Assembly: GCF_014287585.1 (NCBI RefSeq)
Contig: NZ_JACOOJ010000041.1
Location: 1-48,380 of the forward strand
From: Parabacteroides hominis
GTDB lineage: Bacteria > Bacteroidota > Bacteroidia > Bacteroidales > Tannerellaceae
Reading direction: 5' to 3'
DNA: 48,380 nucleotides
Under the pieces are notes generated by a model. It searched no databases, was not told where the DNA came from, and saw only the letters and a program-made list of their open reading frames with translations. Numbering within the stretch: the first letter of the stretch is position 1; every line of letters begins with the position of its first letter. The translations under genes were made by a program, and so were the position numbers. Below, piece after piece: positions 1 to 48,380 of this stretch.

Positions 1-123
1 AATGATTTTGTCCATATTTTTTGTTTGCACTTATAATATAGACTTTTATTTTTTAAGCTGTGCTCTTTTATTAATCAAATACACTAAAAGCAGCCATACA
101 GCAAATGTGAACAAGACCCATTC
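1..123 (-). mobile_element. Partial insertion sequence, ISL3-like, transposase-proximal end
   Basis: Bases 99-123 are the exact reverse complement of 48258-48282, next to which a transposase C-terminus is encoded. The likely outer tip is GGGTCTTG read on the minus strand (119 inward), since ISL3-type ends usually begin with GG; the identity runs four bases further, to 123. Reading leftward from the tip there are about 100 non-coding bases and then a minus-strand ATG at 15-13 followed by codons for Asp-Lys-Ile-Ile, a plausible transposase start cut off by the window edge. The element lies about 65 bp beyond the helicase stop codon. ISL3 family membership is inferred mainly from the other copy. 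Confidence 0.55.
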
Positions 124-188
124 GAAATAGATGCGGTAGTAGTTTCGATTTGGACCAATGTCTTTTTTATGAATATGACAATAAGGGG

Positions 189-2108
189 TCATGGCGGAGG
201 AAGGGGGTGAACGTCAACCACCTGTCCGTTCCGTTGGATATACTCATATAATTCTTTGTAGAAAGCATGCCGTGTCAGTGTCGGGGCGTCTCCCAAGATC
301 ATCAGTTTCATGCGGGCGCGGGTGATGGCGACATTCATGCGGCGCAGGTCGCCGAGGAAACCGATTTGCCCTTTGTCGTTGGCGCGTACGAGGCTGATCA
401 TGATCACGTCGCGCTCCTGTCCCTGGAAGCCGTCTACGGTGTGGACGGTTATCAGGCGGCGGAAGGGTTTGAAGAAAGCGTTGCGCTTGATCAGTCCGCG
501 GATATACTGAACCTGCGATTTGTAAGGCGAGATCAGGCCGAAGTCGATGCTTTCGTCCAGGACCCGCTCTTTGCCGATCTTTTCGATATACTTCTGCAAA
601 GTCGAGACAAGCAATGCCGCTTCATCCTTGTTGATACGGCTCATGCTGTCGGTGAGCCGGTCTTCCTCAAAATGGCAATCCGCCGTGTCGAGCCAGACGA
701 CAGGCGTATCGAATTCCAAGATGCCGCGATGCTTGACTTCCGGTGCGGATTGCAGCTCGTCATGGTAGAACCAGCGGGAAGGAAAGCGCATGATGTCCTC
801 GTTCATCCGGTACTGTGTTTTCAAAAGCGAGACGGTTTCGGGTTTCCGGTCGGTTATTTTTTGCATCAAGGTGTGATCCAAGCCGCCGCGTGCCGCTTCC
901 ATACATTTAATAGTAGGAGGGAGTTGGTGATGGTCGCCCGCCAAAATGACCCGGTCCGCTTTGCCGATCGCAATCCAGCAGGCGGCTTCGAGCGCCTGGG
1001 CGGCCTCGTCGATAAAGAGAGTCGTGAAGTTACGGTTGGTCAACACCCGGTTGGCAGAACCGACCAGCGTGCAGGCTACGACACGCGCCTCGTCGAACAG
1101 TTCCGTGTCGATCTTCACTTCCAGTTCCGTTGCCCGGAAACGGAGGCGGGAGAGGCGGTTGCGGGCCGTTTCTTTTTCACTGTGGCTCTTTTTGCGGAGG
1201 TTGGATTGTATTTCGCGGATCGCCTTGCGGATTCCCCATAATTCGGCATAGTCGGGATGCGACTCGAAACGCCGTTCGTATGTGAAGGAAAGCATCTTGT
1301 CGTTTACCCGCGTCGGGTTGCCGATACGCAGGACGTGGATGCCGCGATCGACCAGTTTTTCGGATATCCAGTCAACAGCCGTATTGCTTTGGGCACAGAC
1401 CATTACCTGGTTCTCCCGGTGCAAAGTCTCGTATATCGCTTCTACCAAAGTGGTCGTTTTGCCGGTTCCGGGAGGACCGTGCACGATCGACACATCCTTT
1501 GCCGCCAATACGTGGTTGACCGCCTCCTCCTGCGATACGTTCAGCCAGGGAAAGCGCACGGGGAAAAGCGTGCGCCGGGCGACGGGGATTTTGCCTAACA
1601 AGACGTCCCGCAAGTAAGCTAACCGGTTTCCTTTCGCCTGGATAACGGCAGACAGGGCGTTGAACATCGTCTTGTAGCTGGTCTCGTCGAAATAAAGCTG
1701 GACGCCGATCTCGCCTGCCTTTTGCAGGTCGAACAGTGCGGAGGGTGAAGGAAGCACGACAACCATCCGGTCGTCTTCCACATAACTGATGACAGCCGAG
1801 AAGTTCAAATATCCGGGTTTTCCACCTCCGTTTGTCGTGAAGAAGCAGACCGGACGGCCATATTCGAAATTGTGTTCGATCTCCTTGTCCTCCCGCCGTT
1901 CCACTTCGACGACAAACTGGTTCAATGAATTATAGTAACTCTTCCCCGGTACGACAGGATACCAGCAAAGCCCTTGCTGGATGCGGCGGTGTATGCCGGC
2001 CCGTTCGGTTTGCTGGCGGTACATCTCCTTTTCATATTCGAATTCTTTTTGCAGAAGATCGTACTGGTGTTGTAATTCTGCCGCCGGAGTCTTGAATTGA
2101 GTTGTCAT
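189..2108 (-). CDS. Superfamily 1 UPF1/IGHMBP2-like DNA/RNA helicase
   Basis: 639 aa ATP-dependent helicase of the SF1B (UPF1/DNA2/IGHMBP2-like) group, presumably cytoplasmic and acting on nucleic acid; the exact substrate is unknown. Residues 1-60 are charged and may form a coiled coil. A divergent beta-barrel region follows, then helicase core 1 with Walker A GPPGTGKTT at about 211-219 and a DEAA Walker B box near 367. Core 2 carries the QGQE motif near 565 and the arginine-finger motif VAITRAR near 595. All key motifs look intact, and the length fits bacterial homologues. The gene stands alone and is read toward the IS end. Its start ATG (2108-2106) lies just downstream of a TAAGTTTG -7 box. 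GC is high, as in neighbouring core genes. The helicase call is firm; the biological role is not. Confidence 0.9.
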   Translation of the reverse strand: MTTQFKTPAAELQHQYDLLQKEFEYEKEMYRQQTERAGIHRRIQQGLCWYPVVPGKSYYNSLNQFVVEVERREDKEIEHNFEYGRPVCFFTTNGGGKPGYLNFSAVISYVEDDRMVVVLPSPSALFDLQKAGEIGVQLYFDETSYKTMFNALSAVIQAKGNRLAYLRDVLLGKIPVARRTLFPVRFPWLNVSQEEAVNHVLAAKDVSIVHGPPGTGKTTTLVEAIYETLHRENQVMVCAQSNTAVDWISEKLVDRGIHVLRIGNPTRVNDKMLSFTYERRFESHPDYAELWGIRKAIREIQSNLRKKSHSEKETARNRLSRLRFRATELEVKIDTELFDEARVVACTLVGSANRVLTNRNFTTLFIDEAAQALEAACWIAIGKADRVILAGDHHQLPPTIKCMEAARGGLDHTLMQKITDRKPETVSLLKTQYRMNEDIMRFPSRWFYHDELQSAPEVKHRGILEFDTPVVWLDTADCHFEEDRLTDSMSRINKDEAALLVSTLQKYIEKIGKERVLDESIDFGLISPYKSQVQYIRGLIKRNAFFKPFRRLITVHTVDGFQGQERDVIMISLVRANDKGQIGFLGDLRRMNVAITRARMKLMILGDAPTLTRHAFYKELYEYIQRNGQVVDVHPLPPP

Positions 2109-2129
2109 CGTTTATTATTTAATCGGGCG

Positions 2130-2137
2130 CAAACTTA
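2130..2137 (-). promoter_or_regulatory. Sigma-ABfr -7 box for the helicase gene
   Basis: TAAGTTTG on the minus strand matches the Bacteroidetes TAnnTTTG -7 consensus and lies about 20 bases upstream of the helicase ATG. No convincing -33 TTG was seen at the usual distance. Confidence 0.45.
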
Positions 2138-2177
2138 CATAAAAAAACGCAATCGGATAGGGGTTTTTCTCCTTTCC

Positions 2178-2210
2178 GTTGTCATTAAGTCAAACGGATG
2201 ACTATCTTTG
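2178..2210 (+). promoter_or_regulatory. Sigma-ABfr promoter for the glycine-zipper lipoprotein
   Basis: GTTG at 2178-2181, a 21-base spacer and TATCTTTG at 2203-2210 match the Bacteroidetes TTTG-N19-21-TAnnTTTG pattern. Transcription would start near 2216, about 28 bases before the ATG at 2244. Confidence 0.65.
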
Positions 2211-2243
2211 TTTATTAATTTGGAAGGATTAAAATAGCTGAGT

Positions 2244-2909
2244 ATGAAAAATAAAATTCTATGCGTGATTATGTCTTTGTTAATTCTGACGGGATGCGGA
2301 TCGATGAAGAATATGAGCCGGGAAGACCGGGCAGGCGTAGGAGCCCAGATCGGAGCCTTTGTCGGGTGGCTTTTCGGCGGGGCGGTCGGACATGCTATAG
2401 ACGATGATATCGGGGGTGACATAGGTGCGTTTGTCGGGACGGCGGTCGGAGGAATCGCCGGTGCGCAGATCGCAGCAAATACAGGCGACGAGGTAAGAGT
2501 GGAGAAGAGGAATCCGGGAAATTATACGCCGTCCTCGCATGTTCTGCTTCCCGATTTGCAGATCGAAGACATCCTGCTGGAAGAGGACAGCGTCACCCGC
2601 GATAACAAGATCAATGCAGGCGAAACCTGCCGTATCTCCCTCGTGATCGTGAACAACAGCTTTCAGGATGCTTTGGACGTGGAACCGATAGTGAAGGTCA
2701 AGAAGGGCAAATACCTGAAACTGTCCGAACCGGTCAAGATTGCCAAAATCACCCGCGATGACCGTATCACCTATAACGTCACGGTGCAGGCCTCCCCGAA
2801 GTTGCGTACGGGCGAAGCTGTGTTCAGCGTTCACCTGAAAGAGGGGCGGGGCAATGGCACGGAGGAGGAAACGTTCACGGTCGAAACTGTCGGCAACGAT
2901 GATAAATAG
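2244..2909 (+). CDS. Lipoprotein with a glycine-zipper segment
   Basis: 221 aa. The N-terminus is a lipoprotein signal peptide ending in the lipobox LTGC (Cys at about residue 18), so the protein is probably anchored in the inner or outer membrane. Residues about 30-75 are rich in regularly spaced glycines (GAQIGAFVGWLFGGAVG, then GDIGAFVGTAVGGIAG), the glycine-zipper pattern that packs small helices in membranes. Residues about 95-215 form a soluble beta-rich region that reads like a small Ig-type or CARDB-like domain (LLEEDSVTRDNKINAGE, then VIVNNS), as in proteins that extend from the surface. It has its own promoter and stands alone before the desulfidase operon. The domain reading of the C-terminal half is an inference and no specific function can be given. 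Confidence 0.8.
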   Translation: MKNKILCVIMSLLILTGCGSMKNMSREDRAGVGAQIGAFVGWLFGGAVGHAIDDDIGGDIGAFVGTAVGGIAGAQIAANTGDEVRVEKRNPGNYTPSSHVLLPDLQIEDILLEEDSVTRDNKINAGETCRISLVIVNNSFQDALDVEPIVKVKKGKYLKLSEPVKIAKITRDDRITYNVTVQASPKLRTGEAVFSVHLKEGRGNGTEEETFTVETVGNDDK

Positions 2910-2921
2910 CGGATTGTGGTA

Positions 2922-2956
2922 TAATTTTCAATTTTCAACTCTCAATTTTCAATTAA
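2922..2956 (+). repeat. AT-rich TTTTCAA/CTCAATT tandem repeat
   Basis: Short tandem units of the type TTTTCAATTTTCAACTCTC lie between two genes. Related blocks occur at 24369-24395, 40463-40501 and, in coding sequence, at 27728-27803. It is probably a dispersed low-complexity element that can fold with oppositely oriented copies. It sits directly upstream of the -7 box at 2962. Confidence 0.7.
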
Positions 2957-2961
2957 TAAAC

Positions 2962-2969
2962 TACCTTTG
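2962..2969 (+). promoter_or_regulatory. -7 box for the desulfidase operon
   Basis: TACCTTTG fits TAnnTTTG. A start of transcription near 2975 excludes the TTG codon at 2967 as a translation start and supports the ATG at 3003. Confidence 0.6.
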
Positions 2970-3002
2970 CCGGATAAAGTCGAAGAAAAAAAGATCTATA
3001 TC

Positions 3003-4295
3003 ATGGATAAAACAACTCAAACACAAATCATCAAACTTATACATCAGGAAGTGATTCCCGCTATCGGCTGCACGGAACCGGTTGCGGTCGCACTGGCTGC
3101 CGCCAAGGCTGCCGAGGTTTTAGGCTGCAAGCCGGAGAAGACGGAAGTATTCCTGAGTGCCAATATCCTGAAGAATGCGATGGGCGTCGGAATACCCGGA
3201 ACCGGAATGGTCGGGCTGCCGATAGCGATCGCTTTGGGCACGCTGATCGGCAAGTCCGCATACGGCCTTGAAGTCTTGCGCGACCTGACACCGGAAGCGC
3301 TCGCCGAAGGAAAGCAGGTGATCGAAGATAAACGGATTCATATCGCTTTAAAGGAAAATGTCGACAAGCTCTATATCGAAGTGGTTTGTTCCGCCGGAAA
3401 TGAAACTTCGCGGGTGATTATCTGCCATGAACATACGAATATCGTGTATGTGGAGAAGAATGGCGCTGTCCTGACAGACCGGAGGAAAGAAGGCGTTGCC
3501 TGCGATGCTTCGGACGATGAAGGCGAACTGAGGCTTTCTTTCTCTACCGTGTATGAGTTTGCGATGGAAATGCCGCTCGACGAGATCCGTTTTATCCTGA
3601 AGACTGCCGATCTGAACCGGAAAGCGGCCGAGGCTTCCCTGAAGGGGAATTTCGGCCATACGGTTAGCAAGACCGTTTCCGGCGCATACGGACGTAAATA
3701 TATGGGCGATTCAGCCTATACCCACATGTTGGCTATGACGGCTGCCGCCTGCGATGCCCGCATGGATGGCGCCATGATCCCGGTGATGAGTAACTCAGGC
3801 AGCGGAAACCAGGGGATTGCCGCGACGCTTCCCGTCCTCTCTTTTGCCGAAGATATCGAATGCACGGAAGAACAATTGATCCGCGCCCTGATGCTAAGCC
3901 ATCTGATGGTCATCTATATCAAACAGAGCTTAGGACGCCTGTCCGCTCTTTGCGGTTGCGTGGTGGCCGCTACGGGAGCCAGTTGCGGCATTACCTATCT
4001 GATGGGGGGCGATAAGGTGCAGGTTTCCTATGCGATCAAGAATATGATCGGCAACATCACCGGCATGATCTGCGACGGGGCTAAACCCAGTTGTGCCATG
4101 AAAGTTTCCAGCGGCGTTTCGACCGCGATGTTGTCCGCACTGATGGCAATGGAAAATAAGGTGGTGACTCCGGTCGAAGGCATTATCGATGAGGATGTCG
4201 ACAAGTCGATCATTAACCTGACTTCTATCGGTTCCAAAGGTATGGAAGCCACCGATAAGTTGGTGTTGGATATTATGACCGGAAAATCCTGCTAA
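3003..4295 (+). CDS. UPF0597 family L-cysteine desulfidase / serine dehydratase-like enzyme (CyuA/YhaM type)
   Basis: 430 aa, close to the 436 aa of E. coli YhaM (CyuA). The family breaks down L-cysteine to pyruvate, ammonia and sulfide, using an oxygen-sensitive iron-sulfur cluster. The PAIGCTEP motif near residue 20 is typical of the N-terminus and carries one of the conserved cysteines. More family-type cysteines follow in SALCGCVV and in CDGAKPSCAMK near the C-terminal third. A glycine-rich NSGSGNQGIAATLP segment near residue 265 is also typical. The protein is soluble with no signal peptide. An upstream TTG (2967) would add 12 residues but lies in the -7 box. The next gene follows 10 bases after the stop, so the two are probably co-transcribed. 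The family is clear; substrate preference (cysteine versus serine) is inferred. Confidence 0.85.
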   Translation: MDKTTQTQIIKLIHQEVIPAIGCTEPVAVALAAAKAAEVLGCKPEKTEVFLSANILKNAMGVGIPGTGMVGLPIAIALGTLIGKSAYGLEVLRDLTPEALAEGKQVIEDKRIHIALKENVDKLYIEVVCSAGNETSRVIICHEHTNIVYVEKNGAVLTDRRKEGVACDASDDEGELRLSFSTVYEFAMEMPLDEIRFILKTADLNRKAAEASLKGNFGHTVSKTVSGAYGRKYMGDSAYTHMLAMTAAACDARMDGAMIPVMSNSGSGNQGIAATLPVLSFAEDIECTEEQLIRALMLSHLMVIYIKQSLGRLSALCGCVVAATGASCGITYLMGGDKVQVSYAIKNMIGNITGMICDGAKPSCAMKVSSGVSTAMLSALMAMENKVVTPVEGIIDEDVDKSIINLTSIGSKGMEATDKLVLDIMTGKSC

Positions 4296-4305
4296 CAATA
4301 AGAAT

Positions 4306-5361
4306 ATGCTGACCGATATCCGCCTGTTAAGCCAGCAATTGGCAAAACCCCGGTTCAAGAGTCCGAAGGAAGTGGTTGCCTGGATGGGAGCTATCCAGGC
4401 ACAGGAGTATGCGATGGCGAAATGGGCGGTCGGAACCCGCTTGAAGTCTTCTTCGTTGCAGGCGGTGGACGATGCGCTTGCAAAGGGGGAAATCCTGCGT
4501 ACCCATATATTACGACCGACCTGGCATTTCATTGCAGCAGAGGATATCCGCTGGATGTTGCAATTGTCGGGAGGCCGTATACGGACGGCTTTCGATTCTT
4601 ATGCAAAAAGCCGGAAGATGGAGATAACCGGAAGTTTCTATGCGAAAGGTTGCAGATTGCTGGAACAATTGTTGGGCGGGAACAAGAGCCTGACAAAACA
4701 GGAGTTGATGGATGAGTTCGGCCGGGCAGGGGTCGAGGCAGACAATCACTTGATACATTATTTTCTGGTCCGTGCCGAAACGGATGGCCTTGTATGCAGC
4801 GGGGTAGATAAAAACAAGAAGCCGACCTATGCTTTGTTGGAAGAACGTGTGCCTCCGGTGAAAGAACTCAACCGCGAAGAGGCGCTCGCCCGGTTGGCTA
4901 CCCTATATTTCCAAAGCCATTCTCCGGCTACATTGCCCGATTTTGTCTGGTGGTCCGGTTTGACGACGACTGAGGCGCGGCAAGCGGTTGCATCGATCGG
5001 AACCGATCTGCTTGCCGAAAAGTTTGATTCGGAAACCTTTTATCTGCATGTCTCCTGTGACTTGAAGGCCCGTTGCCGGAAAGTGTTGCATCTGTTGCCC
5101 TCGTATGATGAATATCTGATCAGTTATAAAGACCGGACGAGCGTTATGCTACGCGAACATCATCCTAAGGCATTCAATACGTACGGCATCTTTTACCCCG
5201 TGATCCTGTATAATGGCCGTATCATCGGCAACTGGAAAAAAGATTCGAAGAAGAAAGCTCCTGTTGTCGAAACTTCTCTGTTCGATGAATCCTTCGATCT
5301 CCCGGAAGATTTGCTGAAAAAGGCAGCCGGTTATTATTGCTCTTTCCACACCAAAAAGTAG
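4306..5361 (+). CDS. Winged-helix DNA-binding domain protein (HTH_42 / AlkZ-like)
   Basis: 351 aa soluble protein of the HTH_42 (PF06224) family, which includes the DNA glycosylases AlkZ and YcaQ and many uncharacterised paralogues. Typical family features are the N-terminal LLSQQLAKPRFKSPKEVVAWMG-like segment, the AIQAQEY box at about residues 28-34, the HILRPTWHFI segment near 66 and the C-terminal LPSYDEYLISYKDR motif near 266-279. No signal peptide or membrane segment is present. Glycosylase activity against alkylated or crosslinked bases is possible but cannot be assigned, because the catalytic QxQ-type motif was not verified. It follows the desulfidase gene by 10 bases and is followed by a hairpin at 5364. 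Confidence 0.75.
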   Translation: MLTDIRLLSQQLAKPRFKSPKEVVAWMGAIQAQEYAMAKWAVGTRLKSSSLQAVDDALAKGEILRTHILRPTWHFIAAEDIRWMLQLSGGRIRTAFDSYAKSRKMEITGSFYAKGCRLLEQLLGGNKSLTKQELMDEFGRAGVEADNHLIHYFLVRAETDGLVCSGVDKNKKPTYALLEERVPPVKELNREEALARLATLYFQSHSPATLPDFVWWSGLTTTEARQAVASIGTDLLAEKFDSETFYLHVSCDLKARCRKVLHLLPSYDEYLISYKDRTSVMLREHHPKAFNTYGIFYPVILYNGRIIGNWKKDSKKKAPVVETSLFDESFDLPEDLLKKAAGYYCSFHTKK

Positions 5362-5416
5362 GGATTCCACACTCGATTGTGGAATTTTTACACACTTTCC
5401 CCAATCCGTTCCACAC
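5344..5416 (+). promoter_or_regulatory. Phased TTCCACAC repeats, candidate upstream activator sites
   Basis: The octamer TTCCACAC occurs at 5344-5351, 5365-5372 and 5409-5416. The first two are 21 bp apart (two helical turns) and the third a further 44 bp on. The middle one forms a perfect inverted repeat with TGTGGAAT at 5378-5385. They lie about 115-190 bp upstream of the predicted start from the sigma-54 promoter at 5505, the usual distance for enhancer-binding proteins. The role is inferred from position and spacing. Confidence 0.45.
5364..5389 (+). terminator. Hairpin with T-run after the winged-helix gene
   Basis: ATTCCACA (5364-5371), loop CTCGAT and TGTGGAAT (5378-5385) form an 8-bp stem followed by TTTTT. 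It starts 3 bases after the stop of the upstream gene. The stem also contains two of the TTCCACAC half-sites, so it may be terminator, operator or both. Confidence 0.6.
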
Positions 5417-5504
5417 CTCCCTGATTTCTTCTGTATTATGTGTGTCGCTTTTATTGGCTTGTATATCAGTATCTTATTTTAAAAAGTATTCCCTTTCTCA
5501 TTTC

Positions 5505-5520
5505 TGGCACGTCCTTTGCA
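5505..5520 (+). promoter_or_regulatory. Sigma-54 (RpoN) -24/-12 promoter
   Basis: TGGCACGTCCTTTGCA is an essentially perfect -24/-12 element: GG at 5506-5507, ten bases, GC at 5518-5519. Predicted +1 is near 5531. No gene starts directly behind it. The next landmark is the terminator at 5605-5641, and the lipoprotein ATG comes only at 5706. Confidence 0.75.
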
Positions 5521-5530
5521 ACTTATTTAT

Positions 5531-5641
5531 CAGAATTAGATATTATCCTTCCCGAGATATTGTTTTCTGATTAGATATTTGATTAGAAAAAGCTTATCGA
5601 TTTTAAATCCGCTTCGCCTGTGAAGGTAAAGCGGATTTTTT
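5531..5641 (+). ncRNA. Candidate sigma-54-dependent small RNA
   Basis: The stretch from the predicted +1 of the sigma-54 promoter to the end of a strong intrinsic terminator is about 110 nt, has no credible open reading frame, and ends in a 10-bp hairpin plus T-run. The body is AU-rich and contains two near-repeats of GATTAGATATT/TGATTAGA (about 5569-5588) that would be single-stranded. The alternative is a leader with an attenuator for the lipoprotein gene at 5706. Expression has not been shown. Confidence 0.45.
5605..5641 (+). terminator. Intrinsic terminator
   Basis: AAATCCGCTT (5605-5614) pairs with AAGCGGATTT (5629-5638) around a 14-base loop that itself can form CCT/AGG, followed by T residues. 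It is a strong Rho-independent terminator reading rightward. Confidence 0.85.
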
Positions 5642-5705
5642 ATTGGTAAACAAGGAATTAATAAATAATCTTTGCTAATTTTACAGGATATATAAATCTA
5701 TTATT

Positions 5706-6917
5706 ATGAAATCAGAGAAAATCCTGATATCCATCATTCTTTCCATGTTCTTCGCAAACATAGGTTTGGTATCTTGTAGTAAAGAAAATACATTGGAGAT
5801 TGTCAAAAATCCTTTGGAAGAGGAAGTTTATTATATCGTAGGCAAATTGAATCAGGAATATATGCCTGTGGAAGATGTTGCTGTGAGCGCTTCCGGCGTC
5901 ACGGTCAAAACATCGCAAGATGGCATGTATCAATTGCCTGTGAAAAAGAAAGGAGATTATGTCGTATCGTTTACGAAAGACGGATATATACCGCTGACAT
6001 CATCTGTCACGATTCCCGGAAATATGCATACCGGGAGTACTGTCTCCTTGCCTTTACAAATGACTAAGAAAAACGCAACGATTACAATAGACCCATCTAA
6101 AGATACGGTTATTATTTATCCGGGAGCCGATAAACTTACTTCTATAATATTTCCGGCGGGTATAACTAATAAACCGATTGAAGTTTCTGCAACAGAGTTT
6201 ATAAATGGGGCAATGGAAAATGCTAAACGTGCAAGTTTTTCCACCTTTGAATTGGAAATATCTGGGATGGAGGGCACTTTGCCTGTTGAAATAAAAAATC
6301 AGGCGCATCCTCTCATTCGCGTCGGAAATATTGTTCAGTATGCCGAAATAGACGGGCAGTGGACCCTGTTAGGAGATGTTTCCACTTTTGATTGGGGACA
6401 GAATGTTCTTAAGACAACCATACAATCCTCTTATGTGAAACATTCCATAGGCCCTGTATTTGAAATAGTTTCCACCGATACGTCTTTAGAGAGCTTGGGC
6501 GAAGTCACGATCGATAATTTAGGCAATTTATCATCTAAAGAGGTCGAAGTCATGGTCAAACAAAAAATGGGTTGGGACATTACAACGAATATGGATGATT
6601 ATTATTCAATTTACCCAGGGTTGGTTGATGACGACTGCAAATATACGACTGCTACTTTGTACAGGGTCTTGGCTTCCATTAATGGTTCTTTATTCGGAAT
6701 AGATGAAACGGATCTCTCATTAGGCGTAGCCAAAGTGAGCGGAGATACCAAAATGGAAGTTAAATGTTTTGCACGTGTGGAAGATATAACGTTTAGATTC
6801 ATATTATTCTTTCAAGGGATATGGGTTACTCATCATATCAGTATAAAAAAATATAGTGGCGTCAATGTTGAGTTTGATTACCAGTATGGCCCTAACCACA
6901 CTGGTAATCAAGAATAG
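5706..6917 (+). CDS. Lipoprotein with a carboxypeptidase-regulatory-like domain
   Basis: 403 aa. A signal peptide (residues 1-24) ends in a lipobox-like LVSC, then SKEN, so the protein is probably lipidated and outer-membrane or periplasmic. Residues about 45-115 resemble the carboxypeptidase-regulatory (CarboxypepD_reg) beta-sandwich: VEDVAVSASGVTVKTSQDG, then a YQLPV strand and DYVVSFTKDGYIP. The rest (about 120-400) is beta-rich and not recognised. It is AT-richer than its neighbours, which suggests transfer or fast change. A weak AATCTTTG -7-like box lies at 5667-5674. The last codons contain a 12-bp inverted repeat that can end transcription. Function is unknown; surface binding or scaffold roles are common for such proteins. 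Confidence 0.7.
   Translation: MKSEKILISIILSMFFANIGLVSCSKENTLEIVKNPLEEEVYYIVGKLNQEYMPVEDVAVSASGVTVKTSQDGMYQLPVKKKGDYVVSFTKDGYIPLTSSVTIPGNMHTGSTVSLPLQMTKKNATITIDPSKDTVIIYPGADKLTSIIFPAGITNKPIEVSATEFINGAMENAKRASFSTFELEISGMEGTLPVEIKNQAHPLIRVGNIVQYAEIDGQWTLLGDVSTFDWGQNVLKTTIQSSYVKHSIGPVFEIVSTDTSLESLGEVTIDNLGNLSSKEVEVMVKQKMGWDITTNMDDYYSIYPGLVDDDCKYTTATLYRVLASINGSLFGIDETDLSLGVAKVSGDTKMEVKCFARVEDITFRFILFFQGIWVTHHISIKKYSGVNVEFDYQYGPNHTGNQE
6874..6911. terminator. 12-bp inverted repeat inside the 3' end of a coding sequence
   Basis: TTGATTACCAGT (6874-6885) and ACTGGTAATCAA (6900-6911) are exact complements around a 14-base loop. They encode part of the lipoprotein C-terminus and stop a few bases before its TAG. 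Only 7 bases separate this gene from the convergent CorA gene, so the hairpin is the only candidate terminator for both directions. Confidence 0.55.
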
Positions 6918-6924
6918 TTTGTTT

Positions 6925-7851
6925 TTAGAACCATTTTATCTTCTTGAAAATAAAGAACGATAAGGCCGACAATGTGATAGAGACAATGACGATGACGGCA
7001 AAACCGTATGGCATGTTCTCACCGTAGATCGGGACGTTCATACCGTAGAAGCTGGCGATGAGAGTGGGGACCATCAGGATGATGGAGATGGAGGTCATGC
7101 GCTTCATGATGGTGTTCACGTTGTTGGAGATGATGGAGGCGAACGCGTCCATCGTGCCGGTCAGGATGTCGCTATAGATATTGACCGTGAGATGTGCCTG
7201 TTTCAGTTCCGTTTCCACATCTTCCACCAGCTCGTTGTCCATATAAACCGGTTCCTGGAAGATGCTTTGCAGTTTGGTGAGCATCACTTCATTGCCACGG
7301 ATGGAGGTGTTGAAGTAGACCATGCTCTTCTCCAACTTCATCAGGCGAAGCAGGTCTTCATTGCGGATACTTTTTTCCAGTGCTTTTTCGGCATGTGCCA
7401 CCTCGTTGTTGATTTGTTTCAGATATTTCAGGAACCATACGGCGGACGAATGGATCAGCCGCAGGATCAGGTCGTATTTATGACGTACGACAACCTCTTT
7501 ACGGCGGGTGTAGCGGATAAAGTCCGGTATCAGTTCTGTCTTATAATAGCAAACGGATATGATGATTTCATTGTTTGTCATAATCCCTAAAGGGATAGTC
7601 GTGAAAGGAATACCCTGTTCCTGGCTCTGCACCGGGATTCGAATGATGGTCAATAACCAATTCCCTTCGTATTCGATACGCGGGCGTTCGTCCGTATCGG
7701 CAATATCGCTTAAAAAAGATTCGGGAACATTGAATTGGTTTGTCAGGTAATGGATATCCTCCGGTGTAGGACATTCTACATTGATCCAGCTGTTTGGAAG
7801 CCACTGGTCTTTTTCCACAAAGCCGGCTTCACAATAAAGAAAAGTTCTCAT
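6925..7851 (-). CDS. CorA-family divalent cation channel
   Basis: 308 aa from the chosen start. CorA proteins are pentameric inner-membrane channels for Mg2+, and sometimes Co2+ or Ni2+. The long N-terminal cytoplasmic domain is rich in charged helices. The C-terminus carries two membrane helices with the family signature YGMN (in ASFYGMNVPIYGENMPYG, about residues 270-285) at the end of TM1, and a basic tail KKIKWF. The length agrees with CorA (about 316 aa). The ATG at 7851 is preferred to the one 27 bases upstream because an AGGAGG Shine-Dalgarno sequence, rare in this genome, lies just before it. Convergent with the upstream lipoprotein gene. The predicted promoter at 7985-8014 leaves a leader of about 125 nt. 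Confidence 0.9.
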   Translation of the reverse strand: MRTFLYCEAGFVEKDQWLPNSWINVECPTPEDIHYLTNQFNVPESFLSDIADTDERPRIEYEGNWLLTIIRIPVQSQEQGIPFTTIPLGIMTNNEIIISVCYYKTELIPDFIRYTRRKEVVVRHKYDLILRLIHSSAVWFLKYLKQINNEVAHAEKALEKSIRNEDLLRLMKLEKSMVYFNTSIRGNEVMLTKLQSIFQEPVYMDNELVEDVETELKQAHLTVNIYSDILTGTMDAFASIISNNVNTIMKRMTSISIILMVPTLIASFYGMNVPIYGENMPYGFAVIVIVSITLSALSFFIFKKIKWF

Positions 7852-7984
7852 TATTGCCTCCTTTCGTTTTTTTGTCAACGTACAGAGGCCTTACTGTTTT
7901 ACCCCTGCGCGTTACGTGTTACTTACTGTTTCTGTTTCTCGCGGAATACTGTCGTCCATAATTTATCATTACTTTTTACGGCTG

Positions 7985-8014
7985 CAAAGATAGAAAAATC
8001 CGGCAATAGTCAAA
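7985..8014 (-). promoter_or_regulatory. Sigma-ABfr promoter for the CorA gene
   Basis: On the minus strand TTTG (8014-8011), 18 bases, then TATCTTTG (7992-7985) match the Bacteroidetes consensus. Transcription would start near 7978, giving a 5' leader of about 125 nt before the ATG at 7851. Confidence 0.6.
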
Positions 8015-8070
8015 TCTCTTGGAATAGATGTTTTGACTGTTTCATCCTCTTGTTATGTCGATATTATACG

Positions 8071-8128
8071 AAATTGCACTCTCATAGTGCAATTTTATAT
8101 ACCATTTTGCACTGTCAAAGTGCAAAAT
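8071..8128 (+). promoter_or_regulatory. Two TTGCACT-N5-AGTGCAA operators
   Basis: AAATTGCACT (8071-8080), CTCAT, AGTGCAATTT (8086-8095) and ATTTTGCACT (8104-8113), GTCAA, AGTGCAAAAT (8119-8128) are two perfect 10-bp palindromes with the same core and 5-base spacers. Their centres are 33 bp apart, about three helical turns. They lie directly upstream of a TATCTTTG -7 box, so a dimeric repressor is likely to bind both. No regulator gene is adjacent. Confidence 0.65.
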
Positions 8129-8131
8129 TAC

Positions 8132-8139
8132 TATCTTTG
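8132..8139 (+). promoter_or_regulatory. -7 box under operator control
   Basis: TATCTTTG fits TAnnTTTG and lies 4 bases after the second operator palindrome. A -33 TTTG-like stretch falls within that palindrome (8106-8109). The promoter points toward the decayed fragment at 8137-8217. Confidence 0.5.
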
Positions 8140-8217
8140 TCTGAGACAAGAAATAAACTTCAAGAGCATTTTAGTAAATTGTTGCAAGAGACTACAACCG
8201 GTTTTCATCGTTATATG
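8137..8217 (+). pseudogene. Remnant of an AAA ATPase (DUF4143-type) N-terminus
   Basis: A 27-codon open stretch translates as LSETRNKLQEHFSKLLQETT plus TGFHRYM. This resembles the start of Bacteroidetes AAA+ ATPases that carry a DUF4143 C-domain, where an LL-x-T-x-FHRY segment leads into the Walker A region. Here the match ends at HRYM and the frame runs into the antisense 3' end of the MATE gene; no Walker A follows. No ATG precedes it. It sits directly behind the paired operators and -7 box, as if promoter and first codons survived a deletion. The family resemblance is from memory and could be chance in so short a stretch. Confidence 0.4.
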
Positions 8218-8258
8218 ACTATCCTATCTGTTCTCCAGTTATGTCTGTTCCTTTTTTG

Positions 8259-9602
8259 TCAAGCCCGTAAGGCTGCATATTTGCGGTAGCGGTAATAAGC
8301 GATGCCGGCCAAGTCGGCCAGGAACCAACCGATAGGAATAGACCACCAAATACCGGTGACCCCGATAGAAGGAATGGAGGCCAGCCAGTAAGAAAGAACG
8401 ACACGTGTGCCTAAAGACAGAACAGTGAGCACGACGGACATTCCCGGCATACGGACGGCACGGTAATAACCGTAAAGGAGAAACAAGATACCGATACCTG
8501 AATAGAAAGCCCCTTCGATGCGTAGGTATTCTACTCCGATGCGAAGTATCTCGGTTTCATCCGGACGGACGAAAATAAGCATCAACGGCTTGGCAAAAAA
8601 GAAAACCAACAGCGAGATGACAAGGGAAAAGACGATCGTTATAAGAAATGCGCTGCGTACTCCCCGGCGTATGCGATCTCCTTTCCGCGCCCCGAAATTC
8701 TGGGCGACAAAAGTGGAAAAAGCATTCCCGAATTCCTGAACGGGCATATAGGCGAAAGAGTCGATCTTGACTGCCGCGGCGAATGCTGCCATGACAGCCG
8801 TGCCAAAACTATTTACCAACCCTTGCACCATCAATATGCCGAAGTTCATCACAGATTGTTGGATGCAAGTCAGTGTGGAGAAGGAAGTGATTTCTTTCAG
8901 GCTGGAACGGTCGAAGCGCATATCCTCCCGCTGCAACCGCAGTTCGGGACGTTTCTTGTAAGTATATAACAGAATGCCGGATGCTGCCGCTCCCTGTGCG
9001 ACGACCGTTGCGACCGCTGCTCCTTCGATACCCCGGTCCAGGACGAGGATAAGGAACAAATCAAGCCCGATATTCAAAACAACCGATACGGCCAGAAACC
9101 ATAGAGGTGTCACGGAATCGCCCACGGCGCGAAGCAATGCCGCATAAAAATTATACAGGAAAGTAAAGGCTATCCCCCAGAAAATGATCCATAGATAGCC
9201 GTGCATCAACGGATAAACATCACTGGGAACTTGCAACCATCGCAAAATCGGATCGAGCCAGAGGAACGCCGCCCCATTCAACAAGACGGTCACCGTGCCG
9301 ATCAACAGGAAAGAAACATAGACGCTACGTCGCAGGGCAGGCAAGTTGCCGGCTCCGTATTGCAGCGAGAAAACCGTACCGCTCCCCATCGACAACCCCA
9401 GCAGGATAGAGATAAGGAAAACCATCAGGGTATAGGCGGAACCGACCGCGGCCAACGCATTTGCACCGATACATTGTCCCACGATCAGCGTATCGGCTAT
9501 GTTATAGCATTGTTGCAAAAGCGACCCTGCCAGCATCGGCAATGTGAATTGTAGCAGGGTGGTGGTTATGCCTCCTTGTGTAAGGTCTCCTTTCCGTAAC
9601 AT
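8259..9602 (-). CDS. MATE family multidrug/Na+ antiporter
   Basis: 447 aa integral inner-membrane protein with about 12 predicted helices in two related halves, typical for MATE exporters (about 450 aa). Recognisable parts are the N-terminal LTQGGITTTLLQFTLPML segment, the QQCYNIADTLIVGQ motif with the family's conserved helix 1-2 residues, and the second-half counterpart QQSVMNFGILMVQGLVNSFG. It probably exports cationic drugs or metabolites using a sodium or proton gradient. It has its own -7 box at 9642-9649. Its 3' end faces the decayed ATPase fragment. Substrate is unknown. Confidence 0.9.
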   Translation of the reverse strand: MLRKGDLTQGGITTTLLQFTLPMLAGSLLQQCYNIADTLIVGQCIGANALAAVGSAYTLMVFLISILLGLSMGSGTVFSLQYGAGNLPALRRSVYVSFLLIGTVTVLLNGAAFLWLDPILRWLQVPSDVYPLMHGYLWIIFWGIAFTFLYNFYAALLRAVGDSVTPLWFLAVSVVLNIGLDLFLILVLDRGIEGAAVATVVAQGAAASGILLYTYKKRPELRLQREDMRFDRSSLKEITSFSTLTCIQQSVMNFGILMVQGLVNSFGTAVMAAFAAAVKIDSFAYMPVQEFGNAFSTFVAQNFGARKGDRIRRGVRSAFLITIVFSLVISLLVFFFAKPLMLIFVRPDETEILRIGVEYLRIEGAFYSGIGILFLLYGYYRAVRMPGMSVVLTVLSLGTRVVLSYWLASIPSIGVTGIWWSIPIGWFLADLAGIAYYRYRKYAALRA

Positions 9603-9641
9603 TATCAGCTCTTTTTATCCGTATAATTTTGTATGAATTTG

Positions 9642-9649
9642 CAAAAGTA
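9642..9649 (-). promoter_or_regulatory. -7 box for the MATE gene
   Basis: TACTTTTG on the minus strand matches TAnnTTTG, about 40 bases upstream of the MATE ATG. The -33 element is not clear. Confidence 0.45.
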
Positions 9650-9724
9650 CGAATTTAATCAGATAACTATTCCTTCGGGTATCCTGTTGTATATTTACCT
9701 TTTTTAAAAAGAGGTGATTAGCTT

Positions 9725-10663
9725 ATGGAAAAGAATGATTTTTATGAATTGATGCGGGAGCAGGAAAAGAAGAAGCGGGAGGCTGGTGCAGAGAGTACCG
9801 CTGACCTGTACCGGGCGGTGCGGAACCGCTTTTTACGTTTCTGCGGGAAGGAAACTTTTTCGTTTAAGGAATTAAGGCCCCTGCAAGTGACCGATTTTAT
9901 GTCTTCCCTGAGAAATGAAGGTTTGTGTGTGAATACGGTAAACAGTTATATTAGCTGTTTCCGGTCCATGTATAACAAGATTTGCCGGAAAGCCCGTTAT
10001 AAACCGAAGATACATCCGTTCGAAGGGATCCGGTTAAAGCGGGAAGAGACCGTGAAACGTGCCGTGACGGTGAAGGTGATGGAGATGATGGCCCGTCTGG
10101 ATTATAAAGACTGTCCGGAACAAGCCCAGGCGGCGGGGCTTGCCTTGTTTAGTTTTATGGCTTGCGGGATGCCTTTTGTTGATTTGGTACATCTGACGAA
10201 AGATAATATTCAGAAAGGAGGACGTATTTTGACTTATCATCGGCAGAAGACAGGGACACTGATACAGATTCAGATCAGCACCAGCATGAAGTATCTGATC
10301 GACCGCTATGCGGATACGCGCTCTCCTTATCTTTTTCCGCTGTTGTCGAAGGAAACCAATCATGAGCAGTATAAAGCATTGCTTGCCGAATACAACCGGC
10401 AGTTGAAAAAGATCGGCGAACGTTTGCGGTTGCCTGTTCCGCTGACGAGCTACGTTTTCCGGCATACCTGGGCTTCGGAAGCCTACCGCCAACATGTAGC
10501 CGTGAATGTAATCAGCCAGGCATTGGGGCATACTTCCGAGAAAATGACTCATCATTATCTGGCAAGACTTGACCCGCGTGAGATCGGAAATGCGAATGAA
10601 TTAGTAATAAATAAAGTGGAGAAATTGATAAGAAAGGAAAAGATACCCTTATTTATGATATAA
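9725..10663 (+). CDS. Tyrosine-type site-specific recombinase
   Basis: 312 aa. Residues about 20-95 form the SAM-like core-binding domain and about 110-300 the catalytic domain. Visible catalytic parts are Lys175 in YHRQKTG, Arg246 in SYVFRHTWAS, His269 in ALGHT and the nucleophile Tyr278 in HHYLARLD. The position of the first catalytic arginine is not arginine: the segment reads ACGMPFVD (146-153), where related Bacteroidetes enzymes usually have ARGMSFVD. Such enzymes (IntDOT-like, or phase-variation invertases) move elements or flip promoters. No phage, conjugation or cargo genes are adjacent. The next genes are a truncated HU-like fragment and two giant surface proteins, which fits a DNA-inversion role as well as a relic of a lost element. 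Confidence 0.85.
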   Translation: MEKNDFYELMREQEKKKREAGAESTADLYRAVRNRFLRFCGKETFSFKELRPLQVTDFMSSLRNEGLCVNTVNSYISCFRSMYNKICRKARYKPKIHPFEGIRLKREETVKRAVTVKVMEMMARLDYKDCPEQAQAAGLALFSFMACGMPFVDLVHLTKDNIQKGGRILTYHRQKTGTLIQIQISTSMKYLIDRYADTRSPYLFPLLSKETNHEQYKALLAEYNRQLKKIGERLRLPVPLTSYVFRHTWASEAYRQHVAVNVISQALGHTSEKMTHHYLARLDPREIGNANELVINKVEKLIRKEKIPLFMI

Positions 10664-11102
10664 GGAGAATCGACTGCTTTTTGATTCTATTACAGTTCTT
10701 TATGGATTAGTAATTCTCCTTGAATCAACAAATACATGGCAAAGGTCACAATAAAAAGTATGAAAAGCAAGAGATTTCTTATAATTTAAAAAAATAATCA
10801 AAGCCCCTTGACAATAATTCAACCAATGTCAGCCTAATCGCCTGTTTAATAGTACACTTGTTTTTTACAGGCATAAGACGGATCGGGACTGCCTTGCTTT
10901 TAATAATCCTTAGATTAAGGATATGAAATAAAAATCCCCTAATCTTTAAAATATTACATCAAAGTCAGTACGATATACCCTGTTCTTTGAGATCCCTTTT
11001 CTCGGATAGAGACCTGAAAACACTCATTACACCTTATATCATAAATAAGGGTAAAACAGGTATTTCCCGCCTCACCAACGGGCAACTTAAATTTAGAACA
11101 TT
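10664..11102. other. 439-bp non-coding stretch behind the recombinase
   Basis: No credible gene was seen. It holds AAGGAGAAT (10662-10670) and ATTCTCCTT (10713-10721), a 9-bp inverted repeat around 42 bases that begins at the recombinase stop codon. A short hairpin ATCCTTA/TAAGGAT lies at 10906-10922. The rest is AT-rich with no clear TAnnTTTG box. It could contain recombination sites or a leader for the downstream surface genes. Confidence 0.5.
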
Positions 11103-11288
11103 ATGGCTACCGAAAAAACGATCTTATCTATCGACTTGTACGACAATGTCCTGACCGAAGCCCCCGGCGATTACACCGGAAAAGTAAATATCACCGGTAC
11201 GGTTCACATGATCCTCGGCCTTGCCGGCCAAAGGAAGATAAAAGCCATACTCAGTTGTAAAAGCGTCGTCGACGGGCATGCCCCCTAA
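11103..11288 (+). pseudogene. Truncated HU-like (DUF4469-associated) DNA-binding protein
   Basis: 61 codons. The first about 36 (segments ILSIDLYDNVLTEAPGDYTG and KVNITGTVHM) resemble the N-terminus of the HU-like domain found in Bacteroidetes DUF4469 proteins, which run to 200 or more residues. After that the similarity ends and the tail LAGQRKIKAILSC looks unrelated, then a stop. The full HU fold and the DUF4469 part are missing, so this is probably a broken gene or an internal deletion product. It lies between the recombinase and the first giant surface protein. The family call is from memory and is moderate. Confidence 0.5.
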
Positions 11289-11334
11289 CATGAGAGGGGC
11301 GGTGTACTCTCGTACGAGAGGGGTAACCTCATGT
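11288..11334. repeat. Nested palindrome upstream of the giant surface gene
   Basis: An outer inverted repeat ACATGAG (11288-11294) / CTCATGT (11328-11334) encloses a perfect 14-bp palindrome CTCTCGTACGAGAG (11307-11320) and a direct repeat GAGAGGGG (11292-11299 and 11317-11324). It could be a transcript structure, an operator or a recombination site for the nearby tyrosine recombinase. Confidence 0.55.
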
Positions 11335-11390
11335 AATAAATATTAAAGACATATTTCAATATTAATAACTTACTTTTAAATGAAAAGCTT

Positions 11391-14300
11391 ATGAAGCGAA
11401 AATTACACTTTTTGCTTGCCGTCGGTATAGGGCTGACGGCAAGTGTCGGTTGGCTGCATGCGCAATCAGAGGTTAATTCTCTGGCTGCATTAAAACAAGC
11501 CATTGAAGACGCTCAATCTGGCGCAACGATTACGTTAACCGGTGATATTACGGATGTAAACCACCCTGATGGAACTGCCGGAGGTTCGGCTATTACGATC
11601 AAAAAGGCCATAACATTGGATGGTATGGGACATTCCATTTCCGGAGCAGCCATGAATAACATTCTTGTTGTTGAAGGATGGCAGGAGGGCGCAGGGAAAG
11701 ACTCTGTCGTGACAATTAAAAACCTGACACTCTCCAATACGAGTCATAACGGACTGACAGTATATAAATTGTCACCGAAGCACAAGGTCGTGTTAGAGAA
11801 TGTAAAGCTGATTAACAATAAGACGGCCGGTTTGATTATCCAGTCTTCCAGGGTTGACGGAAAGAGTTTGATCGCTCACAGTAACGGTTGGGGAAGCGTC
11901 AACTTAGATGGCTCTGATGCCGTAGGCGATTCTCTTTCTTTGAAATTAGATGATAAGAGTGCTTTGGCCGGACCGGGGCAGATTTGGGCAGACCATGCGA
12001 ATAAGAAAAATTGGTTTACCGCTGTTGGTTGGGAAATCAATAAAACCATTGAGGGTAAGACATATTGGACGAACAAACTCTCTGACGAGGGCAAAACGTA
12101 TGCTGCCGATTTTGCAACAGAATTGCAAACGGTTCTGAATATGATCAATAAGCAAAATGCTCCGATTACTAAGATCGTGCTTAATAGAGATCTTTATTTA
12201 TCAGATATATCAAAAGCACAAAGCGATATTTCTTCATTTCAGGGTATTATTAACATACAAAAGCGAATCACTTTAGATGGGCAGGGACATGCGATTTCCG
12301 GTAAATTTCCTGTTTCTGATGAAAATTCTACCAAGTATTTTTATGCGATTAAATTGGATAAGGATGCCGAAGGTGCTACTATCCAGAATTTGACAATTGA
12401 AGATACAAATACTACAGCATTGGATATTGTTACAAATGCTGATAAACAAGATGCTGAAAATGATATTAATATCCTCAATGTCACTTTGAATAGAAACACA
12501 GGTGGAGGTCTGAATGTAAACTCTTCTCATGTTATAGCCGAGAACTTAAAAACATCTGGCAATGGAATTGCTGCAGTTCGTTTAACAATGGAAGCTAATT
12601 GGACAAATCCGGTTGATCCTTCGTTTACATTAAAGGGCGATTGCCAAATAGATGAAGCAATAAAGATTGCTTATAATGCAAAAGAAAATATGAACACCTA
12701 TGCAAAGCCACAAGCAGCAAAGACTATAAAAGAACGTGTTGCAATGGTAACCATTGAAACTTTAGACAAGGACAATTGGGGCATAACCTGGCAGGAAGCT
12801 AAATTCAGGGCTGCAGATAATCTTTATCCGGCCTTAACTTGGACGAATGATTTTGATACAAGTACTCTTCCCGGTAAGAAATTAGCCAAGATGACCAATG
12901 CAGCCGAACTGGATTCACTGTTTGCTTTCGGCGGTTCGACAGTTGACGGTATTGTCTGGACGGCAACGGATAAACAGACGCTTACGAAGGATATTACGTT
13001 GGATAAGTCGTTTGCGATTGTTGGTAGTGATAAAGCTAAGTGTATTGTAGAGGGACATTGGACAATTGCTCCGAGTGATACAACGGATATTGCCTTAACG
13101 AACCTGACTTTGACAGAGGCCAGCAGTGCAACAACTGCTATCATAACTCCGATGATTGATATCACAAAGCCTAAAATAAATTTGTCGTTGACAGACCTCG
13201 ATATTATTCCGGTCGCTCCGGGAACAACTGATAGAAGAGCTGCCATAGCTTTGGGTAAAGAAGTCACGACTTCGACTATCGAGTTACAAAAAACGAATAT
13301 TTCATTGACTAAAGATAGTCAGATCGGCTTGTTTAATGATGGTGGTTTTTGTAACTTCTCAATGACTGATTCTAAAATAGCATCCGATGAAAATGTTAAT
13401 TCATTGAGTGCCCTTAGATGTATTTTAACTCAAGGTGCTGAGAACTCGACTTATACTATTAGTAATTCCAGGTTATCTGTCGGAGATAATTTCCATTATG
13501 CAATATGGGTTAAATCTCCTAAGCAGCATTTCGTAATCAACGATTCTGATGTTTATGGGTGGGCTGCTTTTTATATGCAGGGAGCTTGGTATGGTGACAA
13601 AGGTGCTGATGAAATGACTTTGAAAGCAACTAATTCTTCTTTTACGGGCGTTGGAAAAGAAGGTAGTTCTAATGGCTTTGGTGTGATTGTTTTTGAGGCT
13701 ACGGAACGTTCTGTTGTTGAAATGGATAATTGTGTTGTCACAAGTAAGATTATAGACAATACGAAAAATTATGGATTTATACCCTCTATCGTGTTTCAGA
13801 TGGGTGGTGGAACGGGAGCCAGTGAAAATCGTCCTTCCAGAAAACCAAGTGCCGATTGCTCCGTTTCATTAAAAAATTGTACTCTTCAGAATCTGGCAGA
13901 AGCGACGACTCCTATTTTTGTCTCTTATGAAAATGTACTTGAAAAAGACGCTGACGGATATATCGATTATAACAGAAACAAAGTGTCGATAGATTCAAAC
14001 ACTAAATTCTTGAATGCAGACGGTTCAAAAAGTATCTTGATTCAGAATGGTGATACGCTTCGTAGTGCAAGTAAGACATTGCCAAATGCTTTAGTTTATT
14101 TAAATGATTCTGTAAAAAAAGTCGTTGCTTATCAAGGCGATGTTATTACAACCGAACTTACCACAACTAAAGCATTAGCTTCTTTAAATGCTACAAATGC
14201 AATGCCGACTGATTATGATGTTCCGGACAGTATTACTATTATTTGTAAAGACGCTTATCTTGTTACCAGCGAAAAAGCTGCTATCGCTTTTGCTGATAAA

Positions 14301-15257
14301 GTATCAGATAAAGCCGTTTTCTATCTGAAACAAGATGGCGCTTCTTTCTCTACTGTTTCTGTCGGTAATACATGCATAAAAGTTTCAACCGACGTAACAT
14401 GGAACGATGCTAACAACGCCAACCGTTCCGTTGAGATCGCCGCCGGTGCAACCCTGACCATCAATGTGGCTATGCCTTTGGATACAGTCTTTATGGCAGA
14501 AGGTGCACAGTTGCAAGCTAATGCGAATGTAACCGCCAAAGCCGTGCAATTGACTTACGGCGTTAAGAAGACTTGGAAAGCATTCGGATTCCCATTCACG
14601 ATTGGAAAGATCATAGGGGAAAACGGAAATACAGATGTCAAGACTGTTGTTTCGAGTGCAAATGAAGGTATCTGGACTGCCGGTATCGCAAATGAAGCTC
14701 CGACATTTACAGTAACAACAGAAGGTCAAAAACCTGCAACCGCTTGTATCATCGCCGCTCATAAAGATAGTACCCTTCTTGTAACTACAGGTGATGCATC
14801 TATCTCTCTCGCCTCAAAAGCAGAGCCGAATGCACCGGATCCAACAAAGTCAGGTAATGTTAAATTCCAAATCGTTTCCAACCCCAACACGTACGACATG
14901 ACGCTGACACAGACTGCTTATGTACTGAGTGCAGACGGTAAGACGTTCGAACGCGAAATTAATCCGACGATTAAAGCATTCCAGAGCTTCGTATTGGCAG
15001 ATGAGGGAACAACAAGTACATTACGTTCGCTGCGCGTTGAAGGTACACCTACCGGAAACGAGATCGTACCGACCGACGGCTACTTTGTGCAGACCGGAAA
15101 TGGTACAATCACAATCCATACAGCCGAACCGGTACAGGTGATAGTTGTCGATATGCTGGGACGTGTATATTACAATGCCCGTGTAAACGACGGCGCCCAG
15201 ATCGCTGTTCCTGCAGGTATCTACGCTGTAAACAGACAGAAAGTAATAGTTAAGTAA
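11391..15257 (+). CDS. Giant secreted beta-helix protein with a DUF6383/T9SS-like C-terminus
   Basis: 1288 aa. The signal peptide is residues 1-25, cut near LHAQ. Three stretches read as right-handed parallel beta-helix: about 40-150 (ITLDGMGHSISG, VVTIKNLTLSNTS), about 290-390 (RITLDGQGHAISG, IQNLTIEDTNTTALDI) and about 540-830. These folds usually bind or cut polysaccharide or act as adhesins; no lyase active site was recognised. The last about 60 residues (VQVIVVDMLGRVYYNA, then VPAGIYAV) match the sorting-domain pattern shared with the next gene and suggest export by type IX secretion or surface attachment. The gene is AT-richer than core genes and lies 20 bases before its partner. The ligand is unknown. 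Confidence 0.75.
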   Translation: MKRKLHFLLAVGIGLTASVGWLHAQSEVNSLAALKQAIEDAQSGATITLTGDITDVNHPDGTAGGSAITIKKAITLDGMGHSISGAAMNNILVVEGWQEGAGKDSVVTIKNLTLSNTSHNGLTVYKLSPKHKVVLENVKLINNKTAGLIIQSSRVDGKSLIAHSNGWGSVNLDGSDAVGDSLSLKLDDKSALAGPGQIWADHANKKNWFTAVGWEINKTIEGKTYWTNKLSDEGKTYAADFATELQTVLNMINKQNAPITKIVLNRDLYLSDISKAQSDISSFQGIINIQKRITLDGQGHAISGKFPVSDENSTKYFYAIKLDKDAEGATIQNLTIEDTNTTALDIVTNADKQDAENDINILNVTLNRNTGGGLNVNSSHVIAENLKTSGNGIAAVRLTMEANWTNPVDPSFTLKGDCQIDEAIKIAYNAKENMNTYAKPQAAKTIKERVAMVTIETLDKDNWGITWQEAKFRAADNLYPALTWTNDFDTSTLPGKKLAKMTNAAELDSLFAFGGSTVDGIVWTATDKQTLTKDITLDKSFAIVGSDKAKCIVEGHWTIAPSDTTDIALTNLTLTEASSATTAIITPMIDITKPKINLSLTDLDIIPVAPGTTDRRAAIALGKEVTTSTIELQKTNISLTKDSQIGLFNDGGFCNFSMTDSKIASDENVNSLSALRCILTQGAENSTYTISNSRLSVGDNFHYAIWVKSPKQHFVINDSDVYGWAAFYMQGAWYGDKGADEMTLKATNSSFTGVGKEGSSNGFGVIVFEATERSVVEMDNCVVTSKIIDNTKNYGFIPSIVFQMGGGTGASENRPSRKPSADCSVSLKNCTLQNLAEATTPIFVSYENVLEKDADGYIDYNRNKVSIDSNTKFLNADGSKSILIQNGDTLRSASKTLPNALVYLNDSVKKVVAYQGDVITTELTTTKALASLNATNAMPTDYDVPDSITIICKDAYLVTSEKAAIAFADKVSDKAVFYLKQDGASFSTVSVGNTCIKVSTDVTWNDANNANRSVEIAAGATLTINVAMPLDTVFMAEGAQLQANANVTAKAVQLTYGVKKTWKAFGFPFTIGKIIGENGNTDVKTVVSSANEGIWTAGIANEAPTFTVTTEGQKPATACIIAAHKDSTLLVTTGDASISLASKAEPNAPDPTKSGNVKFQIVSNPNTYDMTLTQTAYVLSADGKTFEREINPTIKAFQSFVLADEGTTSTLRSLRVEGTPTGNEIVPTDGYFVQTGNGTITIHTAEPVQVIVVDMLGRVYYNARVNDGAQIAVPAGIYAVNRQKVIVK

Positions 15258-15277
15258 CAATTAAAACGAAGACAAAT

Positions 15278-18200
15278 ATGAAAAATATAAAATCCGCTAT
15301 ATCCCTCGCCCTCCTTGCAGTGGCTCCGGCGATATATGCTCAAAACATAGATACGAAGTCTGCACCCGACGTCCCGACGTTCTCGGTGACGCTGAATGTG
15401 ACCAACAATGGGGGAGGACTCGACTCCGTATTCGTAAAGAAAACAATCAAAACAACGGAAGACAGTCTTATCTTGTCCGGTACTAATTCATTGAAGCTAA
15501 CTTATAATACGGCACCAACTTTCCGCCTGAAAGCAAACAGCCAGTATATGCTGGAAAGCTTTACGGTGAACGGGACAAAGGTTACGGATATGAATGAAGC
15601 ATTTAATAGCCTTTATAAAGGTGTTAACTCATATACGTATAGCTCAAGTGCTCTGACAGAAAAGACCGATGTCGTTATCACTTGGAAAGCTAAACCGGAA
15701 TTGCCGGTGACGATAACCGGGACGGAAATGATAGTTAAAGAGAGTGAGTTTCCTACATTCAGTTATACTTTGCCAACAGGTAGTAACGCTGAAAGCGATA
15801 CGACCTATTATTCGGATGCTGCCTGTACTAAAAAGTTGGCAGAAGATATCAAAGGTAAAGTAGGTACATTCTATGTGAAGTTCTCTATTGCTGAGACAGC
15901 CGGTTATAAGGCATTCGACAAAATCGTTTCGCTTGTTGTGACCAATAAAAAGCAGTTGGAAGCAACCGGTAAAAATGTTCCTAAATGTGATGTGACATTG
16001 ATTGCCGGACAACCTTTATCAGCAGCCGCAATTATCGGCAGCGAGGTGACGGTGGCAGGTGAAACATCGGCTCATTCTGTCAATGGTACATGGACTTGGG
16101 TGAACCCTAACGCATTAGTAAAAGACGGTTCCGGTGAGAATAATAAGTATGACGCAATTTTTACACCTGACTCGGCCGCTGTTTATAGCAGTCTGGCTGC
16201 GAAAATAGGAGTAGATGCAAAGATAGTAGATGTTATCACCGTTAAACAAACTGCGGGTGGATTCGTTTCTATAAAAGATGCAGTAGCCGATAATAAGTAT
16301 ATCGGGACAACAAGTAGCCATAAGGGAAATATAGAGATTGCTGCAACACCGGATGCCGGTTATAAATTTGTGAAATGGGTAACTCCGGCTTCTCCAACTT
16401 CTCCAACAGCCGTTGAACCTAATAGCAGCCCAGCCGGATCGGAATCGAAGGTAACGGCAAAGTTTACACCTACCGGCGATACTGAAATATCAGCCGAGTT
16501 TGCACGTGCAACCCGCAATGTAAGTGTTTTAAGCGCAACAAACGGAACAGTGAAAGTGATGAATGGAAATTCGGAAATAACCGGAAGCACAGGTGTTCCT
16601 GTTGTTGTCGGAGCTAATCTTACTATTATTGCAACTCCTGATGAAGGGTATGAAGTGGATCAGGTAGGATATACGGCTGCTACTAATGCTAATACTACTA
16701 CTAATAATGGAATAACCCCGGCTACCAGTTTCATTGTTGGTGGTGAATCTGCAACTTCTTATACGGTAAGCGCAACCTTTAAGCAAAAAGCGAATCCTCA
16801 TGTTGTGACTGTCTCTGATTTAAAGAACGGATCGTTGAAATTGATGAAGAATGGTGCAGAGGATTTAAATCCGGGTTCTTCTGTCGAGGATCATGCTTCC
16901 ATATCGGTGATTGCATTGCCGAACAAAGGGTATAAATTGGACGCACTGATTGTCAGCAGCCTTAACGATGGTACAAGTAAGGATATTACTGAAACGGGAT
17001 TGGTAGGCGATGTATCGGATGATATCGTGATTCAGGCTACTTTTACTGAAGCCGATTATAGCGTAACCGTTACACCGGTAGAAGGTGCTTCTTTCAATCT
17101 TTCAACCACAACGAAAAAGTTTAATGAAACATTGGAAAATGTAACTGCAACAGTAGACAAAAATAATTATAAACTCGTCTCCCTGTTGGTCAACAATAAG
17201 CCGGTTCCCAATGGATCGGATATCAAGATCGAAGGACCGACCTATATTTCTGCACAGGTCCAGAAGTTAGCTACATTGTCTATCTTGAATCCGGCAAGTA
17301 AAGAAGTTACTTATAGTGGACAAATTCAGGAATATGCTGTTCAGACTGCTGCTGGGTTAGGTGGTTTCTCTGTTACATATAAGTTAGATGGTAAAGAGGC
17401 TACCCCGACAAATGTGGGAGATTATACGGTAAATATTACTCGTCCTGCTGACGATATCTATGCTGCTTTTTCTGCGACACGCCAATTAAAGATAAATCCG
17501 GGAGTACCGGGAATATTGACGATTCCGTTTAAAGATGTTATTACAGATAGTAAAGAGGGAATAATCAGTAATTCTGCAACAGTTGCCGGTCATTGGAGTG
17601 ATAAGGCAACCCGTGCCGGAGGTTTTAAAGCAACTGACAATTTAGTTACGGTTTATTTTATACCGGATGATCCGAACTTGCAGATTGTGAAAGTGACAAC
17701 ACCAACAGATGAAAGTACCGCAAGAAGCCTGTCAAAAACAATCACTATGCCGGCAAATATTACAGGTGGTCGTCTTGTGTTGAAAAATGGAGATGCTGCT
17801 GTTACGGATGGCAGTACTTATATGGGGCAAACCTTTACTTTGGAAGCTATTCCGGATAATGGGTATTCTGTGGATTGGAAAGGTATCTCTGGTGTCACGT
17901 TGAATGAATATCATTCGTTTGAATTAGGTAGTAGTGATGTCACAATTACGGAAAGCCATTTGTTTAAGGCAAAAAGCACAATTAAACCTGCTGACAATTT
18001 GTCCGCGAATGCCACATATACGGGTAGTTCGGTTGAATTGTCTTCTCTTGCAGGTTTGATTCCGGCTACCGGTTGGGTCTTTACATTTAAAGCCAATAGA
18101 GAATTTACTACTCCTGTAAATGTTGGTGATTATGAAATATGGGCAAGCAGGGAAGAAGATGATTCTCACCAGGCTGTCACTTCGACAAAGGTAGGGATTT

Positions 18201-19246
18201 TGACTATTAAACAGCCTTCTATCTCAGCGACAAAAGATGTAACTCTGCCGGTCGCAACTCCGGTTCTCCAAGGTGCTTCTTTATCCACTTCCGAATTGAA
18301 TGGCGGCTTTGTACAAGTGAACGGACAGATGGTTGCCGGAAGATTCGAATGGGAAGGAACAGAGGCAGGGACTATTTCTGGTGCAGGAGAGCATAGTGTG
18401 AAATTTACTCCGAATGATGTAGTTAATTATCCTGCGTTAACGGGATTAAAGGTGTATGTTTCGTTGAAGGATGTTCCTGCATATACATTTACATCCAATA
18501 CAAATGAGGTAACTTTTACTGATGCCACAGGCCTGGAGGTAGTTCCCGGAACGGATAAAATTCCGGCAAGCATGAAATTGACGATCACACCGAAAAGCGG
18601 AACGATCAGTGGCGTTTCTGTTAAGGGGCAGGGCGCTCAAAGCGGACAGGTAACAACTGATGCCGGAACAACTTGGTATTGCATCGCCGGTACTGAAAAC
18701 TTCGATGTTACCGTAACCTTCAAGTCTGGTAGCGAAGGCGGTGGCGACACCCCGGCCGAAGGGACTCCTGTTACAGGCATATCCCTTAACAAGTCGACGC
18801 TCACCTTGCCGCGTCTGAAGTCTGAAAAGTTGGTGGCTACCGTAGCTCCTACAGGTGCTACCAAGAAAGATGTGAAGTGGACCAGCACGGCTCCGGCAAT
18901 TGCCAGCGTAGAGGCAGACGGAACAGTGAAAGCGTTGAAGGTCGGTCAGGCAACTATCATTGCAACGACCGTGGATGGCGGTTTCACTGCTATGTGTGAA
19001 GTGACGGTAGACTTTGCAACCGCTCTCGAAAAGATCCTGTCCGAAAGCCACGTTTACGGGCAAAAGGGACAAATCGTGATCGAACCGGCTGCTCCGGTAG
19101 AAGCGACGATTGTCGACCTGAACGGAAAGATTGTCTATCACAGTTCTATTAATAATACCCTGCGTATGCCGGCTTGCAGCGGCGTATATATTGTACGTCT
19201 GTCCGCATCCGGTACTACGACTACAACCAAAGTCCTTGTACATTAA
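15278..19246 (+). CDS. Giant secreted multi-Ig-repeat protein (InlB-B-like, MBG-like, BIG2) with a T9SS-like C-terminus
   Basis: 1322 aa. The signal peptide ends near IYAQ (residue 22). The body is a chain of beta modules: several divergent InlB B-repeat-like units marked by ATPDAGYKFVKWV, ATPDEGYEVDQVGY, ALPNKGYKLD and AIPDNGYSVDW; MBG-like units with a VTYSGQ strand and NVGDYTVNI or NVGDYEIWA; and one BIG2 domain at about 1160-1245 (GISLNKSTLTLPRL to GQATIIATTVDGG). The C-terminal 70 residues (EATIVDLNGKIVYHSS, then SGVYIVRLSA) match the type IX sorting pattern of the preceding protein. It is probably a rod-like surface or S-layer-associated protein. It forms an operon with the upstream gene and is followed by a terminator at 19314. 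Confidence 0.75.
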   Translation: MKNIKSAISLALLAVAPAIYAQNIDTKSAPDVPTFSVTLNVTNNGGGLDSVFVKKTIKTTEDSLILSGTNSLKLTYNTAPTFRLKANSQYMLESFTVNGTKVTDMNEAFNSLYKGVNSYTYSSSALTEKTDVVITWKAKPELPVTITGTEMIVKESEFPTFSYTLPTGSNAESDTTYYSDAACTKKLAEDIKGKVGTFYVKFSIAETAGYKAFDKIVSLVVTNKKQLEATGKNVPKCDVTLIAGQPLSAAAIIGSEVTVAGETSAHSVNGTWTWVNPNALVKDGSGENNKYDAIFTPDSAAVYSSLAAKIGVDAKIVDVITVKQTAGGFVSIKDAVADNKYIGTTSSHKGNIEIAATPDAGYKFVKWVTPASPTSPTAVEPNSSPAGSESKVTAKFTPTGDTEISAEFARATRNVSVLSATNGTVKVMNGNSEITGSTGVPVVVGANLTIIATPDEGYEVDQVGYTAATNANTTTNNGITPATSFIVGGESATSYTVSATFKQKANPHVVTVSDLKNGSLKLMKNGAEDLNPGSSVEDHASISVIALPNKGYKLDALIVSSLNDGTSKDITETGLVGDVSDDIVIQATFTEADYSVTVTPVEGASFNLSTTTKKFNETLENVTATVDKNNYKLVSLLVNNKPVPNGSDIKIEGPTYISAQVQKLATLSILNPASKEVTYSGQIQEYAVQTAAGLGGFSVTYKLDGKEATPTNVGDYTVNITRPADDIYAAFSATRQLKINPGVPGILTIPFKDVITDSKEGIISNSATVAGHWSDKATRAGGFKATDNLVTVYFIPDDPNLQIVKVTTPTDESTARSLSKTITMPANITGGRLVLKNGDAAVTDGSTYMGQTFTLEAIPDNGYSVDWKGISGVTLNEYHSFELGSSDVTITESHLFKAKSTIKPADNLSANATYTGSSVELSSLAGLIPATGWVFTFKANREFTTPVNVGDYEIWASREEDDSHQAVTSTKVGILTIKQPSISATKDVTLPVATPVLQGASLSTSELNGGFVQVNGQMVAGRFEWEGTEAGTISGAGEHSVKFTPNDVVNYPALTGLKVYVSLKDVPAYTFTSNTNEVTFTDATGLEVVPGTDKIPASMKLTITPKSGTISGVSVKGQGAQSGQVTTDAGTTWYCIAGTENFDVTVTFKSGSEGGGDTPAEGTPVTGISLNKSTLTLPRLKSEKLVATVAPTGATKKDVKWTSTAPAIASVEADGTVKALKVGQATIIATTVDGGFTAMCEVTVDFATALEKILSESHVYGQKGQIVIEPAAPVEATIVDLNGKIVYHSSINNTLRMPACSGVYIVRLSASGTTTTTKVLVH

Positions 19247-19313
19247 CATTTGGTACATAAAGAATAAAATGAATCCTGCTCATAAGGGCAGGAACATTTG
19301 ATTCAAAGTGAGG

Positions 19314-19344
19314 AAAGGGAGGAACCGCGAGGTTCTTCCCTTTT
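19314..19344 (+). terminator. Terminator of the giant surface operon
   Basis: AAAGGGAGGAACC (19314-19326), loop GCGA and GGTTCTTCCCTTT pair over 13 bp with one G-U, followed by T residues. Confidence 0.85.
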
Positions 19345-19431
19345 ATATTATCAGAGAAGAACAGGTGATGGATAACATAAGTGCTTTATATAGAATATTG
19401 ATTGAGAATGATTTTTTTTGTAGAAAAGTGA

Positions 19432-19584
19432 ATGGCTATGGAAACAAAATTAACATTAAGACTTAATGAGTCGATAGTAGAAAAAGCAAAAGAATATGCG
19501 CGGTCGCGGAATATGAGTCTTTCTAAAATGATAGAACAGTATTTGGATTCTACACCAGATGAATTTTTGAAAAGTAGCTATTAA
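19432..19584 (+). CDS. Small ribbon-helix-helix antitoxin-like protein without toxin partner
   Basis: 50 aa. The N-terminal strand ETKLTLRLNESIVEKAKEYA followed by SRNMSLSKMIEQYL is the classic ribbon-helix-helix DNA-binding pattern of DUF6364/VapB-type antitoxins, which dimerise through the strand and repress their own operon. Such genes are normally followed at once by a PIN-domain toxin. Here the stop codon is followed by 26 bases and a terminator hairpin, so no toxin is present. It may be an orphan left after toxin loss, or an independent regulator. Two starts are possible (19432 and 19438). The fold is clear from the pattern; the specific family is inferred. Confidence 0.65.
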   Translation: MAMETKLTLRLNESIVEKAKEYARSRNMSLSKMIEQYLDSTPDEFLKSSY

Positions 19585-19610
19585 TTGTATAGGAAAATAT
19601 TTATTAGGAG

Positions 19611-19650
19611 AGTCCCTCGCTATGATGAAATGGCGAGGGACTTTATTTTA
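19611..19650. terminator. Terminator hairpin between convergent genes
   Basis: AGTCCCTCGC (19611-19620) pairs perfectly with GCGAGGGACT (19633-19642) around 12 bases, followed by TTATTTTA. It separates the antitoxin-like gene (+) from the acetyltransferase (-) and could serve both. Confidence 0.8.
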
Positions 19651-19665
19651 GAATAAAATTGATAA

Positions 19666-20610
19666 CTAATCGAGCATCAAACTCATATAAGCCTCCCGGC
19701 TCTGGTAGTCGAGCAACAGGCGGGTAAGAGATTGGGTGTCCATTTCTTTCAGTTCGCCGATGTTGAGAACGGAGTTTTCGTGGGTGGAAGCCCAGTGATG
19801 GATAAGGCGGTCGCGGTCGAGGACACGTGCCATGCCTAAGGGGAAAGTTCCCGGTCCGGTGAAAGGAGTGCGGTAGACGGCCTTTTCCACTTTGTTCTGC
19901 GTTGTCGCTTCCTGCAAGAGCAGGTTCTTGATGTGGTCGTTGTCGTACATCAATTCTTTGACATAGATATGGTCGCCGGCAGGATGAAAAAAGATCATGC
20001 CGATCGGTTCGTCCTGAATGTTCAAGGCGGTCAGCATCTGTCCGCCGGAGATCTGCAAGTCGCGCAGGATGGTGACGAAATCGTCATAACCGTGCAGCAC
20101 ATAGCAGGTACGTTCCCGCTGCTTCTTATTGAAGAACTTATAGAGAGATTCCATCGAAGGGACTTCAGGCGGAACTACCAAAACGCCCTGTTCCCAAGCT
20201 GTTTCAAAAGGCCGGATATACGTCTCTTCCGAATAGTCGAAAGCCTCCGTATATCCTAAATCGCGGTAATAATCGAACAGCCACGGATCGGCCGGGATAA
20301 TGACTGTCAAGGCCACTTTCCGGCTTTCCATCACCTCGAAAGCTTCCTGTATCAGTTGGCGCATAAGCCCCTGACCACGTTCGGAAGGAAGGGTGCAGGC
20401 TCCATATATATAGTTCACGGATATCTCCGTCCCGTAGTAAGTCATGACATACGGAAGCATTTGAAGGGCGGAAACGATCTTTCCGTCTTTCTCTATAAAC
20501 AGGGCGTTTTCCTTTTTGTAAACCCGGTCGAAGAACAGTTTGATAAATTCTTCGCTGTCGTCGAAAGAAGTACGCCACAGGTCGATCAATTGAGGCTTGT
20601 TGTTATCCAT
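19666..20610 (-). CDS. GNAT-family N-acetyltransferase
   Basis: 314 aa soluble protein. Residues about 1-135 have the GNAT fold: NALFIEKDGKIVSALQML, then the acetyl-CoA pyrophosphate-binding region in GACTLPSERGQGLMRQLI (RGQGLM loop near residue 97-102), and the PADPWLFDYYRDLGY element near 125. The C-terminal half (about 150-314) is a second, poorly conserved domain as in Eis-like two-domain acetyltransferases. The substrate is unknown. The gene lies 9 bases behind the DUF2156 gene, which is itself a GNAT-like transferase, so the two probably form one operon read from the -7 box at 21548. Confidence 0.75.
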   Translation of the reverse strand: MDNNKPQLIDLWRTSFDDSEEFIKLFFDRVYKKENALFIEKDGKIVSALQMLPYVMTYYGTEISVNYIYGACTLPSERGQGLMRQLIQEAFEVMESRKVALTVIIPADPWLFDYYRDLGYTEAFDYSEETYIRPFETAWEQGVLVVPPEVPSMESLYKFFNKKQRERTCYVLHGYDDFVTILRDLQISGGQMLTALNIQDEPIGMIFFHPAGDHIYVKELMYDNDHIKNLLLQEATTQNKVEKAVYRTPFTGPGTFPLGMARVLDRDRLIHHWASTHENSVLNIGELKEMDTQSLTRLLLDYQSREAYMSLMLD

Positions 20611-20619
20611 CGTTCAATA

Positions 20620-21528
20620 TTATTTTGCAGGTTTCTTTATTGCTGCGGATTTTTCCAATAGGATGAACGGGTTATACGAAAGTTTAGCTTGGCGCAGACC
20701 GGGAATACCCAGGTCTTCCTCCCGGTTCACATATATATATTTCTCCGGAAGGTGGGAGGCAAATTCTTTGTTGATAACAGCATAAGCCCCCTCATAGTTC
20801 ACATTCGCCTTTTCGACATGGACCCCGAAAGTATTGTGGTTGATCGGGGCGCCGAAGGTGAAAGCGACAATCTGATGGTCTACGCAAATGGCCCCCCCTA
20901 TAAGTCCCAATTCGTCGTAATGGTTCAAGGCATAAATGATGGAACGGCGTTCGTCGTTCAGATCCTCTTCGTCGTTATCTTCCCGGTTTGCCTTGAACCA
21001 TTTGCATTCGAGTTGGAGGCATTCGGGGACCAGTTCCGGTGTGATAGGGATATATTTGTAAGAATATTTCTTATTGAAATTGTTGATATGGTTGCGTTTC
21101 GCCTGGTATTTCTTTCCTTTCAGGGTTGCCAGGTCTTCACGCAAGTAGATGTAATCGAAATAATCCCGTTCGGGAATGTAGAAGAATCCGCCGGGGATCG
21201 CTTTTTCGAGTTCCTCTTTGGCATCGGGCGTTACGCCTAACATACAAAGCGGATGACCCTGTTCGAGCGAGTCGGCTTCCAACAGATCGATCGCCTGTTT
21301 CAGGTTGCCCTGTCCCGTAGGCGTCATATAAGCGACTCTCGTTTTGTTTTCGATCCAGAAGCGGATCAGCAAGCTGCCGTCGACAATGGCAAACTCGCTA
21401 TCGTAGAGGAATCGCCAACTACAGATGTTGGCAAATGAATAGTCGCAATTCTTGTAATTGCTCGGTATCGTAAAGGACGTAATAATATCTTTGTCTTCGA
21501 TTCCGATCGGTTTAAACGGTATCTTCAT
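20620..21528 (-). CDS. DUF2156 (phosphatidylglycerol lysyltransferase C-terminal-like) protein
   Basis: 302 aa. The sequence has the two-lobed GNAT-like fold of the DUF2156/LPG_synthase_C family: an N-lobe (MKIPFKPIGIEDKDIITSF to LCMLGVTP) and a C-lobe with KGKKYQAKRNHINNFNKKY near 140-160 and the ending YVNREEDLGIPGLRQAKLSY near 265-285, which is typical. In full-length MprF relatives this part transfers an aminoacyl group from tRNA to a lipid; here no membrane domain is present. Stand-alone forms are common in gut Bacteroidales and their substrate is unknown. Its promoter lies in the short gap to the permease gene. It is co-transcribed with the acetyltransferase gene. Confidence 0.8.
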   Translation of the reverse strand: MKIPFKPIGIEDKDIITSFTIPSNYKNCDYSFANICSWRFLYDSEFAIVDGSLLIRFWIENKTRVAYMTPTGQGNLKQAIDLLEADSLEQGHPLCMLGVTPDAKEELEKAIPGGFFYIPERDYFDYIYLREDLATLKGKKYQAKRNHINNFNKKYSYKYIPITPELVPECLQLECKWFKANREDNDEEDLNDERRSIIYALNHYDELGLIGGAICVDHQIVAFTFGAPINHNTFGVHVEKANVNYEGAYAVINKEFASHLPEKYIYVNREEDLGIPGLRQAKLSYNPFILLEKSAAIKKPAK

Positions 21529-21547
21529 CTTTTTCTTTTTTGATGTG

Positions 21548-21555
21548 CAAATATA
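21548..21555 (-). promoter_or_regulatory. -7 box for the DUF2156-GNAT operon
   Basis: TATATTTG on the minus strand matches TAnnTTTG, about 20 bases upstream of the ATG at 21528. It lies 25 bases from the stop of the upstream permease gene. Confidence 0.55.
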
Positions 21556-21579
21556 AAACTAATAAGTATCAGTGAATGT

Positions 21580-23445
21580 TTAGAACGGGAATAATAATGG
21601 CAATATGAAGATCATAATGATACCCATAATGATTTGTAAAGGCATGCCGACTTTGACGTAGTCCATGAATGTGTATTTGCCCGCCGACATGACCAGAGCG
21701 TTTGGCGGAGTCGAGAAGGGAGAGGCGAAGCACATGCTCGCACCGACCGTTACGGCCAGCAGGAACGGGTAGGGGCTGACCCCGATCGCTAAAGCCGATT
21801 GCAACGCGATGGGAGCCACCAGTACCGCTGTCGCCGTATTGCTGATGAACATGGTGAGCAGGGAAGTCGTGAAATATATTCCCGCCATTAGGACAAGCGG
21901 CCCGTAATCACCCAATCCGCTAACCAGTTTTTCCGATATCAGGTTGGAGGCTCCTGTTTTTTCGAGGGCAAGCGACATCGGGAGCATGGCGGCTATCAGC
22001 ACGATGCTTTCCCAGTTGATCGTTTTGTAGGCATCCTCCACATTGCGGAAGCAGCCGGTCAGCACCATCAGGATCGCCGCGATCAGTACGGCTGCGACCG
22101 GAGGGATCGGAATAAAATCGAATACCATTGCTGCGATCATGCCGATCATGATCAGGGCGGCGACAGGTGCTTTATAGTCCAGCGTGACTTTGGATGCCTC
22201 TTCGACAGGTTGTCCGAGGACTACCCATTGCGACTGCTTATGGCTCATGCGGGCGATGCTGTCCCATGTGCCCTGTATCAGGAGGATGTCGCCGGAGTGC
22301 ATCTTTACCTCTTTTATATCGGACAGGATATATTCGTTTTTCCGTTGTATGCCTAAAATGTTGACTCCATATTTATCCCTGAAACCGGAATCTTTGACTG
22401 CTTTATTGATTAGTTTGGAATCCGGCATAAGCAAGACTTCGGCGATACCGATTTCCTGCACGCTCAGTTTCTCGTCGGACGATCCGCCGGCAAACTCGGT
22501 GACTTTCGATTCCGTGAGCGACAGCCTGTTTTCACGGGCAAACAGTTCGACCTTGTCGAATGCTCCGAAGACATATAAGATGTCGTTTTCTTTCAGTTCC
22601 GTATCCGGGCCGGCCAACTTTTGATCCACGGTCTTCATGAAGCGGCCTTGTGACAGCGATTTTCTTCGTATTTCGAGGATCGTCAGGTTGTACGTTTGTG
22701 TGATGTTGAGTTCCTGCAATGTCTTATTGCAGACCAAGGAATCGGGCGTGACCCTCAAGCGGTAGAGGTTGTCGGACAGCTGGTATTTTTGTGCCAGTTC
22801 TTTTGGAGAGCGTCCGCCGGAAGCCTCGTTTTTATTGTTGTCGTCTTTTTTCGCCAGGAATATTTTGCTGAGCGGGATCAGGATAATGATCCCTATCAGT
22901 ACGCAGACCAGTCCGACCGGAGTGAAAGAGAAGAACGAAAGGTCGCCGAACCCGGCGTTCTCCAAAGTCTCCTGCACGACGAGGTTGGGAGGCGTACCGA
23001 TCAGGGTTGCCATTCCTCCCATACTGCTTGCGAATGCGAGAGGCATCAGGAAGCGGCTGGGGTTTATGTTGGCGTTCATCGCCATGCTGACCACGATGGG
23101 CAACATCAGGGCCACGGTCCCGGTGTTGCTGACAAAGGCGCCGATGAAGGCTGTCACAACCATGATTAAAATGAATAACTTTAGTTCGCTTTTCCCTGCC
23201 AGCTGGAGTATTTTGCTGCTGATCATTTTGGCCAGTCCGGTTTTGAAGATGGCTCCCCCGACCACAAACAGGCCGACCATCATGATTACAATCGGATTTG
23301 AAAAACCGGACAATGCTTCTTCAGTAGTTAAAATCTTACAGACCATAAGGAGCACGAGTGCACAAAGTGCGACCAGGTCCGAGCGTATCTTTCCGTTCAC
23401 GAAAAACAAGGCGGAAAGCGCTAAAATGACGAGAGTTGCTATCAT
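21580..23445 (-). CDS. SLC13-type permease with two TrkA-C domains
   Basis: 621 aa inner-membrane protein. Membrane helices fill residues 1-200 and about 405-621, with the paired hairpin motifs SNTGTVALMLPI (near 106) and SNTATAVLVAP (near 540) that mark the DASS/SLC13 (CitMHS-like) transporters of dicarboxylates, sulfate or other anions. The central cytoplasmic part, about 215-385, holds two TrkA-C (RCK_C) domains (YRLRVTPDSLVCNKTL; IAEVLLMPDSKLINKAV) that usually bind small ligands and gate transport. The length (about 600 aa) is normal for this domain layout. The substrate cannot be read from sequence. It is transcribed away from the AraC-type gene at 23559, which may control it. Confidence 0.85.
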   Translation of the reverse strand: MIATLVILALSALFFVNGKIRSDLVALCALVLLMVCKILTTEEALSGFSNPIVIMMVGLFVVGGAIFKTGLAKMISSKILQLAGKSELKLFILIMVVTAFIGAFVSNTGTVALMLPIVVSMAMNANINPSRFLMPLAFASSMGGMATLIGTPPNLVVQETLENAGFGDLSFFSFTPVGLVCVLIGIIILIPLSKIFLAKKDDNNKNEASGGRSPKELAQKYQLSDNLYRLRVTPDSLVCNKTLQELNITQTYNLTILEIRRKSLSQGRFMKTVDQKLAGPDTELKENDILYVFGAFDKVELFARENRLSLTESKVTEFAGGSSDEKLSVQEIGIAEVLLMPDSKLINKAVKDSGFRDKYGVNILGIQRKNEYILSDIKEVKMHSGDILLIQGTWDSIARMSHKQSQWVVLGQPVEEASKVTLDYKAPVAALIMIGMIAAMVFDFIPIPPVAAVLIAAILMVLTGCFRNVEDAYKTINWESIVLIAAMLPMSLALEKTGASNLISEKLVSGLGDYGPLVLMAGIYFTTSLLTMFISNTATAVLVAPIALQSALAIGVSPYPFLLAVTVGASMCFASPFSTPPNALVMSAGKYTFMDYVKVGMPLQIIMGIIMIFILPLLFPF

Positions 23446-23485
23446 AAAATGTTATTAATAGGGTTTTAACTTAATCTAAAAAGAC

Positions 23486-23515
23486 TTGTATGTATTAAAC
23501 TAATAACTATCTTTA
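23486..23515 (+). promoter_or_regulatory. Promoter for the first AraC-type gene
   Basis: TTG (23486-23488), a 19-base spacer and TATCTTTA (23508-23515) resemble the sigma-ABfr consensus with a terminal A instead of G. It lies in the intergenic space shared with the permease. Confidence 0.4.
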
Positions 23516-23558
23516 AATGTTCGAAGTGAAATGATTTTTATTTAAAAGTGAGAAGGAT

Positions 23559-24365
23559 ATGAATACAGATAAAATATTACCGATTGACCTCTATCATGCT
23601 GTGTCAACCGCGAATTTGACATTGGAAAGTTCTTTAAGGATCATTCACGTCGAAGCCGGGCAGGATCATGAACTGCTGCCGTTGGAACCGGGCACTCTTG
23701 CCGTAATTTGCCGGGGCGGGAAGTTTGAATGCAAGGCACTCGAAAAGGAGATCTCGATAACAGCCGGGCAGGTGCTTCTGGCGGCTACGGATGAAGTGAG
23801 CGAAATATCCCGTTTTTCCGAAACCGGTTTTGAAGGGATCGTGATCTATGCCGGCAGCGATCTGCTGATCAACCGGCAACGTCTGATGTTCCGGACGATT
23901 ACGCCGGACGAACTGGAAGAGTCCGACCTTTATATCCGGCTGATGCAATCGCAAATCGAGCGAATGAGCGATGTCCGTGTCAAAGTGGTGGAATCGCTTT
24001 TACGCGCTCTTATTTTCTTCCTACAGCAGGGAGGACATTTAGCGGACGACCGGGATAGCGAGGTTCCGCCTTTTTTCCACGATTTCGCTTTGCTGATTAG
24101 TCGTTACCATCATTATCCGGTCTATTATTTCGCAGAGAAGTTGGGGATGACTTCGACGGAACTGAATAACAAATGCAAATCGCATTCCGGCATTTCGGCT
24201 GCGGAATGGATCAGCCAGTATGTATTGCTTGAAGCAAAAGACTTGCTGATTAAGACTCGCCTGAGGCCTTCCCGTATTGCCGTGATGCTTAATTTCTCGA
24301 ATTACGATACATTTGCACGTTGGTTCAGGCGGCATACGGGGGAGTTGCCGGGGAACTGGAGGTGA
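23559..24365 (+). CDS. AraC-family transcriptional regulator
   Basis: 268 aa. The N-terminal half (about 20-150) looks like a cupin-type sensor (LLPLEPGTLAVICRGGKF, VLLAATDEVSEISRFSE). The C-terminal half (about 175-268) holds the double helix-turn-helix of AraC/XylS: VYYFAEKLGMTSTELNNKCK for the first, and IAVMLNFSNYDTFARWFRRH with TGELPGNWR for the second. The second helix-turn-helix departs somewhat from the usual GF-x-D-x-S-x-FSRxFK pattern. Target is unknown. It is divergent from the SLC13-type permease and followed 35 bases later by a second AraC-type gene, with an AT-rich repeat in the gap. Confidence 0.8.
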   Translation: MNTDKILPIDLYHAVSTANLTLESSLRIIHVEAGQDHELLPLEPGTLAVICRGGKFECKALEKEISITAGQVLLAATDEVSEISRFSETGFEGIVIYAGSDLLINRQRLMFRTITPDELEESDLYIRLMQSQIERMSDVRVKVVESLLRALIFFLQQGGHLADDRDSEVPPFFHDFALLISRYHHYPVYYFAEKLGMTSTELNNKCKSHSGISAAEWISQYVLLEAKDLLIKTRLRPSRIAVMLNFSNYDTFARWFRRHTGELPGNWR

Positions 24366-24368
24366 TGG

Positions 24369-24395
24369 AAATTAAGAATTGAGAATTAAAAAATA
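24369..24395 (+). repeat. AT-rich AATTAAGAATTGAG repeat
   Basis: A short block of GAAATTAAGAATTGAGAATT units lies between the two AraC-type genes, directly before the second ATG. It belongs to the same low-complexity family as 2922-2956, 40463-40501 and 27728-27803. Confidence 0.6.
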
Positions 24396-24400
24396 ATACC

Positions 24401-25252
24401 ATGAGATGGACATTTGAGAATGCGAAGATAAAGGGGCGGGTCGTCTTGACCGATTCGCTCCATGAAGACCTGGGTCTTCTGAAAGACAAAACGCTGTATA
24501 AATTTATATGGGTGGACTCCGGCGAAGTGGTGTTGGATATCGACCATCAGCAGATTGTTTTGAAGGAGGGGCAGCTCGTTCCGCTTTCCCATTTGCACCA
24601 TCTTGAATTTCTGCGCATCGAAGGCAAATACTTTGCACTAATGTTCAATAGTAACTTCTATTGCATACATGGCAACGACCATGAGGTGTCGTGCAACGGG
24701 TTGCTGTTTCACGGTTCGTCGCATGTGCTGACTTTCGTCCTTTCGGAGGATGAGCGGCGGAAGATCGAGACGCTGACGGGGATCATGCAGGAAGAGTTTC
24801 TCAGTACCGACCACCTACAAGACGAAATGCTCCGGGTATTGTTGAAGCGGTTTATCATAATATGCACGCGAATAGCGGAAGACCGGCAGGGAGTCGTTCG
24901 GGAGAACAGTTTCCAGTTCGAGACGATCCGCAAATTCCATGTCCTGGTCGATACTTATTTTAAGGAGAAGAAACAGGTGCAGGAATATGCGGACATGCTG
25001 AACAAATCCCCGAAAACACTGGCAAATATCCTTTCCGCCTATCAGCAGCCTTCCGCCATCCGCATCATCCACAACCGTATCCAGGCCGAAGCCCAACGCC
25101 TGTTGCTCTATACGACTAAAAGCTCGAAAGAGATCGCCCTGATGTTAGGCTTCGAAGACCAGGCGGCATTCAGCCGTTTCTTTAAGAACGCAACAGGATT
25201 GAGTGCGACCGAATATCGCCGACAATATAAAAAGGAGTCGGTGTCGGAATAG
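24401..25252 (+). CDS. AraC-family transcriptional regulator next to rclA
   Basis: 283 aa. The N-terminal cupin-like sensor spans about 15-100 (WVDSGEVVLDIDHQQIVLKE, HHLEFLRIEGKYFALMF). A helical linker follows, then the C-terminal AraC/XylS double helix-turn-helix: VQEYADMLNKSPKTLANILS near 195 and KEIALMLGFEDQAAFSRFFK near 245-264, then ATGLSATEYRRQY. Both helix-turn-helix units look intact. The sensor contains Cys and His residues (YCIHGNDHEVSCNGLLFHG) that could respond to oxidants or metals, though this is an inference. It lies 164 bases upstream of, and in the same direction as, the rclA-gnd-zwf-pgl operon and is a natural candidate for its regulator, as RclR is for rclA in E. coli. Confidence 0.85.
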   Translation: MRWTFENAKIKGRVVLTDSLHEDLGLLKDKTLYKFIWVDSGEVVLDIDHQQIVLKEGQLVPLSHLHHLEFLRIEGKYFALMFNSNFYCIHGNDHEVSCNGLLFHGSSHVLTFVLSEDERRKIETLTGIMQEEFLSTDHLQDEMLRVLLKRFIIICTRIAEDRQGVVRENSFQFETIRKFHVLVDTYFKEKKQVQEYADMLNKSPKTLANILSAYQQPSAIRIIHNRIQAEAQRLLLYTTKSSKEIALMLGFEDQAAFSRFFKNATGLSATEYRRQYKKESVSE

Positions 25253-25308
25253 GGAATATTGCCAAATCTTAGGGCAAAATCATTATCCTCTGAAATCTAA
25301 AGGCTGTG

Positions 25309-25316
25309 TATTTTTG
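25309..25316 (+). promoter_or_regulatory. -7 box for the rclA operon
   Basis: TATTTTTG fits TAnnTTTG. Transcription near 25322 would give a leader of about 95 nt before rclA. A partly matching TTGCC/GGGCAA pair lies upstream at about 25259-25277 and could be a regulator site. Confidence 0.5.
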
Positions 25317-25416
25317 CATCATAGAATAAACAGAACGATAAATAGATGCTTATTGGGAACAATTAGGTTAAAAGAAATGTTCCTTAAGTAGAAAATAAAA
25401 AGGAGGATAACAAAAG

Positions 25417-26793
25417 ATGAAAAAGTATGATGCGATCATCATTGGTTTCGGTAAAGGCGGAAAGACGCTGGCCGCTGATTTAGGTAGCCGCGGATGGACT
25501 GTTGCCGTAGTGGAACGTTCGAAAGAAATGTACGGCGGGACATGTATCAATATCGGATGCATTCCGACCAAAACACTGGTACACCTTTCCAAAGTGGCGC
25601 AATATTCCCACTTCACGACATTCGAGCAATATGCCGATGCGTTTCATAAGGCAATCGAGGAAAAAAGGAAGATCACGGCTGCTTTGCGTCAGAAGAATTT
25701 AGAGAATCTCGACAGCAAAGAGACGGTAACTGTTTATACTGGCGTCGCCTCGTTCCTTTCCCCAACGGAAGTGGAAGTGAAAACCGATCGTGAGACTATC
25801 GTGCTGCAAGCCGGTAAAATCTTTATCAATACCGGCGCTTCCACCATCGTCCCCAACATAAAAGGGATCGAAGGCAATCCTTTCGTTTACACCAGCACTT
25901 CGATCATGGAACTGGATCGGCTACCCCGTCGCTTGGCGATCGTGGGAGGCGGCTATATCGGGCTTGAGTTTGCTTCGATCTTTGCCAATTTCGGATCGGA
26001 CGTGACGGTTTTGGAGGGAGGCGACAAGTTTATTCCCCGTGAAGACCGCGATATCGCCGATGCCGTCAAGACAGTTTTGGAAAAGAAAGGTATTTCGATT
26101 CGCCTGAACGCCGTCGTACAGGAGATCGAGCACGATGCCGGCAAAGCTACCGTTGTCTATCGCGATGCCCTGACAGGCGATACGGTGCGGGCCGATGCCG
26201 ATGCGATCCTGCTGGCTACCGGACGTCGTCCGAATACCGAAGGACTGAATTTGCTGGCTGCCGGCGTGAAGCTGACGGAGCGCGGGGCAATCGAGGTGGA
26301 CGACCGCTTGCATACGACCGCAGAGAATATATGGGCGATCGGAGACGTGCGCGGCGGTTTGCAGTTCACGTATCTTTCGCTGGATGATTACCGCATCATA
26401 CGCGATGAACTTTTTGGAGACGGCAAACGCAATACCGGTGACCGGGAAGCGATCGCCTATTCAGTGTTCATCGATCCGCCCCTGTCGCATGTCGGCCTGA
26501 ATGAAGAGCAGGCATGCCGGACGGGACGTAACATAAAAGTCTCCAAAGTCATGGCCGCTTCGATGCCGAGAACCCGCACGATCGGACAGCCGGAAGGGTT
26601 GCTGAAGGCGGTCGTGGATGTCGATACGAACCAGATATTGGGAGCTACGCTGTTTTGCGCAGAGTCGAGCGAAATCATCAACCTCGTGTCGCTGGCGATG
26701 CGTACGGATAATGATTATGTCCTCCTTCGTGACAATATTTTCACTCACCCTTCTATGAGTGAGTCTCTGAATGATTTATTCAACATAAAATAA
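25417..26793 (+). CDS. rclA: RclA-like flavin disulfide reductase
   Basis: 458 aa, cytoplasmic. It belongs to the FAD-dependent pyridine nucleotide-disulfide reductases. N-terminal FAD site IGFGKGGKTLAADL (9-22), then the redox-active pair Cys43 and Cys48 in YGGTCINIGCIPTKTLVH. NAD(P)H site in IVGGGYIGLEFASIFANFG near 180. C-terminal dimer domain ending IFTHPSMSESLNDLF. Several segments, notably the active site, REDRDIAD, LHTTAENIWAIGD and the ending, match E. coli RclA as I remember it, an NAD(P)H-dependent Cu(II) reductase that protects against hypochlorous acid. A strong AGGAGG site precedes the ATG, unusual in this genome. Gnd begins 11 bases after the stop, so it leads an operon with the NADPH-forming pentose-phosphate enzymes. 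Confidence 0.88.
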   Translation: MKKYDAIIIGFGKGGKTLAADLGSRGWTVAVVERSKEMYGGTCINIGCIPTKTLVHLSKVAQYSHFTTFEQYADAFHKAIEEKRKITAALRQKNLENLDSKETVTVYTGVASFLSPTEVEVKTDRETIVLQAGKIFINTGASTIVPNIKGIEGNPFVYTSTSIMELDRLPRRLAIVGGGYIGLEFASIFANFGSDVTVLEGGDKFIPREDRDIADAVKTVLEKKGISIRLNAVVQEIEHDAGKATVVYRDALTGDTVRADADAILLATGRRPNTEGLNLLAAGVKLTERGAIEVDDRLHTTAENIWAIGDVRGGLQFTYLSLDDYRIIRDELFGDGKRNTGDREAIAYSVFIDPPLSHVGLNEEQACRTGRNIKVSKVMAASMPRTRTIGQPEGLLKAVVDVDTNQILGATLFCAESSEIINLVSLAMRTDNDYVLLRDNIFTHPSMSESLNDLFNIK

Positions 26794-26804
26794 AACACTG
26801 AAAT

Positions 26805-28298
26805 ATGAAAGCAGATATAGGATTGATCGGGCTCGCCGTGATGGGCGAGAACCTGGCGCTCAATATGGAAAACAAAGGCTTCACGGTTGCCGTATATAAC
26901 CGGAGCGCACCAGGCGAAGAGGGCGTCGTAGACCGTTTTGTCAATGGCCGGGGCAAAGGCAAACACTTTATCGGAACGCATTCTATCGAACAATTGGTCG
27001 ACTCGGTGAAAAGTCCCCACGTCATTATGATGATGGTCAAGGCAGGGCGTCCCGTAGACGAGCTGATCTCGCAACTGCTCCCTTTCCTTTCGCCGGGCGA
27101 TGTGATTATCGACGGAGGCAATTCTGATTTCCATGACACGGAACGCCGTGTGAAGGAGTTGGAGGAGAAAGGGATCTATTTCGTCGGGACCGGAATTTCG
27201 GGAGGCGAAGAAGGAGCCTTGCACGGCCCGTCCGTGATGCCCGGAGGTTCGGTGGAAGCCTGGCCGCTGGTGAAAGACATCTTGCAGGGGATTTCCGCCA
27301 AGTTGGACGACGGTTCGCCTTGCTGCGAATGGATCGGAGCGGGTGGAGCAGGCCATTTTGTGAAGATGGTGCACAACGGCATCGAATATGGCGATATGCA
27401 GCTTATTTCCGAAGCCTATTCGCTGTTGAAAAACCGGAAAGGATTGGACAACGATGCGATGGCTGTCGTTTTCGATGAATGGAACGGGGGGGAACTAAAT
27501 AGTTTCCTGATCGAGATAACCGCCAATATCCTGCGTTTCCGCGACGAAGACGGAAAACCGTTGCTCGACAAGATACTGGATGTCGCCGGACAGAAAGGAA
27601 CCGGTAAATGGAGCGCGATTGCGGCAATGGACGAGAATGATCCGCTGACGCTGATTACGGAAGCGGTTTATGCCCGCCTGCTCTCGGCTTTGTATCCGGA
27701 ACGGGTAAAGGCTGCAAGCCTTTACAGTGGAAAGTTGAAAGTTGAAAGTGGAAAGTTATCAGACGACTCTCAACTTTCAACTTTCAACTTTCAACTTTCA
27801 ATTGACGACGTCCGTCAGGCGCTATACGCAGCCAAGCTGGTTTCCTATGCACAAGGATTCTCCTTGCTTCGCCGTGCTTCCGAGCATTATGGCTGGGATT
27901 TGGATTACGGGACGATTGCCCGCATCTGGCGTAAGGGATGTATCATCCGTTCCGTCTTCCTGCAAAAGATTACGGATGCGTATAAAGAGAATCCGGGATT
28001 GGAAAACCTGCTCTTCGATGCCTTTTTCCAGGACAAGATACAAGCCGCTCTTCCCGCCTGGCGCCGGATAGTGGCCGAAGGCGCGCTGAGTGGTGTCGCC
28101 CTGCCTGCCATGAGTTCGGCCCTAAGCTATTTCGACGGGCTGCGCACACTGCATTCGGCTGCGAATATGATTCAGGCGCAACGCGATTATTTCGGAGCCC
28201 ATACCTACGAACGTACCGATCGCGAACGCGGCCATTTCTTCCATACCAATTGGACCGGGGAAGGAGGAAACACGGTTTCGGGCACGTATAGCGTCTGA
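26805..28298 (+). CDS. gnd: 6-phosphogluconate dehydrogenase (decarboxylating) with a repeat-derived insertion
   Basis: 497 aa against about 468 in E. coli. It converts 6-phosphogluconate to ribulose 5-phosphate and CO2 and forms NAD(P)H in the oxidative pentose-phosphate pathway. The N-terminal dinucleotide fold shows GLAVMGENLALNM (residues 6-18) and IIDGGNSDFHDTERR. The signature GGEEGALHGPSVMPGG follows, with KMVHNGIEYGDMQLI and its catalytic Lys near 186. The C-terminal SYAQGFSLLRRASEHYGWDL and the AHTYER tail are normal. Residues about 309-333 (GKLKVESGKLSDDSQLSTFN, then FQLSI) are encoded by an AT-rich hairpin repeat in frame and lengthen a surface loop before the VRQALYAAK helix. It sits between rclA (11 bases) and zwf (46 bases). 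Confidence 0.93.
   Translation: MKADIGLIGLAVMGENLALNMENKGFTVAVYNRSAPGEEGVVDRFVNGRGKGKHFIGTHSIEQLVDSVKSPHVIMMMVKAGRPVDELISQLLPFLSPGDVIIDGGNSDFHDTERRVKELEEKGIYFVGTGISGGEEGALHGPSVMPGGSVEAWPLVKDILQGISAKLDDGSPCCEWIGAGGAGHFVKMVHNGIEYGDMQLISEAYSLLKNRKGLDNDAMAVVFDEWNGGELNSFLIEITANILRFRDEDGKPLLDKILDVAGQKGTGKWSAIAAMDENDPLTLITEAVYARLLSALYPERVKAASLYSGKLKVESGKLSDDSQLSTFNFQLSIDDVRQALYAAKLVSYAQGFSLLRRASEHYGWDLDYGTIARIWRKGCIIRSVFLQKITDAYKENPGLENLLFDAFFQDKIQAALPAWRRIVAEGALSGVALPAMSSALSYFDGLRTLHSAANMIQAQRDYFGAHTYERTDRERGHFFHTNWTGEGGNTVSGTYSV
27728..27803 (+). repeat. Hairpin-forming GAAAGTT/AACTTTC repeat inside gnd
   Basis: A left block of GAAAGTTGAAAGTTGAAAGT units (27728-27758) is complementary to a right block of CAACTTTCAACTTTCAACTT units (27771-27803) around ATCAGACGACTCT. 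It stays in frame and adds about 25 codons to gnd. The same kind of repeat lies between genes elsewhere in the window. Confidence 0.85.
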
Positions 28299-28344
28299 TT
28301 CCATCGTTTCGGAAAGTTCCGACATCATTAAATTTTAAAAGCAA

Positions 28345-29811
28345 ATGAAAACAGCAAGCAATCAATTATTAGTCATATTCGGAGCTTCCGGCGACCTGAC
28401 GGGGCGGAAACTCCTGCCCTCGCTCTATGAACTGCACGTTCGGGGCTTATTGCCGGAGCGCTTCTGTATCTTGGGGGCGGCCCGTACGGAATATTCCGAC
28501 GATGAATACCGCGCCTTCGAAAAGGTGCATATCCGGGAATCCCTGAAAAACAAAGAGGTGGACGAAGCCGAACTGGACAGCTTCCTTCGCCGTGTCTTTT
28601 ACCTTGCGTTCGATTCGACTGATTCCGCCGAATACCATAAACTGAAAGATCGTATCCACCAGTTACAGCAAGAACAGCAGTTGCCGGACAAGATCATTTA
28701 TTATCTTGCTACACCGCCGGTGATGTATGAACTGATTCCGACCTGCCTGAAAGAAAACGGGATGAATGTTGCCGGAAGCGAGGATGGCTGGCGCCGCGTG
28801 ATCGTGGAGAAGCCTTTCGGAACGAGCCTCGAATCGGCCGAGCGGTTGAACAAGCATCTCATCCATATCTTCGATGAGAAGGAAATTTACCGTATCGACC
28901 ATTATTTAGGAAAAGAGACGGTGCAGAACATCCTGGTGCTCCGTTTCTCCAACGGTATATTCGAACCGTTGTGGAATCGTAATTATATCGACTCGATCGA
29001 GATCAGCGCCTCGGAAACGCTTGGCGTAGAGAATCGCGGGAAGTATTATGACGGGGCGGGCGCCTTGCGCGACATGATCCAGAACCACCTGATGCAACTG
29101 ATGGCCTTTACGGCGATGGAGTCGCCTTCGGTGTTCGACCCGGAGCCGATCCGCGACGAGATCGTGAAGGTGTTCCGCGCTTTGCGTCCGTATAAGACGC
29201 ACGATATGGACAACCTGATTGTGCGTGGCCAGTACGACGGCTATCGGGAAGAGAAGAATGTGGCGCCTGACTCCACCACGGAGACTTACGTCGCTATGAA
29301 AATGTTTATCGATAACTGGCGTTGGAGCGATGTCCCCTTTTATATCTTTACCGGAAAGAAATTGCCGGAAAAGAGTTCTGAGATCGTGGTGAACTTCAAG
29401 TCCACTCCTCATCAGTTGTTCGCCGGACAATGTTCGGGAGGCTCCTGTAACAAACTGATTATCCGTATCCAGCCGAACGAGAGTATCACGCTGAAGTTCG
29501 GCCTGAAGATGCCGGGAGCCGGTTTCACAGTGAAGCAGGTGGGTATGGATTTCCGCTATGATTCGCTTTCGAAGAACTATCTGCCCGATGCCTATGAGCG
29601 CCTGTTGCTCGATGCCATGTTAGGCGATTCGACTTTGTATGCGCGTAGCGATGCTTTGGAGGCAAGCTGGCGACTGATCGACCCGATCCTCCATCACTGG
29701 AAAGAAGAGGGTGCAAAGAACCTGTTCTTCTACGCTCCCGGTGAAGACGGCCCGATTGAAAAGGCCAAGTTGGGGATGGTTCCGAAAGATTGTCCTTGCC
29801 AAAGTTGTTGA
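28345..29811 (+). CDS. zwf: Glucose-6-phosphate 1-dehydrogenase
   Basis: 488 aa, the usual length. It oxidises glucose 6-phosphate to 6-phosphogluconolactone and reduces NADP+, the entry step of the oxidative pentose-phosphate pathway. The coenzyme site is IFGASGDLTGRKLLPSLYEL (residues 10-30). VEKPFGTSLESA lies near 153, and the substrate site and active-site His are in YRIDHYLGKETVQNIL near 180. The later segments YYDGAGALRDMIQNHLMQL and ESVP-type regions agree with the family. C-terminal cysteines (CPCQSC) form an unusual Cys-rich end that could bind metal or respond to redox, though this is speculation. It follows gnd by 46 bases and precedes pgl by 50 bases, a gap that contains a palindromic repeat. 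Confidence 0.95.
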   Translation: MKTASNQLLVIFGASGDLTGRKLLPSLYELHVRGLLPERFCILGAARTEYSDDEYRAFEKVHIRESLKNKEVDEAELDSFLRRVFYLAFDSTDSAEYHKLKDRIHQLQQEQQLPDKIIYYLATPPVMYELIPTCLKENGMNVAGSEDGWRRVIVEKPFGTSLESAERLNKHLIHIFDEKEIYRIDHYLGKETVQNILVLRFSNGIFEPLWNRNYIDSIEISASETLGVENRGKYYDGAGALRDMIQNHLMQLMAFTAMESPSVFDPEPIRDEIVKVFRALRPYKTHDMDNLIVRGQYDGYREEKNVAPDSTTETYVAMKMFIDNWRWSDVPFYIFTGKKLPEKSSEIVVNFKSTPHQLFAGQCSGGSCNKLIIRIQPNESITLKFGLKMPGAGFTVKQVGMDFRYDSLSKNYLPDAYERLLLDAMLGDSTLYARSDALEASWRLIDPILHHWKEEGAKNLFFYAPGEDGPIEKAKLGMVPKDCPCQSC

Positions 29812-29815
29812 TTCC

Positions 29816-29844
29816 GTTACCTTTTGGATCAAGCCAAAAGTAAC
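29816..29844 (+). repeat. Palindromic repeat GTTACCTTTTGG / CCAAAAGTAAC
   Basis: GTTACCTTTTGG (29816-29827), ATCAAG, CCAAAAGTAAC (29834-29844) form a hairpin with one unpaired C. The same element in the opposite orientation and without the extra base lies at 43245-43274. It sits between zwf and pgl in an otherwise continuous operon and may act as an intercistronic stem. Confidence 0.75.
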
Positions 29845-29861
29845 ATATAATTTAGTTGATT

Positions 29862-30587
29862 ATGATAATAGAGAATTTTAAAGACGATAAAGACGCCCTC
29901 CGGGCAATGACCGGGGAGCTTGTCCGGCATATGGACCGGAAAGATGACGGACTGCCTTTCAACCTCGCCTTGTCGGGAGGAGGAACGGCACAGAAGATGT
30001 TCGCTCTTTGGGTGGATGAATATAAAGACGAGATCGACTGGGATGCGATCCGTTTCTTTTGGGTGGATGAACGATGTGTTCCGCCAACCGACCCGGACAG
30101 CAATTATGGACATGCAAACGAGCTTTTGTTCAAGCCGCTGCATATACCTGCCGACCATGTGCACCGCATTCACGGCGAAGTGGAGCCGGGAACGGAAGCG
30201 ATGCGCTATTCGCGTGTCGTGAAGGAGTATCTGCCCCGGCACGGGCAATTGCCCTATTTCGATTGTATCATCCTGGGTATCGGAGGCGATGCGCATACCG
30301 CGTCGATCTTCCCAGATACTTTGCCGCTATTGACGGACAGCCGTAATTACGCCGTTTCGCAACATCCCGAATCCCATCAGTTCCGCATCACGATGACTGG
30401 CCCGCTGATCCTGAACGATTCACCGTTGCTGGTCCCGGTCCTGGGGCCGGGAAAGAAAGAGATGCTCGAAGAACTGAAAAAAGGCTATTCGGCTACTAAT
30501 CCTACGCCTGCCGCCTATATCCTTTCCCATGCGGTAGAAGCGTATGTTTATTCGGCGGTCTTCATCGATAGCTTTTCCAGGAAGTAG
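29862..30587 (+). CDS. pgl: 6-phosphogluconolactonase (SOL/DevB type)
   Basis: 241 aa, the normal length. It hydrolyses 6-phosphogluconolactone to 6-phosphogluconate, the step between Zwf and Gnd. Typical parts are LALSGGGTAQKMFALW near 30 (phosphate-binding loop), FFWVDERCVPPTDPDSNYG near 65-85 and IILGIGGDAHTASIFP near 137-152 (active-site region). The ATG at 29862 is preferred to the TTG six bases upstream. It completes the rclA-gnd-zwf-pgl operon. Its last 40 bases overlap the 3' end of the convergent DUF368 gene, so transcripts of the two operons are complementary there. Confidence 0.93.
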   Translation: MIIENFKDDKDALRAMTGELVRHMDRKDDGLPFNLALSGGGTAQKMFALWVDEYKDEIDWDAIRFFWVDERCVPPTDPDSNYGHANELLFKPLHIPADHVHRIHGEVEPGTEAMRYSRVVKEYLPRHGQLPYFDCIILGIGGDAHTASIFPDTLPLLTDSRNYAVSQHPESHQFRITMTGPLILNDSPLLVPVLGPGKKEMLEELKKGYSATNPTPAAYILSHAVEAYVYSAVFIDSFSRK

Positions 30588-31456
30588 ACGATGGCGTAGC
30601 CTAAGATCATCAGGGCGACAGCCTCCCAAACAAGCTGGTTAGGCATGATGTTGGCTTCGACTAATGGTTTTACAATGCCATGGCTGTCCGTATAGGTCTC
30701 GATCGTTTCTTTCCAAGGCCAGACCTTGTTCAGCGAACCTAACATGAAGCCTGCCAGTACGGAGATCGTGATGTCATGGAACCGGCGAAGGGCGAACGAA
30801 AGCACACGGGAGAAACTGGTGATACCGATTGCCGCGCCGCAGATAAACACCAGCATCACGGGAATATTGAATGTCTTTACCGCCTCCATGATATAGAAAT
30901 ACTTGCCTAACAGCACCAGAATGAAACTTCCCGATATGCCCGGCAGGATCATGGCACAGATGGCTATCGCCCCGCAAAGGAAGATAAAGAACAGGTTGGA
31001 AGGCGTTTCGGCTGGCGTTGCGACCGTTATGTAGAACGCTATGACGATCCCGACGATATAACTCAGGATCGTTTTCCAATCCCATCTCTTGATATCTTTG
31101 GAAACGAACCAGGTGGAAGCCAGTACCAGTCCGAAGAAGAAGGACCAGACTAAGATCGGGTGGTCGGTCAGCAGCCAGGTGATGACTTTTGCCAACGAGA
31201 AGATACTGATCCCGATCCCTGTGACGATGGATAGCAGGAAGTTGGCATTGATCGCTTTCCAGAATGCCGCGATCTTTCCGGTAAAGAGCAGTTTGAGGCT
31301 GGCTCCGTTAATACTTTTGATCGAGTCGATCAACTCTTCATAGATTCCAACAATGAAGGCGATGGTTCCGCCTGAAACGCCCGGCACAACGTCTGCCGCT
31401 CCCATACCCATGCCTTTTAGAACTAAGAGGCCGTAGTCTTTTAGATTTCTTTTCAT
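30548..31456 (-). CDS. DUF368 membrane protein, PopT-like undecaprenyl phosphate translocase
   Basis: 302 aa inner-membrane protein with about 8 helices. The DUF368 signature is clear: GADVVPGVSGGTIAFIVGIYEELIDS near 20-45 and the second-half counterpart MILPGISGSFILVLLGKY near 165-182. Members (PopT) have been reported to return undecaprenyl phosphate, the lipid carrier of cell-wall synthesis, across the membrane; assigning that here follows from family only. The gene is last in a row glnS-TPR-DUF368 with gaps of 9 and 2 bases, and overlaps pgl by 40 bases at its 3' end. Confidence 0.85.
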   Translation of the reverse strand: MKRNLKDYGLLVLKGMGMGAADVVPGVSGGTIAFIVGIYEELIDSIKSINGASLKLLFTGKIAAFWKAINANFLLSIVTGIGISIFSLAKVITWLLTDHPILVWSFFFGLVLASTWFVSKDIKRWDWKTILSYIVGIVIAFYITVATPAETPSNLFFIFLCGAIAICAMILPGISGSFILVLLGKYFYIMEAVKTFNIPVMLVFICGAAIGITSFSRVLSFALRRFHDITISVLAGFMLGSLNKVWPWKETIETYTDSHGIVKPLVEANIMPNQLVWEAVALMILGYAIVYFLEKLSMKTAE

Positions 31457-31458
31457 GC

Positions 31459-32901
31459 TTAATTATTGTTATCCTTATTATTGAGGAATTCTTTCGTCAG
31501 GTCTTCCGGCGGAATATGTTTGCTGCCGATGTGCTCGACCATCCCTTGATAATTGAGTCCGGCATCTTTCAGATAATCGGCCAATTCTTCGGGGGAAGTC
31601 TGCTTGTAATGTTCGCCGAAATGCTTCATATCTCCCTTTGCCAGATATGCCATTGCCATATGAAGGTGCATATAAGGCATTTCCGGATTGGCTTCCAACA
31701 CCTTCTTATAGTATTGCAAGGCTTTGTCGATATCTCCTTTCATAAACAAATACTGTCCGGCGCGGTACAAGCTCTCGAAGTCTTCCTGCTGCTTATCTTC
31801 CACCTGGTCGAGGGCGGTGAAGAGGCGTTCGGTTACTTCCATGGCATTATGCTCGTCTCCGTTTTCCAGATAGGTCAGAGCCAGCAAGGAAAGGATGCGG
31901 ATATTTTTCGGGAATAACCTGGAAGCTTTCATCAAAGCATCGGAGGCTTCTTCGTCATGCCCTGTTTCGACGCAACAACGGATATAGTTGATATACGTAC
32001 TTGAATCTTCCTGCGGGCTATTTTGCTCAAGCTGTTCTTTCAGTAATGCATAAGCCTTTTCGTAGTCTTCCAGCTTAACATAACATTCGGCAAGCAGGGG
32101 TGTGATGCGAATACGGGTCTCGTCGGTCGTTGCAATATCGTTATACACTTCGATCGCCTTCTCGTAATTTTCGTTCATGTACAGGCAATAAGCCTTCAGT
32201 ATCTTCAACTCTTCGTCCGAGTCGTCACACGTGAGGGCAAAGTCGAATGCTTCGATCGCTTTTTCATAGTCTCCGTTGATGGAATAGAGGCGGCCCAATG
32301 TGAACCAGTAGTCGTTGGAGTAAGGGTTCTTGTCGATCAGTTCGTTACAAACCTCGATCGCTTTTTTTATATCGCCCTCTATTTCCAGGTTGTAGCAAAG
32401 CTCGTCTTTCAGGATCAGGTTGTCCGGGAAGAGCATAAGGCCGCGATTGATGAAATCGTGTGCCTCCTTAGTCATCTCCACATCTCCTAAGATCGGTGCG
32501 ATATATTCGAATATCGTTTCTAAATATTCGCATTTATCGGCGATGAGTTTTTCTACATGTTCGATTACTTTGTCGTACGAATCCTGCATGGCGTAACATT
32601 CGAGACGCAGCATGTCGAGATCCTGATTGTCGGTTTCTGCTATCGATTCGATCAGGACGAGCGCACTCTCATAGTCTTCGTTGTAGACGTACGACTTGCA
32701 TTGTCTGATCTGCAAATCGGGATTACCGGGATGAAGCCGCAGCCCTAAGGCCAGGACTTCATCATAGTAAGTATAATCATCAGATTCTTCAAAACTGTCC
32801 AACAGTTCGTCAATCTCATCGGCATCGAAATAGGCATCCTTGCCTTCCTGATGGCCGGACAGATAACGCTGTAGCAGGCGTGAAATATCTTTTTTCTTCA
32901 T
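31459..32901 (-). CDS. Tetratricopeptide repeat protein
   Basis: 480 aa soluble protein without signal peptide, made almost entirely of TPR-type helical pairs from about residue 30 to 450. Clear units include NDYWFTLGRLYSINGDYEKA with IEAFDFAL, LKAYCLYMNENYEKAIEVY, PLLAECYVKLEDYEKAYALL and YKKVLEANPEMPYMHLHMAM. It is strongly acidic. It presumably acts as a scaffold for protein contacts, partner unknown. It lies between glnS (9 bases) and the DUF368 gene (2 bases), so it is probably made from one transcript with both. Confidence 0.85.
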   Translation of the reverse strand: MKKKDISRLLQRYLSGHQEGKDAYFDADEIDELLDSFEESDDYTYYDEVLALGLRLHPGNPDLQIRQCKSYVYNEDYESALVLIESIAETDNQDLDMLRLECYAMQDSYDKVIEHVEKLIADKCEYLETIFEYIAPILGDVEMTKEAHDFINRGLMLFPDNLILKDELCYNLEIEGDIKKAIEVCNELIDKNPYSNDYWFTLGRLYSINGDYEKAIEAFDFALTCDDSDEELKILKAYCLYMNENYEKAIEVYNDIATTDETRIRITPLLAECYVKLEDYEKAYALLKEQLEQNSPQEDSSTYINYIRCCVETGHDEEASDALMKASRLFPKNIRILSLLALTYLENGDEHNAMEVTERLFTALDQVEDKQQEDFESLYRAGQYLFMKGDIDKALQYYKKVLEANPEMPYMHLHMAMAYLAKGDMKHFGEHYKQTSPEELADYLKDAGLNYQGMVEHIGSKHIPPEDLTKEFLNNKDNNN

Positions 32902-32910
32902 ATTGGCACA

Positions 32911-34656
32911 TTATTTATCTTTCACCTTGCTCCAGGTATCTTTCAGGGATACTGTGCGGTTGAAAACTAATTTGTCGGCTGTAGAATCTTTATCTACATT
33001 GAAATAGCCGATACGTTGGAACTGCAGGTAGTCGAGCGGCTTGGCGTCTGCCAGGAACTTTTCGACGTAGCAATTTGTCAACACTTTCAGGGAGTCAGGG
33101 TTGATGATTTCTTTCATCGCTTCCAAAGGCGAACAGTTCTTTGCTTCGCGGATAGCCGCCATCTCATCGCGCGGGTTCTCGGCTTTCCACAGGCGGTCGT
33201 ACAGGCGTACTTCTGCCGGCAGGCAGTGTGCGCAACTCAACCAGTGGAGCGTACCTTTGACTTTCCGGTTGCTGTCGGGCATGCCGCTCTTGGTGTTCGG
33301 GTCATATTCGCAATAGATTTCTGTGATCTCGCCGTTCTTGTCTTGATTGCACCCCGTGCATTTCACGATATATGCATTTTTCAGGCGTACTTCCTGACCT
33401 GGCGTCATACGGAAGAACTTTTTCGGAGCGTCTATCATGAAGTCTTCCCGTTCGATCCACAACTCACGGCTGAATTCGATCGTATGGCTGCCTGCCGACG
33501 GATCTTCCGGATTGTTGATCGCCTCCATCTCTTCCACCTGTCCTTCAGGATAGTTGGTGATGACGAGCTTGACCGGGTTCAGCACGGCCGATACACGGGT
33601 TGCGCGGGTGTTGAGGTCTTCGCGGACGGCACTTTCTAACAGCGCAAATTCGTTCAGCGCGTCGTAGGTGGTGTAGCCGATCTTGTCGATGAACTTATGG
33701 ATCGCTTCCGGTGAATAGCCGCGACGGCGGAAACCGCAGATTGTCGGCATGCGCGGATCGTCCCAGTCATGCACCAAGCCTTCTTTGACGAGGATCAGCA
33801 GGTTACGCTTGCTCATCAGCGTGTAGCTCAGGTTCAGTTTGTTGAACTCTGTCTGGCGCGGACGGTTGTCGTCGAGATCCTTACCCTCTTTCAGCCAGTC
33901 GATGAACAGGTCGTACAAGGGACGGTGCACGACAAACTCAAGCGTACACAGCGAATGAGTGACACCTTCGAAGAAGTCGCTCTGCCCGTGTGCAAAGTCG
34001 TACATCGGGTATGCTTTCCACTTGTCACCGGTACGGTGGTGCGGAGTCTTGACGATGCGGTAGATGATCGGGTCGCGGAAGTGCATGTTCGGGTTTGCCA
34101 TGTCGATCTTGGCACGCAAAACCATCGAACCTTCTTCCAGTTCGCCGCTGTTCATCTTGTGGAACAGCTCCAGGTTTTCTTCGACCGGGCGGTCACGATA
34201 GGGGCTGTTTGTGCCCGGCTGTGTCGGCGTCCCTTTCTGGGAAGCGATCTGTTCGGACGTCTGCTCGTCGATGTATGCTTTTCCTTCCTTGATCAACTGG
34301 ATGGCGAAGTCCCAGAGTTGCTGGAAGTAGTCGGATGCGTAGTAAATATTATCCCAGTGGTAACCCAGCCATTCGATGTCTTCTTTGATGGCGTCCACAT
34401 ATTCCAGGTCTTCTTTTACCGGGTTGGTATCGTCGAAGCGCAGGTTGCAAACGCCCCCATATTTTTGGGCAATGCCGAAATCCAGGCAGATAGCTTTGGC
34501 ATGCCCGATATGCAGGTATCCGTTGGGTTCGGGTGGAAAACGGGTCTGCACACGCCCCTTGTTTTTACCTTCCGCCAAATCTTTTTCCACCATTGCTTCG
34601 ATGAAATTCAAGCTTTTTTTGCTTTCTTCCGGTTCGTTTGTTTTGATATCGCTCAT
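32911..34656 (-). CDS. glnS: Glutaminyl-tRNA synthetase
   Basis: 581 aa. Class I enzyme that charges tRNA-Gln with glutamine in the cytoplasm. The HIGH box is in RFPPEPNGYLHIGHAKAICL near residue 40, and the MSKR (KMSKS-equivalent) box in SYTLMSKRNLLILVKEG near 270. RFDDTNPVKEDLEYVDAI and DDPRMPTICGFRRRGYSPEA are typical of GlnRS rather than GluRS. The C-terminal anticodon-binding beta-barrels cover about 340-560, with four cysteines (CTGC and CAHC) that could bind zinc. The ATG at 34656 is chosen because the -7 box at 34690-34697 excludes the upstream start. It is the first gene of a three-gene operon with the TPR and DUF368 genes. Confidence 0.95.
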   Translation of the reverse strand: MSDIKTNEPEESKKSLNFIEAMVEKDLAEGKNKGRVQTRFPPEPNGYLHIGHAKAICLDFGIAQKYGGVCNLRFDDTNPVKEDLEYVDAIKEDIEWLGYHWDNIYYASDYFQQLWDFAIQLIKEGKAYIDEQTSEQIASQKGTPTQPGTNSPYRDRPVEENLELFHKMNSGELEEGSMVLRAKIDMANPNMHFRDPIIYRIVKTPHHRTGDKWKAYPMYDFAHGQSDFFEGVTHSLCTLEFVVHRPLYDLFIDWLKEGKDLDDNRPRQTEFNKLNLSYTLMSKRNLLILVKEGLVHDWDDPRMPTICGFRRRGYSPEAIHKFIDKIGYTTYDALNEFALLESAVREDLNTRATRVSAVLNPVKLVITNYPEGQVEEMEAINNPEDPSAGSHTIEFSRELWIEREDFMIDAPKKFFRMTPGQEVRLKNAYIVKCTGCNQDKNGEITEIYCEYDPNTKSGMPDSNRKVKGTLHWLSCAHCLPAEVRLYDRLWKAENPRDEMAAIREAKNCSPLEAMKEIINPDSLKVLTNCYVEKFLADAKPLDYLQFQRIGYFNVDKDSTADKLVFNRTVSLKDTWSKVKDK

Positions 34657-34689
34657 TTTTGTAGTTGGATGTTTTCTGTTCAAAGTCTG

Positions 34690-34697
34690 CAAAGATA
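34690..34697 (-). promoter_or_regulatory. -7 box for glnS
   Basis: TATCTTTG on the minus strand lies about 33 bases upstream of the chosen glnS ATG and overlaps the alternative start at 34692. Confidence 0.6.
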
Positions 34698-34756
34698 GTA
34701 AAATGCAGGCCGGAATGCAACTGTTTTCAGTATTTTCTTTTGTCGGGGTTATTGCA

Positions 34757-36010
34757 TTAAATTAGGCTTATCAGAAGTGCGACGTTTAAGAAGGTCACAA
34801 GTGCCCCTAAAGTGACTAAAATGATCGTTGTGGATCGTGAATTCACAAATTTGCCCATCACTTTTTTACTGGATGTCAGATAAACTTGTGTGAAAACGGT
34901 GACAGGTAACTGTACGCTCAGCAACATTTGCGAGTAAATTAAGCCTTTGAACGGATCGCCTACGACAAAAATAATGAGTAAAGCGGGGATAAATGACAAC
35001 AAGACTCCTAATTTGGAGTGAAGGTCTTTGTGGTTGTATGCTTCACCATAGAACCCAGCAAAGATGGAGGCTCCGGCTATTCCGGAGGTGATCGTGGAGG
35101 AAATGCCTGCCAGCAGGAGCGCACCGGCGAATATGACGCCTGCATTGTTTCCGACCAGCGGGACTAATAGTTGTTGTGCTTGGTCCAGCTCGTCTACCGC
35201 AATATTCTGTTTGAAGAAGGTGGCGGCTGCCAGTATGATCATGGCCGAGTTGATCGCCCAGCCGATAACCATAGACAGGAGCGTGTCGTAGAACTCATAT
35301 TTCAATTGCTTTTTGATCACCGGCTCGTCTTCGAGGTTCCATTCTCGGCTCTGTATGACTTCCGAGTGGAGAAACAGGTTGTGGGGCATGACAACGGCTC
35401 CTAACACGCTCATGATGATCAGCATGGAGTTTTCCGGGAAAGTCGGTTTGATCCATCCTTCGATGGCAGTTCCCCACTGCACGTCCACGAGTGCCAGTTC
35501 ATAGAGGAAAGAGAGGCCGATGATCGAAACGAACATGATGATCCAGCGTTCTATCTTGCTGTATGTATTGGTAAACAGCATTCCGAGACAGACAACCGTC
35601 ACGATGACGGCTCCGACTTTGATCGGCATCCCGAACAGCATCCGGAGAGCGATGGCGCCTCCCAACACCTCGGCAAGCGAGGTCGAAATGCTGGCCAGCA
35701 TGGCGGAGATCAGGATAGGGCGGCTCAGGGCGCGGGGCATGTATTTGTTGGTTGCCTCCGAAAGACAAAGTCCGGTTACGATCCCTAAGTGGGCAACGTT
35801 GTGCTGGATGATAATCAACATGATGGAAGAAAAGGTGACGACCCAGAGCAGGGCATAACCGAATTCGGAACCGGCAGCCAGATTGGTAGCCCAGTTTCCC
35901 GGATCGATGAAGCCTACGGTTACAAGTAATCCCGGTCCGATATATTTCAGCAGATCCAGAGCGCCGGCACTCGGACGGTGGTTGATTTTGAGTTTGTCTA
36001 ATATATTCAT
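34757..36010 (-). CDS. Nramp-family divalent metal transporter (MntH-like)
   Basis: 417 aa inner-membrane protein with 11 predicted helices. The Nramp metal-binding motif in helix 1 is present as IDPGNWATNLAAGSEFG (Asp-Pro-Gly-Asn, about residues 36-52). The second metal-site helix reads GAVVMPHNLFLHSEVIQSR near 205 (Met-Pro-His in place of the usual Ala/Met-x-Pro-His). It imports Mn2+ or Fe2+ with protons; which one is unknown. It has its own -7 box at 36041-36048. It stands between glnS and the histidine kinase gene, with all three on the minus strand. Confidence 0.9.
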   Translation of the reverse strand: MNILDKLKINHRPSAGALDLLKYIGPGLLVTVGFIDPGNWATNLAAGSEFGYALLWVVTFSSIMLIIIQHNVAHLGIVTGLCLSEATNKYMPRALSRPILISAMLASISTSLAEVLGGAIALRMLFGMPIKVGAVIVTVVCLGMLFTNTYSKIERWIIMFVSIIGLSFLYELALVDVQWGTAIEGWIKPTFPENSMLIIMSVLGAVVMPHNLFLHSEVIQSREWNLEDEPVIKKQLKYEFYDTLLSMVIGWAINSAMIILAAATFFKQNIAVDELDQAQQLLVPLVGNNAGVIFAGALLLAGISSTITSGIAGASIFAGFYGEAYNHKDLHSKLGVLLSFIPALLIIFVVGDPFKGLIYSQMLLSVQLPVTVFTQVYLTSSKKVMGKFVNSRSTTIILVTLGALVTFLNVALLISLI

Positions 36011-36040
36011 ATTAATAGTTTATGTTATTGTTTATTTGTC

Positions 36041-36048
36041 CAAAGATA
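36041..36048 (-). promoter_or_regulatory. -7 box for the Nramp gene
   Basis: TATCTTTG on the minus strand, about 30 bases before the Nramp ATG. An AT-rich spacer follows toward the histidine kinase gene. Confidence 0.6.
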
Positions 36049-36131
36049 TAAAATATTAGGCGGTAGAAATGTTTATGATAATTGATAATTTTTATCGGCT
36101 GATCTGTTTTATCTTTATAATTGTCAATTTA

Positions 36132-37448
36132 TCAAGGGAATGTCAATACGAATGTCGTCCGTTTGGCTGCCGGCGCACTCTTCAGGGCGATACTGCCTCC
36201 CGAAAGGCGCATGATCTGGCGGGAGATGGAAAGCCCGATACCGCTGCCGCCCTCTTTGGTGGTGAAGAACGGGACGAAAATGTGTTCGGCCTCTTCCTGC
36301 GGGATCACAGGCCCGTTGTTGCTGACCTCGATCAGGACGGCTTCTTCCTCGTTGCAATAGGCATTGACCTCGATCAATCCGTTTTCCTGTTCGCTGCCGA
36401 TCGCTTGCATGGCGTTCTTAAGCAGGTTCAGGACTACTTGCGAGATCAGGTTCTCGTCTGCATAGACGATCAGGTCGGAAGGCTCTACGCTGACAGTGAT
36501 CGTGATGTTGGGGAAATTGGTGTGATGGCGGGCTAACTTCACCATGCGCTCCACGAATTTCTGGACATAGAAGAGCGTAGGTTCCGGTGTCGGGATATGC
36601 GTGAATTTGCGGTAAGACTCAACGAAAGAAATTAAGCTCTTTCCTGTCGTGCTGATTACTTCCAGGCCGTTGCGTATCTCGTCGTCCGCATTCTGATGCA
36701 AGGAGAGAAGCGTGTCGCTGAGGGAAGTGATGGGCGTGACGGAATTCATGATCTCGTGCGTCAGTACGCGCGTCAGGCGTATCCAGGAATCGATTTCCTT
36801 GTCGTCCAACTCGCTGTTGATATCGTTGATAGCCAGGATGCGCACATGTTTCTCCTGCAGCGTCATTTCCGAAACGCGGATCGAAAGGTGCACGTTGCCG
36901 CGTTCGTTGGCAAAGGATATCTGGTGCTTGTCGCCCGGCTGTATGTTTTGTATGATGGTTTTCAGGTTCTCGTCTATGCGGGCAAGCTGGCGCACGTTCG
37001 TGAAAACGGTCAGTCCGAGCAGCCGCAAAGCTTCGTTGTTCGTCTGGTAGATCACGCCGTTGTCATCGAGCACGATGATGCCGGTATTGACGCAGTTCAT
37101 GATCAGCTCGTAGTATTTCTCTTTCTGGACGGCATCCGCCTTGGCCTGGAAAAGAATCTGCGTGATGCGGTTGAGCGATTCGCTGACCAGTTTGTCGTTC
37201 GACGAGCGTCCGCGTGTCGCATACTGGAAAGCATAGTCGCTGTTGTCGATCGCGTCGAACATAAAAGCGACCTTCTGTGCATTTCGCTTATCGGACAACA
37301 GGATAAGCCGGAGGAAAAAGAGCCATGCGGCCAAGATCGGAACAAACCATATCCATTCCTGCCGAAGGGCAAAATAAGTATCGGCTATTGTCAAGAGAAT
37401 GAAAACAGCTATGCGGAGATAAAAATTATGATAGCATCCTTTCAGCAT
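36132..37448 (-). CDS. PAS-containing sensor histidine kinase (NtrY/NtrB-like)
   Basis: 438 aa. Two membrane helices lie in residues 10-50 with almost no periplasmic loop. A PAS-type domain spans about 110-200 (MNCVNTGIIVLDDNGVIYQT). The dimerisation helix carries His231 in RVLTHEIMNSVTPI, the phospho-acceptor. The ATPase domain has the N-box QVVLNLLKNAMQAIG near 325, then VSNNGP and the FFTTKEGGSGIGLSISRQI loop near 390. Lacking a large external sensor, it probably senses an internal or membrane signal. Its ATG shares a base with the stop of the sigma-54 activator gene upstream (37448), so the two are translated together and form a pair. Confidence 0.9.
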   Translation of the reverse strand: MLKGCYHNFYLRIAVFILLTIADTYFALRQEWIWFVPILAAWLFFLRLILLSDKRNAQKVAFMFDAIDNSDYAFQYATRGRSSNDKLVSESLNRITQILFQAKADAVQKEKYYELIMNCVNTGIIVLDDNGVIYQTNNEALRLLGLTVFTNVRQLARIDENLKTIIQNIQPGDKHQISFANERGNVHLSIRVSEMTLQEKHVRILAINDINSELDDKEIDSWIRLTRVLTHEIMNSVTPITSLSDTLLSLHQNADDEIRNGLEVISTTGKSLISFVESYRKFTHIPTPEPTLFYVQKFVERMVKLARHHTNFPNITITVSVEPSDLIVYADENLISQVVLNLLKNAMQAIGSEQENGLIEVNAYCNEEEAVLIEVSNNGPVIPQEEAEHIFVPFFTTKEGGSGIGLSISRQIMRLSGGSIALKSAPAAKRTTFVLTFP

Positions 37449-38803
37449 TACAGTTCGTATCGTTTGATCTTATTATAGAGCGTCTGGCGGGAAATCCCCA
37501 ACTGGCTTGCGACGAGCGACAAATTGCCGCTGTACTTGTCCATTGCATTTTTAATCATATTATACTCCATCTCTTCCAGCGTTGTCGCTTCTTTTACAGC
37601 CGCTTCCTTTTTAGTCCGTGGAAAATCGAAATCGTTGCCGTCCAACACATTCTCTTCGGCAATGATCACGGCTTTCTCGATCGTGTGTTCAAGCTCCCGG
37701 ATATTTCCGAACCAGGGTTGCGCTTTCAGTTTCTCTTTGGCGTCCGGACTGAGGCGCATGGCGGCTTTCCCGTAGATATTGGCATATTTGGAAAGGAATA
37801 TTTCGGTAAGGGGAACAATGTCTTCCGGCCGTTCCCTGAGAGGCGGTATTTCCACATGGATCGTGTTGATACGGTAGAGCAGGTCCTCGCGGAAATCCCC
37901 TTTCTGTACCATTTCCTGCAGATCACGGTTGGTTGCACAAATCAGGCGGATGTTGACCGGGATAGGCGTATTGCTTCCCACACGGACAATGCTGCGGCGT
38001 TGCAGGACAGTCAGCAGTTTAGCCTGCAAATGATAAGAAAGGTTCCCGATCTCGTCAAGGAACAGCGTGCCGTTGTCGGCGACCTCGAATTTTCCCGGAC
38101 GGTCTGCCCGCGCATCGGTAAATGCGCCTTTGACGTGTCCGAACAGCTCGCTTTCGAAAAGTGTTTCCGTGATGGCTCCCATATCGACCGGGACCAATGT
38201 TTCCTTCTTCCGGTTGGAAAGCATATGGATCTCGCGGGCGAGCATCTCCTTGCCGGTCCCGTTCTCGCCGGTCACCAAAATGTTGGCGTCCGTCCGGGCG
38301 ACTTTTTCGATCAGGGAACGGAGTTGCTGCATGGCGTTGCTTTCGCCCCAGAACATTCCGCTCTCTTTGGAAACGACGAGCTTATTGTCTGCGAGCGCAA
38401 TGCCTTTGCGGTTTGCCGTCCGGATATTATAGGCCGTTTTCAATGTTTCCAGCAGCTTGGCGTTATCCCAGGGCTTGACCACGAAATCGGTCGCTCCTTC
38501 CTTGATGCCCCGCACGGCAAGGTCGATATCCGCGTAGGCCGTGAAAAGAACGACCTGTATCGAAGCATCTTCCTTCTTTATTTCCGAAAGCCAGAACAGC
38601 CCTTCGTTGCCGGTATTGATACCGGCACTGAAATTCATGTCCAATAGAACCACATCTATGTTTTCGTCGTGCAGAGTGGCTTTTATTTTATTAGGAGTAG
38701 AGATGGTAATCACCTTCTCGAAGCAAGTGCCTAACAGCATCTGTACGGCGGTGAGGATTCCTTTGTTATCGTCTACAATTAGTATTGTGCCTTGTTTTGT
38801 CAT
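37448..38803 (-). CDS. NtrC-family sigma-54-dependent response regulator
   Basis: 451 aa. The receiver domain has the acidic pair Asp11-Asp12, phospho-acceptor Asp55 (VVLLDMNF), Thr88 and Lys110. The AAA+ sigma-54 activator domain has Walker A GENGTGKE (179-186), the sigma-54 contact loop GAFTDA (226-231, where GAFTGA is the classical form), and Walker B TLFLDEIGN (246-254). The C-terminal Fis-type helix-turn-helix is LVASQLGISRQTLYNKIKRY. The ATG at 38803 is chosen since the receiver starts directly after it. It probably activates the divergent tolC-hlyD promoter at 39092 through the sites at 38999-39036. It is followed, with overlapping stop and start, by its kinase gene. Confidence 0.93.
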   Translation of the reverse strand: MTKQGTILIVDDNKGILTAVQMLLGTCFEKVITISTPNKIKATLHDENIDVVLLDMNFSAGINTGNEGLFWLSEIKKEDASIQVVLFTAYADIDLAVRGIKEGATDFVVKPWDNAKLLETLKTAYNIRTANRKGIALADNKLVVSKESGMFWGESNAMQQLRSLIEKVARTDANILVTGENGTGKEMLAREIHMLSNRKKETLVPVDMGAITETLFESELFGHVKGAFTDARADRPGKFEVADNGTLFLDEIGNLSYHLQAKLLTVLQRRSIVRVGSNTPIPVNIRLICATNRDLQEMVQKGDFREDLLYRINTIHVEIPPLRERPEDIVPLTEIFLSKYANIYGKAAMRLSPDAKEKLKAQPWFGNIRELEHTIEKAVIIAEENVLDGNDFDFPRTKKEAAVKEATTLEEMEYNMIKNAMDKYSGNLSLVASQLGISRQTLYNKIKRYEL

Positions 38804-38900
38804 GTATGGTTTATACGTTTTTAATAAATACCTATAGCATAGTCGTGATTTGTTTCTCCAATGCCTGCTTGATAAAAGCATTTATGTATTTAAGTTTCTG

Positions 38901-38932
38901 CAAATGTAACTACAAAATAGTTGCAATCCAAA
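38901..38932 (-). promoter_or_regulatory. Sigma-ABfr promoter for the two-component operon
   Basis: On the minus strand TTTG (38932-38929), a 20-base spacer and TACATTTG (38908-38901) match the consensus well. The leader would be about 90 nt, up to the ATG at 38803. Confidence 0.65.
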
Positions 38933-38998
38933 AACAGCCGATGGGAATGTATGATCTGTATTGAAAAGTTTCGACTCCTGCCTGAAAACGATTTCCAT

Positions 38999-39036
38999 TG
39001 TCCAATTCTTTTACAGCAGTGTCTAATTTTTTGACA
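38999..39036 (+). promoter_or_regulatory. Two tandem activator sites 21 bp apart
   Basis: TGTCCAATTCTTTTACA (38999-39015) and TGTCTAATTTTTTGACA (39020-39036) match at 14 of 17 positions and start exactly 21 bp apart, that is on the same DNA face. The second is a palindrome (AGTGTC/GACACT). They lie about 80-120 bp upstream of the predicted +1 (39118), as expected for an NtrC-type activator. The neighbouring activator is the obvious candidate to bind. Confidence 0.65.
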
Positions 39037-39091
39037 CTCGGTAAAAAAGTGGGTTTTGTTAATTTGTTGTGATATAATGTTTTGGCTATTT

Positions 39092-39107
39092 TGGCACGTT
39101 CTTTGCT
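39092..39107 (+). promoter_or_regulatory. Sigma-54 -24/-12 promoter for tolC-hlyD
   Basis: TGGCACGTTCTTTGCT has GG at 39093-39094, ten bases and GC at 39105-39106, a near-perfect RpoN promoter. Predicted +1 is near 39118, 17 bases before the tolC-like ATG. Confidence 0.85.
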
Positions 39108-39134
39108 TTTTATCAGGTAGAAAATAATATAGCA

Positions 39135-40469
39135 ATGAAAAAGATCATATTTACAACAGTACTTTCTTTTACCTTAGCTGCCTCGGTAATGGCGCAGGAT
39201 AAAATATGGAGTTTGGACGAGTGTATGCGCTATGCGGTGGAGAATAGCCCGAAGGTGAAGCAGCAGCTTTATGCCAATAATACGTATAAAGCCGAACAGC
39301 AGTCTGCCATAGCCTCTTTTTTACCCTCTATCAGTACGAATGTGGATGCTCAGTATCGGTTTGGACGTTCTGTGGACCCGGAAACGAATACCTATGTAAA
39401 CACTTCCACCTTTAATAACGGTTATGGGGCCTATGCTTCCTTGCCGCTTTTCAGAGGCGGACAGCTGATTAACCAATGGCGGCTGGCAAATGTGAACCGC
39501 CACATGGGCCGAAATGATTTGCAGAAGCAGAAAGATGATTTGGCAATCAGCATTATGGATGCATTTATTACGGTTGTCTATTATCAAGGGTTGGTAAAAA
39601 TGTGTTCCGATAAGTTAGAGGATAGCCAGCGTCTTTTATACAAGACACGTCGCCAGGAAGAGTTAGGTCTGAAAGGAAAAGCAGATGTCGCCCAGATTGA
39701 ATCGCAGGTCGCCGGCGATGATTATAATCTGACGCATCAGCAGAACCTTTATAATACGGCGATGATGACCTTAAAGAATGCGATGAACTATCCTTCGGAT
39801 TTGACGCTCGATGTCGATACGGTCGTTCCTCAGGTGCAGGATATATTGGCCGAGGAATCTGTCAGTGCCATCCAGGATTATGCTATGGCAAACAATCCGA
39901 CCGCTCTGCAAGCAGAGTTCCAGTTGAAGACCAGCCGGATGAATTATCTGATAACAAAAGGCAAATTACTTCCGAGCCTTTCCGTGGAAGCCGGCATCAC
40001 GACCAGTTATTTTGAAAACCTGAAATCGGAAAACGCTCCTACGGCTTTTAAAAACCAGTTTAAGAATAACCGTGGAGAATATATTTATTTTAGTTTTAGT
40101 TTTCCTTTGTTTGACGGCCTCTCACGGATTACCAGTCTGCGCCGTGCCCGCAATAATGTCCGGATCGCTTATGAAAAGCAAACCGAAACACTTCGCCAGT
40201 TGCAGAAAGATGTAGAGCAGGCCGTTCTCGATAGAGAAGGCTATGCTAAAGAAACGATCCAGATGGAGAAAAAAGTAAAAGCCGATGCTTTGGCCTATCA
40301 GGTTACTCTGCGTAAATTTGAGGAAGGATTGATGAGCCCGCTTGATGTACAGACAAACGCGACGACTTTGTTGAACTCAAAGGCTGATCTTCTACAGAGA
40401 CGTTTGCTGTATATGATGAAATGCCGTCAGGTTGATTATTATAAAGGGCAACCGTTGATTGGGAATTAA
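39135..40469 (+). CDS. TolC-family outer-membrane efflux protein
   Basis: 444 aa. A signal peptide ends near VMAQ (residue 21). The mature protein has the two outer-membrane-factor repeats, each with long helices and short beta segments: DECMRYAVENSPKVKQQLYA near 30 and QDYAMANNPTALQAEFQLKT near 250. It would form a trimeric channel through the outer membrane and periplasm. The length fits Bacteroidetes TolC proteins. It is transcribed from the sigma-54 promoter 17 bases upstream of the ATG and is followed by the adaptor gene after 49 bases that hold an AT-rich repeat. The substrate is unknown. Confidence 0.92.
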   Translation: MKKIIFTTVLSFTLAASVMAQDKIWSLDECMRYAVENSPKVKQQLYANNTYKAEQQSAIASFLPSISTNVDAQYRFGRSVDPETNTYVNTSTFNNGYGAYASLPLFRGGQLINQWRLANVNRHMGRNDLQKQKDDLAISIMDAFITVVYYQGLVKMCSDKLEDSQRLLYKTRRQEELGLKGKADVAQIESQVAGDDYNLTHQQNLYNTAMMTLKNAMNYPSDLTLDVDTVVPQVQDILAEESVSAIQDYAMANNPTALQAEFQLKTSRMNYLITKGKLLPSLSVEAGITTSYFENLKSENAPTAFKNQFKNNRGEYIYFSFSFPLFDGLSRITSLRRARNNVRIAYEKQTETLRQLQKDVEQAVLDREGYAKETIQMEKKVKADALAYQVTLRKFEEGLMSPLDVQTNATTLLNSKADLLQRRLLYMMKCRQVDYYKGQPLIGN

Positions 40470-40501
40470 GAATTAAGAATTAAAAATTAAGAGTTGAAAA
40501 A
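40463..40501 (+). repeat. AT-rich AATTAAGAATTAAG repeat between tolC and hlyD
   Basis: Units of AATTAAG/AATTAAA followed by GAGTTGAAAA begin inside the last codons of the tolC-like gene and fill most of the gap to the adaptor gene. Same family as 2922-2956 but in the other orientation. Confidence 0.65.
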
Positions 40502-40518
40502 TAAAAAAATATACAATC

Positions 40519-41769
40519 ATGGATATACAGTTAGAAAAAAAGAAAGGTCTTCAGAAGAAGCATATTCCTTATGTAGCAGGTGGCGCTTTTTTCCTGGTTT
40601 TGGTAGGATGGATCGTTTTCGGTGATCACGCTTCGACATTGAAAGTGGATGCCCGCGGTGTCAATATAGGGAATGTGACGAAAGAACAGTTTAACGATTT
40701 CGTTCGTGTGAATGGTCAGGTTCAACCTATTACGGTTGTGCAGCTCAGTCCTGAAGAAGGCGGTATCGTACAGGAGAAAGTCGTAGAGGAAGGTGCACAG
40801 GTGAAGAAAGGGGATGTGATCATCCGTCTTTCCAACTCAAACCTCGACCTGCAGATTCTGGACGCCGAAGCCCAGTTGGCGGAAAAGCAGAACTTCCTTC
40901 GTAATACGCAGGTGACGATGGAGCAGGACAAGTTGAACAATCAGTTGGAAAAAGCGCAGTTGGATGTCGATATGACGCGCTACCGCCGCGCTTACAACCA
41001 GCAGAAAAAGTTGTATGAGGAAAACCTGATTGCAAAGGAAGAATTCCTGAAAGCAAAAGAAGATTATGAACTGGCAAGTAAGAAATATGACCTGGTCGTG
41101 GAACGTTTGCGTCAGGATTCGATTTCCCGCACGATCCAGATGGACGAAATGGAAACCAGCTTGTTCAATATGCGTAAAAACATTGCTTTGGTGCATGAAC
41201 GCAAGGAGCATTTGAATGTACGTTCGCAGATCGACGGTGAATTGGGGTTGCTGGATGTCGTGCTGGGACAGAATGTGTCGGCCGGACAGAAGATCGGGCA
41301 GATAAACGACTTGTCGGACTATAAGATCGAAGCTCTTATCGACGAACATTATATCGACCGCGTGAAAAAAGGATTGTCCGCGACATTCGAACGCCAAGGG
41401 GCTGACTTTGAATTGAATGTACGCAAAGTCTATCCGGAAGTACGCGACGGCAAGTTCCGTACGGATTTCGTCTTCACCGGCGAACGTCCGGACAATATCC
41501 GCAGCGGACAGACCTATTACATTAACCTCGAACTCGGACAGCCGACGGAAAGCATCATCATCCCGCGCGGAACCTTCTTCCAGAGCACAGGCGGCAGCTG
41601 GATATTCGTTCTTGACAAAGACGGCAAGAAAGCATATCGTCGCAAGATCAAGATCGGTCGCCAGAACCCGCAATATTACGAAGTGATCGACGGTCTCGAA
41701 GCCGGTGAGAAAGTAATCGTTTCCAGCTATGAGAGCTATAAGGACAACGAGGTGCTGGTATTGGAATAA
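40519..41769 (+). CDS. HlyD/MacA-type periplasmic adaptor (membrane fusion protein)
   Basis: 416 aa. One N-terminal membrane helix (about 18-36) anchors the protein in the inner membrane. A lipoyl/biotinyl-like half (PEEGGIVQEKVVEEGAQVKK near 75-95), a coiled-coil hairpin (about 105-235, rich in Glu, Lys and Gln) and a second lipoyl half with a beta-barrel (VLGQNVSAGQKIGQI near 255; YYINLELGQPTESIIIPRGT near 335) follow. This is the adaptor that links an inner-membrane pump to the TolC channel. No ABC or RND pump gene follows; the transcript ends at the terminator at 41871. The pump must be encoded elsewhere or has been lost here. Confidence 0.9.
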   Translation: MDIQLEKKKGLQKKHIPYVAGGAFFLVLVGWIVFGDHASTLKVDARGVNIGNVTKEQFNDFVRVNGQVQPITVVQLSPEEGGIVQEKVVEEGAQVKKGDVIIRLSNSNLDLQILDAEAQLAEKQNFLRNTQVTMEQDKLNNQLEKAQLDVDMTRYRRAYNQQKKLYEENLIAKEEFLKAKEDYELASKKYDLVVERLRQDSISRTIQMDEMETSLFNMRKNIALVHERKEHLNVRSQIDGELGLLDVVLGQNVSAGQKIGQINDLSDYKIEALIDEHYIDRVKKGLSATFERQGADFELNVRKVYPEVRDGKFRTDFVFTGERPDNIRSGQTYYINLELGQPTESIIIPRGTFFQSTGGSWIFVLDKDGKKAYRRKIKIGRQNPQYYEVIDGLEAGEKVIVSSYESYKDNEVLVLE

Positions 41770-41870
41770 CAGGGACCGGGAATATGATTTGCCTTACGAT
41801 AAATCCCCCTGGTTCAAACATGCAGTTGTGGATGTCCGGATAAATACGCATTAATAAGTAAATGATTGGA

Positions 41871-41903
41871 AAAAGCCTTGTAAGATCGTGCAAGGCTTTT
41901 TTC
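41871..41903 (+). terminator. Terminator behind tolC-hlyD
   Basis: AAAAGCCTTG (41871-41880) and CAAGGCTTTT (41891-41900) pair perfectly around 10 bases and run into a T-tract. Confidence 0.85.
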
Positions 41904-41931
41904 TTTTTACCCTTAATTTTTCCGGATGTTG

Positions 41932-41957
41932 ATGCAAGGTTTCTTTTCGCCTTGCAT
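41932..41957 (+). promoter_or_regulatory. ATGCAAGG/CCTTGCAT inverted repeat before the serpin gene
   Basis: An 8-bp perfect inverted repeat with a 10-base spacer lies about 40 bases upstream of the serpin ATG, where -33 and operator sites would be expected. It may be an operator. No clear TAnnTTTG box follows. Confidence 0.35.
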
Positions 41958-41996
41958 TTATTGTATATAAACGATAATTAAACAACGAAAAGAATC

Positions 41997-43238
41997 ATGA
42001 AAAAACTTGTTTTTGCTTTGCTTGCACTTTGTGCATTCGCTTCTTGTGATAATGGTGACGATATTCCCCGTAAGAAAGACCGCACGGATATTCCGTTGAC
42101 GAAATCTGAACAGGCTTTGGCCGATGCCGGAAATGACTTTGCTTTCTCTCTGTTCCGCCGGGTTAGCAGCAGCCATGCACAACCGTCGAATATTATCTTG
42201 TCGCCGATCAGCGTAAACTATATGATGTCCATGCTGAACAACGGAGCAACCGGTAAAACAGCGGAAGAAATCTCCCGTGTACTGGGTTTCGGGGATTCCA
42301 AGCCGGAGGAAATAAACGCGTATAACCAGAAAATGATCGTTGCCTCGGCAGACCTCGATCCACAGGTAACGGTGCATACGGCAAACTCTATTTGGGTAAG
42401 GGACGGTATTAACATTTTGCCGGCTTTCCGGGAAAGCAATGAATCCTATTATAAGGCATCCGTGCGCAATCTGGATTTTTCCAAGCCGGATGCGTTGAAG
42501 CAGATCAACGGCTGGACTTCCAAGAATACGGATGGCAGGATTCCTGAGATTTTGGACAAGGTCAATCCGAATGCCTGTATCTATCTGCTGAATGCAATTG
42601 CCTTTCGGGGCGAATGGAGCACGCCTTTCGAGAAAAGCGATACGAATAAAGATATTTTCACGGACGCACAAGGGCGTGAACAGGAGGTGCAGATGATGAA
42701 TGCTTCTTTCCAAGGAATTGTTTGCGAACATGAGAAATTCAGGATGCTGTCTCGCTCGTATGGCAACGGCGCTTTTTCCATGTCGATCCTGTTGCCGGAC
42801 GAGGGAGTGACAAATGCCGAAGTGATCGCCTTGCTGAATGTCCAATCCTGGAAACAGCTTCCGCAGAACCGGAATGGTTATCAGATACATTTGAAACTTC
42901 CCCGGTTCGCTGCCTCTTACGATATTAATCTCAATGATGTGTTGCAGTCGTTAGGGATCGTTTCCGCATTTTCTTCCGATGCTGCTGATTTTTCCAAATT
43001 GAGCACGACACGGATTTTCTTGTCACGCGCTCTGCAAAAAGCCCGTATCGAGGTCGACGAAGAAGGGACAAAAGCCGAAACGGTAACACTGGGCGAGGGA
43101 TGGGCTTCTTCCCCCGGACCCAGACCGGAAATGCAGAAGATGGATTTCTTCGTGAACCGTCCGTTCATCTACCTGATAAGCGAATACAGCACAGGAGCGA
43201 TCTATTTCATAGGAGAAGTGAATCAGATTAAGTTCTGA
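41997..43238 (+). CDS. Lipoprotein serpin (serine or cysteine protease inhibitor)
   Basis: 413 aa. A signal peptide with lipobox FASC (Cys at about residue 18) anchors it to a membrane, probably the outer surface. The serpin fold is clear: NDFAFSLFRRVSSSH, NIILSPISVNYMMSMLNNGA near 65, NAIAFRGEWSTPFEKSDTNK (shutter region) near 198, and the end RPFIYLISEYSTGAIYFIGE. The hinge before the reactive loop reads EEGTKAETVT near 356; inhibitory serpins have a small-residue EEGTEAAA-type hinge, so inhibition is plausible but weakened by Glu and Val. The reactive-centre residue cannot be fixed. Such proteins may inhibit host or microbial proteases. It faces the nitronate monooxygenase gene, with a palindromic repeat between the two stops. 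Confidence 0.92.
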   Translation: MKKLVFALLALCAFASCDNGDDIPRKKDRTDIPLTKSEQALADAGNDFAFSLFRRVSSSHAQPSNIILSPISVNYMMSMLNNGATGKTAEEISRVLGFGDSKPEEINAYNQKMIVASADLDPQVTVHTANSIWVRDGINILPAFRESNESYYKASVRNLDFSKPDALKQINGWTSKNTDGRIPEILDKVNPNACIYLLNAIAFRGEWSTPFEKSDTNKDIFTDAQGREQEVQMMNASFQGIVCEHEKFRMLSRSYGNGAFSMSILLPDEGVTNAEVIALLNVQSWKQLPQNRNGYQIHLKLPRFAASYDINLNDVLQSLGIVSAFSSDAADFSKLSTTRIFLSRALQKARIEVDEEGTKAETVTLGEGWASSPGPRPEMQKMDFFVNRPFIYLISEYSTGAIYFIGEVNQIKF

Positions 43239-43244
43239 CCTTTT

Positions 43245-43274
43245 GGTTACTTTTGGCTTGATCCAAAAGTAACC
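43245..43274. repeat. Palindromic repeat, also a likely bidirectional terminator
   Basis: GGTTACTTTTGG (43245-43256), CTTGAT, CCAAAAGTAACC (43263-43274) form a perfect 12-bp stem. Read on the minus strand it encodes the last residues VTFGSSQK and the stop of the nitronate monooxygenase gene. On the plus strand it lies directly behind the serpin stop. A near-identical copy in the opposite orientation is at 29816-29844. Confidence 0.8.
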
Positions 43275-44203
43275 GCTTGATATCCTTTGCGGAAATCTTC
43301 TATAATCTCCTTTATGACTTCTTCCGCTGTCTGCATTTCCCGGAATAAGGAAGCGACTTGTCCGATCTCCAGTTCTCCCTCCTTCAGGTCGCCTTCGAAA
43401 ATGCCTTTCTTGGCACGGCCTTTTCCTAACAATTCTTTCATTTCCTCGACGGAAGCGCCACGTGCTTCGGCTTCTTCTACCGCTGTCGTGAAACCTCCTT
43501 TTACCAGGCGGGTGGGAGAGAGCTTCTTCAGTAGGAGCTTCGTGTCGCCTTCGTTCAGGTTGAGGCATAATTGTTTGAAATTCTCATGTGCAGAGCTCTC
43601 TTTTGTCAAGGCGAAACGAGTACCGATCTGGACACCTTCGGCCCCAAGAGCGAAAGTTGCCAGCATGGCGCTGCCTGTTCCGATGCCTCCGGCAGCCATC
43701 AAGGGGAGAGACGTGGCGCGGCGCACGGCGGGGATCAGGCAGAGAGTCGTGGTCTCTTCGCGACCGTTATGTCCGCCGGCTTCAAAACCTTCGGCGACTA
43801 CGGCATCGACACCTGCCTGTTCACATTTGACGGCAAATTTGGAACTACTGACGACATGGGCGACTTTTATCCCGTGTTCTTTCAGGAATCCCGTCCATGT
43901 TTTGGGGTTGCCGGCAGAGGTGAAAACGATCTTTACGTGTTCCTCCACTAAGATATTCATCAATGCATCGATCTCCGGATACATCAAAGGAACGTTTACG
44001 CCAAAAGGTTTGTCGGTGGCTGCCTGGCATTTGCGGATATGTTCGCGTAAAACTTCCGGATGCATGGAGCCTGCACCGATCAATCCGAGGCCGCCTGCAT
44101 GACTGACTGCCGAGGCCAGCCTCCAACCGCTGCACCAAACCATGCCTCCTTGTATAATAGGGTATTGAATACCGAAGAGTTGACAAATTCTATTCATATT
44201 CAT
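43247..44203 (-). CDS. Nitronate monooxygenase / FabK-like FMN enzyme
   Basis: 318 aa soluble TIM-barrel flavoprotein of the NMO/2-nitropropane dioxygenase family. The N-terminal FGIQYPIIQGGMVWCSG with the FMN-contacting QGGM is present. SHAGGLGLIGAGSM near 34, VVAEGFEAGGHNGREETTTL near 135 and LMAAGGIGTGSAMLATFALG near 170 (phosphate-binding loop) follow. Members are either nitronate detoxifying enzymes or FabK enoyl-ACP reductases, and the length and GGHNGR segment fit both; the choice is open. Two ATGs (44203 and 44197) are possible. The last eight residues (VTFGSSQK) come from a palindromic repeat rather than conserved sequence. Confidence 0.85.
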   Translation of the reverse strand: MNMNRICQLFGIQYPIIQGGMVWCSGWRLASAVSHAGGLGLIGAGSMHPEVLREHIRKCQAATDKPFGVNVPLMYPEIDALMNILVEEHVKIVFTSAGNPKTWTGFLKEHGIKVAHVVSSSKFAVKCEQAGVDAVVAEGFEAGGHNGREETTTLCLIPAVRRATSLPLMAAGGIGTGSAMLATFALGAEGVQIGTRFALTKESSAHENFKQLCLNLNEGDTKLLLKKLSPTRLVKGGFTTAVEEAEARGASVEEMKELLGKGRAKKGIFEGDLKEGELEIGQVASLFREMQTAEEVIKEIIEDFRKGYQAVTFGSSQK

Positions 44204-44275
44204 CTAATAGTTTAATTCATTCGTACCAACCGCAATATTAGTGAAAAATATGCAACCGTATTTCATTACTATCAC

Positions 44276-44283
44276 TATATTTG
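44276..44283 (+). promoter_or_regulatory. -7 box for the sulfatase gene
   Basis: TATATTTG fits TAnnTTTG and lies about 60 bases before the sulfatase ATG, in the gap shared with the divergent monooxygenase gene. Confidence 0.55.
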
Positions 44284-44344
44284 CGGATAATCACAAGTTT
44301 TAAGTTAAAGCGAATATCGTCTAACGCACAAAATAAATTAGCAA

Positions 44345-45868
44345 ATGAAACACTATTCTTTTCCTTTAATGGGAGTAATGGGAGCTTTCTCCCTGCCGGT
44401 TTTGGCACAAACTTCACCTCAGAAGCCTAACGTAGTCGTGATTGTTGCCGATGATCTGGGATATGGAGACCTGAGTTGCTACGGGGCGACAGCCATCAAT
44501 ACGCCGGGCATGGACCGGATCGGCAATGAAGGCTTGCGTTTTACGCAGGGCTACTGTACGGCTGCGACTTCGACGCCGAGCCGCTATTCCCTGTTGACCG
44601 GCCTTTATCCGTGGACAAATACCGAGGCGAAGATTCTGCCGGGAAACGCCGCCCTGATTATCAACACGCAGCAGGTGACTTTGCCGAAAGTGATGAAACA
44701 AGCCGGTTATGTGACCGGCTCCGTAGGCAAATGGCATTTGGGCTTAGGTGACGGAGGAGTGGACTGGAACAAGGCGGTCTATCCTGGGGCGAAAGAGGTC
44801 GGATATGACTATTCGTTTATCCAGGCGGCTACCAATGACAGGGTTCCCTGTATCTTTATCGAAAACGGGAAAGGGGTCGGTTTGCAACCGGATGATCCTT
44901 TGTATGTCAGCTATCGGGAAAACTTCCCCGGCGAACCGACCGGAAAGGATAACCCCGAACTGCTCCGTATGCACCCCAGCGTAGGGCATGCCGGTTCTAT
45001 CGTGAACGGCGTTCCCCGCATCGGTTTCCAGAAAGGCGGTAAGGCGGCACAATGGAAAGATGAAGATATGGCGGAGCTTTTCCTCGAAAAGGCAAAAGGC
45101 TTCATGCAGGCGAATAAGGACAAACCTTTCTTCCTGTACTACGGATTGCACCAGCCGCATGTGCCTCGCGTGCCGAATCAGAAGTTTGCAGGCAAGTCGG
45201 GCATGGGGCCGCGTGGGGATGTTATCCTGGAAGCGGACTGGTGCGTGACGGAGTTCCTGAAAGAGATGGATCGCCTCGGCCTGACCGAGAATACGCTGGT
45301 GGTTTTTACGAGCGATAACGGGCCTGTCCTGGATGATGGCTATCAGGACCGGGCGGTAGAGTTGGTCGGAGATCATAAGATTGCCGGACCGTACCGCGGT
45401 GGCAAGACAAGTATGTACGACGGGGGAACCTGCGTCCCTTTCATGCTTCGCTGGCCGGCAGCGGTCAAGCCGGCTGTTTCGGATGCATTGGTTTGCCAGA
45501 TGGACTTGCTGGCTTCACTGGCGGCGTTGACGGGACAGAGCTATCCGGATAAGACCGATAGCCAGAACACATTGCCGGTCTTTTTAGGAAATAGCGATCA
45601 GGGACGCCGCGAACTGGTGATAGAAGGTTACTACAACTATGCTTTCCGCCAGGGCGACTGGGTGATGATCCCGCCTTATCCCGATTATTATGGCGATAAG
45701 GAAGAGGCTGATTTTGTAGGTCTGAGCGATTGCTATCAATTATATAATGTAAAGGATGATCCGGGGCAGCGCAATAATCTGGCAACGAAGGAATCGCGCC
45801 GTCTTCGCCAGATGATGATGCGTTTTGAACAATTGAAAAGAGAGACTGGCAAAAAGACTAATTTTTAG
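44345..45868 (+). CDS. Secreted arylsulfatase-type sulfatase (serine-type formylglycine)
   Basis: 507 aa. A signal peptide ends near VLAQ (residue 22), so it is periplasmic or exported. The metal-site motif VIVADDLGYGDLSCYGA lies at 32-48. The sulfatase signature STPSRYSLLTG at 76-86 has Ser76 as the residue converted to formylglycine, so activation needs an anSME-type radical SAM enzyme, encoded elsewhere. The second metal site FTSDNGPV is near 325. It probably removes sulfate from host or plant glycans such as mucin O-glycans or glycosaminoglycans; the substrate is not readable. Unlike polysaccharide-utilisation loci, no susC/susD or glycosidase genes are near. It is followed by the M3 peptidase gene with its own promoter. 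Confidence 0.92.
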   Translation: MKHYSFPLMGVMGAFSLPVLAQTSPQKPNVVVIVADDLGYGDLSCYGATAINTPGMDRIGNEGLRFTQGYCTAATSTPSRYSLLTGLYPWTNTEAKILPGNAALIINTQQVTLPKVMKQAGYVTGSVGKWHLGLGDGGVDWNKAVYPGAKEVGYDYSFIQAATNDRVPCIFIENGKGVGLQPDDPLYVSYRENFPGEPTGKDNPELLRMHPSVGHAGSIVNGVPRIGFQKGGKAAQWKDEDMAELFLEKAKGFMQANKDKPFFLYYGLHQPHVPRVPNQKFAGKSGMGPRGDVILEADWCVTEFLKEMDRLGLTENTLVVFTSDNGPVLDDGYQDRAVELVGDHKIAGPYRGGKTSMYDGGTCVPFMLRWPAAVKPAVSDALVCQMDLLASLAALTGQSYPDKTDSQNTLPVFLGNSDQGRRELVIEGYYNYAFRQGDWVMIPPYPDYYGDKEEADFVGLSDCYQLYNVKDDPGQRNNLATKESRRLRQMMMRFEQLKRETGKKTNF

Positions 45869-45878
45869 TTTAATTACA

Positions 45879-45886
45879 TACCTTTG
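45879..45886 (+). promoter_or_regulatory. -7 box for the M3 peptidase gene
   Basis: TACCTTTG fits TAnnTTTG, about 30 bases before the ATG at 45915. Confidence 0.6.
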
Positions 45887-45914
45887 CGGTCATAACAAAT
45901 TAATAATTACAAAC

Positions 45915-48035
45915 ATGAACAAAACACTTATGGCTGCCGGACTGGCAGTTGTTTTAGGAGCATGTAACTCATCAAAGAAAAGCGATGTGGCTGATACTGA
46001 CGCCATGAATCCTTTCTTTACCGAGTACACGACACCGTTCGGCGTTCCTCCCTTTGAACAAATCAAAGTGGAACACTACAAACCTGCCTTCCTGAAAGGT
46101 ATGGAGGAACAAACGGCGGAAGTAGAGGCGATCGTAAACAATCCCGATGAAGCTACTTTCGAGAATACGATTGTTGCATTGGATAAGAGCGGGGAATTGC
46201 TGATGAAGGTGGCATACGCTTTCAGCGGCCAGGCAAGCGTCAACACGAATGACGAGATCCAGGAACTCGAACAGGAGCTATCTCCGTTGCTCTCCAAGCA
46301 TTCGGATGATATCAGCCTGAATCCGAAACTTTTTGCCCGCGTGAAATCCGTCTATGAGAATCAGGCAAAGTTGAACTTGGACAAGGAACAAAAGAAACTG
46401 CTCGAAGAAACTTATAAAGGATTCGTCCGGGGCGGTGCTAATCTCGATGCGGATAAGCAGGCCGAGCTTCGTAAACTGAACGAGCAGATCTCCATGTTGG
46501 AACTGACTTTCGGACAAAATTCGTTGAAAGAGACAAATGCTTTCCAGCTCGTAGTCGATAAGAAGGAAGACCTGTCCGGCCTGCCCGAAACATTGATTGC
46601 AGCCGCAGCCGCAACGGCTAAAGAAGCCGGAATGGAAGGAAAGTGGGTTTTCACGTTGCATAATCCGAGTGTGATACCTTTCTTGCAATATGCCGACAAT
46701 CGTGCCTTGCGTGAGAAAATCTATAATGCCTATGTTTGTCGCGGTAATAACAACAATGCAAACGACAATAAGGACGTAATCAAGAAGCTGGTTGCTGCTC
46801 GTTTGGAAAAAGCCAAATTGTTAGGTTATGAAGATTTTGCCGCATACGTGCTGGAAGAAAACATGGCGAAGAACGAAAAGAATGTCTACGATTTGTTGAA
46901 CAAAATCTGGACTCCCGCTCTCGTAAAAGCCAAAGAAGAACTGGCGGATATCAACGCCGAGATCAAGAAAGAGGGCGGTGATTTCGAGGCGGAAGCCTGG
47001 GATTGGCGTTATTATTTCGAAAAGGCCAAGAAAGCTAAGTTCGATCTGGATGAGAACGAGGTCCGCCCGTATCTGGAACTGAACAATGTACGGGAAGGCG
47101 CTTTCTATGTGGCGAACAAACTGTACGGTATCACTTTTACTCCGTTGCAGAACATGCCGCTTCCCGATCCGGATGCTCAGGTTTTCGAATGTAAGGACAA
47201 GGACGGTACGTCTTTAGGCATACTGTATATGGACTTCTTTACCCGTCCGGGAAAGAGTGGCGGTGCTTGGTGCGGCGGTTATCGCGACCAGACGTATAAG
47301 GATGGCAAGCGCGTGGCTCCGGTTGTGACGACTGTGTTCAACTTCAGCAAACCGGCAGACGGACAGCCTGCCTTGTTGAGTGCTGACGAAGCAGAAACCG
47401 TTTTCCACGAATTCGGACATGCCTTGAACGGGCTTTTTGCCGATGTGCATTATAATGGAGTGGCTGGTGTTCCACGCGATTTCGTGGAACTCCCTTCGCA
47501 GATGATGGAACACTGGGTGTTCGAACCGGAAGTATTGAAAGTCTATGCCAAACATCATGAAACAGGCGAAGTGATCCCGCAGGCGATTGTCGATAAGATC
47601 GTGAAGAGTGGAAAATATGGACAAGGTTTTGCGACAACCGAATATGTGGCTTCTTCTTTGTTGGATATGGACTATCATGTTTTGAAGGAGATTCCGGCTG
47701 ATTTGGATATAGAGAAGTTCGAATCGAATGCCATGTACGGTCGCGGCTTGTTGAAACAGATCGCTCCCCGTTATTGGGGAACCTATTTCGGACATACGAT
47801 GGAAGGCGGTTACACGGCCGGCTACTACAGCTATATCTGGGCTGAAGTGCTGGATTGCGATGCTTTCGAAGCGTTCAAGGAAACAGGTGATATCTTCAAT
47901 CCCGAAGTGGCTGCCAAGTTCCGTACCTGCGTCTTGTCGCCGGGCGGCATCGACGAAGGCATGGTCATGTACAAGAACTTCCGGGGCAAAGAGCCGAGTA
48001 TCGATCCGCTATTGCGCAATCGCGGATTGAAATAA
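45915..48035 (+). CDS. M3-family zinc metallopeptidase lipoprotein (peptidyl-dipeptidase Dcp-like)
   Basis: 706 aa. Signal peptide with lipobox LGAC (Cys at about residue 17), so it is probably a periplasm-facing lipoprotein, unlike cytoplasmic E. coli Dcp. The sequence begins with FFTEYTTPFGVPPFEQIKVE, typical of Dcp/oligopeptidase A proteins. The zinc site is HEFGH at 498-502 in ETVFHEFGHALNGLF, with the third ligand Glu expected in the following helix. The C-terminal YGRGLLKQIAPRYWGTYFGH and GGYTAGYYSYIWAEVLDCDAF segments close the substrate channel in this family. It removes dipeptides from short peptides and may feed peptide uptake. It has its own promoter and a strong terminator at 48061. 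Confidence 0.93.
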   Translation: MNKTLMAAGLAVVLGACNSSKKSDVADTDAMNPFFTEYTTPFGVPPFEQIKVEHYKPAFLKGMEEQTAEVEAIVNNPDEATFENTIVALDKSGELLMKVAYAFSGQASVNTNDEIQELEQELSPLLSKHSDDISLNPKLFARVKSVYENQAKLNLDKEQKKLLEETYKGFVRGGANLDADKQAELRKLNEQISMLELTFGQNSLKETNAFQLVVDKKEDLSGLPETLIAAAAATAKEAGMEGKWVFTLHNPSVIPFLQYADNRALREKIYNAYVCRGNNNNANDNKDVIKKLVAARLEKAKLLGYEDFAAYVLEENMAKNEKNVYDLLNKIWTPALVKAKEELADINAEIKKEGGDFEAEAWDWRYYFEKAKKAKFDLDENEVRPYLELNNVREGAFYVANKLYGITFTPLQNMPLPDPDAQVFECKDKDGTSLGILYMDFFTRPGKSGGAWCGGYRDQTYKDGKRVAPVVTTVFNFSKPADGQPALLSADEAETVFHEFGHALNGLFADVHYNGVAGVPRDFVELPSQMMEHWVFEPEVLKVYAKHHETGEVIPQAIVDKIVKSGKYGQGFATTEYVASSLLDMDYHVLKEIPADLDIEKFESNAMYGRGLLKQIAPRYWGTYFGHTMEGGYTAGYYSYIWAEVLDCDAFEAFKETGDIFNPEVAAKFRTCVLSPGGIDEGMVMYKNFRGKEPSIDPLLRNRGLK

Positions 48036-48060
48036 GAATAAAACTCTGTTTAGGGCAAAA

Positions 48061-48097
48061 GCCTTTGTTTTCCATAGCGAAAACAGAGGCTTTTTTT
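48061..48097 (+). terminator. Terminator behind the M3 peptidase gene
   Basis: GCCTTTGTTTTC (48061-48072) and GAAAACAGAGGC (48079-48090) pair over 12 bp with one G-U, followed by seven T residues. Confidence 0.88.
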
Positions 48098-48100
48098 ATT

Positions 48101-48126
48101 GCTGCCGGACAGGGTTGCCCGGCAGC
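48101..48126. repeat. GC-rich hairpin
   Basis: GCTGCCGG (48101-48108) pairs with CCGGCAGC (48119-48126) around 10 bases. It lies directly behind the terminator and may stop read-through from either side. No T-run follows on the plus strand. Confidence 0.5.
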
Positions 48127-48257
48127 AAAACATAGAGAGTGATTTGAAAAAACTACAATATCCCCCTTGAAATATGAATATCAGCATAAGCTTTTGATAT
48201 TTAGTGATATGCCGGAAAAAGATGTTTGTTAAAAAATATTATCATTGCGGGTAATTT

Positions 48258-48380
48258 GAATGGGTCTTGTTCACATTTGCTGCCTTATACACAAATCATC
48301 ATTCTTTTGAGAAGTTCTATGCTTGCTCGTCCATAACACATTCTTTTAATCATCTTTAATTTGTTGACAAATCCTTCGGT
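48258..48380 (-). mobile_element. Partial insertion sequence, ISL3-like, transposase 3' end
   Basis: The 25-bp sequence from 48258 is repeated in inverted form at 99-123. It is followed inward by a stop codon and the transposase C-terminus, so this is the end of an insertion sequence with the transposase on the minus strand. The likely tip is GGGTCTTG at 48262. The element continues beyond the window. Both window-edge copies have their transposase on the minus strand, that is, they are direct repeats of one IS. Confidence 0.65.
48285..48380 (-). CDS. Transposase C-terminus (ISL3-like), partial
   Basis: 31 residues of an open frame run in from the window edge and end in TAA at 48287-48285: TEGFVNKLKMIKRMCYGRAS followed by IELLKRMMICV. 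An EGxVNKLKxIKRxxYGRAS stretch is typical of the last helix region of ISL3-family DDE transposases, where the Glu belongs to the catalytic triad. The rest of the protein is outside the window. The identification rests on this motif and on the neighbouring terminal repeat, without a search. Confidence 0.6.
   Translation of the reverse strand, partial: TEGFVNKLKMIKRMCYGRASIELLKRMMICV

Follow-up and report, generated by a model that had tools for sequence, protein, structure and literature searches.

A conserved predicted small RNA gene in Parabacteroides, very probably sigma-54-dependent, with a proposed palindromic upstream enhancer

Background

Small RNAs that depend on sigma-54 are a class known from Proteobacteria. 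Qrr and CrcZ are free-standing small RNAs that are transcribed with RpoN under a two-component activator; they are proteobacterial, and their sequences and enhancers are unrelated to those described here. Small periplasmic proteins take part in envelope-stress responses, as in the systems of CpxQ and of ZraP-ZraSR. CpxQ is an RNA arm made from the protein's own mRNA, namely from the 3' UTR of cpxP, and the ZraP system has a sigma-54 activator.

GlmY is another free-standing small RNA that, in the accessible part of its description, is made with RpoN under a two-component activator (PMC4651636); it is proteobacterial, with unrelated sequence and enhancers. In enterobacteria, GlnZ is released by RNase E from the 3' UTR of the glnA mRNA, as stated in the available portion of the report (PMC9731577). 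GlnZ resembles the RNA described here as the RNA arm of a sigma-54 activator's regulon, located with a terminator in the 3' UTR of a sigma-54-dependent mRNA. However, its sequence, gene and phylum are unrelated, and the present RNA has its own sigma-54-type promoter. GibS of Bacteroides thetaiotaomicron is a free-standing, terminated Bacteroidota small RNA with a single-stranded 5' seed (PMC7366714, in the text at hand, where no mention of RpoN or sigma-54 was found), but the Rfam GibS model scores 17.3 bits here against a cut-off of 115. On the protein side, DbfQ of Vibrio cholerae is a small periplasmic PepSY protein that controls the neighbouring histidine kinase and response regulator pair DbfRS, according to the accessible text (PMC12714742). 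The comparison with DbfQ concerns the protein arm only, and its fold family is Pfam PepSY, whereas the proteins described below are only PepSY-like.

A sigma-54- or RpoN-dependent small RNA in Bacteroides, Bacteroidetes or Parabacteroides was not found among the open-licence papers listed. RpoN and sigma-54 were not found in the available text of three B. thetaiotaomicron papers, and the words small RNA, sRNA and PepSY are absent from the accessible part of a computational sigma-54 regulon study that covers Bacteroidota (PMC12316311). Among the matches listed for small RNAs arising by ORF loss, none was on point by title and start of abstract. The class is known; within the searched papers, the phylum, the enhancer and the switching between a coding and a non-coding form appear to be new.

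Structure and conservation of the RNA

The window is the whole stretch of DNA analysed, 48,380 nucleotides from Parabacteroides hominis; relatives are cited below by genome (G) and locus (L) numbers. Judged from its sequence and its relatives, the conserved block at 5531–5641 (+) appears to be a free-standing small RNA gene that is very probably sigma-54-dependent. A sequence-only reading had proposed about 110 nt without an ORF between a start near 5531 and a strong terminator, and this holds: the block measures 111 nt, its three frames are all interrupted or without a notable start-to-stop ORF, and a hairpin terminator ends at 5641. The segment 5530–5645 folds into two hairpins at -31.7 kcal/mol (z = -4.44), and none of 200 shuffled sequences was equally stable. 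The first hairpin (5563–5590, +) is backed by folding and by the comparison of structures. The second (5605–5638, +) is the terminator, in which 5605–5614 pairs with 5629–5638 ahead of a T run; it is absent from the list produced by a simple terminator scan of the window. Loops of the form CCTGYGAAGG are found in terminators at many places in these genomes, in the window at 5605–5638 and at other loci such as L125 and L127, and they cause the weak hits given by the model of this RNA. No matching family exists in Rfam 15: the window and 12 related loci gave no match at the gathering cut-off and nothing credible at E up to 10, where the best scores were weak and far below the cut-off.

Identity over 5531–5641 is 111/111 in L055 and L056, 109/111 in L057 and 108/111 in L058. 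Over the 103 positions of the upstream stretch 5398–5500, it is 71, 81, 68 and 84, respectively. Conservation rises sharply at the position where, going by the promoter, transcription should begin (~5531). Strong homologues (E <= 2.1e-12) were found by DNA search in 10 of 38 genus-group genomes, one in each, and not in the other 28; any match at E <= 1 was found in 33 of the 38, those beyond the ten strong ones being short or weak. The nearest named relative found was P. massiliensis (L001), in which the AlkZ-like neighbour is 92% identical. This AlkZ-like gene, upstream of the RNA, belongs to family PF06224. A second form of the RNA, in L061–L064, has 78–80% identity and an extra 5' hairpin.

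The consensus structure built from nine distinct rows contains 28 pairs, with 97.2% of cells paired. Both sides have changed in six of the pairs, and four of the six belong to the terminator stem. Of five covariation measures, four were reached by none of 500 shuffles, whereas 191 of the 500 reached the remaining one, further pair types. In slid controls of the structure, the paired cells fell to 33–56%.

The neighbourhood of the RNA bears on two other explanations. The lipoprotein gene at 5706–6917 lies on the same strand, 65 nt after the terminator, and in L057 the sequence after the RNA resembles that of the window by eye, so that the block could be a leader or attenuator of this gene that is read through under some condition. 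This is very improbable. L055, L056 and L058 keep the RNA equally well, but the lipoprotein gene is absent after it and the end of an oppositely directed CorA-like gene (CorA by eye) is found instead; in G013 and G015, a PepSY-like gene precedes the homologous RNA. The leader reading was rejected because the lipoprotein gene is missing behind this RNA in three relatives. The position of the block between convergent transcription units in the same three relatives would also fit a block that functions at the DNA level, or one that merely provides a terminator shared with the CorA-like gene facing it. That is hardly credible, because all 111 nt are conserved beyond the hairpin, the pairs covary, and homologues stand in other contexts. 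The small RNA gene, which is the preferred reading, combines a predicted promoter and terminator of its own with the lack of an ORF and a conserved structure. In L059, the RNA follows an apparent relative (by eye) of the window gene 2244–2909.

The sigma-54-type promoter

Upstream of the block lies TGGCACGTCCTTTGC, a sigma-54-type -24/-12 element of the form TGGCAC-GTCCT-TTGC (+). It had been described as perfect in the sequence-only reading, and it does match the consensus, but the span of 5505–5520 given there was wrong; the element occupies 15 nt, not 16, at 5505–5519. Two consensus TGGCAC-N5-TTGC-type sites exist in the window, the other one at 39092–39106. Sixty Markov simulations gave a mean of 0.32 and a maximum of 3 TGGCAY-N5-TTGC sites against these 2, and P. 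massiliensis has 16 perfect TGGCAC-N5-TTGC sites, compared with 11 for the reversed pattern. Since consensus sites are common by chance, the element alone proves little, and the weight rests on conservation and context.

The element is unchanged in L055, L056 and L059 and carries one to several changes in L057, L058 and L060. Its first T is replaced by C in L057 and L058, L057 additionally ends in TTTGT, and L060 has a poor TGGTTC-N5-TTGT. The loci with the second RNA form, L061–L064, carry their own TGGCAY-N5-TTTGC about 75 nt further upstream. The frequency of chance sites and the degraded elements in L057, L058 and L060 speak for a real small RNA made from an ordinary (sigma-ABfr) promoter, with a coincidental -24/-12 match. 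Such a coincidence is improbable: the sigma-54-type element of the distant copies lies elsewhere, with the palindrome at an equal distance from it, and the combined pattern of enhancer and -24/-12 element is far above control in the family.

The second consensus site, 39092–39106, lies directly before a TolC/HlyD-like efflux operon (39135–41769, +; identity by eye). The operon is divergent from 36132–38881 (-), which holds an NtrC-type activator gene and a kinase-like gene. Orthologues of this activator are 95–97% identical in G013, G015 and G001.

The proposed enhancer palindrome

The conserved enhancer is, from the comparison of relatives, the outward palindrome TGTGGAA-N3-TTCCACA. In the window it reads TGTGGAA-TTT-TTACACA at 5378–5394, a probable activator site with 13 of 14 matches (none of 100 shuffles was as good) whose centre lies 118 bp from the -24 element. 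The sequence-only reading had pointed to other features here, all of which are present. Three TTCCACAC octamers start at 5344, 5365 and 5409, the first two 21 bp apart, and a perfect inward palindrome with 8-bp arms, ATTCCACA-N6-TGTGGAAT, lies at 5364–5385 (its 11-nt arms are 91% complementary). It is the outward palindrome, however, and not this inward one, that is conserved. The copy at 5344–5351 (+) is probably incidental; because it sits in the end of the AlkZ-like gene and varies (TTCCACG in L056, TTCTACG in L057), the 21-bp pair is not a conserved feature and is ruled out as an operator. The half site at 5365–5372 (+), the inward partner of 5378–5384, varies among relatives. The half site at 5409–5416 (+), between palindrome and promoter, is CTCCACAC in L056 and L057.

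For 35 elements, up to 230 bp of upstream sequence were scored for TGTGGAA-N-TTCCACA. L055–L063 all reached 12 or 13 of 14, with the centre 115–129 bp upstream, so that a distant upstream site is present at all ten scored loci of the window RNA, including the window itself; L064 was left unscored as its contig ends. RNA similarity, and not the motif, had decided which of these ten loci were included. The other scored loci were mostly picked up through TTCCACA, so that a bias towards one half exists among them; here at least 12 of 14 was reached by 9/9 ORF-less units and 10/12 protein-type units. Lower scores were found in L202 (10), L240 (11) and the efflux promoter of the window at 39092 (10, not above shuffle level). 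Control by the palindrome is unsupported for the PepSY-like genes of G013, G015 and G002, which score 10, 11 and 9 of 14.

The sequence-only reading was to fall if the promoter lacked conservation in related genomes. Enhancer, sigma-54-type element and RNA recur together in differing neighbourhoods, and the proposal of a sigma-54-driven small RNA gains support from this conservation and recurrence within the genus. Under the explanation favoured here, RNA polymerase with sigma-54 would bind at 5505–5519, an activator would bind at the palindrome about 118 bp upstream, and transcription would start near 5531; this step is a strong inference. Transcription is predicted from the sequence to stop at 5641. 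The product would measure about 111 nt and consist of a 5' part that is unpaired and rich in pyrimidines, followed by two hairpins. It is likely that both hold together, a sigma-54 start near 5531 and a stop at 5641.

Units with the enhancer in other genomes

The pattern TTCCACA-N80-110-TGGCAY-N5-TTGC gave 25 matches in 21 of 123 family genomes, against 4 for the control. Three of them are second matches at one place, which leaves 22 distinct loci. Eleven of these precede ORF-less RNAs, where ORF-less means a terminator-like hairpin (by eye) with no ORF above 40 codons before it. Nine precede small secreted PepSY-like proteins that start 54–77 nt downstream, and the two that lie inside genes look like chance. 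The eleven ORF-less units consist of five homologues of the window RNA (L194, L195, L196, L199 and L205) and six RNAs of other sequence. Further ORF-less units, met otherwise, are L137, L142 and L259. In relatives, a similar switch would drive either a secreted protein or an RNA alone, a sign that the RNA itself may be what the unit is there to make.

Order-wide, the pattern gave 21 matches in 19 of 393 genomes (control 9). Units L240, L241 and L242, picked by eye as the only ones for further examination, look real and precede small secreted proteins of 106, 67 and 111 aa. Seven genomes were searched with a relaxed pattern, which matched 7 times in 4 of them (control 2) and not at all in G001, G002 and G021. 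In G013 and G015 it detected only the RNA, in G005 and G038 PepSY-like genes as well. Pairs of TTCCACAC within 30 bp were matched 28 times, in 16 of the 38 genus genomes, against 4 for the control, and most of the 13 loci read lie inside genes.

L137 (G016) and L142 (G027) each carry six TTCC[AC]CA-type boxes and a non-consensus TGGCAC-GATAT-TCGT. A long ORF-less stretch, nearly identical in both, ends in a terminator-like hairpin. Either a further RNA linked to the enhancer or a variant form of the -12 part may be present here.

Coding and non-coding forms at syntenic loci

Two syntenic positions contain the ORF in only some of the species, and the 3' RNA is kept whether or not the ORF is there. 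At the isomerase-CNNM locus of G013 and G015, the homologous RNA is the 3' untranslated part of the PepSY-like gene (E 4.6e-10 and 2.3e-10). These two homologues lie within a 3' UTR as GlnZ does, whereas the window copy stands alone. G002 and G001 have the PepSY-like gene with a reduced RNA part (by eye). In G038, G014 and G010 the isomerase and CNNM genes flank the RNA with its own sigma-54-type promoter and without the PepSY-like ORF, and the contig of G022 ends before the isomerase. Between CNNM and the RNA, G038 also encodes a 377-aa protein (L118, 5094–6227, +) that, by eye, we take to resemble CARF-domain nucleases.

The MscS locus was matched in 36 of 38 genomes, and 30 loci were read, two of them with under 200 nt downstream. 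Ten loci contain a unit. It includes a 109-aa ORF in G005, G006 and G024 and lacks the ORF in G036, G012, G008, G023, G033, G031 and G037; G012 has one box only, and the element of G033 ends in TTGT. All ten share a 51-nt 3' stretch (51/51 in nine, 50/51 in G037). A midpoint-rooted tree built from two proteins of 36 genomes places the ORF-bearing MscS clade within a group of ORF-less species, inside which the supports are 18, 32 and 61, and ORF gain at this locus is possible. The cysK locus of G003 and G004 carries a short RNA that differs in sequence. In G004 a likely C-terminal remnant of a PepSY-like gene (by eye) follows the RNA, and ORF loss is indicated there.

The 51-nt stretch and a second hairpin lie behind the first terminator in L191, L192, L198, L193, L197, L203 and L204 and in the MscS loci L306–L308 and L312–L318. 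They perhaps represent a further small RNA that has its own promoter.

Because syntenic loci occur both with the ORF and without it, they offer a natural series for studying how an mRNA and a small RNA are converted into each other. A tentative account, given somewhat less than an even chance, is that of one enhancer-controlled unit that exists in Parabacteroides and its kin in interchangeable forms, in which the sigma-54 switch and the RNA would be constant and the small secreted ORF would come and go. The answer to one two-component signal would then consist of the protein arm, the RNA arm or the two together, and the window would hold a stand-alone copy that has kept the enhancer, while the paralogous protein gene of close relatives is without a recognisable one.

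The small secreted PepSY-like protein

In a Pfam scan of nine unit proteins, one (a paralogue in G035) reached the cut-off, for DUF6488, and one touched PF11396 PepSY_like at E 0.02, below its cut-off. The G013 protein was modelled with AlphaFold2 from a single sequence (mean pLDDT 75.7). Its best PDB matches in Foldseek were 3db7 and 3due (probability 1.00, TM 0.49, E 0.0076 and 0.016), which are DUF2874-type periplasmic proteins. A profile comparison placed 3kog first at E 0.0034 and 3db7 at 0.13. The protein is called PepSY-like because of the match of its model to 3db7 and 3due.

The 38 genus genomes contain 25 PepSY-like members, in 16 genomes, and 20 of the 25 have a loose sigma-54-type element 63–88 nt before the start codon. 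The gene was not found in G004, G008, G012, G023, G025, G026, G031, G033, G036 and G037, several of these assemblies being small or broken. An apparent internal stop in the PepSY-like gene of G001 proved to be the normal end of the gene.

The candidate activator and possible targets

It had been noted that no activator gene is adjacent to the RNA. This is correct, although a sigma-54 activator is encoded elsewhere in the window, at 37448–38881. As the only such gene seen in the window, it might regulate the RNA as part of the efflux regulon of 39092, all the more as both elements read TGGCACGTYCTTTGC. This is unlikely: the efflux promoter has no palindrome better than shuffled sequence, and the activators encoded near palindrome units in G032, G113 and G035 are only 35–37% identical to this protein, compared with 50–73% to another Parabacteroides protein.

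G013, G001 and G015 encode 9, 7 and 11 clear sigma-54 activators (E < 1e-60), respectively. A response regulator/activator gene lies 2.4–6.3 kb from the unit in G032, G113, G035 and G123, and the activator cluster of G032 and G113 includes a histidine kinase gene. Among the G013, G001 and G015 activators, those closest to the near-unit proteins of G032, G113 and G035 are L168, L170 and L166, with identities of 71–73% for L218 and about 50% for L214 and L216. The near-unit gene of G123 is the best match in that genome, at 55%. An L168-type protein is encoded in 70 of 123 genomes at E <= 1e-105, namely in 18 of 19 genomes with a genuine unit (G026 is without it) against 52 of 104 others (Fisher p = 2.3e-4, kinship ignored). 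Twenty regions were fetched around L168-type genes, and a unit was found only at L259, so activator and unit are as a rule apart. The activator of the RNA may be an orthologue of L168 1087–2451, a response regulator/AAA/Fis-HTH protein; the chances of this are about even. Should the proposal of an enhancer-controlled small RNA as a whole hold, this gut genus would have an RNA regulator under signal control, for which the enhancer is defined and the activator predicted.

By analogy with known small RNAs, the 5' part may pair with target mRNAs, a step for and against which the balance is roughly equal. The RNA would then serve a two-component response as its non-coding arm, the PepSY-like secreted protein being the protein arm of that response in related species. 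Duplex energies of the 5' part against 114 start regions, taken from the window and some G013 loci and including many spurious ORFs, gave no outlier (mean -12.4, sd 3.5). The values were -18.7 for gene 2244–2909, -19.7 for its G013 counterpart, -18.1 for the candidate activator and -8.7 for the PepSY-like gene.
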